From positions 1 to 39,604 of the forward strand of contig SKUN01000030.1 in the NCBI GenBank assembly GCA_007129945.1: a stretch of DNA of 39,604 nt. The letters run 5' to 3'. The notes beneath the pieces were generated by a model. It saw only the letters and a list, made by a program, of their open reading frames with translations, searched no databases and was not told where the DNA came from. A program made the translations under genes and the position numbers. Origin of the DNA: Bacteroidales bacterium (lineage in GTDB: Bacteria; Bacteroidota; Bacteroidia; Bacteroidales; UBA7960). Positions within the stretch are counted from its first letter, which is position 1. Each line of letters opens with the position of its first letter. Shown here one piece after another: positions 1 through 39,604 of the stretch.

Positions 1-47
1 CCGGTTTTTTCGAAAATCCCTCTCACAGGATCCCCGTTTGGGGAGGG

Positions 48-80
48 CAAAGATACAAACTATTTTTAATCTGCAGCAAA
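48..80 (-). promoter_or_regulatory. Leftward Bacteroidota promoter
   Basis: Read on the minus strand, TTTG (77-80) is separated by 21 nt from TATCTTTG (48-55), matching the Bacteroidota sigma-ABfr consensus TTTG-N19-21-TAnnTTTG. It points out of the left edge, so it should serve a gene lying beyond position 1. A small hairpin, TCCCC (31-35) / GGGGA (40-44), sits at the expected transcription start. The rest of 1-273 contains no convincing gene. Confidence 0.7.
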
Positions 81-273
81 GTTTTTTTAAAAAAAACTTT
101 TTCGCCCCGTTTGTCATGTTCCCTCCGGCTACTCGTTCGCGCCTTTTTCAGGAGGCCTTTCTTTATAGGCCCTCGCAGACCCTCCAACTTCAATCCCCCC
201 GAATGGGAGCGCAAAACTACGCAATATTTTCTTCCCGGACCTACTAAGGTACAAAAAAAAATCAAATAATTTG

Positions 274-2151
274 CTAAAACAGATCCACACTTCGCTTCAC
301 AAAGCGCGTAAGTTGCTCACCTTTAAGCAGGTTCTTGGCCAGCATGGCCAGGTCGATCAGCTGACGAATTTGTTTGTCGCGCCGCTCTTCATCCGATTCT
401 TCCACAACCTTGCCGACCAGCGGGTGATTGGCGTTCACCACCAGCATATAACTGTCAGGCAGGTTCCCCATATAGTTCATCCCACCGGCAGCCGACATAT
501 CTTTCATCCGGCGCATAAACTCAGGCTGGGTAATGATCATGGGGTTCTCCGATTCACTCAGGTTTTCAAAAGCCACCTGGAAACCCTGCTGATCCAGCTG
601 CTTTTCAATCAACGGCTTCAATTTCTCTTTCTGTTCATCCGATAATTTCGAGGGCATTTCCTCTTCCTTATTGATCAGTTTGTCTGCCACCTCAGCATCC
701 ACCCTGACAAAAGAGACCTCCTCCAGTTCGGACTCCAGCATATTGACAAAATGGCTGTCGATGGGTGTTTCCATCACAAGCACATCATAGCCTTTTTCCC
801 TGGCGGCCTCCACGGCGCTGTGCTGAGCCTCCTGGTCGGTCGTATAAAGGTGTACTACTTTCTTCTCTTTATCCGTCTGGTTTGTCTTGATGTGATCGCG
901 GTATTCATCCAGGGTAAAGAATTTGTTCTCCGTGTTTTTCAGCAGGCAGAACTTTTTTGCCCGCTCTTTAAATTTCTCATCGGAGATCATCCCGTATTCA
1001 ATGAATATCTTGATGTCGTCCCATTTGGCCTCGAAATCCTCCCGCTTGTTTTTGAACAACTCTTCCAGTTTATCGGCCACTTTCTTGGTAATATGGCTGC
1101 TGATCTTCTTCACACTGCTGTCGCTCTGCAGGAAACTGCGCGACACATTCAGCGGGATATCCGGTGAGTCGATCACCCCATGCAGCAGGGTCAGAAAGTC
1201 CGGAACGATCCCTTCCACAGAATCCGTCACAAACACCTGGTTACAGTAGAGCTGAATCTTATCACGCTGCACCTCGAAATTCTGCTTCACTTTCGGAAAA
1301 TAGAGAATCCCTGTCAGCTCAAAGGGATAATCCACATTCAGGTGGATATGAAAGAGGGGCTCATCAAAACTCATGGGATACAATTCCCGGTAGAAGCTCT
1401 TGTAATCCTCATCCGACAAATCGGTGGGCTTGCGGGTCCAGGCCGGACGGGTGTTATTGATCACCCGTGGCTTCTCCACGGTCACCTCTTTTTCCTCTCC
1501 CTTATCGTCCTTTTCTTTTTTGGTTTCCTGCTCGGTACCAAAAATGATCTCCACCGGCAGGAACTTACAATACTTATTCAACAGCTCCGATATCCTGGAT
1601 TCTTCCAGGAACTCCTCCGAATCTTCCGCAATATGCAGAATCACATCTGTACCGCGGCTCTTTTTGGGCTTTTCCTCAAGGCTGAACTCAGGGGTACCAT
1701 CGCAGGTCCACAACACGCCTTTGCTGTTCTTTTTGTAGGATTTGGTGTGCAGTTCCACCCTGGAGGCCACCATAAAAGAAGAATAGAAACCAAGGCCAAA
1801 ATGTCCGATCATCGGATTGGCTTCGGTTTCACTTTTGTATTTACTCACCCACTCTTCCGCACTGGAAAAGGCAATCTGGTTAATAAATTTATCCACCTCT
1901 TCGGCGTTCATTCCGATCCCCTTGTCGCTGACAGTAATCGTTTTGGCCTCCTTGTCCACTTTGATCTCTATCTTAGGGTCTCCCAGTTCCCCCTTATACT
2001 CTCCGAGAGAGGCCATGGTCTTCAGCTTCTGGGTAGCATCCACAGCATTGGAAACCAACTCCCTGAGAAAGATCTCATGGTCTGAGTACAAAAACTTCTT
2101 GATGATGGGAAAGATGTTTTCCGTCTGAACGTTTATTTTTCCTTTTTGCAT
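274..2151 (-). CDS. htpG: Molecular chaperone HtpG (Hsp90 family)
   Basis: A 625-aa ATP-dependent cytosolic chaperone, close to the ~624 aa of the E. coli protein. The N-terminal GHKL ATPase domain shows the helix ELVSNAVDA with the Mg/ATP-binding Asn35, the DKGIGM loop near residues 76-81 and the glycine-rich lid GHFGLGFYSS near 117-126. A charged segment rich in Lys and Glu near 208-225 takes the place of the eukaryotic linker, followed by middle and C-terminal dimerisation domains (CNQVFVTD, IPLNVSRSFLQ). The start is the first Met, with the canonical N-terminal strand directly after it. No heat-shock operator and no good TAnnTTTG promoter was found in the upstream 2152-2300. The gene stands alone, divergent from padR. 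Family assignment is very secure. Confidence 0.98.
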   Translation of the reverse strand: MQKGKINVQTENIFPIIKKFLYSDHEIFLRELVSNAVDATQKLKTMASLGEYKGELGDPKIEIKVDKEAKTITVSDKGIGMNAEEVDKFINQIAFSSAEEWVSKYKSETEANPMIGHFGLGFYSSFMVASRVELHTKSYKKNSKGVLWTCDGTPEFSLEEKPKKSRGTDVILHIAEDSEEFLEESRISELLNKYCKFLPVEIIFGTEQETKKEKDDKGEEKEVTVEKPRVINNTRPAWTRKPTDLSDEDYKSFYRELYPMSFDEPLFHIHLNVDYPFELTGILYFPKVKQNFEVQRDKIQLYCNQVFVTDSVEGIVPDFLTLLHGVIDSPDIPLNVSRSFLQSDSSVKKISSHITKKVADKLEELFKNKREDFEAKWDDIKIFIEYGMISDEKFKERAKKFCLLKNTENKFFTLDEYRDHIKTNQTDKEKKVVHLYTTDQEAQHSAVEAAREKGYDVLVMETPIDSHFVNMLESELEEVSFVRVDAEVADKLINKEEEMPSKLSDEQKEKLKPLIEKQLDQQGFQVAFENLSESENPMIITQPEFMRRMKDMSAAGGMNYMGNLPDSYMLVVNANHPLVGKVVEESDEERRDKQIRQLIDLAMLAKNLLKGEQLTRFVKRSVDLF

Positions 2152-2446
2152 AAACCGGTTTTTTTGGATTATTTTCTGTTAAAAACACCCCTGGAGGCTA
2201 AACGCCAGGCCATAAGGGCATTTAAGTATAATGAATAAATGACAAACAGTTTGACAAGGCCGAACTGCCAGCAGACACGCAAAGTGTATGCCACCATCAA
2301 CAGTCTGCCATTTTGACCGACACCCTCCTGACAAATTCGCCATCCCATTAATAATCAGTCATAAATTTAAAAAATATAATACTGGGTATTGCATAGTACT
2401 ATTTTTTGATTTATCTTTGCAGTATCTACCAGAAAAGCCTGTATAC
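2152..2446. other. Divergent intergenic region htpG / padR
   Basis: These 295 bp hold the padR promoter near the right end. A reading frame open from 2288 would extend PadR by 53 residues, but it has no homologous look and its start lies upstream of the promoter, so I treat it as non-coding. Nothing else was recognised. Confidence 0.6.
2389..2419 (+). promoter_or_regulatory. padR-pspC promoter
   Basis: TTG (2389-2391), a 20-nt spacer and TATCTTTG (2412-2419) match the Bacteroidota promoter consensus. The predicted transcript begins about 20 nt before the ATG at 2447, which fixes the PadR start downstream of the longer open frame. Confidence 0.75.
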
Positions 2447-2803
2447 ATGAACCTGGAAAATACAAAAGCCCAGATGCGCAAAGGAACGCTGGAATATTGC
2501 GTGCTCGCATTGCTTTCCCGAAAAGAGGCCTATGCCTCAGAATTGATCCAAACTTTAAAAGAAGCCCGGTTGCTGGTGGTGGAGGGAACGGTTTACCCCC
2601 TGCTCACCCGGCTGAAAAACGACGGTCTGCTTACCTATCGCTGGGAGGAGAGCACTGAAGGTCCTCCCAGGAAATATTACATCGTCACCCCGCCGGGGCG
2701 CAGCTTCCTGAAGGAACTGCATGACACCTGGACGGGACTTACCGCTGCTGTAGACAAAATAACACAGCAAGACGAAACCGCAGGAGAGCAAGACGAAAAA
2801 TAA
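2447..2803 (+). CDS. PadR family transcriptional regulator
   Basis: A 118-aa winged-helix repressor of the short PadR subfamily. The segment starting MRKGTLEYCVLALLSRKEAY is the typical PadR opening (helix 1, LLxxxxxYGYEL-like), and the wing is visible around EGTVYPLLTRLKNDGLL and the RKYYIVTPPGR strand. The start at 2447 was chosen over an in-frame ATG at 2288 because the promoter lies between them and conservation begins at MNLENTKAQ. It is followed after 33 nt by a PspC-domain gene, a recurrent pairing in Bacteroidota, so the two probably form an autoregulated operon that responds to envelope or drug stress. The ligand is unknown. Confidence 0.92.
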   Translation: MNLENTKAQMRKGTLEYCVLALLSRKEAYASELIQTLKEARLLVVEGTVYPLLTRLKNDGLLTYRWEESTEGPPRKYYIVTPPGRSFLKELHDTWTGLTAAVDKITQQDETAGEQDEK

Positions 2804-2836
2804 TTTAATACCTTTAACACTGTAAAATGCAACCAT

Positions 2837-3466
2837 ATGAAGAAGACAACTACAGTCAACATCAACGGCATTGTGTTTCATATTGATGAGGACGCTTATG
2901 ACAGGCTGGATGCCTACCTGAAAAACCTGCGATACCACTTCAAAAAAGAAGAAGGCTGTGACGAAATCATGTCTGGTATTGAAAGCCGCCTTTCGGAGAT
3001 GTTCGGGGAAAAGAAAAAAGGAAGTGACCGCGTGGTGTCAATGGAAGATGTGCAGGATGCAATTTCCCAGCTGGGCGAACCCGCTGAGATCAGCGGAGAT
3101 GACGAAGAACGAGTCAATCCGGGATCTTCCGCCAACACTGAAACAGAGCCTGCCCCGAAACGATTGTTCCGTGATCCGGACAATAAATACATCGGGGGTG
3201 TCTGCGGAGGTCTTGGTGCTTATTTCCAGATCGATCCCACCTGGGTCAGGGTCTTGTTTCTGCTGACCTTCTTCGCCTACTCATTCGGACTGATCCTGTA
3301 TATTATTTTGTGGATTGTCATTCCAAAAGCACGCAGCACGGCAGACCGGCTGGCAATGCGGGGCGAAAAGGTCAACCTGTCGAACATCGAGAAGTCGATC
3401 AAGGAAGACCTGCGCGACATTAAGCGAAACCTTGAGAACCTTTCAAAAAAATCCGGAAAGGACTAA
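2837..3466 (+). CDS. PspC domain-containing membrane protein
   Basis: A 209-aa predicted inner-membrane protein. The N-terminal ~95 residues are a soluble segment common to Bacteroidota PspC proteins (TVNINGIVFHIDEDAYDRL, then ISQLGEPAEIS). The PspC domain spans about 109-165, with the signature YIGGVCGGLGAYF at 118-130 and a hydrophobic hairpin of one or two membrane passes at ~137-163. The tail, ~178-205, is amphipathic and could form a coiled coil. PspC proteins of Enterobacteria sense envelope stress in the phage-shock response; here no PspA/PspF is seen, and the partner is PadR directly upstream. The role in stress sensing is inferred from the family. Confidence 0.9.
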   Translation: MKKTTTVNINGIVFHIDEDAYDRLDAYLKNLRYHFKKEEGCDEIMSGIESRLSEMFGEKKKGSDRVVSMEDVQDAISQLGEPAEISGDDEERVNPGSSANTETEPAPKRLFRDPDNKYIGGVCGGLGAYFQIDPTWVRVLFLLTFFAYSFGLILYIILWIVIPKARSTADRLAMRGEKVNLSNIEKSIKEDLRDIKRNLENLSKKSGKD

Positions 3467-3562
3467 GCAGGCAGGCATCCTTATTGAACAATTTACACAG
3501 TTTATCCATTGTGTTAATAGTCATGCTCACCTGTTTTTCGGGTAAAAAAACAAGCTATTCAT

Positions 3563-5980
3563 ATGCCGGCAAAAAAGAAATCCATCTCCAAAGCCTACAC
3601 AAAAGAAGTATTGAATGACTATCGCATTGCCAACGAAAGCAGGCAGGCCAGCTTGCTCGGACGACGCGAAGTCCTCACAGGGAAAGCCAAATTTGGTATA
3701 TTCGGGGATGGCAAGGAGGTGCCCCAGCTGGCAATGGCCAGGGCTTTCAAAAAAGGAGACTGGCGATCGGGTTACTACCGCGACCAGACATTCATGATGG
3801 CCGCGGGGCTGCTGAGCCTGGAAGGATTTTTCGGCCAGCTATACGGCGACACTGACCTGAATGCCAATCCCGACAACGGTGGCCGTATGATGAACAACCA
3901 CTTTGCCACACGTTCCCTGGATGAAAACGGGAACTGGAAAGACCTGGTAAAACAAAAGAACTCATCCGCCGACATTTCCCCTACGGCCGGGCAGATGCCC
4001 AGGTCCCTGGGCCTGGCAATGGCCTCAAAAGTGTTTCGCGCGGAGAAAGGACTGAAAAATTTGAAACAGTTCAGCCACAACGGGGATGAGGTCACATTTG
4101 CCACCATCGGCGATGCCAGCACCAGTGAAGGTCACTTTTTTGAAACCCTCAATGCCGCCGCTGTGCTGAAAGTTCCGCTGGCCGTATCGGTATGGGACGA
4201 CGGTTATGGCATCAGTGTGCCCATCGAGCACCAGACTGTCAAAAGCAGCATATCAGAAGCATTGAAAGGCTTTGAAAAAAAAGAAAAAGACCATACTGGG
4301 ATAAAGATATACAAAGCAAATGCATGGGATTACGAAGGGCTGATCAGCACCTACAAAAAAGGAGTGGATGCCTGCCGCAAAGAACATATTCCCGTGCTGT
4401 TCCACATCACTGAGGTCACCCAGCCGCAGGGTCATTCCACCAGCGGATCACACGAAAGATATAAATCACCCGAACGCCTGAAGTGGGAAAAGGAAAACGA
4501 CGGCATCGTAAAAATGCGCCATTGGATCCTGAAAAAAGGGATTGCAAAGAAAGAAGAGCTGGATGAGATCGAGAAAAAGGCCGTGCAACGGGTTAAGGAG
4601 GCCAGGCGCAACGCCTGGAACAATTTCCGGAAACCAATACTTAAACGGCGGGATGACTTCATCGACAAAGTGAATATTTCCAGTTGCCGCTGTCTGAAGG
4701 TAGATAAAATTGACAAATTGCTCCAGAAGCTTGCGCGGATCGGGGAACCCACCCGGAAAGACATCATTTCAACCGGAAAGAAAATACTGCGGCTGATCTG
4801 CGATACCTGCACCCCGGGTGAAACCACCCTGAAAAAGATTGTCACCCAATGGCTGGAAGAGGAGGTTGCCGATAATCAGCGGAGATACTCTTCTCACCTC
4901 TACAGTCAATCAGACCAGTCACCCCTGAAAATCAAAGAAACGCCCCCTGAATACAGCGACGAATCGCCCATGGTCAATGGCCGGGAAGTCCTTGTGGCCA
5001 ACAACGATTATATATTCTCCAGGTTCCCGGAAGCGCTGATATTCGGGGAGGATGTGGGTTACATCGGCGGGGTGAACCAAACCCTGGAAGGCATGCAGAA
5101 AAAGCACGGCAAGCTGCGCGTCAGTGATACCGGGATCCGCGAAGCCACCATCGTGGGGCAGGGAATCGGCATGGCCATGCGCGGCCTCCGCCCCATTGCC
5201 GAAGTTCAGTATTTTGATTACCTGCTTTTCGCACTTCAGGTGATCAGCGACGATTTGGCCACCCTGCATTACCGTACGGCCGGAGGGCAAAAAGCACCGC
5301 TGATCATCAGTACGCGTGGACACCGCCTTGAAGGCATCTGGCATTCAGGCAGCCCCCTGAGCATGGTGATCAATTCCATTCGCGGGGTCCATGTGCTTGT
5401 ACCACGTAACATGACACAGGCCGCGGGATTTTACAACACCATGATGCGTTCTGACGACCCGGCACTGATCATCGAACCCCTAAACGCTTACAGACTGAAA
5501 GAAAAAATGCCGGACAATATCGGGGAGTTCACCGTACCACCAGGCATGCCTGAGATCATGCGTGAAGGTACCGACCTTACCCTGGTCACCTACGGCTCCT
5601 GTGTACGAATCGCGCAGGATGCAGCCGAACAACTCAGCGAGTTCAATATCTCGGTTGAGCTGATTGACGTGCAAACCCTGCTCCCTTTCGACATCAACCA
5701 CCGCATTGTGGAATCACTCAAAAAGACCAATAAAATTGTTTTCTTTGATGAAGATGTACCGGGGGGCGCCACTGCATTCATGATGCAGAAAGTGCTGGAG
5801 AAGCAACAAGGGTACAAGTACCTGGATGCCGAGCCAGCCACTGTGACCGCAAAAGACCACCGGGCTGCATACAGCACCGACGGCGATTATTTTTCAAACC
5901 CCAACGCAGAGGATGTGTTTGAAAAAGTTTATGCCCTCATGCATGAATACAACCCGGCGGCTTATCCGAAGATATTTTAA
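3563..5980 (+). CDS. Fused 2-oxoacid dehydrogenase E1 (alpha + beta)
   Basis: An 805-aa thiamine-diphosphate enzyme with the E1-alpha domain (~25-400) joined to E1-beta (~470-805), as in the branched-chain 2-oxoacid dehydrogenase-like fusions of Bacteroidota. The alpha part has the TPP/Mg motif beginning GDASTSEG (183-190) and closing with WDDGYGISVP (211-220). The beta part has FGEDVGYIGGV, the DTGIREATIVG segment, and the C-terminal transketolase-C domain (VTYGSCVRIAQDA, ELIDVQTLLPFD). The canonical GDG...NN of E1-alpha reads GDA...DD here. From memory this variant also occurs in related Bacteroidota fusions, so it need not mean inactivity. No E2 or E3 gene is adjacent, so the substrate (2-oxoisovalerate, pyruvate or other) is uncertain. 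The gene ends tail-to-tail with rubrerythrin, overlapping it by 4 nt. Confidence 0.9.
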   Translation: MPAKKKSISKAYTKEVLNDYRIANESRQASLLGRREVLTGKAKFGIFGDGKEVPQLAMARAFKKGDWRSGYYRDQTFMMAAGLLSLEGFFGQLYGDTDLNANPDNGGRMMNNHFATRSLDENGNWKDLVKQKNSSADISPTAGQMPRSLGLAMASKVFRAEKGLKNLKQFSHNGDEVTFATIGDASTSEGHFFETLNAAAVLKVPLAVSVWDDGYGISVPIEHQTVKSSISEALKGFEKKEKDHTGIKIYKANAWDYEGLISTYKKGVDACRKEHIPVLFHITEVTQPQGHSTSGSHERYKSPERLKWEKENDGIVKMRHWILKKGIAKKEELDEIEKKAVQRVKEARRNAWNNFRKPILKRRDDFIDKVNISSCRCLKVDKIDKLLQKLARIGEPTRKDIISTGKKILRLICDTCTPGETTLKKIVTQWLEEEVADNQRRYSSHLYSQSDQSPLKIKETPPEYSDESPMVNGREVLVANNDYIFSRFPEALIFGEDVGYIGGVNQTLEGMQKKHGKLRVSDTGIREATIVGQGIGMAMRGLRPIAEVQYFDYLLFALQVISDDLATLHYRTAGGQKAPLIISTRGHRLEGIWHSGSPLSMVINSIRGVHVLVPRNMTQAAGFYNTMMRSDDPALIIEPLNAYRLKEKMPDNIGEFTVPPGMPEIMREGTDLTLVTYGSCVRIAQDAAEQLSEFNISVELIDVQTLLPFDINHRIVESLKKTNKIVFFDEDVPGGATAFMMQKVLEKQQGYKYLDAEPATVTAKDHRAAYSTDGDYFSNPNAEDVFEKVYALMHEYNPAAYPKIF

Positions 5981-6558
5981 TAGTTCTCTGCCAGTTCTTC
6001 AAACCAGGCCTGTGGATGACGACAGGCGGGGCATGCTTTCAGCGCTTTCTCACCTTCATGCACATATCCGCATTTGATGCAGAACCACTGGGTTTTCTGC
6101 GGACGCTGGAAAACCGTGCCTTCGGTCACACGCTGGCGCAATTTCAGGTAACGTTCTTCATGATGCTGTTCCACCTGAGCCACCAGCTTAAATGTGGTGG
6201 CGATCCGCTTAAACCCTTCTTCTTCAGCTACCCTGGCAAACTCGGGATATAACTCCGACCACTCTTCTTTTTCACCTTTGGCAGCAGAAAGCAGGTTCTC
6301 AGCCGTGGTACCCACCTTGCCGGCAGGATAAGCGGCAGTGATCTCTACCTTCCCTCCTTCCAGGTATTCGTAAAACGTTTTGGCATGGATCTTTTCATGA
6401 TCTGCCGTTTGCCTGAAAATATGGGCGATCTGCTCATAGCCCTCTTCACTGGCCACTTTCGAATACATTTCGTAACGTCTTGCAGCCTGCGACTCACCGG
6501 CAAATGCCTTGAGCAGGTTCTGTTCGGTTTTGGTACCTTTTACATGTTGGTCTTTCAT
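5977..6558 (-). CDS. rbr: Rubrerythrin
   Basis: A 193-aa non-haem di-iron peroxidase that reduces hydrogen peroxide in anaerobes. The ferritin-like four-helix domain supplies the ligands E22 (GESQAARRY), E55-x-x-H58 (EKIH) and E130-x-x-H133 (EQHH). The C-terminal rubredoxin domain has Cys160/163 (CIKCGY) and Cys176/179 (CPAC), so the protein is the complete two-domain type. It is monocistronic and converges on the E1 gene, with the coding ends overlapping by 4 nt. Electron donors are not encoded nearby. It supports an anaerobic or oxygen-stressed lifestyle. Confidence 0.96.
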   Translation of the reverse strand: MKDQHVKGTKTEQNLLKAFAGESQAARRYEMYSKVASEEGYEQIAHIFRQTADHEKIHAKTFYEYLEGGKVEITAAYPAGKVGTTAENLLSAAKGEKEEWSELYPEFARVAEEEGFKRIATTFKLVAQVEQHHEERYLKLRQRVTEGTVFQRPQKTQWFCIKCGYVHEGEKALKACPACRHPQAWFEELAENY

Positions 6559-6846
6559 GGGATAAAAACGTTTTTGTTATTGAGATAAAATGGAAATACA
6601 ATGATGACATCAGGAGGTCTCCCTCCGCCATCAGCGCGGGAAAAACCCTTTAACGAAGCGCTTACGCCGGAAAAATCCGGGAGCTTCCGTGGCATCACCG
6701 CAGTGAATAAGCAAATGTAGGAGATTTTGCCCCATTGCCAGAGCAGGCATCCCAATTTATACACAGATTAAATTAAACTGCCCGGGAGCCTCAGCATGCC
6801 CCCGACGAGAGTGAACAGGACTTTCACACCAGGTTGGGTTCGTGAT
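6559..6846. other. Intergenic region between rbr and a methyltransferase
   Basis: No gene is supported in this 288-bp stretch. On the minus strand it carries TACATTTG at 6712-6719, a match to the TAnnTTTG -7 element that could drive rbr with a ~150-nt leader. I could not find a matching TTG at the right spacing. No terminator hairpin is evident. Confidence 0.45.
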
Positions 6847-7686
6847 TTACAATGGCTTTCTCAGTATCACCACATCCTGGAAATCTACACAGGCATCCCT
6901 TTCACGGCCTGCCCACCAACCCTCATGAAGAACCCTCACTTCCAGGCCTGCCTTTGCGATCATCTGACGCAAAAAGGGATACCGGTAGGCAATGTTGGCA
7001 TTTTTCACCCTGGGATTGTGCAGAAAATAATCCGCATGGCGATAAGGGAAAAAAGATTCTGCTGACTGCGCAAGATAGGTTTCCGACCGTTCCGTAATAA
7101 GAAAAAAAGTGGCGAAACAGCAGCCACCGGGTTTGAGCACCCTGGAAATCTCGCCAAGATAATTCTCCACCTCATCAGGCTGCATATGGGTAAAAACCGA
7201 CAACAGGACCACCAGATCAAATGCTTCGTTCTCATAGGGAAAACGAAAAGAAGCCGCGCCGGCTTCCGTATTCAGGTTATACAGGTCATTCTGCAAAGGG
7301 ATATGCAGAAAAGAAAAATGAGGGTACTGCCGGTATTGTCTGTTACACCAATTGATCCCGTCGGGAACAATATCAAAGCCCGCATAACGGCCCTTTTCAT
7401 TCAAAAATCCGACAAGCGGCCTGGCCAGACGACCGATGCCACATCCCACATCGAGCACATGATGATGGGGCTTTAGCCCGCCTAAATGAACCAGTAAACC
7501 GAGGTAATTGTCACCCATGCCGGCAAAGTCACCCTGGCCGGTAAAAATCCGCCCCCTGGGAGGAACCAGGTTTGGACGTCGTTTCAAAAGACTGTCAAGA
7601 AGATCAGCGGGAAAGAAAAACAACCGTCTGGCCAAACGCCTCTGGCCTGGCCGAAGCCGGTAATATAATTTACGGAGGATTTTCAA
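6847..7686 (-). CDS. Class I SAM-dependent methyltransferase
   Basis: A 279-aa protein with a Rossmann methyltransferase core. Motif I is VLDVGCGIGR at 77-86, followed by the acidic post-I strand (YAGFDIVPD) and the motif II/post-II region (FDLVVLLSVFTHM, then ISRVLKPGGCCFATFF). The first ~45 residues are strongly basic (RLRPGQRRLARR), suggesting peripheral membrane or polyanion contact. The acceptor substrate cannot be deduced. It lies 131 bp downstream of purA on the same strand, perhaps on a read-through transcript, but the gap is too large to claim an operon with certainty. No independent promoter match was seen. Confidence 0.85.
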   Translation of the reverse strand: MKILRKLYYRLRPGQRRLARRLFFFPADLLDSLLKRRPNLVPPRGRIFTGQGDFAGMGDNYLGLLVHLGGLKPHHHVLDVGCGIGRLARPLVGFLNEKGRYAGFDIVPDGINWCNRQYRQYPHFSFLHIPLQNDLYNLNTEAGAASFRFPYENEAFDLVVLLSVFTHMQPDEVENYLGEISRVLKPGGCCFATFFLITERSETYLAQSAESFFPYRHADYFLHNPRVKNANIAYRYPFLRQMIAKAGLEVRVLHEGWWAGRERDACVDFQDVVILRKPL

Positions 7687-7817
7687 ACCGGGTAATGATT
7701 ACTGATTCGGACAATGACGTCAAACACCCCACCAGTGAACGGAATCCGCCAAAAGACCGCAGCAAATAAATCACCTGAAATCTGCTGCTCACAGGTATCC
7801 GGACGAAAAGAGGCAGC

Positions 7818-9155
7818 CTACTTCAGCAAAAGCCGTTGCAGAAAACCACTTCCCTGCCGTACAAGGATCTGTTTGCGGTCGGGACCGGTGGAAATGACAT
7901 CAACCGGTACGTTCACATAATCTTCAATAAATTTCACGTAATCAAGCAAAGCCTGCGGCAGGTCTTCGAACGATTCAAGTCCTTCAATGGAAGTTTCCCA
8001 ACCCTTCATCTCCTCAAAAACAGGGGAAAACTCAGCCGGATCATAATCGAACGGAAGCACCTCAGATACCTGGTCACCCGATTTATAACCGGTACAAACC
8101 CTGATCCGGGGCAACTTATTCATTACGTCAACCTTGGTCATGATCAGGCGGGTCACCCCGTTGATCATCACGGCATATTTCAGTGCCGGCAAGTCGAGCC
8201 AACCGCAACGCCTTGGCCGGCCTGTGGTTGAACCGTACTCCTGACCCTCTTCACGCAGTTGCTCACCGTATTCGTCGAACAGTTCAGTGGGAAATGGTCC
8301 GCTGCCGACCCGGGTGCAATAGGCCTTGAAAATGCCAAATACCTCCCCGATCCTGGAGGGTGCCAGTCCGAGGCCGGTGCAGGCACCGGCAGCAATGGTA
8401 CTTGAGGAGGTTACAAAAGGATAGGATCCAAAATCAATATCCAGCAAGGTGCCCTGCGCACCTTCGGCAAGCACCCTGGCTCCGCTGTCGAGCGTCTGGT
8501 TCACAAACCGTTCACTCTGAACCTGTGGCAATTCCCGAAGGCGACCAAGCCCTTCGAACCAGGCTTTCTCATAATCATCAAAAGAATGACCGTCGAGTTT
8601 CAGTTCACTGCTGTCATACCCCAGACTCTCAGCAAGTCGGAAATGGGTATGCTTCAATTCGTTGTATCGTTTATCAAAATCATCCAAAGAGGCATCTGCA
8701 AGACGCAATCCGGTCCGTGCGACTTTGTCTGTATATGCAGGACCGATCCCTTTCAGTGTGCTGCCGATCTTCAGCTCGCCTTTGACTGATTCGTAGGCTG
8801 CATCAAGCACCCGGTGCGACGGCAGGATAAGATGCGCCTTCTTGCACAAATACAGTGATTCCTTCAGCTCATCGGTGGTGAAACCAAGCTGATCAATCTC
8901 CTTGCTGAAGATAAAGGGGTCGATCACCACCCCACTGCCAACCACATTCACACAACCCCGATGAAAAATCCCCGACGGGATGGTGTGCAGAATGTATTTT
9001 TTTCCTTCAAAAGAGAGGGTATGGCCTGCATTGGGTCCTCCCTGAAAGCGTGCCACCATTTTATAATGCGGGGTGAGCACATCCACGATCTTTCCCTTGC
9101 CCTCGTCACCCCATTGCAGTCCGAGCAACACATCGGCTTTGTTGTTTTGTTCCAT
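7818..9155 (-). CDS. purA: Adenylosuccinate synthetase
   Basis: A 445-aa GTP-dependent enzyme that condenses IMP and aspartate to adenylosuccinate, the first committed step to AMP. Diagnostic elements are the P-loop-like GDEGKGK at 16-22, the catalytic GGPNAGHT with His45, EGAQGTLLDIDFGSYPFV in the middle, the aspartate/GTP loop STTGRPRRCGWLD, and the C-terminal VISTGPDRKQ. The length is slightly above the usual ~425 aa. The start is the ATG at 9155, 15 nt after a triple 9-bp repeat and about 45 nt after a well-formed promoter. It lies downstream of a Fur-family gene on the same strand but has its own promoter. Confidence 0.98.
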   Translation of the reverse strand: MEQNNKADVLLGLQWGDEGKGKIVDVLTPHYKMVARFQGGPNAGHTLSFEGKKYILHTIPSGIFHRGCVNVVGSGVVIDPFIFSKEIDQLGFTTDELKESLYLCKKAHLILPSHRVLDAAYESVKGELKIGSTLKGIGPAYTDKVARTGLRLADASLDDFDKRYNELKHTHFRLAESLGYDSSELKLDGHSFDDYEKAWFEGLGRLRELPQVQSERFVNQTLDSGARVLAEGAQGTLLDIDFGSYPFVTSSSTIAAGACTGLGLAPSRIGEVFGIFKAYCTRVGSGPFPTELFDEYGEQLREEGQEYGSTTGRPRRCGWLDLPALKYAVMINGVTRLIMTKVDVMNKLPRIRVCTGYKSGDQVSEVLPFDYDPAEFSPVFEEMKGWETSIEGLESFEDLPQALLDYVKFIEDYVNVPVDVISTGPDRKQILVRQGSGFLQRLLLK

Positions 9156-9169
9156 GATATACAGTTGTT

Positions 9170-9199
9170 ATGCCTTAAATGCCTTAAATGCCTTAAATG
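9170..9199 (-). repeat. 9-bp tandem repeat in the purA 5' leader
   Basis: On the plus strand ATGCCTTAA occurs three times in a row (9170-9178, 9179-9187, 9188-9196) followed by ATG. On the purA transcript this reads as three TTAAGGCAT units filling most of the untranslated leader between the predicted start site (~9199) and the purA ATG. Confidence 0.9.
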
Positions 9200-9205
9200 T
9201 CCGAC

Positions 9206-9236
9206 CAAAAATACTGTATTTTGTCAAGCGACACAA
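9206..9236 (-). promoter_or_regulatory. purA promoter
   Basis: On the minus strand TTG (9234-9236), a 20-nt spacer and TATTTTTG (9206-9213) match the Bacteroidota consensus. Transcription should start near 9199, at the edge of the 9-bp repeat array. Confidence 0.75.
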
Positions 9237-9244
9237 GAAGAATG

Positions 9245-9730
9245 TCACTCATTACCGGTATCGGCTTCATCAATGCAGTCCTCGCAATAGCCATAGAAGG
9301 CAAAGGAACGGTGGGTTACCTTGAAATTCATCGAATTTTCAACGGAGACCTTGATCTCCTGCAGGCGGGGGTCACAAAATTCATACACTTTCCCGCAGTT
9401 TGAGCAGATCAGGTGGTCGTGCTGATGGTATTTGAAGGATTTTTCAAACTGGGCCACATTCTTACCAAACTGATGTTTCACCACCAGCTTACACTTCAGC
9501 AATAGTTCGATGGTATTGTAGAGTGTGGCGCGGCTGACCCGGTATTTGTTGTTTTTCATTTTGATGTATAGCGACTCCACATCAAAATGACCATCGGTCA
9601 GGTAGATCTCCCGTAAAATGGTGAACCGCTCAGGTGTTTTCCGGTGACCATTGTCTTCAAGATAAGATGAAAAAATACATTTTACCTTTTCAAAAACTCC
9701 CTGATCGCTTTGGGCATCTGTAATTTCCAT
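9245..9730 (-). CDS. Fur family transcriptional regulator
   Basis: A 161-aa metal-dependent repressor of the Fur/PerR/Zur superfamily. The N-terminal winged helix contains [14 protein letters not shown] and the recognition region [13 protein letters not shown]. The metal-binding core shows [17 protein letters not shown], giving the HxDH regulatory site and the first structural CxxC; the second CxxC is CEDC near the C-terminus. I start it at the ATG at 9730 (MEITDAQ) rather than the in-frame ATG at 9775, because the family alignment begins there. Whether it senses iron, zinc or peroxide cannot be read from the sequence; rubrerythrin 2.7 kb away is a plausible PerR-type target but is not adjacent. 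Confidence 0.93.
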
Positions 9731-9800
9731 ATACTTTGATTTCAACTGTATACCATCAATACCGCACCAACTCACCCCCGGTTAAGGGGTATAAAGATAG

Positions 9801-9837
9801 CAAAAATAACAATTATTTGAAATCTGTATAAATAATT
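9801..9837 (-). promoter_or_regulatory. Putative fur promoter with AT-rich inverted repeat
   Basis: TATTTTTG on the minus strand (9801-9808) fits the -7 element, although no TTG lies at the expected distance. Just upstream, AATTATTT (9811-9818) and AAATAATT (9830-9837) form a perfect 8-bp inverted repeat with an 11-nt spacer, covering the position expected for -33. It could be an autoregulatory operator. The spacing differs from the classic 7-1-7 Fur/PerR box. Confidence 0.4.
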
Positions 9838-9858
9838 AAGCGGATAACTGCAAACCAA

Positions 9859-12111
9859 CTACTTAGCTTCGGCTTCCAACTTGCCAATCCGGGATACCTT
9901 TTGTATCCCCTTGATTTTTCTCAGCTTATTGATCAGTTTGTTCAGGTGCTTGGTGTCATTGATATAAAGCATCACCACCCCTTCAAACACACCATCCTGG
10001 GTATCAAAATGGATATTCCTGATATTGATATTGTACTCACTGGAGATGGTGTTGGTCAGATTCTGCAGCAGCCCGATTTCATCAATCCCCTTTACCCTGA
10101 TGCCTGAGAGGAAAGCAATCGATTTATGGGTCATCCACTTGGCTTTCACCACCCTGTAAGCATACTTGGCCATCAGCTGCTGGGCATTGGGGCAGTCGTT
10201 GCGATGGACCTTGATCCCCTCACTGACCGTCACAAACCCAAAAACATCATCCCCCGGAATCGGGTTGCAGCAAGGCGCAAGCGAATAGGTCAGTTTTTCG
10301 AGGTTATCGCCGATCAGCAATGTGTCGGGCTTGTCCTTGAGCTGCTGGCGGATCGGGTCCTGGACCTCCACCTTACCGGGCTGACTTTCTTTGGTTCTGG
10401 AAAAAGGATTCTTAAAGTAGCTGAGAATGCCGCGGCTTTCCTGCTCAGTGGCGTAAGCCTTCAGGTCTTTCTGACTGATCTTGCCGGTAGCCACCTGGTA
10501 ATAAAGATCCATGGGTGATGGGAGCCTGAAATAATCCACAAGCTTCTGGATGTTCTCCTGGTGGTTATCGATCTTCAGTTGCTTCAGCTTGCGTTCCAGG
10601 ATTTCCTTTCCTTCGTCAGCCTGAATTTTCTTCTGCTCTTTAAGCGCTGATTTGATCTTTCCCTTGGCCCGGGCTGTGGTTACATAATTGAGCCAGTCGG
10701 GCTTGGGTTTTTGTTTTTTCGATGTGATGATCTCCACCTGGTCGCCGCTTTTCAACGTCTGACTCAGGGGAGCAAGCTTGTGATTCACCTTCGCTCCCAG
10801 ACAGTTGTCTCCTATCTGGGTATGAATACTGTAGGCAAAATCAAGGGCTGTGGCCCCTTTCGGAAGGGTGCGCAACTCCCCTTTCGGAGTAAACACAATA
10901 ATCTCATCCGAAAAGAGATTCAGCTTAAAATCTTCGATAAAATCAAGGGCATCTGCGTCGGCACTTTTCAGGATTTCCCGTATGCGGCGCAACCATTTAT
11001 CAATACCACTTTCACCGGATTTCGATTCCTTGTATTTCCAGTGTGCGGCATACCCCTTCTCCGCCACATCATCCATACGTGCCGTGCGAATCTGCACCTC
11101 TACCCAGCGACCCGACCGGCTCATCACCGTGGTATGAAGTGACTCATACCCATTGGCCTTGGGCGTTGAAATCCAGTCGCGCAAACGGTCAGGATTGGGT
11201 TTATAAATGTCCGTAACAATGGAATATGCCTTCCAGCACTCCGCCTTTTCCCGGTCACTGGGGCTGTTGAGCACAATCCGGATGGCAAAAATGTCATAGA
11301 CCTCCTCGAAAGGAATCTCCTTTTTCTGCATCTTTCCCCAGATGGAACTGACAGATTTCAACCTGGCCAGGATGGTGAAATCCATTTCCTCCTTCTGCAA
11401 TGCCTTGCGGATGGGCTGGGTGAAGGTGTTAATAAAACGAGTCCTTTCTTCTTTTGTATCAGCAAGCTTCTGCACAATAGAGCGGTAGGCTTCCGGCTCG
11501 GTGTATTTCATGGCCAGGTCTTCCAACTCACTCTTGATGGCATGAAAACCCAGCCTGTGCGCCAGCGGGGCAAAAAGATAAAGGGTTTCGTTGGCCACCT
11601 TCAGCTGCTTCTTGGGCGGCAGCGAATCAAGGGTGCGCATATTGTGCAGCCGGTCCGCCAGTTTGATCAGGATTACCCGCACATCATCCGACAGGGTCAG
11701 CAGCATCTTACGGAAATTCTCCGCCTGCACCGAGGAAGTCTGATCAAAAATATCAGAGATCTTGGTCAGCCCGTCAATGATACGGGAGACCTCCTCGTCA
11801 AAATATTCGGTAATGTCTTCAAGGGTATAGTCTGTATCCTCTACCACATCATGCAACAGGGAACAAACCACACTGGTGGCGCCAAGCCCGATCTCTTCAA
11901 CGCAGATGCGGGCCACGGCCATGGGATGGTAAATGTAAGGTTCACCGCTTTTCCTCCGGTGCTCACGGTGAGCATGCATGGCAAAATCAAACGCCTTACG
12001 GATACGCTTCCTGTCTTCCTTGCTCATGCCCGGCCGGCAGACAGTCAGCAGCCCACGGTAATTTTTCAGAATTTCCGTACGTTCCTTCTCGGGTGAAATT
12101 TGGTTCATCAT
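9859..12111 (-). CDS. Bifunctional (p)ppGpp synthetase/hydrolase, Rel/SpoT
   Basis: A 750-aa RelA/SpoT homologue controlling the stringent response. From the N-terminus: HD hydrolase domain with the intact HDVVED motif; synthetase domain with RLKSVSSIWGKM (the RxK type of bifunctional enzymes), YDIFAIRIVL and the G-loop region ISTPKANGYESLH, then VEVQIRT; a TGS domain (IIVFTPKGELRTLPKGATALDFAYSIH written in parts as IIVFTPKGEL and LPKGATALDFAYSIH); a zinc-finger/conserved Cys region (LAPCCNPIPGDDVFGFVT); and a C-terminal ACT domain. An in-frame ATG at 12231 would add 40 residues, but the -7 element TATCTTTG (12140-12147) lies inside that extension, so translation starts at 12111 (or the adjacent ATG at 12108). 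Both catalytic sites look intact. Confidence 0.96.
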   Translation of the reverse strand: MMNQISPEKERTEILKNYRGLLTVCRPGMSKEDRKRIRKAFDFAMHAHREHRRKSGEPYIYHPMAVARICVEEIGLGATSVVCSLLHDVVEDTDYTLEDITEYFDEEVSRIIDGLTKISDIFDQTSSVQAENFRKMLLTLSDDVRVILIKLADRLHNMRTLDSLPPKKQLKVANETLYLFAPLAHRLGFHAIKSELEDLAMKYTEPEAYRSIVQKLADTKEERTRFINTFTQPIRKALQKEEMDFTILARLKSVSSIWGKMQKKEIPFEEVYDIFAIRIVLNSPSDREKAECWKAYSIVTDIYKPNPDRLRDWISTPKANGYESLHTTVMSRSGRWVEVQIRTARMDDVAEKGYAAHWKYKESKSGESGIDKWLRRIREILKSADADALDFIEDFKLNLFSDEIIVFTPKGELRTLPKGATALDFAYSIHTQIGDNCLGAKVNHKLAPLSQTLKSGDQVEIITSKKQKPKPDWLNYVTTARAKGKIKSALKEQKKIQADEGKEILERKLKQLKIDNHQENIQKLVDYFRLPSPMDLYYQVATGKISQKDLKAYATEQESRGILSYFKNPFSRTKESQPGKVEVQDPIRQQLKDKPDTLLIGDNLEKLTYSLAPCCNPIPGDDVFGFVTVSEGIKVHRNDCPNAQQLMAKYAYRVVKAKWMTHKSIAFLSGIRVKGIDEIGLLQNLTNTISSEYNINIRNIHFDTQDGVFEGVVMLYINDTKHLNKLINKLRKIKGIQKVSRIGKLEAEAK

Positions 12112-12139
12112 GTTGTGATCTTTCCCTCTTTCAGTACTG

Positions 12140-12147
12140 CAAAGATA
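12140..12147 (-). promoter_or_regulatory. rel/spoT -7 promoter element
   Basis: TATCTTTG read on the minus strand, 29 nt before the ATG at 12111. A -33 TTG is not seen at 19-21 nt, so only the -7 half is supported. It lies immediately beside the inverted-repeat element at 12163-12375. Confidence 0.6.
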
Positions 12148-12162
12148 AAGGGAAAAATGGGA

Positions 12163-12375
12163 AGTCGGCGCTTCGCGCCTCCGGTTGTTAGTTCTCACGG
12201 GATGAGGACTGTAAGGGTTGCCCGTATTCACCGGACGAAGCTAGCTGGTTGTTGGTTTTCACGGGCCGCGTGAACCAACAACCAACAACCGCGTGAGCCG
12301 TTTACCAGCCTATCGGCAGCTTTCCCAATCCATGGCCCATGAGAACCAACAACTGGAGGCGCGCCAGCGCCGACC
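12163..12375. repeat. REP/MITE-like inverted-repeat element
   Basis: The terminal arms, 12163-12201 and 12336-12375 (inverted), match over ~38 bp with about four mismatches and one indel. Each arm contains a GC-rich hairpin (GGCGC...GCGCC) followed by the tail GTTGTTGGTTCTCACG or a close variant. Two further tail copies lie inside, at 12248-12263 and inverted at 12269-12282, forming an inner imperfect hairpin (12247-12283). The direct repeat CCGCGTGA occurs at 12266-12273 and 12289-12296. The arrangement resembles REP doublets/BIMEs or a miniature inverted-repeat element. It fills the gap between glyA and rel, ending 3 bp from the glyA stop codon. No transposase is present in the window. Confidence 0.75.
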
Positions 12376-12377
12376 GC

Positions 12378-13658
12378 CTACCATCCAAACAACGGAAAGT
12401 CTTTCATCAGGGCATTCACCTTTTTGCGTACCCCGGCAATCACTTCCTGGTCCTCGATATTGGCGATCACCTCATCAATCAGATCAACGATCTGCACCAC
12501 CTCGTCTTCCTTCAGCCCGCGGGTGGTTACTGCCGATGTCCCGATACGGATTCCGGAGGTTTTGAACGGTGAGCGGCTGTCGAACGGCACCATGTTTTTA
12601 TTGATGGTAATGTCTGCTTCCACCAGGGTGTTTTCGACCTGCTTGCCGGTGATGTCAGGGAATTTGGAACGGAGGTCAATCAGCATCAGGTGGTTGTCGG
12701 TGCCACCTGAGGTCACGTGATATCCCTTATCCACAAAGGCTTTGGCCATGACCTGGGCATTCTTCATCACCTGCTGGCAATAAGTTTTGAAGGACGGATC
12801 AAGGGCTTCACCAAAAGCAACGGCTTTGGCTGCGATCACATGCTCCAGCGGTCCACCTTGTGTACCCGGGAAAACGGCACTGTCAAGCATGGCAGACAGC
12901 ATTTTCACCTTGCCTTTCGGAGTGGTTACACCCCATGGATTCTCAATATCCTTACCTATTAAGATAAGGCCGCCGCGGGGCCCTCGGAGGGTCTTATGCG
13001 TGGTGGTGGTCACAATGTGGCAGTGCGGCAACGGATCGTTGAGCAATTTGGCAGCGATCAGTCCGGCCGGATGGGCGATGTCAGCCATCAGGAGGGCTCC
13101 GATCTTGTCAGCAATCTTGCGCATCCGGGCATAATCCCACTCGCGCGGATAGGCCGACGCACCGGCAATGATGAGTTTTGGCTTTTCTTCCAGGGCGACC
13201 CGCTCCATTACATCATAATCAATGGTGGCGGTTTTCTCATCCACCGTATAGGCCACAGGGCGGTAAAGTATACCGGAAAGGTTCACCGGGGCCCCGTGTG
13301 AAAGGTGGCCGCCATGACTGAGATCCAGGCCCATGAAAGTGTCACCGGGTTTCAGGCAGGCCAGGAAAACAGCTGCATTGGCCTGTGCCCCGCTGTGGGG
13401 CTGCACATTGGCCCATTCAGCGCCAAAAAGCTCCTTGGCCCTGTCAATGGCAAGCTGCTCGGTCTGGTCCACGATCTGGCAACCGCCATAATAGCGGCGT
13501 CCGGGATAGCCTTCCGCATATTTATTGGTCAGGACGCTTCCCATGGCTTCCATCACCTGTTCGCTGACAAAGTTCTCAGAAGCAATGAGCTCAATGCCAT
13601 GGAGCTGACGTTCTTTTTCCTGCCGGATCAAATCGAATACCTTATTGTCTCTTTGCAT
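12378..13658 (-). CDS. glyA: Serine hydroxymethyltransferase
   Basis: A 426-aa PLP enzyme interconverting serine and glycine with transfer of the C1 unit to tetrahydrofolate. The PLP lysine is K222 in [15 protein letters not shown] (216-230). Other family hallmarks are [10 protein letters not shown] near the N-terminus, [15 protein letters not shown] at 45-59, [14 protein letters not shown] at 113-126 and DIAHPAGL at 193-200. Full length, with no anomalies. It has its own promoter and is divergent from the S9 peptidase gene. The stop codon abuts the inverted-repeat element. Confidence 0.98.
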
Positions 13659-13706
13659 ATATCAGAATCTTTAATGTTTTGAGATAGATTGACTTATCAG
13701 AAGGGA

Positions 13707-13738
13707 CAAAAATACATATTTATTTTGCAATCCGCCAA
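13707..13738 (-). promoter_or_regulatory. glyA promoter
   Basis: On the minus strand TTG (13736-13738), a 21-nt spacer and TATTTTTG (13707-13714) match the Bacteroidota consensus, ~50 nt before the glyA ATG. A second TATTTTTG, on the plus strand at 13761-13768, may be the -7 element of the divergent peptidase gene, though no TTG sits at the right distance. Confidence 0.7.
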
Positions 13739-13837
13739 CCCTGCTTAATTGTAAAAATGGTATTTTTGAGGGCGATATCAGGACATTTAAAATATGTAAC
13801 AGTTTTCAATTCATCTTTGAAAAAAAAATATTGACCT

Positions 13838-16438
13838 ATGAAACAAGGAATGATCACTATTGCGCTGATGTGTATTTTGCCACTGCTGGTTTCGGCCAAT
13901 GAGGAAATCAGCATAAACGCCTGGCTGACCACCGGAGCCCTGGAAGTAAGCTTTCCGGCCTTCCACGATACCGAAAATGTAGAAGGACAAACTTTTCAGG
14001 CAAATCAACTGCTTACGTTCTCCCATTTTGAAAAAGCGGGTTATTTGCCCGGGGCCGGCAAAGAGCTTGAATGGCTCAACGGGGAGCAAAGAAACTGGTC
14101 GGTTCAGCAGGTCGGTGCCGAAGGATTTTTGCAGATCGCAGATCGCGACCCCGGCCAGCACCAGGTAGCCTATGTCGCCGCCTATGTGAAAGCCGGCCGC
14201 TGGCTTGAAGGGCAACTGACCCTGGAAAGCCCTTACATGCTTAATGCCTGGCTGAACGGGGAACAGATCGGTACCAAAACAAGCATGGAAGACAGCACGG
14301 ACGACGCAGGAAGCATCACCCACCAATTTGATCTTCCGCGCGGCACCCACCTGCTGATGATCAAAGCACTCCGCCCGGCAGGCGAAACAATCGAATGGGC
14401 CATCAACGGAAATTTAAGTGTCGCGGAACCCTTTACCGCTGAGGACATCAGTGCGGTTACCCTGCCCGACAACATCAAAAATATCCATCACTTCATGGAC
14501 GGGATCAAGGTCACCAACGTCAGGCCCTCGCCCGACGGAAGCATGGTTGCCGTAAGTTACAGGCAATCCCTGCCGCCCTCCGACCGGTCAGAAAGCTGGA
14601 CCGACATCCGCCGTATTGACGACAATGGCCTGGTGCACTCCTTCCGCTATGCCGATGTGTCGCGCATCACCTGGCTGCCCAACTCCAATGCTGTTTCCTA
14701 TACCACAGTGCAAGACGGTAAAACAACCATCCATTGCCATCACATGGAAACCGGGCAGAAACACATTCTTACCGAAGGGATAGAAGATTTTTCGGGGATG
14801 CAGTGGGCTCCCAACGAATCTTACATTGTTTACACCATCACCGAACGTGGCAGCGGGGCTGACGACACCATGCGGCACATCCTGGGGATGCAGGACAGGC
14901 AGGGGCATTTCCGTCACCGCAGTTTTCTCTACAAGCTGGATCTGAATTCAGGAGTCAGAACACGCCTTACCTATGGCAAACTGACCACCAGCCTGCATGA
15001 CATCAGCCCGAACGGCAGCTACATTGTATTCAGCCAGTCAAGACCCGATTACCAGGAAAGACCCTATTCCAAACATGATCTTTTCATGATGGATATGGAA
15101 ACCCTGGTCGTTGACACCCTGCTGGCCGGTCAGCGCTGGGGAGTCTCCGTACAGTTCTCCCCCGATGGCGATGCCCTGCTGGCAACCGGCGGGCCCTCCG
15201 CATTTGACCGCGCCGGAGAAAATGTGCCCGAAGGAATGATCCCGAACAACTATGACACCCAGGCGTATATCTTCTCCCTGGATGACCGTTCGGTGGATCC
15301 GATCACCCTTGACTTTGATCCTTCCGTGGCATCGGTGCACTGGCTGGCGCGCGACAACAACATCTACATCCTTGCCGGTGATGAGGATTACCGCCGGCTT
15401 TTCCGGTATGACCTCCGCCGTGGGCGTTTTGAACAAATTGATACCGGTACGGATTTTCTGACCGGCATCAACTATTCATCCAATGCACGCACCGCCACCT
15501 ACATCGGCAACCAGGTCAACGCCCCCCATAAAGCCTACACGATCAACCTCCGCAACGACCGCTTTTCCGTATTGGAAGATTTCAATGCTGAACAATACCG
15601 CCATGTGGCATTCGGAGAGGTCCACGAGTGGGATTTCACCGCCTCCAACGGCCAGGAGATCAAAGGACGGTATTACCTGCCTCCTGACTTTGACCCCGAC
15701 AGGGAATACCCGGTAATCGTTTACCAATACGGGGGAACCAACCCGGTCGGAAGAACCTTTGGCGGGCGCTACCCCTTCAACCTCTGGGCAGGTAACGGAT
15801 ACATTGTATATGTGCTGCAGCCAAGCGGGGCCACAGGCTTCGGGCAGGAATTCTCCGCAGCCCACGTGAACAACTGGGGGAAAACCGTGGCCGATGAGAT
15901 CATCGAGGGCACCCAACAATTCCTGGAGGCCCATCCATATACGGATGCAGACAGGGTTGGTGTGGCCGGCGCTTCCTATGGCGGCTTCATGACCATGCTG
16001 CTGCTGACCCATACCGATCTTTTTGCCACAGGAATCTCCCATGCAGGTATCAGCAACATTGCATCCTACTGGGGTGAAGGATACTGGGGATATTCCTACA
16101 GTGCCGAAGCCTCAGCCGGAAGCTTCCCCTGGGACAGCAAAGAGCTGTACATCGGGCAAAGCCCGCTTTACCGTGCAGACCAGGTGAACACCCCGCTGCT
16201 TCTGATCACCGGTGACAGCGACACCAATGTACCTCCGGGCGAAAGCATTCAGATGTATACCGCCCTTAAATTACTGGACCAGCCGGTTGAACTGGTCCTG
16301 GTTGAGGGAGAAGACCACCACATTGTGACCTACAGCAAGCGGCTCAAGTGGCACGATGCCTTCATGGCCTGGTGGGACAAACACCTGAAAGGTGAAAGCG
16401 AGTGGTGGGAAAATCAATATCCTGAAAAAAATTATTAG
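13838..16438 (+). CDS. Secreted S9 family (prolyl oligopeptidase/DPP-type) peptidase
   Basis: An 866-aa serine peptidase. The first ~20 residues form a Sec signal peptide (MKQGMITIALMCILPLLVSA, cleavage probably after SANE or nearby), so it is periplasmic or secreted. Residues ~21-195 look like an additional beta-sandwich domain (ending LMIKALRPAGETIEWAINGN), followed by a beta-propeller (repeats such as FSPDGDALLATGG) and the C-terminal alpha/beta hydrolase. The nucleophile serine is in AGASYGGFMT (near residue 713), the aspartate in GDSDTNVP and the histidine in EGEDHHI, so the triad is complete. It probably degrades proline-containing peptides for nutrition. It has no operon partners; the next gene starts 82 bp downstream. 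Confidence 0.92.
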   Translation: MKQGMITIALMCILPLLVSANEEISINAWLTTGALEVSFPAFHDTENVEGQTFQANQLLTFSHFEKAGYLPGAGKELEWLNGEQRNWSVQQVGAEGFLQIADRDPGQHQVAYVAAYVKAGRWLEGQLTLESPYMLNAWLNGEQIGTKTSMEDSTDDAGSITHQFDLPRGTHLLMIKALRPAGETIEWAINGNLSVAEPFTAEDISAVTLPDNIKNIHHFMDGIKVTNVRPSPDGSMVAVSYRQSLPPSDRSESWTDIRRIDDNGLVHSFRYADVSRITWLPNSNAVSYTTVQDGKTTIHCHHMETGQKHILTEGIEDFSGMQWAPNESYIVYTITERGSGADDTMRHILGMQDRQGHFRHRSFLYKLDLNSGVRTRLTYGKLTTSLHDISPNGSYIVFSQSRPDYQERPYSKHDLFMMDMETLVVDTLLAGQRWGVSVQFSPDGDALLATGGPSAFDRAGENVPEGMIPNNYDTQAYIFSLDDRSVDPITLDFDPSVASVHWLARDNNIYILAGDEDYRRLFRYDLRRGRFEQIDTGTDFLTGINYSSNARTATYIGNQVNAPHKAYTINLRNDRFSVLEDFNAEQYRHVAFGEVHEWDFTASNGQEIKGRYYLPPDFDPDREYPVIVYQYGGTNPVGRTFGGRYPFNLWAGNGYIVYVLQPSGATGFGQEFSAAHVNNWGKTVADEIIEGTQQFLEAHPYTDADRVGVAGASYGGFMTMLLLTHTDLFATGISHAGISNIASYWGEGYWGYSYSAEASAGSFPWDSKELYIGQSPLYRADQVNTPLLLITGDSDTNVPPGESIQMYTALKLLDQPVELVLVEGEDHHIVTYSKRLKWHDAFMAWWDKHLKGESEWWENQYPEKNY

Positions 16439-16520
16439 AAGGACAAACATCTTTCAAACCTTTAGCCCGTAAATTTTGTTGTGTTTTGGTTGGTGCACAA
16501 TATTAAATGCCCTAAAGGAA

Positions 16521-17450
16521 ATGGAATCGACCCTGCTCAGGTTACTGGCATATTTTGATGTTTTTTCCTACCCGTTAACCAGGGAAGAGCTGCTAAGGTA
16601 TGCCGGTGAAGACCCAAAGAATCCGAAAAAGGCTGATAAAGCACTGTGTAAGCTGGAAAGATCCGGCCTGATCAGTTCTCACAACGGATACTATATTGCA
16701 GGGAAAGACCTCTCTCTAATAGAACGCAGGCGAAAGGGTAACCAACGAACCGGGGAGCGAATGAAAGATGCAACCCGCTATTCGCGTATTATCGCTGCTT
16801 TCCCTTTCGTTCGCGGGGTGTTTCTTTCAGGGTCGATTTCCAAAGGCTACATGTCGGAAAACGATGACATCGACTACTTTATCGTAACCGCTCCCGGCAG
16901 GTTATGGCTGGTTCGCAGTTTACTGACTCTGTACAAAAAAATATTCCTTGGAAACTCACATCATAATTTCTGCATCAACTACTTTGTCGACACTAAAAAC
17001 CTGAAAATCAACGAAATAAACCGTTTCACAGCAACTGAGATCTATTTTCTGACACCAATGTATGGTTGTCATTTGCTTCACGACATCATTAAACAAAACC
17101 AGTGGGTTAAATCATATTATCCTGTCTTTAAACCACATACCGGCTTAAAAAACGATCAGGATAAAAAGCTTAAACACTTTTTGGAATCAATCCTCAAACA
17201 TCAGTATTTCAATCGTCTGGAAAGATATTTATTCCGGTTTTCCAGAAAATATATCCGCAATAAGTACCGGAGGATGAATCCCGGCCACTTCGGACAGGCC
17301 TTCAGCATAAAAGAAAATGAACTGAGGTACAATCCAGGCGCATATCAGAAACGCATCCTTCAAAGATATTGCTGGAAGCTCCGGATAATGGAAAAAAAAC
17401 TGGGAGATTCTCTGCTGGCCGGAATGGCAACAATGCCTTTTAAGACATAA
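16521..17450 (+). CDS. Nucleotidyltransferase-fold protein
   Basis: A 309-aa protein with the minimal pol-beta-type nucleotidyltransferase signature: GSISKGYMSENDDIDYFIV (the hG[GS]...DhD pattern, with the two metal-binding aspartates at about 116 and 118). The N-terminal ~75 residues resemble a winged helix (FSYPLTREELL, then KALCKLERSGLI). The C-terminal half is basic and helical without a known signature. Start chosen at 16521 (MESTLLRLL), preceded by an A/G-rich stretch, over the ATG at 16476, which adds a Cys/Trp-containing stretch unlike the rest. It ends 8 bp before the epimerase-like gene, so the two are probably co-transcribed in a surface-polysaccharide or lipid group. Substrate unknown. 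Confidence 0.8.
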   Translation: MESTLLRLLAYFDVFSYPLTREELLRYAGEDPKNPKKADKALCKLERSGLISSHNGYYIAGKDLSLIERRRKGNQRTGERMKDATRYSRIIAAFPFVRGVFLSGSISKGYMSENDDIDYFIVTAPGRLWLVRSLLTLYKKIFLGNSHHNFCINYFVDTKNLKINEINRFTATEIYFLTPMYGCHLLHDIIKQNQWVKSYYPVFKPHTGLKNDQDKKLKHFLESILKHQYFNRLERYLFRFSRKYIRNKYRRMNPGHFGQAFSIKENELRYNPGAYQKRILQRYCWKLRIMEKKLGDSLLAGMATMPFKT

Positions 17451-17458
17451 AACAGAAG

Positions 17459-18394
17459 ATGAAAGCTTCTTCCAGGAATATTTGGGTGTTTGGAGGTACC
17501 GGTTTCATAGGTAAAGCTCTTGTAAAGCATTTATCCGAAAACACGGCTGGTCAACTAAACCTGCTTGTTCATAAACGCCTGCCATTCAGACAACTGGAAA
17601 ATTTCAATACAATTGTTGGCAATCTATCAGACTTCGATCCTTCCTGGTTTGACCGCTACCCCCCCGATGTAGTGTTTCACCTGGCACGGCCTGCAGGCAG
17701 TAATCGCCTTACCCGCTCACTGGCTGCATACAGGGGTGAACGAGCCAACCGGCGCATGGTCAATATCCTTTCGGCGCTACCCAAACCTCCTGTGGTTATT
17801 TATGTGTCAGGCTCACTGGTTTATGGAGAACGCCCCGAAAACGATCCAGCTACAGAGAACAGCCCCCTTGCCCCGGAAGCATTTGCCCGTTATTATGTCC
17901 GTAATGAAATCCCATGGAGGGAAGCCAGAGAATCAGGTACATTGGACGTTCGGTTCGCAAGACCCGGCTGGGTTACCGGGCCGGGATCCTGGTTCAGACA
18001 TTTTTTCTGGGAGCCCCTGCAGCAAACAGGACGGATACCATGCTATGGAACAGGAGAGCAGCTGATGTCGCTGATACACCTTGATGACGCTGCCAAACTG
18101 ATCAATGGTCTGAGTCTTTTTGGAGAAAAATCACAGGATATGAACATTTTCGCCATACCCGCCATCAGGCAACTCGATTTCTGTAACATTTTTGCCAGGC
18201 AGACAAATGCCTCCGTTATGCATGTCAATGAAAAAAATGTCCGCAGGCAATACGGTTCCACAACGGCAAAAGCATTGACTACTTCTGTTACAATGCAAAC
18301 GCTTCATCATGAGCTAATGCAAAAAACCGGCATTAATTATAAAAATACGGAAGATCTACTGGCCCATGTGATCAGGTTTTTTGAACACGAATAA
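17459..18394 (+). CDS. NAD-dependent epimerase/dehydratase-like protein (extended SDR)
   Basis: A 311-aa extended short-chain dehydrogenase. The dinucleotide site is VFGGTGFIGKALV (10-22), followed by VVFHLARPAGSNR and VIYVSGSLVYGE, where the catalytic Ser/Thr strand is expected. The usual YxxxK is not recognisable: the aligned region reads FARYYVRNEIPW, with Asn/Glu where Lys should be. Downstream, FARPGWVTGPGSWFRHFFW matches the substrate-binding region of sugar epimerases. Thus the fold is secure, but the catalytic mechanism is doubtful. It is probably co-transcribed with the nucleotidyltransferase upstream. Its last 39 nt overlap the 3' end of the convergent methyltransferase. Confidence 0.82.
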   Translation: MKASSRNIWVFGGTGFIGKALVKHLSENTAGQLNLLVHKRLPFRQLENFNTIVGNLSDFDPSWFDRYPPDVVFHLARPAGSNRLTRSLAAYRGERANRRMVNILSALPKPPVVIYVSGSLVYGERPENDPATENSPLAPEAFARYYVRNEIPWREARESGTLDVRFARPGWVTGPGSWFRHFFWEPLQQTGRIPCYGTGEQLMSLIHLDDAAKLINGLSLFGEKSQDMNIFAIPAIRQLDFCNIFARQTNASVMHVNEKNVRRQYGSTTAKALTTSVTMQTLHHELMQKTGINYKNTEDLLAHVIRFFEHE

Positions 18395-19165
18395 CGTATA
18401 CTCTCCCCACGACCAGAAAAATGTTTTGTTCAGCATGCGGTCAAAACGCCAGAAATAAGGACTGAACTTTTTCAGTAAACGGCTCAGGCGATGGTAATAC
18501 CAGGCCGGATGAGTGATGCTGTAACCTTTTCGTTTTATCAGCTGGTAGCCGGAAAATGCCCGCTTTATCTCCCGCGGGCTGTAACAGCGACTGGGCAAAT
18601 GTTGTGACGGGGAATACCCGCCCCAGTGTGATTGATAACGGGAAAAAGCCCTGCGCCAGCGAAACTTCAGCATCTCTAAAACCATACCGGCCACATAATG
18701 CTTGTTGACAAAGGAAAGCACAAGCTTTCCGCCGGGAGCAACAACTCTGTCAATGTTTTCAGCAGCAACAGTTAAGTCCTCTACTGTGTTGAGCGCACCG
18801 AAAAAAACATATACCATGTCGAAACTCCGTCCGGGAAACAAAGAAGCCAGGTCTTCAACGCTGCCTTTGAAAGCCTCCACCTGGTCAAGCCCGGAAAACT
18901 CAGCCTTTTTGGCTGCCACTTTTTGCATCTCCCCTGAAATATCAATTCCTGCCACAGAAACACCGGAATGGGTCGTGGAAAAGTGAATCATATCCATTCC
19001 GGTTCCGTAGCCAATCTCCAGCATTTGCCTGAAGCGAAATCGTTTTACCTCTTCCCGGAAGTCCTGACGTATTCTTTGTAAAACATAGTTGTCCCAATAA
19101 CGGGCATCAAAATCGCCTGCATCCCTGTCATAATATGATCCGACCTCTGTATAAAAATGCTTCAT
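18356..19165 (-). CDS. Class I SAM-dependent methyltransferase
   Basis: A 269-aa methyltransferase. Motif I reads MLEIGYGTGMDMIHF, with Tyr in place of the common Cys, followed by VAGIDISGEMQKVA and the catalytic-face strand FDMVYVFFGALNTVEDL, then VVAPGGKLVLSF. The C-terminal third is rich in aromatic and basic residues (RFRWRRAFSRYQSHWGG-type composition), consistent with a membrane-near lipid or glycan acceptor. It starts 9 nt downstream of the O-antigen ligase-family gene on the same strand, so the two form an operon and probably act on the same surface polymer. The last 39 nt overlap the convergent SDR gene. Confidence 0.85.
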   Translation of the reverse strand: MKHFYTEVGSYYDRDAGDFDARYWDNYVLQRIRQDFREEVKRFRFRQMLEIGYGTGMDMIHFSTTHSGVSVAGIDISGEMQKVAAKKAEFSGLDQVEAFKGSVEDLASLFPGRSFDMVYVFFGALNTVEDLTVAAENIDRVVAPGGKLVLSFVNKHYVAGMVLEMLKFRWRRAFSRYQSHWGGYSPSQHLPSRCYSPREIKRAFSGYQLIKRKGYSITHPAWYYHRLSRLLKKFSPYFWRFDRMLNKTFFWSWGEYTLFVFKKPDHMGQ

Positions 19166-19174
19166 GCTGAATAA

Positions 19175-20536
19175 CTATCGTTTTACATTTAATAAGCCAC
19201 GACCCATCGTGCTGCCGGCGGAAATGTGATAATTCGCCACCATCCATGCCGCGGTACTCCAAAAAAGAAAGGCAAACTTATCGGTGGCCAGAAAATTATT
19301 TACCAGGGCATGGAAAAGATAAGTGGATAAGGCCAGAAAAGCCACAGTAATATATATTATTCGGGGATGTTCCCGGGGAAGACCAAAGACCACATAAAAC
19401 CAGCGTCCGATTAATAACAGCCAGGCCAGCAGGCCAAACACCCCCATCTCACTGAGCGCAAGAAGGTATTCAGAATGAGCCGTTCCACCGGAACCGTCGG
19501 GAATATCATGGGGATCTGTTACTGTTAAACGGCTCATATAAGCAGGATCCTGATAAGGAATGTAAGTAAATTGATACGTTCCGGGGCCAAAACCAGTCAA
19601 AGGTTTTTCTTTAAACATGCGCCAGGCAGAAACCCAGCGATTGATCCGTTCAAGATTGGAAACATCTGTGGTAATGTTGCTAACAGAAACCGTCCGATCA
19701 ATAAAATTCGCATTATCACCATAAGAAACCACTTCCACCGTGTGTAGTCTTTCCAGAATGGGTTTTTGAAACACCACCCCAACCATGATCATCACAGTCA
19801 AAATCATTAAAATGTAATGCAGTTTGGCCCTTTTTAGATAAACCAGGTACATCGCTGCTGCAAAAAACAAACTGAAAAACGCAGCCCGGCTGGTACTGAA
19901 TAAAGCCGCCAAAATAAAAAACACCCCCAAAGAAAAAAAGAGATAACGGTTATTTGCCTGGAAAATGGCAGCCGCAGTCCAGAAAACACCTAACAGGGCA
20001 ACAGAAGCTCCAAAAATGGTGTGATCATTATAAAAAGGCCGGAAGATGCCCCTTGCCACTACCGGGTTCCAGTCATATTGGCCAAACTGGTAAATTGCCC
20101 AGAGAGCAACGACCATTACTCCAAGGCCGTAAAACAAAAGCATTTGGGGAAACAACCGGGGATACTGCCGGAAAACCCGGATCATATACACGTAGAAAAC
20201 GAGGATATACAGCAGATTGAGAAGGGAGAATTTTACAGAAACAGTGATTATTTCAGAAAAAACCGTCGTGACCACATACACAAGAAGTAGGGGAAAGACC
20301 CATACCGCCTCCTTAAAGACAAATGTTTTCCACTTGGCTGGATATCTTATTACATCCATTAGCAGCAAGCATCCGGCAAGGGCTATCAGGGGTTCAGTGG
20401 GAACGCGAAGCATTGAGCCGGGAGCAACACCGATTTCAACCGAAAAAGGCAGTAAAAAAGCCAAAATCTTGAGTAATATTAGCTGAAACTTCATCTGATC
20501 TACCATATAAGCCATGCCAGCGATAAAAAGGCGCAT
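19175..20536 (-). CDS. O-antigen ligase / Wzy family polysaccharide membrane protein
   Basis: A 453-aa integral membrane protein with roughly ten to twelve hydrophobic segments. The large periplasmic loop, late in the protein, carries the Wzy_C/WaaL hallmark TGFGPGTYQFTY followed by AHSEYLLALSEMGVFGLL. Such proteins either polymerise O-units (Wzy) or ligate glycan to lipid A core or protein (WaaL/PglL); the sequence alone does not decide. The start is the first ATG, but ATGs at 20506 and 20494 are equally possible since hydrophobicity begins right after them. It is the first gene of an operon with the methyltransferase 9 nt downstream. Confidence 0.88.
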   Translation of the reverse strand: MRLFIAGMAYMVDQMKFQLILLKILAFLLPFSVEIGVAPGSMLRVPTEPLIALAGCLLLMDVIRYPAKWKTFVFKEAVWVFPLLLVYVVTTVFSEIITVSVKFSLLNLLYILVFYVYMIRVFRQYPRLFPQMLLFYGLGVMVVALWAIYQFGQYDWNPVVARGIFRPFYNDHTIFGASVALLGVFWTAAAIFQANNRYLFFSLGVFFILAALFSTSRAAFFSLFFAAAMYLVYLKRAKLHYILMILTVMIMVGVVFQKPILERLHTVEVVSYGDNANFIDRTVSVSNITTDVSNLERINRWVSAWRMFKEKPLTGFGPGTYQFTYIPYQDPAYMSRLTVTDPHDIPDGSGGTAHSEYLLALSEMGVFGLLAWLLLIGRWFYVVFGLPREHPRIIYITVAFLALSTYLFHALVNNFLATDKFAFLFWSTAAWMVANYHISAGSTMGRGLLNVKR

Positions 20537-20712
20537 ACAACAGCAATGTCAGAAATACACATGAGCTTCATCTTGTGCAATGCCCGACCCATATTTTCTT
20601 TTAACTAACAAGTAATACATAAATGTAACAGAAAATGTTATTGTCAGGTTTAGATAAAGCTAAATTATTTCACAACAGAGTTCTTTCCAGCTCCAATCAA
20701 ACTTTAATTACC

Positions 20713-20720
20713 TATCTTTG
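20713..20720 (+). promoter_or_regulatory. -7 promoter element upstream of MDR oxidoreductase
   Basis: TATCTTTG on the plus strand; the -33 half is not obvious. The predicted start near 20727 gives a ~83-nt leader that contains a small open frame at 20740-20805. The rest of the 273-bp gap 20537-20809 is AT-rich, with a 5-bp inverted repeat (TAACA/TGTTA, 20626-20640) and no gene. Confidence 0.55.
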
Positions 20721-20739
20721 TTGTTAATAGTATAATAAA

Positions 20740-20805
20740 ATGAATTTATACGAACATAAGGTACAACTACAAACGAAACTTAAGGTTTTACCTATTTTAA
20801 TTTAA
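20740..20805 (+). CDS. Possible 21-codon leader ORF
   Basis: An ATG 13 nt after the predicted start site opens a 21-codon frame (MNLYEHKVQL... ending PILI) that terminates 4 nt before the ATG of the oxidoreductase. It could be a leader peptide or translationally coupled small protein, or simply chance in an AT-rich leader. No family recognised. Confidence 0.25.
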   Translation: MNLYEHKVQLQTKLKVLPILI

Positions 20806-20809
20806 ACAT

Positions 20810-21745
20810 ATGAAAGCATTGCGCATACACAAGTTCGGCGGCCCGGAACAGCTTCTGGAAGAGGAGGTTTCCATGCCCCTGCCCAAACCCGGGGAGATAC
20901 TGGTGCGTGTACATGCCGCCGGCGTCAACCCGGTGGACTTTAAGCTGCGGAACGGCTCCCTGAAGTTATTTGCCGGAAAAAAATTCCCCCGCACCCTGGG
21001 TTTCGACATCGCGGGTGTGGTGGAAAAGACAGATAGGTCATCACCTTTCAAACCGGGAGACAGGGTTTTTGCCATGCTCCCGTTTAAAGGAGGTGGCTAC
21101 GCGGAGTTTGTTTGCGTAAAATGTGAATTCCTTTGCCCCATCCCCGGCGACATGGGAATGATAGAAGCAGCAGCCACCCCACTGGCTGCGCTCACCGCCC
21201 TTCAGGCATTCCGTAAGAAAGAATACCTCCACGAAGGTCATAAAGTGTTGATTAATGGTGCTTCCGGAGGCGTGGGAAGTTTTGCCGTGCAGATCGCCAA
21301 AGCCCTGGGGGCCCATGTTACTGCGGTGGCCAGCAGCAAAAACCTGGACTTTTTGAAAGAGCTCGGGGCCGACGAGGTGATTGATTACACCACGGAGGAT
21401 TTCACCAAACAGTCGCAACGGTACCACAAAGTATTTGATGCCGTCGCAAAAAGCTCATTCAAACAATGTAAGCGCATCCTCAGGAAAGGGGGCAACTATG
21501 TCACTACAGTCCCGGACGGTAATTTGTTCTGTAGCATGATGTGCAATTTCCTGAGAAAAAAGAAAGCCACTTACATCATGGTGAAACCCTCGGGCGAAGA
21601 CCTGCATGTAATTGCCGACATGATTGCCACCGGGCAGGTTAAACCACAGATAGAAACAACCTTCCCCCTGAAGGAAGGACAAAAAGCGCATCAGCTGCTG
21701 GAAACCGAAAGAACCCGGGGGAAAGTGGTGCTCACCATGGAATAG
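20810..21745 (+). CDS. NAD(P)-dependent zinc-less MDR oxidoreductase (quinone reductase-like)
   Basis: A 311-aa medium-chain dehydrogenase/reductase of the quinone oxidoreductase branch. The N-terminal GroES-like domain shows the typical RVHAAGVNPVDFKLRNG and PRTLGFDIAGVV; the zinc ligands of alcohol dehydrogenases are absent. The cofactor-binding domain has INGASGGVGSFAVQIAKALGA around residues 147-167 (the AxxGGVG quinone-reductase signature), then GADEVIDYT. The C-terminus GKVVLTME is standard. The likely role is NADPH-dependent reduction of quinones or enones. Monocistronic, with its own -7 element; followed by a 14-bp tandem repeat array. Confidence 0.93.
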   Translation: MKALRIHKFGGPEQLLEEEVSMPLPKPGEILVRVHAAGVNPVDFKLRNGSLKLFAGKKFPRTLGFDIAGVVEKTDRSSPFKPGDRVFAMLPFKGGGYAEFVCVKCEFLCPIPGDMGMIEAAATPLAALTALQAFRKKEYLHEGHKVLINGASGGVGSFAVQIAKALGAHVTAVASSKNLDFLKELGADEVIDYTTEDFTKQSQRYHKVFDAVAKSSFKQCKRILRKGGNYVTTVPDGNLFCSMMCNFLRKKKATYIMVKPSGEDLHVIADMIATGQVKPQIETTFPLKEGQKAHQLLETERTRGKVVLTME

Positions 21746-21756
21746 ATATTCCCCGG

Positions 21757-21812
21757 CAGGTTCTCCCGGGTAAATTCTCCCGGGTAGGTTCTCCCGGGCA
21801 GGTTCTCCCGGC
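21757..21812. repeat. Four 14-bp tandem repeats with CCCGGG core
   Basis: Four consecutive units of the form YARRTTCTCCCGGG: 21757-21770, 21771-21784, 21785-21798 and 21799-21812. The first three contain the 6-bp palindrome CCCGGG; the last is CCCGGC. The array lies 11 bp after the stop of the MDR gene and upstream of the pterin dehydratase. Confidence 0.9.
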
Positions 21813-21853
21813 AAGCTATTCAGTTTGTTTTCGGCAACCGTTTTTTTGTTCAG

Positions 21854-22144
21854 ATGAACAATTCAGCGGTGATCCGCATTACGCATAAAACCCCTAAATG
21901 CATTAAACCTATGTGGAAAGAAAAAAACAATCAACTGACACGTACTTTCGTATTCGAAAACTTTTCTGAAGCGTTTGCGTTTATGGCCCGCGTGGCCTTA
22001 CTGGCAGAAATCCACGGTCATCATCCTGACTGGAGCAACTCGTACAATAAAGTGGAGATCAGCCTGACCAGCCACGACGCGGGCCACAAGGTCACAGATA
22101 AGGATCGGAAAATGGCGGCGGAGATAGACAGGCTTATGGAGTAA
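21854..22144 (+). CDS. Pterin-4a-carbinolamine dehydratase (4a-hydroxytetrahydrobiopterin dehydratase)
   Basis: A 96-aa small enzyme that dehydrates 4a-carbinolamine tetrahydropterin, recycling the cofactor of aromatic amino acid hydroxylases. The diagnostic motif is EIHGHHPDWSNSYNKVEISL (about 55-74) followed by TSHDAGHKVTDKD; the two adjacent histidines and the later His form the active site. The start at 21854 gives ~19 extra residues before the conserved core; an ATG at 21911 (MWKEKNN) is also possible. No aromatic hydroxylase is nearby, so the partner or a different role remains open. A direct repeat of CTGCTGCTGCGT (22199-22210, 22216-22227) follows the gene. Confidence 0.93.
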   Translation: MNNSAVIRITHKTPKCIKPMWKEKNNQLTRTFVFENFSEAFAFMARVALLAEIHGHHPDWSNSYNKVEISLTSHDAGHKVTDKDRKMAAEIDRLME

Positions 22145-22282
22145 GTTCATCCCGATATGTGTCAAACCAGCAAACCCGCTGCTGCAATCATGCAATAGCT
22201 GCTGCTGCGTAATATCTGCTGCTGCGTCAGGGATTTTTTGTAATTTCCGCCCCGGAATTTGCAACTGTTAATCCTTTGTTTC

Positions 22283-24049
22283 ATGAATCATTCTGTTCTT
22301 ACTGCGCTGATCGTTTTTTGCGCATTGTTTTTTGCTTCCTGCACCAGGCAACCAGCCCCTGAGATCACTCTCCGATATGATGAAAACCAAAGCCTCGAAT
22401 ACCACGAGGTGATCGACGCCTACCGGCAGCTTGCGTCCTACTATGATAAGGCCAAACTCACGGAAATGGGCCCCACAGACACAGGCCGGCCGCTCCACCT
22501 CTTCCTGCTCTCCGGCGACGGGGATTTCGATCCCGTATCACTCAAAGAAAAAGGAAGAAGCATTGTGCTGATCAATAACGGGATCCATGCAGGAGAGCCT
22601 GCGGGGATCGACGGCAGCATAGAATACGCCGTAAATCTTCTGGAAAATAAAGACGGGATGGCCGGGGTGCTTGAAAACACCGTGATTGCCATCATCCCGG
22701 TTTACAGCATCGGCGGGTACCTGGATCAGAGCCGGTATTACAGGATGAACCAGGACGGGCCCGAATACAAAGGAGCCCGCCGAAATGCCCGCAACCTGGA
22801 CCTCAACAGGGATTTCATGAAGCAGGACTCCAAAAATGCCCGCTCCTTTGCAGAGATTTTTCACTCCCTGGATCCCGATGTGTTTATTGATACCCATACC
22901 ACCAATGGCATGGAGCACCAGGCCGTAATGACCCTGATTGCCTCCATGCACCAGAAGCTTCCCGGGCCGATGGCTGAATTTTTCAAAGAAGAGATGCAGC
23001 CGGAGCTTTACCGGCGAATGAATGAAGAAACCGACCATGGCATGATTCCTTACCTGCAGCTGATCGACCGCAGCCACATCCGCAGGGGTATTGCCGGATT
23101 CAATGATCACCCCCATTATTCATCCGGTTACGCAGCCCTGTTCAACACCCTGGCATTCATCACAGAGACCCAGTTTGCCAGGCCCTACCCCGAACGGGTA
23201 CTGGCCACCCTGGATTTTATCCGTTTCACCGTAGAATACACCGCCAGGCACACCGACCGCATCCGGCAGATGAGAAAAGAGGCATCCGCACAAACAAAGA
23301 CCCGGGAATCTTTCGTGCTCGACTGGGCTCCGGACATGGCGCAATATGACCCGATCGTTTTCAAAGGCTATGAAACCAGCCAGTCCACCACCCCCCTGAC
23401 CAACCGCACGGTAACCAACTATCATTATGACCGGTCGTGGTCAGACACCATTGCATTTTATGATTACTTTACACCGCTCGTAACCGTCCGGGCACCGGAA
23501 GCCTATATCATTCCGCAAGCCTGGGAAGAAGTGATCGACCGGATGGCACAAAACGGGGTCAGGATCGACCGCCTGGAAAAGGACACCATCGTGGAAGCAG
23601 AAACAACCTACGTGGAAGACTTCGAGGTTTCAGGGACTTCCAACCAGGGACGCCATACCATCAGCCAGCTGGAAACCCGCACCGAGCTGACCAACAGACA
23701 ATTCTACAAGGGCGACGCCATCATCCATACCAACCAGCCGGCCAACAACTACATTGTGCATGCCCTTGAGCCGGAGGCCCCGGCTTCCTTCCTCAGATGG
23801 GGATTCTTCACTTCCGCCCTGGAAGACGGGGAAGGATGGTGGATCTACGGATTCGAGGATTACGCCTGGGAACGGTTGCAGGAAGATGAGGCACTGAGAA
23901 AAGCATTCGAGGCCCGCAAAGCTGAAAACGAGGCTTTCCGCAACGACCCCCGCGCCCAGCTTGAATTCATCCTCAGCCAGGTCAGGGAGCAGGAAGTAGA
24001 ACGAAGCTGGCATCTTTACCCGGTAGGCAGGTTGGTTTCAGGCAAATAG
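22283..24049 (+). CDS. M14 family zinc carboxypeptidase, lipoprotein
   Basis: A 588-aa secreted metallopeptidase. The N-terminus is a lipoprotein signal (hydrophobic run then FFASC, lipobox with the Cys at about residue 20), so it is anchored to the envelope. The zinc ligands of M14 are seen as HAGEP (HxxE) and the later DTHTTNG histidine; the substrate-clamping region NARNLDLNRDF matches the NxR of carboxypeptidases. The C-terminal ~250 residues form an extra domain with no recognised signature, as in other Bacteroidota M14 homologues. Start at 22283, where the signal peptide begins, rather than an in-frame alternative start at 22259. The role is periplasmic or surface peptide trimming. Confidence 0.9.
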   Translation: MNHSVLTALIVFCALFFASCTRQPAPEITLRYDENQSLEYHEVIDAYRQLASYYDKAKLTEMGPTDTGRPLHLFLLSGDGDFDPVSLKEKGRSIVLINNGIHAGEPAGIDGSIEYAVNLLENKDGMAGVLENTVIAIIPVYSIGGYLDQSRYYRMNQDGPEYKGARRNARNLDLNRDFMKQDSKNARSFAEIFHSLDPDVFIDTHTTNGMEHQAVMTLIASMHQKLPGPMAEFFKEEMQPELYRRMNEETDHGMIPYLQLIDRSHIRRGIAGFNDHPHYSSGYAALFNTLAFITETQFARPYPERVLATLDFIRFTVEYTARHTDRIRQMRKEASAQTKTRESFVLDWAPDMAQYDPIVFKGYETSQSTTPLTNRTVTNYHYDRSWSDTIAFYDYFTPLVTVRAPEAYIIPQAWEEVIDRMAQNGVRIDRLEKDTIVEAETTYVEDFEVSGTSNQGRHTISQLETRTELTNRQFYKGDAIIHTNQPANNYIVHALEPEAPASFLRWGFFTSALEDGEGWWIYGFEDYAWERLQEDEALRKAFEARKAENEAFRNDPRAQLEFILSQVREQEVERSWHLYPVGRLVSGK

Positions 24050-24116
24050 CTTCAGCCGGTATTTTTTGCAAATTGCACCCTTTCGGGTATTTTTTGACAA
24101 TTCCGACTTTGAATTA

Positions 24117-24130
24117 TACCCGTTCGGGTA
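24117..24130. terminator. Small hairpin between convergent genes
   Basis: TACCCG-TT-CGGGTA forms a 6-bp stem with a very short loop, in the 89-bp gap between the convergent M14 peptidase and methyltransferase genes. A sibling motif ACCC-TTTC-GGGT followed by six T lies at 24077-24095. Together these may act as weak terminators. Confidence 0.3.
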
Positions 24131-24138
24131 CAGATATA

Positions 24139-24981
24139 TTAAAGCGAAGGGGAAAAAAATGCATTCACCACCACAAAAGGAATGCTCAGTTTCATCCCCC
24201 CGTCAATTTCCGATTGCCGGTTCAGCGCATCTTCCACCCGGGCAAACACCTCCCCTGCCCGCTCCGGCGGCAGGATGTCAACCCAGGCATTCAGGAAGCC
24301 AGACCGGATCTGATAATGATTGAGCATGGCCGTTCCATTGGTAAAGTGATAGTTGAACTGGTCATACGCCAGGTCCTTCACCACGAAGCCGAGCTGACGC
24401 AATTCTTCCAGGACATGATCCAGGGGTGGTCTTTTGGCGGCGATATGCCGGTGCATCCGCTCCACCTCCTCATCCAGACCAAGCTCAATCAGCACCTGTT
24501 CGAAACAATTGTAAAACTCAAACATGCTCTTGTCCAGGTTCAGGCTCAGCAGCAGCTGTCCCCCTGCCCTGCTCACCCGGGCACATTCAGCCAGCACCTT
24601 TTTCCTGTCATCCACATTATTGATGCCGTTGTTACTGATAACCAGATCAATGCTGCGATCATCCAGGGGAATGGATTCGGCCACCCCCTCCATGATGCGC
24701 ACATTGCCAACCCCGTAAAGATCCGCCTTTTCGCGGGCCCGGGCACAGGCCTCCTCCCAGGGGTCAATCCCGTATACCACCGAACTTTCGCCCAGCCGCA
24801 TAGCCAGCTCAATCAGAGGAAAGCCGCTCCCAAAGCCAATGTCCAGGGCTGTCAGCCCGGGTTTGTACTCCACCGCTTCCAGCAACTTCACCCCGAACGG
24901 CGCCGACCACAGCGGCAACTCATCGCCGATATTCACCACGCCCCCGGTGGGGGTGTCTTTTCTCAGGTATGACTGATCCAT
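24139..24981 (-). CDS. Class I SAM-dependent methyltransferase (UbiE-like)
   Basis: A 280-aa methyltransferase with motif I ALDIGFGSGFPLIELA, post-I VYGIDPWEEACARA, motif II DLVISNNGINNVDD and motif III RAGGQLLLSLN. The order and spacing match the Methyltransf_11/25 group, to which ubiquinone/menaquinone methyltransferases belong, but no quinone-pathway genes are nearby, so the substrate is unknown. The C-terminal part (LPPERAGEVFARVEDALNRQ) looks like a small capping domain. It converges with the M14 peptidase and is divergent from the decayed ABC transporter. Confidence 0.85.
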   Translation of the reverse strand: MDQSYLRKDTPTGGVVNIGDELPLWSAPFGVKLLEAVEYKPGLTALDIGFGSGFPLIELAMRLGESSVVYGIDPWEEACARAREKADLYGVGNVRIMEGVAESIPLDDRSIDLVISNNGINNVDDRKKVLAECARVSRAGGQLLLSLNLDKSMFEFYNCFEQVLIELGLDEEVERMHRHIAAKRPPLDHVLEELRQLGFVVKDLAYDQFNYHFTNGTAMLNHYQIRSGFLNAWVDILPPERAGEVFARVEDALNRQSEIDGGMKLSIPFVVVNAFFSPSL

Positions 24982-25144
24982 ACAAACTATGACATTTTAT
25001 CCGGGGCTATACCCCGGGTTTGTACCTCTCATGCATCAAAGAATAAAGCTACAAATAATTGGAACAATACGCATAGACGGTTTTTTTTTCATTTGTTTTT
25101 TCACAACCGGGCCCGCAGCTATCCGGAATGCACTTATCCATTTA

Positions 25145-25997
25145 ATGATAAAGCTCGAAAATATTTCCCTTTCCCTTGACGGGAAGCAGTTGTTTGACAA
25201 ACTGTCGACAGAAATACCTGCCGGCGGACGCCTGCTCATCAGCGGCGAATCGGGCAGCGGCAAGACCACCCTGCTCAGGATGTTGCTGGGATTTGTATTG
25301 CCCGACCAGGGAAGGGTGTTGATTGACGGGCAGGAACTCCGGCTTGACAATGTGTGGCAGCTGCGGCAGAAAATGGCTTACGTGAGCCAGGAGATGCAGA
25401 TCGGCCAGGGGCGGGTCGAAAGCTTCATCAAAGAAGTGCTCCGGTTTAAGAACAACAGACACATTGACTATGAAAAGGATAAGGTTCTCAGCCTGCTGGA
25501 TGACCGGGCAGCTATTCCTGATGGGCATCCTGCTGGTATACCTCTTCCGGTGGGACAACTCCTGGCTAAATATTGCCTGGGTGATTGTCATGATGTTCTT
25601 TGCCTGTTTTGCGGCCATGGTCAACAGCAAGATCTCCTTCCGGCACTTTTTTGGTCCGGTTTTCCTGTCCTATTTTGCAGGGACCGGTTTCGTGCTGCTG
25701 TCGCTGGGTGCCAACCAGCAGGAAGCACTTTTGCCGTACTTTCGTGATGCCATGCTGGCAGCCATGCGCCCGTTCCTGGCCAACATGGCCACCATGGGCA
25801 TTGTGTCACTGCCCGGCATGATGACCGGTCAGATCCTGGGCGGCGCCGCCCCCCAGACCGCCATCAAATACCAGATCGCCATCGTCCTGGCCATCTTTGC
25901 GGCCCTCACCATCAGCGTCAGCCTTTCCATCTACTTCTCTTCACGCAGGGCTTTTGATGACTACGGCATTCTGAAACCGGGGTTGTTCAGGGAATGA
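25145..25997 (+). pseudogene. Decayed FetA/FetB-type (YbbL/YbbM) ABC transporter
   Basis: The first part (25145-~25497) encodes the start of an ABC ATPase: Walker A GESGSGKTT, then the Q-loop KMAYVSQEMQ, then ...VLSLLDD. The signature LSGG, Walker B and H-loop are missing. In another frame the sequence continues, from ~25495 to 25997, as a UPF0014/FetB-like permease (MTGQLFLMGILLVYLF ... GIVSLPGMMTGQILGG ... AAPQTAIKYQIA), lacking its first ~45 residues. By recalled comparison with E. coli FetB, a further ~50 residues are missing in frame near 25690-25700 (GTGFV joined to LLSLGANQQ). An originally two-gene iron-exporter-type operon has thus collapsed by at least two deletions. Neither product can be functional as a transporter. 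Confidence 0.8.
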
Positions 25998-26026
25998 TTT
26001 ATCACGAAAAAAAAAGACACTGAGCA

Positions 26027-26549
26027 ATGAATAAACCCACTGAAAAAACAATCAGTTGGGGCATCATGGGCCCCGGCAAAATCGCCCGCAAGTTTGCCCG
26101 CGACCTGCAAAAAGTTCCGCATGCCAAGCTATATGCCGTGGCATCAAGGAATTATGACAGGGCAGAAGCCTTCGGCAAGGAATACAGCCTGCTGTGCCTC
26201 AGCCGGAAAAAAGCCGTTTTGTGCGAGAAGCCGCTGGCCCTGGACACCACACAGGCACAAGAAATGATCGCTGCCTCCAAAGCCCATCATGTGTTGCTCA
26301 TGGAAGCCATGTGGACCGCATTTTTGCCCCACTTTCAGGCTGCCATGCAACAAAATTGAAAAGGAGGGTAAAACGAAGCAATACACCTTTACCAACCGCG
26401 GAGAAGGGTTCGTACATGAAATAGCGCATTTCTGTGATCTGCTGCGGGAAGGCAAGACCGAAAGCCCCGTGATGACTTTCGACACCAGCCTGCAGCTTAC
26501 AGGTCTGCTGGATAAAGTAAGAGGCAAGATCGGGTTGCAATATGATTGA
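26027..26549 (+). pseudogene. Decayed Gfo/Idh/MocA family oxidoreductase
   Basis: The N-terminus is a good Rossmann start (ISWGIMGPGKIARKFARDL) and runs to AEAFGKEY. It then jumps in frame to SLLCLSRKKAVLCEKPLALD, lacking the ~40 residues that normally hold the second half of the NAD domain. It continues to WTAFLPHFQAAMQQN and a stop at 26357-26359. In a different frame, 26361-26549 encodes the canonical C-terminus (GEGFVHEIAHFCDLLREGKT, then ESPVMTFDTSLQLTGLLDKV). About 150 residues of the substrate domain are missing. Two deletions, one of them frameshifting, make this a pseudogene. Confidence 0.82.
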
Positions 26550-26580
26550 TGGATCAGCCGTGTTATTGATGGATCAGCCG
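26545..26580. repeat. 16-bp direct repeat with 20-bp period
   Basis: ATTGATGGATCAGCCG occurs at 26545-26560 and 26565-26580, overlapping the stop codon of the Gfo/Idh pseudogene and, with the second copy, the stop codon of the DUF4236 gene. Such a short tandem duplication fits replication slippage. Confidence 0.9.
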
Positions 26581-27794
26581 ATCGTTCCTGCCAACCTTGC
26601 CAGATCGGGCGCACTTAGTATCAGCGGGCTTTTCCGCCCGTCAAGGGTCAGCTGCAGGGTATGATCCTCAAGAGAGAGTGTGGTATCCAGGATGCGGTTC
26701 CGGGGATAAGACCGGCTGCCCTGCCCGACAATGAGCAGGCGGTTGTCGGTCACGTAGATATCCCCTTCCATATCCGTCACATAACCCAGCTCTTTATACC
26801 GGACACGGTCGCGCTGGTATTGCTGCAGGATCTTTTCTTTCAGCAAACGGCCTTCTGTTTTGAAATAACAGGTTTCATTGTTTTTGAGCGGGATGTCCAC
26901 CTCCACCGGTTCAGGGGGTGCTTCCACTGCATCCCTCAACTCACACAGTTGCCGAATCATGCCCAGCTCCCACTCCACCTCCCCGGCGGGGATGCGCAAC
27001 TCCTCCCGCAGCCGCGAGAGCTGCTGCTCCTCTTCCGGAGTGATCATGTGGTCTTCAATCACCTCCTCCACAAAGTCCGAAAAAGCCCCCGCCTTCATCC
27101 GCCTGATATGATGCGCAGGCAATGAGAGTTCTCCTTCCAGGGCTTCTACCTCGGCAGGCTGAATATAGTCGGGGTCTTCAAAGTATGCATCCAGAAAACG
27201 GGCAAAAGCATGATAGTGAAGCCAGATCTTCCAGTTGCCCTGCACCCCTTCATCATGAAGCAACCCCAGTATTTCAGGTACCGGGTTTCGCTGGTCCAGC
27301 CCCCGGTCAATGCCCCGGAACACTTCCCGTGCCCGGGATGCCTGTTTTTCATGACGCCCTTTCAGGAAGATCCCGCCCAAAAGCAGGATCAATGCAGGAA
27401 TGATCAACGCCCAGTCATTGTTCCCGATCCCGGCCAAAGCCAGCAGCGCCGCAGCCACGAACAGCAGCGTGATCGTCCGCGGACGGCCCGGGGCTGCAGG
27501 CAGATCCGGCATCGATACAGGCCGTGCCCCGGACTCCGGGCAATAGGTAAGACCCGTATCCACAAAAATGCGCGTTTCTCCATCTGCGCGCGATGATGCC
27601 CGGCCAACCCCTTTCCTGCCCTGGCTGGCATATTTCCGGTAATAGAGGCCGTGACGTCCTCCATGCACATACGGGCCCTTGGGCCCCACTCCTACCCGGG
27701 CACCCGTGATCCCGCCGGAAACGCCCACGCCACTTTTGGACAAATTCAGCCGCAGCGGCCCCAGGTTCAGTCCTTTTCTTAAATAAAATGCCAT
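26574..27794 (-). CDS. DUF4236 domain-containing membrane protein
   Basis: A 406-aa protein. The N-terminal ~56 residues are a clear DUF4236 domain (MAFYLRKGLNLGPLRLNLSK, then GVGVSGGITGARVGVGPKG, ending GLYYRK). A pair of hydrophobic segments follows near 128-165 (TITLLFVAAALLALAGIG and WALIIPALILLLGGIFL). The central cytosolic part contains a helical repeat reminiscent of TerB-like domains (HMITPEEEQQLSRLREELRI), and the C-terminus ends in a PH-like strand region (DNRLLIVGQGSRSYPRN). Function unknown; DUF4236 proteins are membrane-associated and often occur in accessory or stress loci. It has no close partner genes. On the minus strand TATCTTTA at 27888-27895 is a 7/8 match to the -7 element. 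Confidence 0.85.
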   Translation of the reverse strand: MAFYLRKGLNLGPLRLNLSKSGVGVSGGITGARVGVGPKGPYVHGGRHGLYYRKYASQGRKGVGRASSRADGETRIFVDTGLTYCPESGARPVSMPDLPAAPGRPRTITLLFVAAALLALAGIGNNDWALIIPALILLLGGIFLKGRHEKQASRAREVFRGIDRGLDQRNPVPEILGLLHDEGVQGNWKIWLHYHAFARFLDAYFEDPDYIQPAEVEALEGELSLPAHHIRRMKAGAFSDFVEEVIEDHMITPEEEQQLSRLREELRIPAGEVEWELGMIRQLCELRDAVEAPPEPVEVDIPLKNNETCYFKTEGRLLKEKILQQYQRDRVRYKELGYVTDMEGDIYVTDNRLLIVGQGSRSYPRNRILDTTLSLEDHTLQLTLDGRKSPLILSAPDLARLAGTIG

Positions 27795-27939
27795 ATCATG
27801 CAGCGTTTATGTGCGCTTTCAGCCGGCATCACCCTATTGACGGCCTCCAAGTCTGGTTAAAAAAACCACCGGGTGTAACCGGAAAGTATAAAGATATTAA
27901 TGTTTTAATACTGTGAGAAACAATCATTCACCCAACTCA

Positions 27940-27969
27940 TTGGATTGGCTCAAAAATGCTGTAAGTTTG
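27940..27969 (+). promoter_or_regulatory. O-methyltransferase promoter
   Basis: TTG (27940-27942), a 19-nt spacer and TAAGTTTG (27962-27969) match the Bacteroidota consensus, 23 nt before the ATG at 27993. Confidence 0.7.
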
Positions 27970-27992
27970 TGTAAATAATAAAAACAGATATT

Positions 27993-28940
27993 ATGCTGCC
28001 TGATTTCAAATCATTCAAGCTACCTGAAAATTTTCTGATTGTTGGCGCTGCTGTTGAAACCGGCATATTCGGGGAATTAAAAGACCGGGCACTGACGCTG
28101 AATGAGCTGGCCGTGGCCACAGGGGCAAACCAGCGGGCGTTGCGGATCGTAACCGAGGCCCTGGTTTCATTGGGATATCTTGCCCATGACAACGGGATGA
28201 TAAAACTCACACCAGGGTGTTATTCAGTTTTGTACGACCAGGAAAGCCCGGACTATCAGGGCTTTGCATTTATGCACACCTATAAGCTTTTGCCAAGGTG
28301 GCTGGAGCTGCCAAACATTCTGAAAACCGGCAAACCGGTGCAAAAAATGGGAGATCCGGCCGAACAAGAATATTTCATTGAGGCCATGAGCCACTATGCC
28401 AGTGAAGGTGCCACTGAGATAGCGGCATACTGCCTGCAAGACCTCCCTGCCAACCCTGAAGTGCTTGACATTGGCGGCGGACCGCTCACAAATGCCAGGG
28501 CTTTTGCCCGGAAGGGAGCAAAGGTTACCATACTTGACCTTCCGGAAGTCGTCGAAATGATGGAGCCGGAAATTGAGCCGGGACTTCCCATAAAAATGGT
28601 GAAGGGCAATTTTACCGTTGATCTTCCGGATGGCCCCTTCGACCTGGCTTACCTCGGCCATATCTGTCATATCATTGGTGAAAAGGAAAACAGGAAACTC
28701 CTCAGGGATGTGGCCGGAAAACTCAAAAATGGAGGAACAATAGTCATTAATGATTTTATCCGTGGCACAGGACCCGGCCCTGACACCTTTGCAGTCAACA
28801 TGCTGGTTAACACCGACTCGGGTGGCACATGGACCTATGAGCAGTATAAAACCTGGCTTGAAGATGCCGGCTTTACCGTGTTCCCGTATGCCACCGTAAG
28901 TGACAGCCAGTTAATAAAAGCCCGGAAAATTCAGGGTTAA
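27993..28940 (+). CDS. SAM-dependent O-methyltransferase with winged-helix dimerisation domain
   Basis: A 315-aa protein of the COMT/acetylserotonin methyltransferase type. Residues ~1-75 form the winged-helix dimerisation domain (LPENFLIVGAAVETGIFGEL, then LTLNELAVATGANQRALRIV). The Rossmann core has motif I EVLDIGGGPLTNARAFA, post-I VTILDLPEVVEMM, and the catalytic region DLAYLGHICHIIGEKENRKL, where His is a likely general base, followed by LKNGGTIVINDFI. The family usually methylates hydroxyl groups of small aromatic or polyketide metabolites. It is monocistronic, with its own promoter and no biosynthetic cluster around it, so the substrate is open. Confidence 0.9.
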   Translation: MLPDFKSFKLPENFLIVGAAVETGIFGELKDRALTLNELAVATGANQRALRIVTEALVSLGYLAHDNGMIKLTPGCYSVLYDQESPDYQGFAFMHTYKLLPRWLELPNILKTGKPVQKMGDPAEQEYFIEAMSHYASEGATEIAAYCLQDLPANPEVLDIGGGPLTNARAFARKGAKVTILDLPEVVEMMEPEIEPGLPIKMVKGNFTVDLPDGPFDLAYLGHICHIIGEKENRKLLRDVAGKLKNGGTIVINDFIRGTGPGPDTFAVNMLVNTDSGGTWTYEQYKTWLEDAGFTVFPYATVSDSQLIKARKIQG

Positions 28941-29042
28941 ACAATTAGCAAATGTGGCCAAATTTTCTTATCTTTAGGACAGCGGGAAATTATCAATAAA
29001 TGGCTCTCCCAGCCAATGTCTGCGAATCATATCACTAAGTAA

Positions 29043-30131
29043 ATGCATACCCCCGTCACCTTTGCGCAAGATCAAAACCCAGACTTCAAAAAGACCCTGT
29101 TCAGGCGGGTCAATCAATATTTTTCCGAAAAGAGCATTTCAAGGCATCACACCCCCGGCATGCTGATCAAAACGGCAGCCATGCTGCTGATATATATCAT
29201 CCCCTTTTTGCTCATCCTGACCATCAGTATGCCTTTCTGGCTGGTATTGGTCCTCTATTTTGTGATGGGAGTGGGTACAGCAGGCGTCGGGATGTCGGTC
29301 ATGCACGATGCCAACCATGGCGGATACTCAAAGAATCAAAAGGTTAATCGCCTGTTGGGATTAAGCATGAACCTTATCGGTGCTGACTCCTACAACTGGA
29401 AAATCAAGCACAACAAACTGCATCACGTGTTTACCAATATTTACGGCAAAGACGAAGACATCAACAACCGTGTGATACTCCGGTTCGCGTTTGCAGCACC
29501 ACTAAAAAAGTACCATAAATACCAGCACCTGTATGCCTGGTTCTTTTATGCCCTGATGAGCTTTTCCATGATATTCGGGGATGTCTCGAAACGGATCAGT
29601 AACCGGAAGAAAGGCCTTACCAATATTTCGGCAAAGGCTTTCCGCCGCTCCATGGTGTGGCTGATAGTTTCGAAGGCCCTGTACACCATAATCATTTTGG
29701 GTTTCCCGATCATCTTCGCAGGGCTTCTATGGTGGCAGTCGCTGCTGGGGTTCGCCGTCATGCATCTCACAACCGGAACCATACTAAGCATTATATTCCA
29801 AATGGCCCACGTGGTTGAAGGCCCCGAACAGATCACCCCCGATGAAAACGGCAAAATGCCTGATTCACTGATCGTCCATCAGTTAAGAACCACCAGCGAT
29901 TTCGCCAAAGACAACCGGTTGCTTTCCTGGTATGTGGGCGGCCTGAATTTCCAGGTTGAGCACCACCTCTTTCCGAAAATCTGCCATGTGCACTACCCCG
30001 CCCTGGCCAAAATCGTGGAACAAACCACCCGGGAATTCAACATGCCCTACTACGTTTACGACAGTTTTTCAGCAGCCTTCCGGTCTCATGTAAGAAAGTT
30101 GAAAGAACTTGGGAGAGTGAAGGTTGGGTGA
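29043..30131 (+). CDS. Fatty acid desaturase (acyl-lipid/acyl-CoA type)
   Basis: A 362-aa integral membrane di-iron desaturase. The three histidine boxes are H88DANH92GG, H123NKLHH128 and Q304VEHH308, the last being the Q-x-x-HH box of front-end and some acyl-lipid desaturases. Hydrophobic hairpins lie at ~43-83 and ~205-255. It introduces a double bond into membrane fatty acids using O2, so its presence beside an anaerobe-type rubrerythrin suggests at least occasional oxygen exposure. A TATCTTTA at 28969-28976 could be the -7 element (7/8 match). The nearest downstream gene is 370 bp away. Confidence 0.93.
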   Translation: MHTPVTFAQDQNPDFKKTLFRRVNQYFSEKSISRHHTPGMLIKTAAMLLIYIIPFLLILTISMPFWLVLVLYFVMGVGTAGVGMSVMHDANHGGYSKNQKVNRLLGLSMNLIGADSYNWKIKHNKLHHVFTNIYGKDEDINNRVILRFAFAAPLKKYHKYQHLYAWFFYALMSFSMIFGDVSKRISNRKKGLTNISAKAFRRSMVWLIVSKALYTIIILGFPIIFAGLLWWQSLLGFAVMHLTTGTILSIIFQMAHVVEGPEQITPDENGKMPDSLIVHQLRTTSDFAKDNRLLSWYVGGLNFQVEHHLFPKICHVHYPALAKIVEQTTREFNMPYYVYDSFSAAFRSHVRKLKELGRVKVG

Positions 30132-30502
30132 TTCCGCGGTGATTTGCAATTATTTCGTGAGCTTTCCTGAAAATTGTATGCTTCATTAAAAACCGTGTTA
30201 TGTGGTTGTTCCGGGTAAAATGGACAGAGCCCCTTGGGTTTATACAAAATAGTTGTATGTTTGTGATTGATCTATGATTATCGACAAAATACAGACATTG
30301 AAACAAACAATCTTTTCGCAACTTTAGAACCGCAATTCTCCCCTCCCGAAAGAAACAATTAATTAATAAGAGAAATAAACCGCGACAACAGGGATTTTAC
30401 CCACTGGAGGGGGAGCGATAACGAAAACAGCAGCTGCGAGTATAAATGAGTTCAGGATAATGCAAGAAAATCACAAATACGAATCGAGACAAAAAAAGAA
30501 AG
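30132..30502. other. Intergenic region at the left edge of the accessory block
   Basis: These 371 bp mark a visible drop in GC content. They hold a strong promoter (30234-30263) with an internal palindrome, and a 17-codon open frame at 30274-30327 (MIIDKIQTLKQTIFSQL) starting only a few nt after the predicted transcription start. This could be a leader peptide or the stub of a truncated gene. The remainder, 30328-30502, has no recognisable gene or RNA. Confidence 0.5.
30234..30263 (+). promoter_or_regulatory. Promoter with operator-like palindrome in the spacer
   Basis: TTG (30234-30236), a 19-nt spacer and TATGTTTG (30256-30263) form a near-ideal Bacteroidota promoter. ATACAA (30242-30247) and TTGTAT (30253-30258) make a perfect 6-bp inverted repeat around a 5-nt centre, overlapping spacer and -7. 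This is a position where a repressor would block the polymerase. No regulator gene is adjacent. Confidence 0.65.
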
Positions 30503-31072
30503 ATGTATTTATTTTTTGACACAGAGACAACAGGACTACCTAGAAATTGGAAAGCACCTGTGACGGATTTGAATAATTGGCCAAGGATGATTCAAATAGC
30601 ATGGATTCTATGTGATAACAGCGGAAACCGCATTGAGTCTGATGATTTTATAATTAAACCCGAAAACTTTGAAATACCAGGAGATGCAGCGAGGGTTCAC
30701 GGCATTTCGACCGAACGAGCAAATAGTGAAGGTAAAGACCTTGTGGTCGTTTTAAACAACTTTAATGAATTAGTTAAACGTTCTGCTTTTATTGTTGCTC
30801 ACAACATCAGTTTCGATGAAAAGATTTTAGGGGCAGAATTATTGAGAAAGCGAATACAAAATGATTTTAATAAAAAAAGGAAGATGTGTACGATGCAATC
30901 ATCAACGAATTATTGCAGACTTCCGGGCCGTTATGGATATAAATGGCCTAAATTATCTGAGTTACATATTAAATTATTCGGAGAAGATTTTGATGAAGCT
31001 CATGATGCCTCTGTTGATATTAATGCAACGGAAAGGTGCTTTTGGGAAATGAGAAAAATCGGATTAATATAA
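30503..31072 (+). CDS. DEDDh 3'-5' exonuclease (DnaQ-like)
   Basis: A 189-aa exonuclease-fold protein. Exo I is FDTETTG with D6 and E8; Exo II is VAHNISFDEKIL with D105; Exo III is AHDASVDINAT with H167 and D172, so all five DEDDh catalytic residues are present. It is a stand-alone domain without polymerase or BRCT parts. It could be a DNA proofreading-like enzyme, an oligoribonuclease-like RNase or a nucleic-acid trimming enzyme. The coding sequence is markedly AT-richer than the flanking housekeeping genes, which suggests acquisition. It is the first gene of a block followed by an ion channel and a putative nuclease. Confidence 0.9.
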   Translation: MYLFFDTETTGLPRNWKAPVTDLNNWPRMIQIAWILCDNSGNRIESDDFIIKPENFEIPGDAARVHGISTERANSEGKDLVVVLNNFNELVKRSAFIVAHNISFDEKILGAELLRKRIQNDFNKKRKMCTMQSSTNYCRLPGRYGYKWPKLSELHIKLFGEDFDEAHDASVDINATERCFWEMRKIGLI

Positions 31073-31237
31073 AGCACATACCAACTACACTGGCCTTTTG
31101 CCAAATAAAAAGAACCGATATATCACTAAATCATCTTAAAAAATCAAGAAGAAAAAAAATTTAATGCTTCAGCAAGCCCAACAGAAATAAAGGATCCCTT
31201 CGAATCCTAATAAGACCCAAGCTCAAACAAATCCCCC

Positions 31238-32041
31238 ATGCTAAAAACCAAAATATTTCAGCTGGTAGAAAAGGGTTCTCATGGCAAGAGAATGAATAAG
31301 TTCTTCGATTATTTCATCATGGCGCTGATTCTGCTCAGTTTGGTCGTAATAATCTTTGAATCTTTCCCGGAAATCAATGCGGAGGTTGTGCTGGCATTTC
31401 AGATTTTCAATGTTTTCTCAATAATCATATTCACCATCGAATATTTAATGAGAATTTATGTGTCGGATCTGACGCATCCAAGCAGCAGCAGGCTTAAGTC
31501 AGCGCTGAAGTTTATTTTTTCGGCCTATGGGTTGATCGATTTGCTTGCGATTGTTCCTTTCTATTTGCCAATGTTGATCAAGACTGACTTGAGGTTTCTG
31601 AGAATCCTGAGGCTCATCAGGTTTCTGAGGGTCTTAAAAATAAACAGGTACAATAACTCATTAAACATAATTGGTGAGGTTATAAGAGAAAAGAAAGCGG
31701 AATTGGCGGTAACGGGGTTTGTAACCATCCTGATTCTGTTTCTGGCATCTTTCCTGATGTATTATGTCGAAGGAGAACACCAGCCCGAGCAATTCCCCCA
31801 TATTATTGCTTCTTTTTGGTGGGCGGTTGCCACCCTTACAACAGTTGGTTACGGGGATGTATACCCAATAACCGGGCTAGGTAAGGTAATAAGCGGATTT
31901 ATTGCCATCATGGGAATTGGGATTGTGGCGTTACCAACCGGGCTAATAAGTGCCGGGTTTATGAGTAAAATCGAGAAACTCAGGCAAAATGACACAAATG
32001 AGCAATGCCCGCATTGCGGAAAAGCAATAGATAACGATTAG
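31238..32041 (+). CDS. Voltage-gated-type potassium channel (ion transporter, 6 TM)
   Basis: A 267-aa membrane channel subunit. S1 lies at ~22-41, S2 ~50-72, S3 ~91-110. S4 is a full voltage-sensor helix with R119, R122, R125, R128, R131 and K134 at three-residue spacing. S5 is ~157-176, the pore helix and selectivity filter TTVGYGD are at 201-207, and S6 is ~215-240. The filter is K+-selective. The C-terminus is short and ends with CPHCGKAI (257-264), a single CxxC knuckle that could pair between subunits to bind zinc. No cyclic-nucleotide or RCK domain is present. It lies 73 nt before the nuclease-like gene with no promoter match between them, so they are probably co-transcribed. A role in membrane depolarisation is inferred. 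Confidence 0.92.
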   Translation: MLKTKIFQLVEKGSHGKRMNKFFDYFIMALILLSLVVIIFESFPEINAEVVLAFQIFNVFSIIIFTIEYLMRIYVSDLTHPSSSRLKSALKFIFSAYGLIDLLAIVPFYLPMLIKTDLRFLRILRLIRFLRVLKINRYNNSLNIIGEVIREKKAELAVTGFVTILILFLASFLMYYVEGEHQPEQFPHIIASFWWAVATLTTVGYGDVYPITGLGKVISGFIAIMGIGIVALPTGLISAGFMSKIEKLRQNDTNEQCPHCGKAIDND

Positions 32042-32114
32042 CGGTTTTTTCAGGATCATCATTTATATTGAGGATTAAAATAAAAGAATCTCCATTCATT
32101 AAACAAACCCAACC

Positions 32115-33635
32115 ATGAAAGTTGAAGACTGCTTGCCTTACATGTCCAAAATGTACCTGGGCCGAATAATTGACAGCATTTTAAAAGAAGGAATCCCAAA
32201 AGGTGATGCAGATCGCCTGAGGGAACAAATAGTCCAGAATAAAAGTGAGCTGGAAAATAAGCAGCGGATCAGTTCTGCCCTGGATTTGCGTCATATGAAC
32301 AGGGCATCCCGAATATTGTTTGAGGAAATATTAACAATACTGCTGGAGCTGCCGGACATGAAGGCTCCCGATTCAGATCTTTTTGATTTGATTATTCAGC
32401 ACGAGAAAAGCATAATAGAAAGAGCTGAAAAAGAGGATGCATTCAGTTATTCCGATGAAAATGCCATTGACATTTATCAAACCGTTTTGCAGGTTGCCCT
32501 TGAAGACGATGACATCAATGAATCTGAGTTTATTCTTCTCGAAAAGCTCAGAATGAAGTTAAAGATCAGCAGAATAGAAAAGCGATTTATTGAAACCAGG
32601 CTGGGTAAGTTTCCCAAAATCAATAACAAAACCCACTCTCTGGATGAGTTCAATGAAGCGTTGCGTCATTTACAGAGCAGAGGTATTCTGTTTTACTGCA
32701 ACAAGATGGAGGATGGAAATGTGGTTGTACTTCCGGAAGAAATTGCATCCAGCTTAAAGCCGGTCCTTGGATTTGAAATGACTTCAGACGCGCAACGCAA
32801 ACTCCAGGACAAACTTACCACCAGTCAGTTACAAAGGGTTCTGAAGAGCCAGGATTTACCTGTAGCTGGGTCAAAAGAGGAAAAATCTGAACGATTGATC
32901 AGTACATTTACCAAATCTTCGGAAGTACTGGGTGCCCTCCAGGTAGCAGAGATTACGAAACTTTGCAAGAGTTTACCCGGTGTCAAAGTAAGTGGCAATA
33001 AAGAAGACAAGATTCAAAGGATAATAGACTTTTATAGTTCCCTGACAACGAAAGAACCTGAGGAGTCAACAGATACATGTGCGGTTTATTACCAGTATTT
33101 CGAAGAACTGGCAGCAAGAGACAACAAAAAGCTGCTGGGCCTGGAAATTATTGGAAGAGACCGGGACATGGAGGCGGCATTTGAAAAAGCAACGGCCTAT
33201 ATGTTTGAAACCAAATTTAACAGAGAGCCAATTCAACTTGATGGAGTTGAGCACGCTGACGGCGCCATCGAAATGAAAAACGGTGAACTCCTTTTATGGG
33301 ACAATAAAGGCAAGGAATCCGTTTACAAGTTTCCGAAATCTCACATTAATCAATTTAAGAGATATATCAGAGAATCACCAAAAAGAGTGAACGTCTTTTT
33401 GGTCATTGTACCGGATCTGGACAAAGAGGCTTGCACCCAGGCGGCGAGAGAGCTGAAGCATTCAACGGAAACCGACACAGACATTGCGGTTATTACAGCC
33501 ACTAACCTGAAATATGTGGCAGAAAACTGGAGGAAGTTTGACAAAAAGAACTTTTTTGACCTGAAGGTTTTCAATTACACCGGGGCTCTTGATCGCCAAA
33601 CGCTTGACCAACAAATGAAGCTGCTGTTAAAATAA
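32115..33635 (+). CDS. Putative TerB-like/SAP/FokI-like nuclease
   Basis: A 506-aa multidomain protein; no whole-length family is recognised. Residues ~112-165 resemble a TerB-like helical domain (ALEDDDINESEFILLEKLRM, then KLKISRIEKRFIETRLG). Residues ~175-218 look winged-helix-like. Two SAP-type DNA-binding motifs follow: ~235-262 (TTSQLQRVLKSQDLPVAGSK) and ~275-305 (LPGVKVSGNKEDKIQRII). Residues ~325-470 look like a PD-(D/E)XK nuclease: HADGAI with D382, LLLWDNKGK with D396 and K398, and INQFKRYI with Q413/Y417. The ADGAI...DxK...QxxRY-like order is close to the FokI cleavage domain as I recall it. There is no cognate DNA methyltransferase nearby. Function as a DNA-cleaving effector is inferred. 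Confidence 0.72.
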   Translation: MKVEDCLPYMSKMYLGRIIDSILKEGIPKGDADRLREQIVQNKSELENKQRISSALDLRHMNRASRILFEEILTILLELPDMKAPDSDLFDLIIQHEKSIIERAEKEDAFSYSDENAIDIYQTVLQVALEDDDINESEFILLEKLRMKLKISRIEKRFIETRLGKFPKINNKTHSLDEFNEALRHLQSRGILFYCNKMEDGNVVVLPEEIASSLKPVLGFEMTSDAQRKLQDKLTTSQLQRVLKSQDLPVAGSKEEKSERLISTFTKSSEVLGALQVAEITKLCKSLPGVKVSGNKEDKIQRIIDFYSSLTTKEPEESTDTCAVYYQYFEELAARDNKKLLGLEIIGRDRDMEAAFEKATAYMFETKFNREPIQLDGVEHADGAIEMKNGELLLWDNKGKESVYKFPKSHINQFKRYIRESPKRVNVFLVIVPDLDKEACTQAARELKHSTETDTDIAVITATNLKYVAENWRKFDKKNFFDLKVFNYTGALDRQTLDQQMKLLLK

Positions 33636-34091
33636 CAATTCCAGTATATAAACAGGCACAAGAACTGCTGTGGTTTCAGAACAATAAGCTACCGCAAATT
33701 CGGCCACACCCCTACAATATCACCCCATCATGAATTGTCAGCTTCCGGTCGACCATGCCGGCGAGGGCTTCGTTGTGGGTCACGATCACGAAGGTCTGGT
33801 TCATGCGGTCGCGCAGGGTGAAGAACAGGCGGAGGAATTCTCCGGAGGTTTGTGTTCAAGGCGGTTGAGGGTTGTATGATTTATGTAAGTTTTCTGCTTT
33901 GATCATGGGTGCAAGCTTACCGTCCGGCCGGTGGTTATCCGGCAAAGATACGAAGCTACGCAATAAGGACCCTGAGCGGCCTTAGCCGATTTTGATTTAA
34001 ACAATCAAGCCTTTTTAATTGTTTTTATCACCTGGGAAGACTGTTCATCTGAGGATTACGCACCTCCTAATTCTTAAACGATATTCTAACC
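33636..34091. other. Intergenic region containing the decayed lolD copy
   Basis: These 456 bp lie between the nuclease-like gene and the acyl-CoA dehydrogenase. The only recognisable content is the lolD remnant (33711-33965) with its promoter element. No promoter match for the acyl-CoA dehydrogenase was seen in 33966-34091. Confidence 0.7.
33711..33965 (-). pseudogene. Decayed duplicate of lolD
   Basis: 33711-33848 matches the 3' end of the intact lolD (35599-35738) with only a handful of mismatches. The match then jumps to a short internal block (33849-33865, corresponding to 35849-35864), then to the 5' end and upstream region (33876-33965, corresponding to 36219-36307), including the start ATG at 33904-33906 (read on the minus strand). 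Internal blocks of roughly 110 and 350 bp are gone. The -7 element TATCTTTG is kept at 33943-33950. Translation from the retained ATG gives only 16 residues (MIKAENLHKSYNPQPP) before a stop. Confidence 0.9.
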
Positions 34092-35588
34092 ATGATTTCT
34101 GTGGCGGACAATAATTTTGCTTCTTTTATTGAAAATTTCAAAGCGAGGATTGCCTTGATTTTTTCGGACCAGGATAATAAGGCCCGATTGTGCCTGGATC
34201 GTGGCCTTCCGCCTCATATGCTACAAGAGATTCTTAAAGAGCGCCCACTGGAGGTCTTCATTCCTGAGGAATACGGCGGCAGGGGCGGAAAAATCCACGA
34301 AGCGCTGACCTTATTGGAGACCGCATCCTACCATTCTTTGCCTCTTTCTTTGCTACTGGGCATTAACGGGGGGTTGTTTCTGCAACCTATTGCCAATTAC
34401 GGCCAGGAGGAGGCAAAAAAGTCTGTTTTCAAACAATTTATTGCGGAAAATAAATTGGGTGGCCTGATGATTACTGAACCTGATTATGGATCGGATGCAC
34501 TTAAAATGCAAACGGGTTTTTTGAAAACGGACAATCAGTATCGCATTTCCGGAACAAAACATTGGGCAGGGCTCACTGGTCTGGCTGACTTCTGGCTTAT
34601 AACAGCCAGGGAAAAGGATAAAACCGGCGAACTGGGGCGCGACATTGGCTTTTTTATCCACAATTCTGAACATGGCGGCATAGAGGTGGAGGAGTATTAC
34701 AATAATCTGGGGCTTTATATGATCCCTTATGGCTTAAACAAGGTGGATATAACTGTGCCTGAGGGCTACCGTTTGCAACCCGAAACAACAGGCATTGCAA
34801 TGATGCTGGCTTTACTACACCGGAGCCGGTTACAGTTCCCGGGTATGGCAACGGGCTTTTTACATCGCTTGCTTGACGAGGCCATTGTACATTGCAAGGC
34901 AAGGTTTGTGGGCGGGAAGAGTCTGTTTTCCTATGACCAGGTGAAAGAACGGCTCTCATACCTGCAGTCCTATTTTACCTCAAGTTCCGCGATGAGTGGG
35001 TACATTGCCGCGAATATACCGGCAGGGGAAGACATATCCCGTTTTGAAGTGCTAGCCAATTCAGTGAAATCGGTTATTACTGATTATATGCAGGAAGCGG
35101 CCCAGAGTTACCTGCAATTGGTCGGGGCCAAAGGGTATCAGCTGGATCATTTGGCTGGAAAGTCAGTTGTAGACAGCCGCCCATTTCAGATTTTCGAGGG
35201 CTCCAATGACATTCTTTACCAACAGGTTGCAGAATCCGTGTTAAAAAAAATGCGTAAAATGCAAATAAGCAATCTGCACGAATTCCTGAAAAATTACCCG
35301 CATACTGAAAAGGCCCTTGATTATTTTAAAGATGTTTTCAGGTTTATGGTGGATTTCAAAATGAGCCAGCGAAAAATGGTGCAATTGGGAAGAGTTATTG
35401 GCCGGTTGGTTATTATGAATCTGACCATTGAGATTGGAATGAGGGGATTTAATGCCGATATGGTCAAAAACAGCTTAAAGGTGCTTCAAAATGAAATTCA
35501 AACCATCTTGTCGTCCTTTAAACTAGGAGTAGCTCCGGAGGTTGTAGAGGATTATCAAAATGACAATAGTTGGCTGAACACCTTGTAA
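34092..35588 (+). CDS. Acyl-CoA dehydrogenase family protein
   Basis: A 498-aa flavoenzyme that oxidises an acyl-CoA or acyl-carrier thioester to the 2-enoyl form. The N-terminal helical domain has VFIPEEYGGRGG; the middle beta domain has GGLMITEPDYGSDALKMQT and YRISGTKHWAG (flavin and substrate contacts); the C-terminal helices have YLQLVGAKGYQLDH and FQIFEGSNDILYQQ, where the Glu is at the position of the catalytic base or FAD-binding E in this family. The C-terminal ~110 residues extend beyond the common ~390-aa size. No electron-transfer flavoprotein or beta-oxidation genes are near. It sits between the decayed and intact lolD copies, ending 12 bp from the intact one, which suggests insertion or duplication history. 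Confidence 0.9.
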   Translation: MISVADNNFASFIENFKARIALIFSDQDNKARLCLDRGLPPHMLQEILKERPLEVFIPEEYGGRGGKIHEALTLLETASYHSLPLSLLLGINGGLFLQPIANYGQEEAKKSVFKQFIAENKLGGLMITEPDYGSDALKMQTGFLKTDNQYRISGTKHWAGLTGLADFWLITAREKDKTGELGRDIGFFIHNSEHGGIEVEEYYNNLGLYMIPYGLNKVDITVPEGYRLQPETTGIAMMLALLHRSRLQFPGMATGFLHRLLDEAIVHCKARFVGGKSLFSYDQVKERLSYLQSYFTSSSAMSGYIAANIPAGEDISRFEVLANSVKSVITDYMQEAAQSYLQLVGAKGYQLDHLAGKSVVDSRPFQIFEGSNDILYQQVAESVLKKMRKMQISNLHEFLKNYPHTEKALDYFKDVFRFMVDFKMSQRKMVQLGRVIGRLVIMNLTIEIGMRGFNADMVKNSLKVLQNEIQTILSSFKLGVAPEVVEDYQNDNSWLNTL

Positions 35589-35599
35589 GCTTCCCTGTC

Positions 35600-36250
35600 C
35601 TACAATATCACCCCATCATGAATCGTCAGCTTCCGGTCGGCCATGCCGGCGAGGGCTTCGTTGTGGGTCACGATCACGAAGGTCTGGTTCATGCGGTCGC
35701 GCAGGGTGAAGAACAGGCGGTGGAGTTCTTCGGAGGTTTTGGAGTCGAGGTTGCCGCTGGGTTCATCGGCCAGTATGACCACGGGGTCGTTGATCAGGGC
35801 ACGGGCCACGGCCACACGCTGCTGTTCGCCGCCGCTGAGTTCCGAGGGTTTGTGTTCAAGGCGGTCGCTCAGCCCAAGCAGGTTAAGCAGTTCGCCGGCA
35901 CGTTTTTCCACGTCTTTTCTTGAGGCACCGGAGATGAAACCGGGGATGCATACATTCTCCAGGGCGGAGAATTCAGGCAGCAGGTGATGGAACTGGAACA
36001 CGAAACCGATGTGTTTGTTCCGGAAGGCCGACAGCTGACTGTCGTTCAGCCCGGATAGATCGCGGCCGTCAATGATCACCTTTCCATGGTCGTGCCGGTC
36101 GAGGGTGCCCAGTATGTGCAGCAGGGTGGTTTTGCCTGCACCGGAGGCACCCACAATGGAAACGATCTCTCCTTTTTTGATGTCGAGGCTGATCCCTTTC
36201 AGCACTTTCAGGCTGCCGTAAGATTTGTGTATGTTTTCTGCTTTGATCAT
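35600..36250 (-). CDS. lolD: Lipoprotein-releasing ABC transporter ATPase LolD
   Basis: A 216-aa ATPase of the LolD/MacB family that powers release of lipoproteins from the inner membrane by LolCE. Walker A is GASGAGKT (34-41), the Q-loop is [12 protein letters not shown], the signature is LSGGEQQR, Walker B is [13 protein letters not shown] and the H-loop is VIVTHNEAL. The start at 36250 ([12 protein letters not shown]) was chosen because the -7 element TATCTTTG lies at 36287-36294, which excludes the 69-residue upstream extension of the open frame. No permease gene is adjacent, as is common for lolD in Bacteroidota. A decayed copy lies 1.9 kb to the left in the same orientation. Confidence 0.93.
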
Positions 36251-36286
36251 ATGCGCAATATTAGCGTCCGACCGGTGGTTGTCCGG

Positions 36287-36294
36287 CAAAGATA
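36287..36294 (-). promoter_or_regulatory. lolD -7 promoter element
   Basis: TATCTTTG on the minus strand, 37 nt before the lolD ATG; no TTG is seen at -33. The same element with its flanks is preserved in the decayed copy at 33943-33950. Confidence 0.6.
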
Positions 36295-36318
36295 CGAAGA
36301 TACGTAAAATGAAAATGC

Positions 36319-36326
36319 TATATTTG
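36319..36326 (+). promoter_or_regulatory. -7 element for the FAD/Fe-S oxidoreductase
   Basis: TATATTTG on the plus strand, 43 nt before the ATG at 36370, back-to-back with the lolD promoter (24 bp apart). No -33 TTG at the normal distance. Confidence 0.5.
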
Positions 36327-36369
36327 ATCCGGTGGAAACTTCCCCGTAAGGCATCCTGAATCATCCTGA

Positions 36370-39315
36370 ATGAATGAGATAACTGACAATACCACCGCCA
36401 TTCCCTTTGACCGGCTGGCCCGGGAAATTGAGGGGGAATTGTATGACGAAATGACATGGCGGCTTTTGTACGCCACCGATGCTTCTGTGTTCAGGGAAGT
36501 ACCTGCTGCGGTATGTTGCCCCACGGGCATCGATGACCTGAAAAAGATCATGGCTTTCTGTTCAGAACAGGGGCTGCCAATGATCCCGCGAACGGCCGGC
36601 ACCTCTCTGGCCGGGCAGGTGGTGGGCCACGGCCTGGTGGTGGATTTCTCCAGGCATATGCACCGGATCCTGGAGCTGAATACCGAAGAGCGGTGGGTGA
36701 AGGTGCAGCCGGGGGTGATCCTCGACGACCTGAACCGTTTCCTGGAACCGCACGGGCTGTTTTTCGGCCCGGAAACGTCCACGGGAAATCGCTGCATGAT
36801 TGGCGGGATGGTGGCCAACAATTCCTGCGGGGCGCACTCCATGGTATACGGAAGCACCCGCGACCATACCCTGGAAATCTCCGCGCTGCTCAGCGACGGA
36901 AGCACAGCGCATTTCGGGCCCACAGACCAGAAAACCTTCCGGGAGAAATGCATCGGCCACAAGCTGGAAAACAAGATCTACCAGCAGGTATTCGAGGTGC
37001 TGTCGGACAAAGAAAACCAGGAAGAGATCCGGACGCAGTACCCGGATCCGCGCATCAACCGGAGAAACACCGGCTACGCCCTCGACCTCTTGCTCAACGC
37101 GGAGGTATTTGACGGAAAGGAACCCTTTAATTTCTGCAAACTGCTTTGCGGGTCGGAAGGCACCCTGGCACTGTCCACTGAGATCAAACTGAACCTGGTG
37201 GAACTTCCCCCGCCTGAAAAGGCCCTGGTTTGCGTGCATACGGAAAGCATTAAGGAGGCCCTGCAGGCAAACCTGGTGGCCCTGAAGCACGGGCCGGTGG
37301 CGGTGGAGCTGATTGACAAGGTGATCCTGGACTGCACCCGCTCGAACATCACCCAGGCCAGGAATCGCTTTTTCATCAAAGGAGACCCCGGCGCCATCCT
37401 GGTGGTGGAGTTTGCCTGCCGGCACCGCAGCGAGGCGGAAGAAAAGGCGGCGGCCATGGAAGCGGAGATGCGCAAAGAGGACCTGGGCTATCATTACCCC
37501 CTGCTGTTCGGCGGAGACATCGGCAAGGTATGGGCCTTGCGCAAGGCGGGGCTGGGGCTTATGTCCAATATGCCGGGCGATGCCAAGCCGGTGGCGGTGA
37601 TTGAAGACACGGCGGTGCATCCCGACATGCTTCCGGGGTTTATCGGAGAGTTGCAGGCCTTACTGAACAAACTGAAGCTGCAATGTGTATTTTACGCGCA
37701 TATCGGCACGGGTGAGCTGCACCTGCGCCCGGTGCTCAACCTGAAAGACCGCACCGACGTGGAACGCTTTCACCAGGTGGCAAAGGAAACCGCCCTGTTG
37801 ATCAAAAAATACCGGGGCTCGCTCAGCGGCGAGCATGGCGACGGCCGGCTCAGGGGGGAGTTCATTCCCCTGGTGCTGGGAGAGAAAAACACCCGTCTGC
37901 TGCAAGAGATCAAAAACACCTGGGATCCGCGGGGGCTGCTCAACCCGGAAAAGATCATCAATACCCCGTCCATCAAAACCTCATTGAGGTACGCCCCCGG
38001 CCAGCAGGAGAAAAAGATCAAAACTTTTTTTGATTTCCGGGATACGCTGGGCTTTCTGAGGGCGGTGGAAAAATGCAACGGTTCCGGCGATTGCCTGAAA
38101 CCCTCGGCGGCCGGGGGTGTGATGTGCCCCTCCTACCAGGCCACGCGCGAGGAGCCCCACAGCACCCGCGGCAGGGCCAACATCCTGAGGGAGTTCATCA
38201 CCAACTCTCCGCAAAAAAATCCCTTCGATCACAAGGAGATCATGGAGGTGCTGGACCTTTGCCTCTCCTGCAAGGGGTGTAAATCGGAATGTCCCTCCAG
38301 TGTAGACATGGGCAAATACAAGGCCGAGGCATTGCAGCACTACTACGAGGCCAACGGCACACCCCTGCAGGCACGGGTAACCGGGGCTTACGCCAGATTC
38401 AACCAGGCGGGCAGCCTTTTACCCGCTATGTACAACTTTTTCGCCACAAACAGGCTGACATCGGGGGTAATCAAACACTTCCTGGGCTTCAGCCCCAAAA
38501 GGCAACTGCCGCTGCTGCACGCATTTACCCTCAGAAAGTGGGCATTGATGCACCTGTCGGGGCTCAACGATATAAACAAGGCCACAAAGGAAGTCATCCT
38601 TTTCTGTGACGAATTCACCAACTACAACGACACCGATACCGGCATCCACACCGTCATGCTGCTGCACCACCTGGGCTACCGGGTCCGCTTCGCAAAACAC
38701 GGGGAAAGCGGACGCACCTATCTGTCTAAAGGGCTGCTCAAACAGGCGACGAAAAGGGCGGCGAAAAATACGGAGGCCCTGCACCCGCTGGTCAGTGCGG
38801 ACAAGCCACTGGTCGGCATCGAGCCCTCGGCCCTGTTGTGCTTCCGCGATGAATACCCGCTGCTGCTTGAAGGGGAGATCCGCGAAAAGGCCGTCAGTCT
38901 TGCTTCCCATGCTTATACCCTGGATGAGTTCATTGCCGGGGAGATACAATCAGGAAACATTCCTTCCGAAGCATTTACCGACACGCCGCGGAAGATCTAC
39001 CTCCACGGGCACTGTCACCAGAAGGCGCTCTCATCGGTCAGCAGTACCGTGCAGATGCTCTCCGTGCTCCCCTGTACGGAAATTCAGGAGATCGAATGCG
39101 GTTGTTGTGGCATGGCAGGCGCATTCGGGTTTGAAAAGGACCATTATGAGCTCAGCATGCAGATCGGGGAGTTGTCGCTTTTCCCGGCCATCCGGCAGGC
39201 GGAAGAAGATGCCATCATTGCGGCCACCGGCACCAGCTGCCGGCAACAGATCCATGACGGAACCGGCCGTGTGGCCCTGCACCCCGCGGATATCCTGTTT
39301 CTGGCGCTGAAATAA
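36370..39315 (+). CDS. FAD-binding and Fe-S oxidoreductase (D-lactate/glycolate dehydrogenase type)
   Basis: A 981-aa fusion of a GlcD-like flavoprotein with a GlcF-like Fe-S subunit. The FAD_binding_4 (PCMH) domain lies at ~15-270, with [16 protein letters not shown] and [20 protein letters not shown]. The FAD-oxidase C-terminal domain follows, with [14 protein letters not shown] and [14 protein letters not shown], the latter typical of D-lactate/glycolate oxidases. The Fe-S part has two 4Fe-4S motifs ([20 protein letters not shown] and [13 protein letters not shown]), then a heterodisulphide-reductase-like region with HGHCHQKAL and [18 protein letters not shown]. It probably oxidises D-lactate or another 2-hydroxyacid and passes electrons to quinone at the membrane. 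The exact substrate is not decidable from sequence. Confidence 0.93.
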
Positions 39316-39349
39316 AAAAGGGCTGACCGCAATGGCCAACCCTTTTTTT
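39315..39349. terminator. Bidirectional intrinsic terminator
   Basis: Left arm AAAAAAGGGCTGACC and right arm GGCCAACCCTTTTTTT form an imperfect hairpin around a GCAAT loop, with A-run on one side and T-run on the other, so it can end transcription from both the oxidoreductase (rightward) and the convergent gene at the right edge (leftward). Confidence 0.8.
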
Positions 39350-39370
39350 GTATTCAGATGAGTTAAAGGA

Positions 39371-39604
39371 TTATTTTTCCTCTCCCTCTTCCGGTTTGTC
39401 ATCTTCAGGCTTCTCCTCTTCCTTCCCTTCTTCCTTTTCTTCTTTGGATGCGGATGCCTTCTTCTTCGCAGGGGCCTTTTTCTTAGGCTCCTCCTTCTCC
39501 TCCTTGGCTTCGGCCTTGGGCTCATCCTTAGGTTCTTCCTTCGGTTCCTCTTTGGCTTCGGCTTTTGGCTCCTCCTTCACTTCTTCCTTCTCATCAGCCT
39601 TCTC
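39371..39604 (-). CDS. Lys/Glu/Pro-rich C-terminal tail of an unidentified protein (partial)
   Basis: The frame is open to the right edge of the window, so only the C-terminal ~77 residues are visible. They are almost wholly Lys, Glu, Pro and Ala, with degenerate repeats of the form KEEPKAEAKEEP, then a more basic block (KKKAPAKKKASASK) and an acidic end (EEEKPEDDKPEEGEEK). A GTG at 39580 is in frame but is most likely an internal valine. Such charged tails occur in Bacteroidota on ribosomal proteins (for example S16) and on nucleoid proteins; the visible part does not identify which. The stop is 21 bp from the terminator shared with the oxidoreductase gene. Confidence 0.7.
   Translation of the reverse strand, partial: EKADEKEEVKEEPKAEAKEEPKEEPKDEPKAEAKEEKEEPKKKAPAKKKASASKEEKEEGKEEEKPEDDKPEEGEEK

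Follow-up and report, generated by a model that had tools for sequence, protein, structure and literature searches.

Probable recent and clustered deletions in a fetAB-oxidoreductase locus of a Bacteroidales draft genome

In G000, the draft genome of an uncultured bacterium, the two genes of an ABC transporter and a neighbouring oxidoreductase gene are present only in ordered pieces. The question is whether the missing parts were deleted in the organism or dropped by the assembly. The window, i.e. the whole stretch of DNA that was analysed, is contig C16 (39,604 bases) of G000 (2,412,300 bases in 209 contigs; rated 92% complete with 0.22% contamination). A preliminary description of the window had proposed a transporter operon collapsed by internal deletions, with an assembly artefact as the alternative. 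Comparison with relatives suggests that the locus was probably killed recently by real deletions in this lineage, with loss of a cluster for iron export plus an oxidoreductase. 

The preliminary description had advised comparison with relatives holding the intact gene pair, and the relative G015 (contig C270) indeed carries an extra 393 and 165 bp at the two joins in the transporter genes. Its pair is whole (FetA of 211 aa, FetB frame of 284 aa) and served as the reference for these joins. For gene X, the oxidoreductase gene and the DUF4236 gene, the reference was G017:C185, the nearest relative found for the locus (88-90% identity to the window), whose contig takes in only about the last 47 codons of fetB, with fetA and most of fetB lying outside it. 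FetA-FetB (YbbL-YbbM in E. coli) is an iron efflux ABC transporter. The intact FetB of G015 matches TIGR00245 (1.4e-32), its sole NCBIfam match, and the FetA matches NF007601 FetA (1.7e-32). However, both scores are far under the NCBI cut-offs (113 of 410 bits for FetB and 113 of 292 bits for FetA), the best single match of this FetA is CydD (1.1e-34), likewise below its cut-off, and the copies in the window are truncated. Solved structures gave no match to the G015 FetB at 1e-3. The highest-ranking related loci in named collections came mostly from Bacteroidales/Bacteroidetes metagenome-assembled genomes, several of whose isolate names we take to denote soda-lake samples; this refers to the relatives and not to G000.

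The remains of fetA in the window (119 codons) share 51-82% amino acid identity, over 108-119 codons, with FetA of ten relatives' loci. They end past the Q-loop (SQEMQIG), and their match to the ABC_tran profile is limited to positions 2-78 of 137. By our assignment of the motifs, the Q-loop included, FetA of G015 has the signature LSGGE, Walker B and the H-loop, all of which are gone from the copy in the window. At the first join (D1; Table 1) fetA passes out of frame into the middle of fetB, as the preliminary description had said for the 25480-25510 interval, and its in-frame block missing from the permease at 25685-25705 corresponds to the second join (D2). FetB in the window matches the family profile (PF03649, UPF0014, 242 positions) at 27-102 and 156-242 only, positions 1-26 and 103-155 being missing. 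In the same search 20 of the 22 matching relatives cover 237-242 positions; the other two are G039, with 201 positions and a second piece in another frame, and G037, with a weak 80-position match. Three blocks of the window are collinear with G015:C270 (25066-25504 with 189-625, 25488-25701 with 1002-1215, and 25695-26000 with 1374-1679). The start of fetA and the end of fetB match relatives, in agreement with the earlier view that both outer ends are recognisable. The remains do not, however, form the single open stretch described before but occupy two frames that overlap (ORFs 24989-25747 and 25464-25997).

Table 1. Features of the locus and other length differences (window coordinates unless another stretch is named)
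Feature	Position	Strand	Basis or remark
Palindrome-bearing stretch (ACCCTTTCGGGT, TACCCGTTCGGGTA)	24061..24164	+	78% match to G015:C270 95-197
Methyltransferase gene, apparently intact	24139..24981	-	Pfam Methyltransf_11
fetA remnant, first ~118 codons through Q-loop	25145..25504	+	Start at 25145; match to relatives' FetA
Join D1, loss of 393 bp (remainder of fetA and beginning of fetB), 5-bp repeat ATGAC	25500..25504	+	Against G015:C270
fetB remnant, middle part, UPF0014 positions about 27-102	25500..25699	+	Profile and G015 alignment
Join D2, in-frame loss of 165 bp (55 codons), 5-bp repeat CTGCT	25695..25699	+	Against G015:C270
C-terminal remnant of fetB (UPF0014 positions 156-242), own stop retained	25695..25997	+	Profile and G015 alignment
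Join D3, loss of about 667 bp with gene X among it, without a clear repeat	26000..26026	+	Against G017:C185
Gfo/Idh/MocA oxidoreductase remnant, first part	26027..26186	+	Pfam and alignment to relatives
Join D4, in-frame loss of 99 bp, flanked in G017 by a pair of 11-bp repeats	26176..26186	+	Against G017
Oxidoreductase remnant, second part	26176..26352	+	Pfam and alignment to relatives
Join D5, about 366 bp lost, frame broken, repeat of at most 2-3 bp seen	26350..26357	+	Against relatives
Oxidoreductase remnant, C-terminal part, other frame, own stop	26356..26549	+	ORF list and alignment
DUF4236 gene, intact, control for local divergence	26574..27794	-	1221-base frame in window, G017 and G015
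Between-gene length differences	L137 12121; L138 6542; L138 7978; L141 3145; window 27977		Survey; against G015
Gene-edge length difference, 65 bp	window 9757		5' edge of ORF 9245-9775; may touch first codons

The preliminary description was right about internal deletions at both joins in the transporter genes, but it had confined the damage to the transporter and noticed only two of five losses. The damage extends to 26549: gene X is gone and the oxidoreductase gene is cut twice. The five losses (393, 165, ~667, 99 and ~366 bp) amount to ~1.69 kb of an inferred ~3.1 kb. Only 29 bases separate the fetB stop from the oxidoreductase start in the window, so gene X, within ~667 bp, has been lost; the flanks of this join (25857-25999 and 26026-26186) correspond to 1-143 and 837-997 of G017:C185, where gene X lies on the minus strand. 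Family searches with gene X gave no match. Like Gfo/Idh/MocA oxidoreductases (PF01408), the next remnant matches 75-118 of the 120 positions of the NAD-binding domain; frames are full-length in G017, G015, G007 and G024, whereas the window copy has two internal deletions, seen against both G015:C57 and G017:C185. The DUF4236 gene that follows has a dN/dS of 0.15-0.18 and lies within an 88% match of 1,520 bases to G017:C185.

The remnants share features with pseudogenes formed by deletion: intact orthologues are collinear (fetA-fetB in G015:C270; gene X, the oxidoreductase and DUF4236 in G017:C185), the frame is broken, and a second copy was not found in an assembly rated 92% complete. A search of G000 with the UPF0014 profile found the window fragments only. 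When the fetAB-X region of G015 was searched against G000, the matches were likewise the window's own fragments; the oxidoreductase region of G015 gave these fragments and weak matches on C85 and C131, which were rejected as lost pieces because they correspond to the neighbour gene of the G015 oxidoreductase. No oxidoreductase match was found in G000 at the E 1e-30 cut-off.

The kept blocks, which bear on the age of the event, align without gaps and carry no stop codon in the 432 codons compared. Against G015, dN/dS is 0.189 for fetA and 0.065 for fetB, as compared with 0.08-0.16 and 0.02-0.07 in pairs of intact relatives with finite dS. With the other four relatives, fetB gives 0.07-0.10, slightly over the intact pairs, and fetA, where the ratio is finite, 0.05-0.12. 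For the oxidoreductase blocks the value is 0.202 with G017 and 0.10-0.15 with three other relatives, and intact pairs range over 0.11-0.20. These values, at or a little over the top of the intact range, are at most mild evidence of some relaxation. Polarised amino acid changes number 13 in the window only and 10 in the sister only (one-sided P 0.34); by gene, the window-to-sister counts are 7 to 3 in the oxidoreductase, 3 to 5 in fetA, and 1 to 0 and 2 to 2 in fetB. Together with the dN/dS values, the oxidoreductase count allows for some relaxed selection, either preceding or following the cuts. The neutral share of the branch since the split from G017 is below about 15%, a rough bound that assumes 60% of codons to be countable. 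Since there are no stops, dN/dS is near that of intact pairs and amino acid changes are not clearly in excess, the loss looks recent, and the earlier impression of little point-mutation decay was borne out.

The order of genes also differs among close relatives. In G015 the order is fetA-fetB, gene X, methyltransferase and DUF4236; in G017, the end of fetB, gene X, oxidoreductase and DUF4236; and in the window, palindromes, methyltransferase, truncated fetA, truncated fetB, truncated oxidoreductase and DUF4236. Thus the locus has been rearranged among close relatives, which fits a true genomic change.

It is nevertheless conceivable, though we consider it unlikely, that the organism is intact and that short islands were joined over gaps in thin coverage by chance overlaps of their ends. 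The kept islands are about 160-300 bp, the size of short reads, and the gaps 99-667 bp; the kept blocks show little decay, and the draft assembly is fragmented. Furthermore, step-by-step decay would not readily give five large deletions unaccompanied by small indels or by a clear excess of substitutions. However, two of the five joins lack the overlap that a joiner needs, although relatives 10-20% diverged could hide one, and the repeats at the other joins are of 5-11 bp. Usual assembly k-mer lengths are far above 5-11 bp. In the 395,821 bases of G000 sampled no N run was found, and the rearrangement in relatives, with a methyltransferase in G015 where G017 has the oxidoreductase, also argues against an artefact. 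Base composition, considered as a sign of poor coverage, showed no clear difference between lost (0.48-0.53) and kept (0.48-0.56) sequence.

A survey for assembly faults compared 41 stretches of G000 (395,821 bases), among them the window, with 66 from G015 and G017 (440,134 bases; eleven G015 stretches carry an N run, and ten of these, L237-L246, are N throughout). Its scope was gaps of at least 30 bp within matches, together with the junctions linking collinear matches on the same contig; a loss at the end of a contig was invisible to it, and matches below 72% identity or shorter than 100 bases were dropped. Across the 102,725 bases that aligned, clear gene-internal losses were seen at the fetA-oxidoreductase locus only. 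Six other length differences of at least 30 bp were found, all shorter in G000 (Table 1), and this uniform direction could mean that the assembly is prone to dropping sequence. The one at L141 3145 was rejected as a gene-internal loss, as the relative's 'gene' there is a questionable frame of 100 aa flanked by two long frames, and L136 3335 (27 bp, in the opposite direction) was under the size limit. If five gene-internal events were placed at random over about 104 kb, the probability of all landing in one particular 3.1-kb segment would be of the order of 1e-6 or less. This argues against a process acting evenly across the assembly, not against a local failure of coverage. The artefact that the preliminary description had kept as its alternative has therefore lost ground to the survey, the absence of N runs, the two joins without overlap and the rearranged relatives, and still keeps some chance.

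On the favoured reading, that the deletions are real, the joins bear on how they arose. Direct repeats bound the lost segments in the relatives at three of the five joins (5 bp at D1, 5 bp at D2 and 11 bp at D4), with no clear repeat at D3 and D5. A 5-bp repeat computed for D5 was left uncounted because the window letters change over at another place. With the deletion length fixed, 0.4-1.9% of positions show a repeat of at least 5 bp, and for a 99-bp step 0.36% show one of 11 bp. Because the repeats counted at D1 and D2 are the best ones lying up to about 30 positions away from the join, chance is higher there, at a few per cent each. As the repeats were read in relatives 10-20% diverged, the true ones may be longer or shorter. 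Joins at repeats of 5-11 bp with the intervening sequence lost resemble the RecA-independent deletion between short direct repeats described for bacteria (e.g. PMC5426353). The locus differs in its five losses within about 3.1 kb, the scarcity of other decay and the two joins without clear repeat.

We infer a forebear with fetA-fetB, gene X on the other strand, the Gfo/Idh/MocA oxidoreductase gene and DUF4236, from which the five stretches would have been deleted in the G000 lineage. The deletions would have taken place in the organism and not in the assembly alone, at least three of them between the direct repeats, as by slipped-strand or microhomology deletion. They may have been close in time, perhaps in one complex replication-slippage event. 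In a mutation-accumulation study of E. coli, 67 wild-type lines gave 10 non-IS deletions, with rates per genome per division of 9.00e-4 for substitutions and 2.77e-4 for structural variants, 83 variants in all (PMC10292909). By our arithmetic from these figures, non-IS deletions arise at about 4% of the substitution rate, although rates of E. coli may not carry over to this lineage. Five deletions without small indels or a clear excess of substitutions would thus be an unusual mix, and the readings left to separate are a burst or single complex event and an artefact.

A single mutational event, in which a replication fork or repair intermediate jumped forward five times through about 3 kb and left ordered islands of 160-300 bp, is a rather doubtful proposition. 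If true, it would parallel on a small scale, in a bacterium, the multi-jump template-switch rearrangements described for eukaryotes. Slow, stepwise neutral decay of a long-dead locus is very improbable: the five separate joins, the variability of the locus within the genus and the slightly raised dN/dS agree with it, but the kept blocks are without stops, small frameshifts or a significant excess of amino acid changes, and the rough bound on the neutral share of the branch is low. It is hardly credible that the shortened genes are working variants with a mini-permease translated from a start inside fetA, as the 165-bp loss in frame and the fetB dN/dS against G015 might suggest, since FetA is without its signature motif, Walker B and H-loop, FetB has lost its start, its first segment and 55 residues from the middle, the permease frame opens with TTG and then ATG, both in fetA-derived sequence, nearly all matching relatives have a full-length permease, and a low dN/dS is equally expected from recent loss.

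The window thus lacks the complete set of ATPase motifs (Walker A, signature, Walker B and H-loop) and the full-length UPF0014 permease that a functional FetAB transporter requires, and, as far as sequence can indicate, a working FetA, FetB, gene X product or oxidoreductase is not to be expected from what remains. Caution is needed that fetAB is not counted as present in G000. Most likely this is recent gene loss of an ordinary, known kind, unusual only in the number of adjacent cuts with so little other damage. Should the joins prove true, the scarcity of other decay would make the locus a clear instance of clustered deletions in a bacterium from the wild, of use in asking if such clusters can form in a single step.

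Within the genus, fetB was found in 12 of 20 genomes; the eight others include G002 and G014, rated 98% and 96% complete. One of the eight, G017, nevertheless has the last part of fetB at the edge of a contig; failure to find fetB in an incomplete genome is therefore weak evidence. The oxidoreductase is sporadic: it was found in ten of the 41 genomes searched at E 1e-30 or better, and in three of the 20 of the same genus (G007, G015 and G017), but identity is as low as 34-45% in six of the ten, which are perhaps not orthologues. In G015:C57 (L157) an oxidoreductase gene lies elsewhere in the genome, at 9618-10613, beside what we presume to be an aldo/keto reductase gene, and a similar gene is near the oxidoreductase of G007 (L188). 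At G039:C4 198143-198864 (L022, L025; same order), fetB is likewise in two overlapping pieces, the N-terminal one with three internal stops, and is perhaps another broken copy.

Several observations concern the neighbourhood. The palindromic stretch is directly upstream of fetA in G015, whereas in the window the methyltransferase gene intervenes. The palindromes (TACCCGTTCGGGTA and ACCCTTTCGGGT) are evenly spaced upstream of fetA in G015 (L156 69-165), and two of the three are kept in the window; it is possible that they are operator sites for some regulator. An Rfam scan gave no match at the gathering score, and a scan for promoters and terminators yielded nothing of use. The methyltransferase gene, which lies between gene X and DUF4236 in G015, shares 70% amino acid identity over 274 aa with the G015 copy, and the intact neighbours at 26574-27794 and 27993-28940 share 83-84%; the window gene may be a paralogue or a separate acquisition. 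Elsewhere in the window, an intergenic repeat with inverted arms (12163-12375) has more than 50 matches across many G015 contigs and appears to be a dispersed palindromic (MITE- or REP-like) element. At 16439-20809, ~4.1 kb with genes for an O-antigen ligase (Wzy_C), an epimerase and a methyltransferase lies between genes that are nearly adjacent in G015:C222 (4293 and 4547). Parts of it match G015:C11 at about 69%, and it looks like a variable surface-polysaccharide island.
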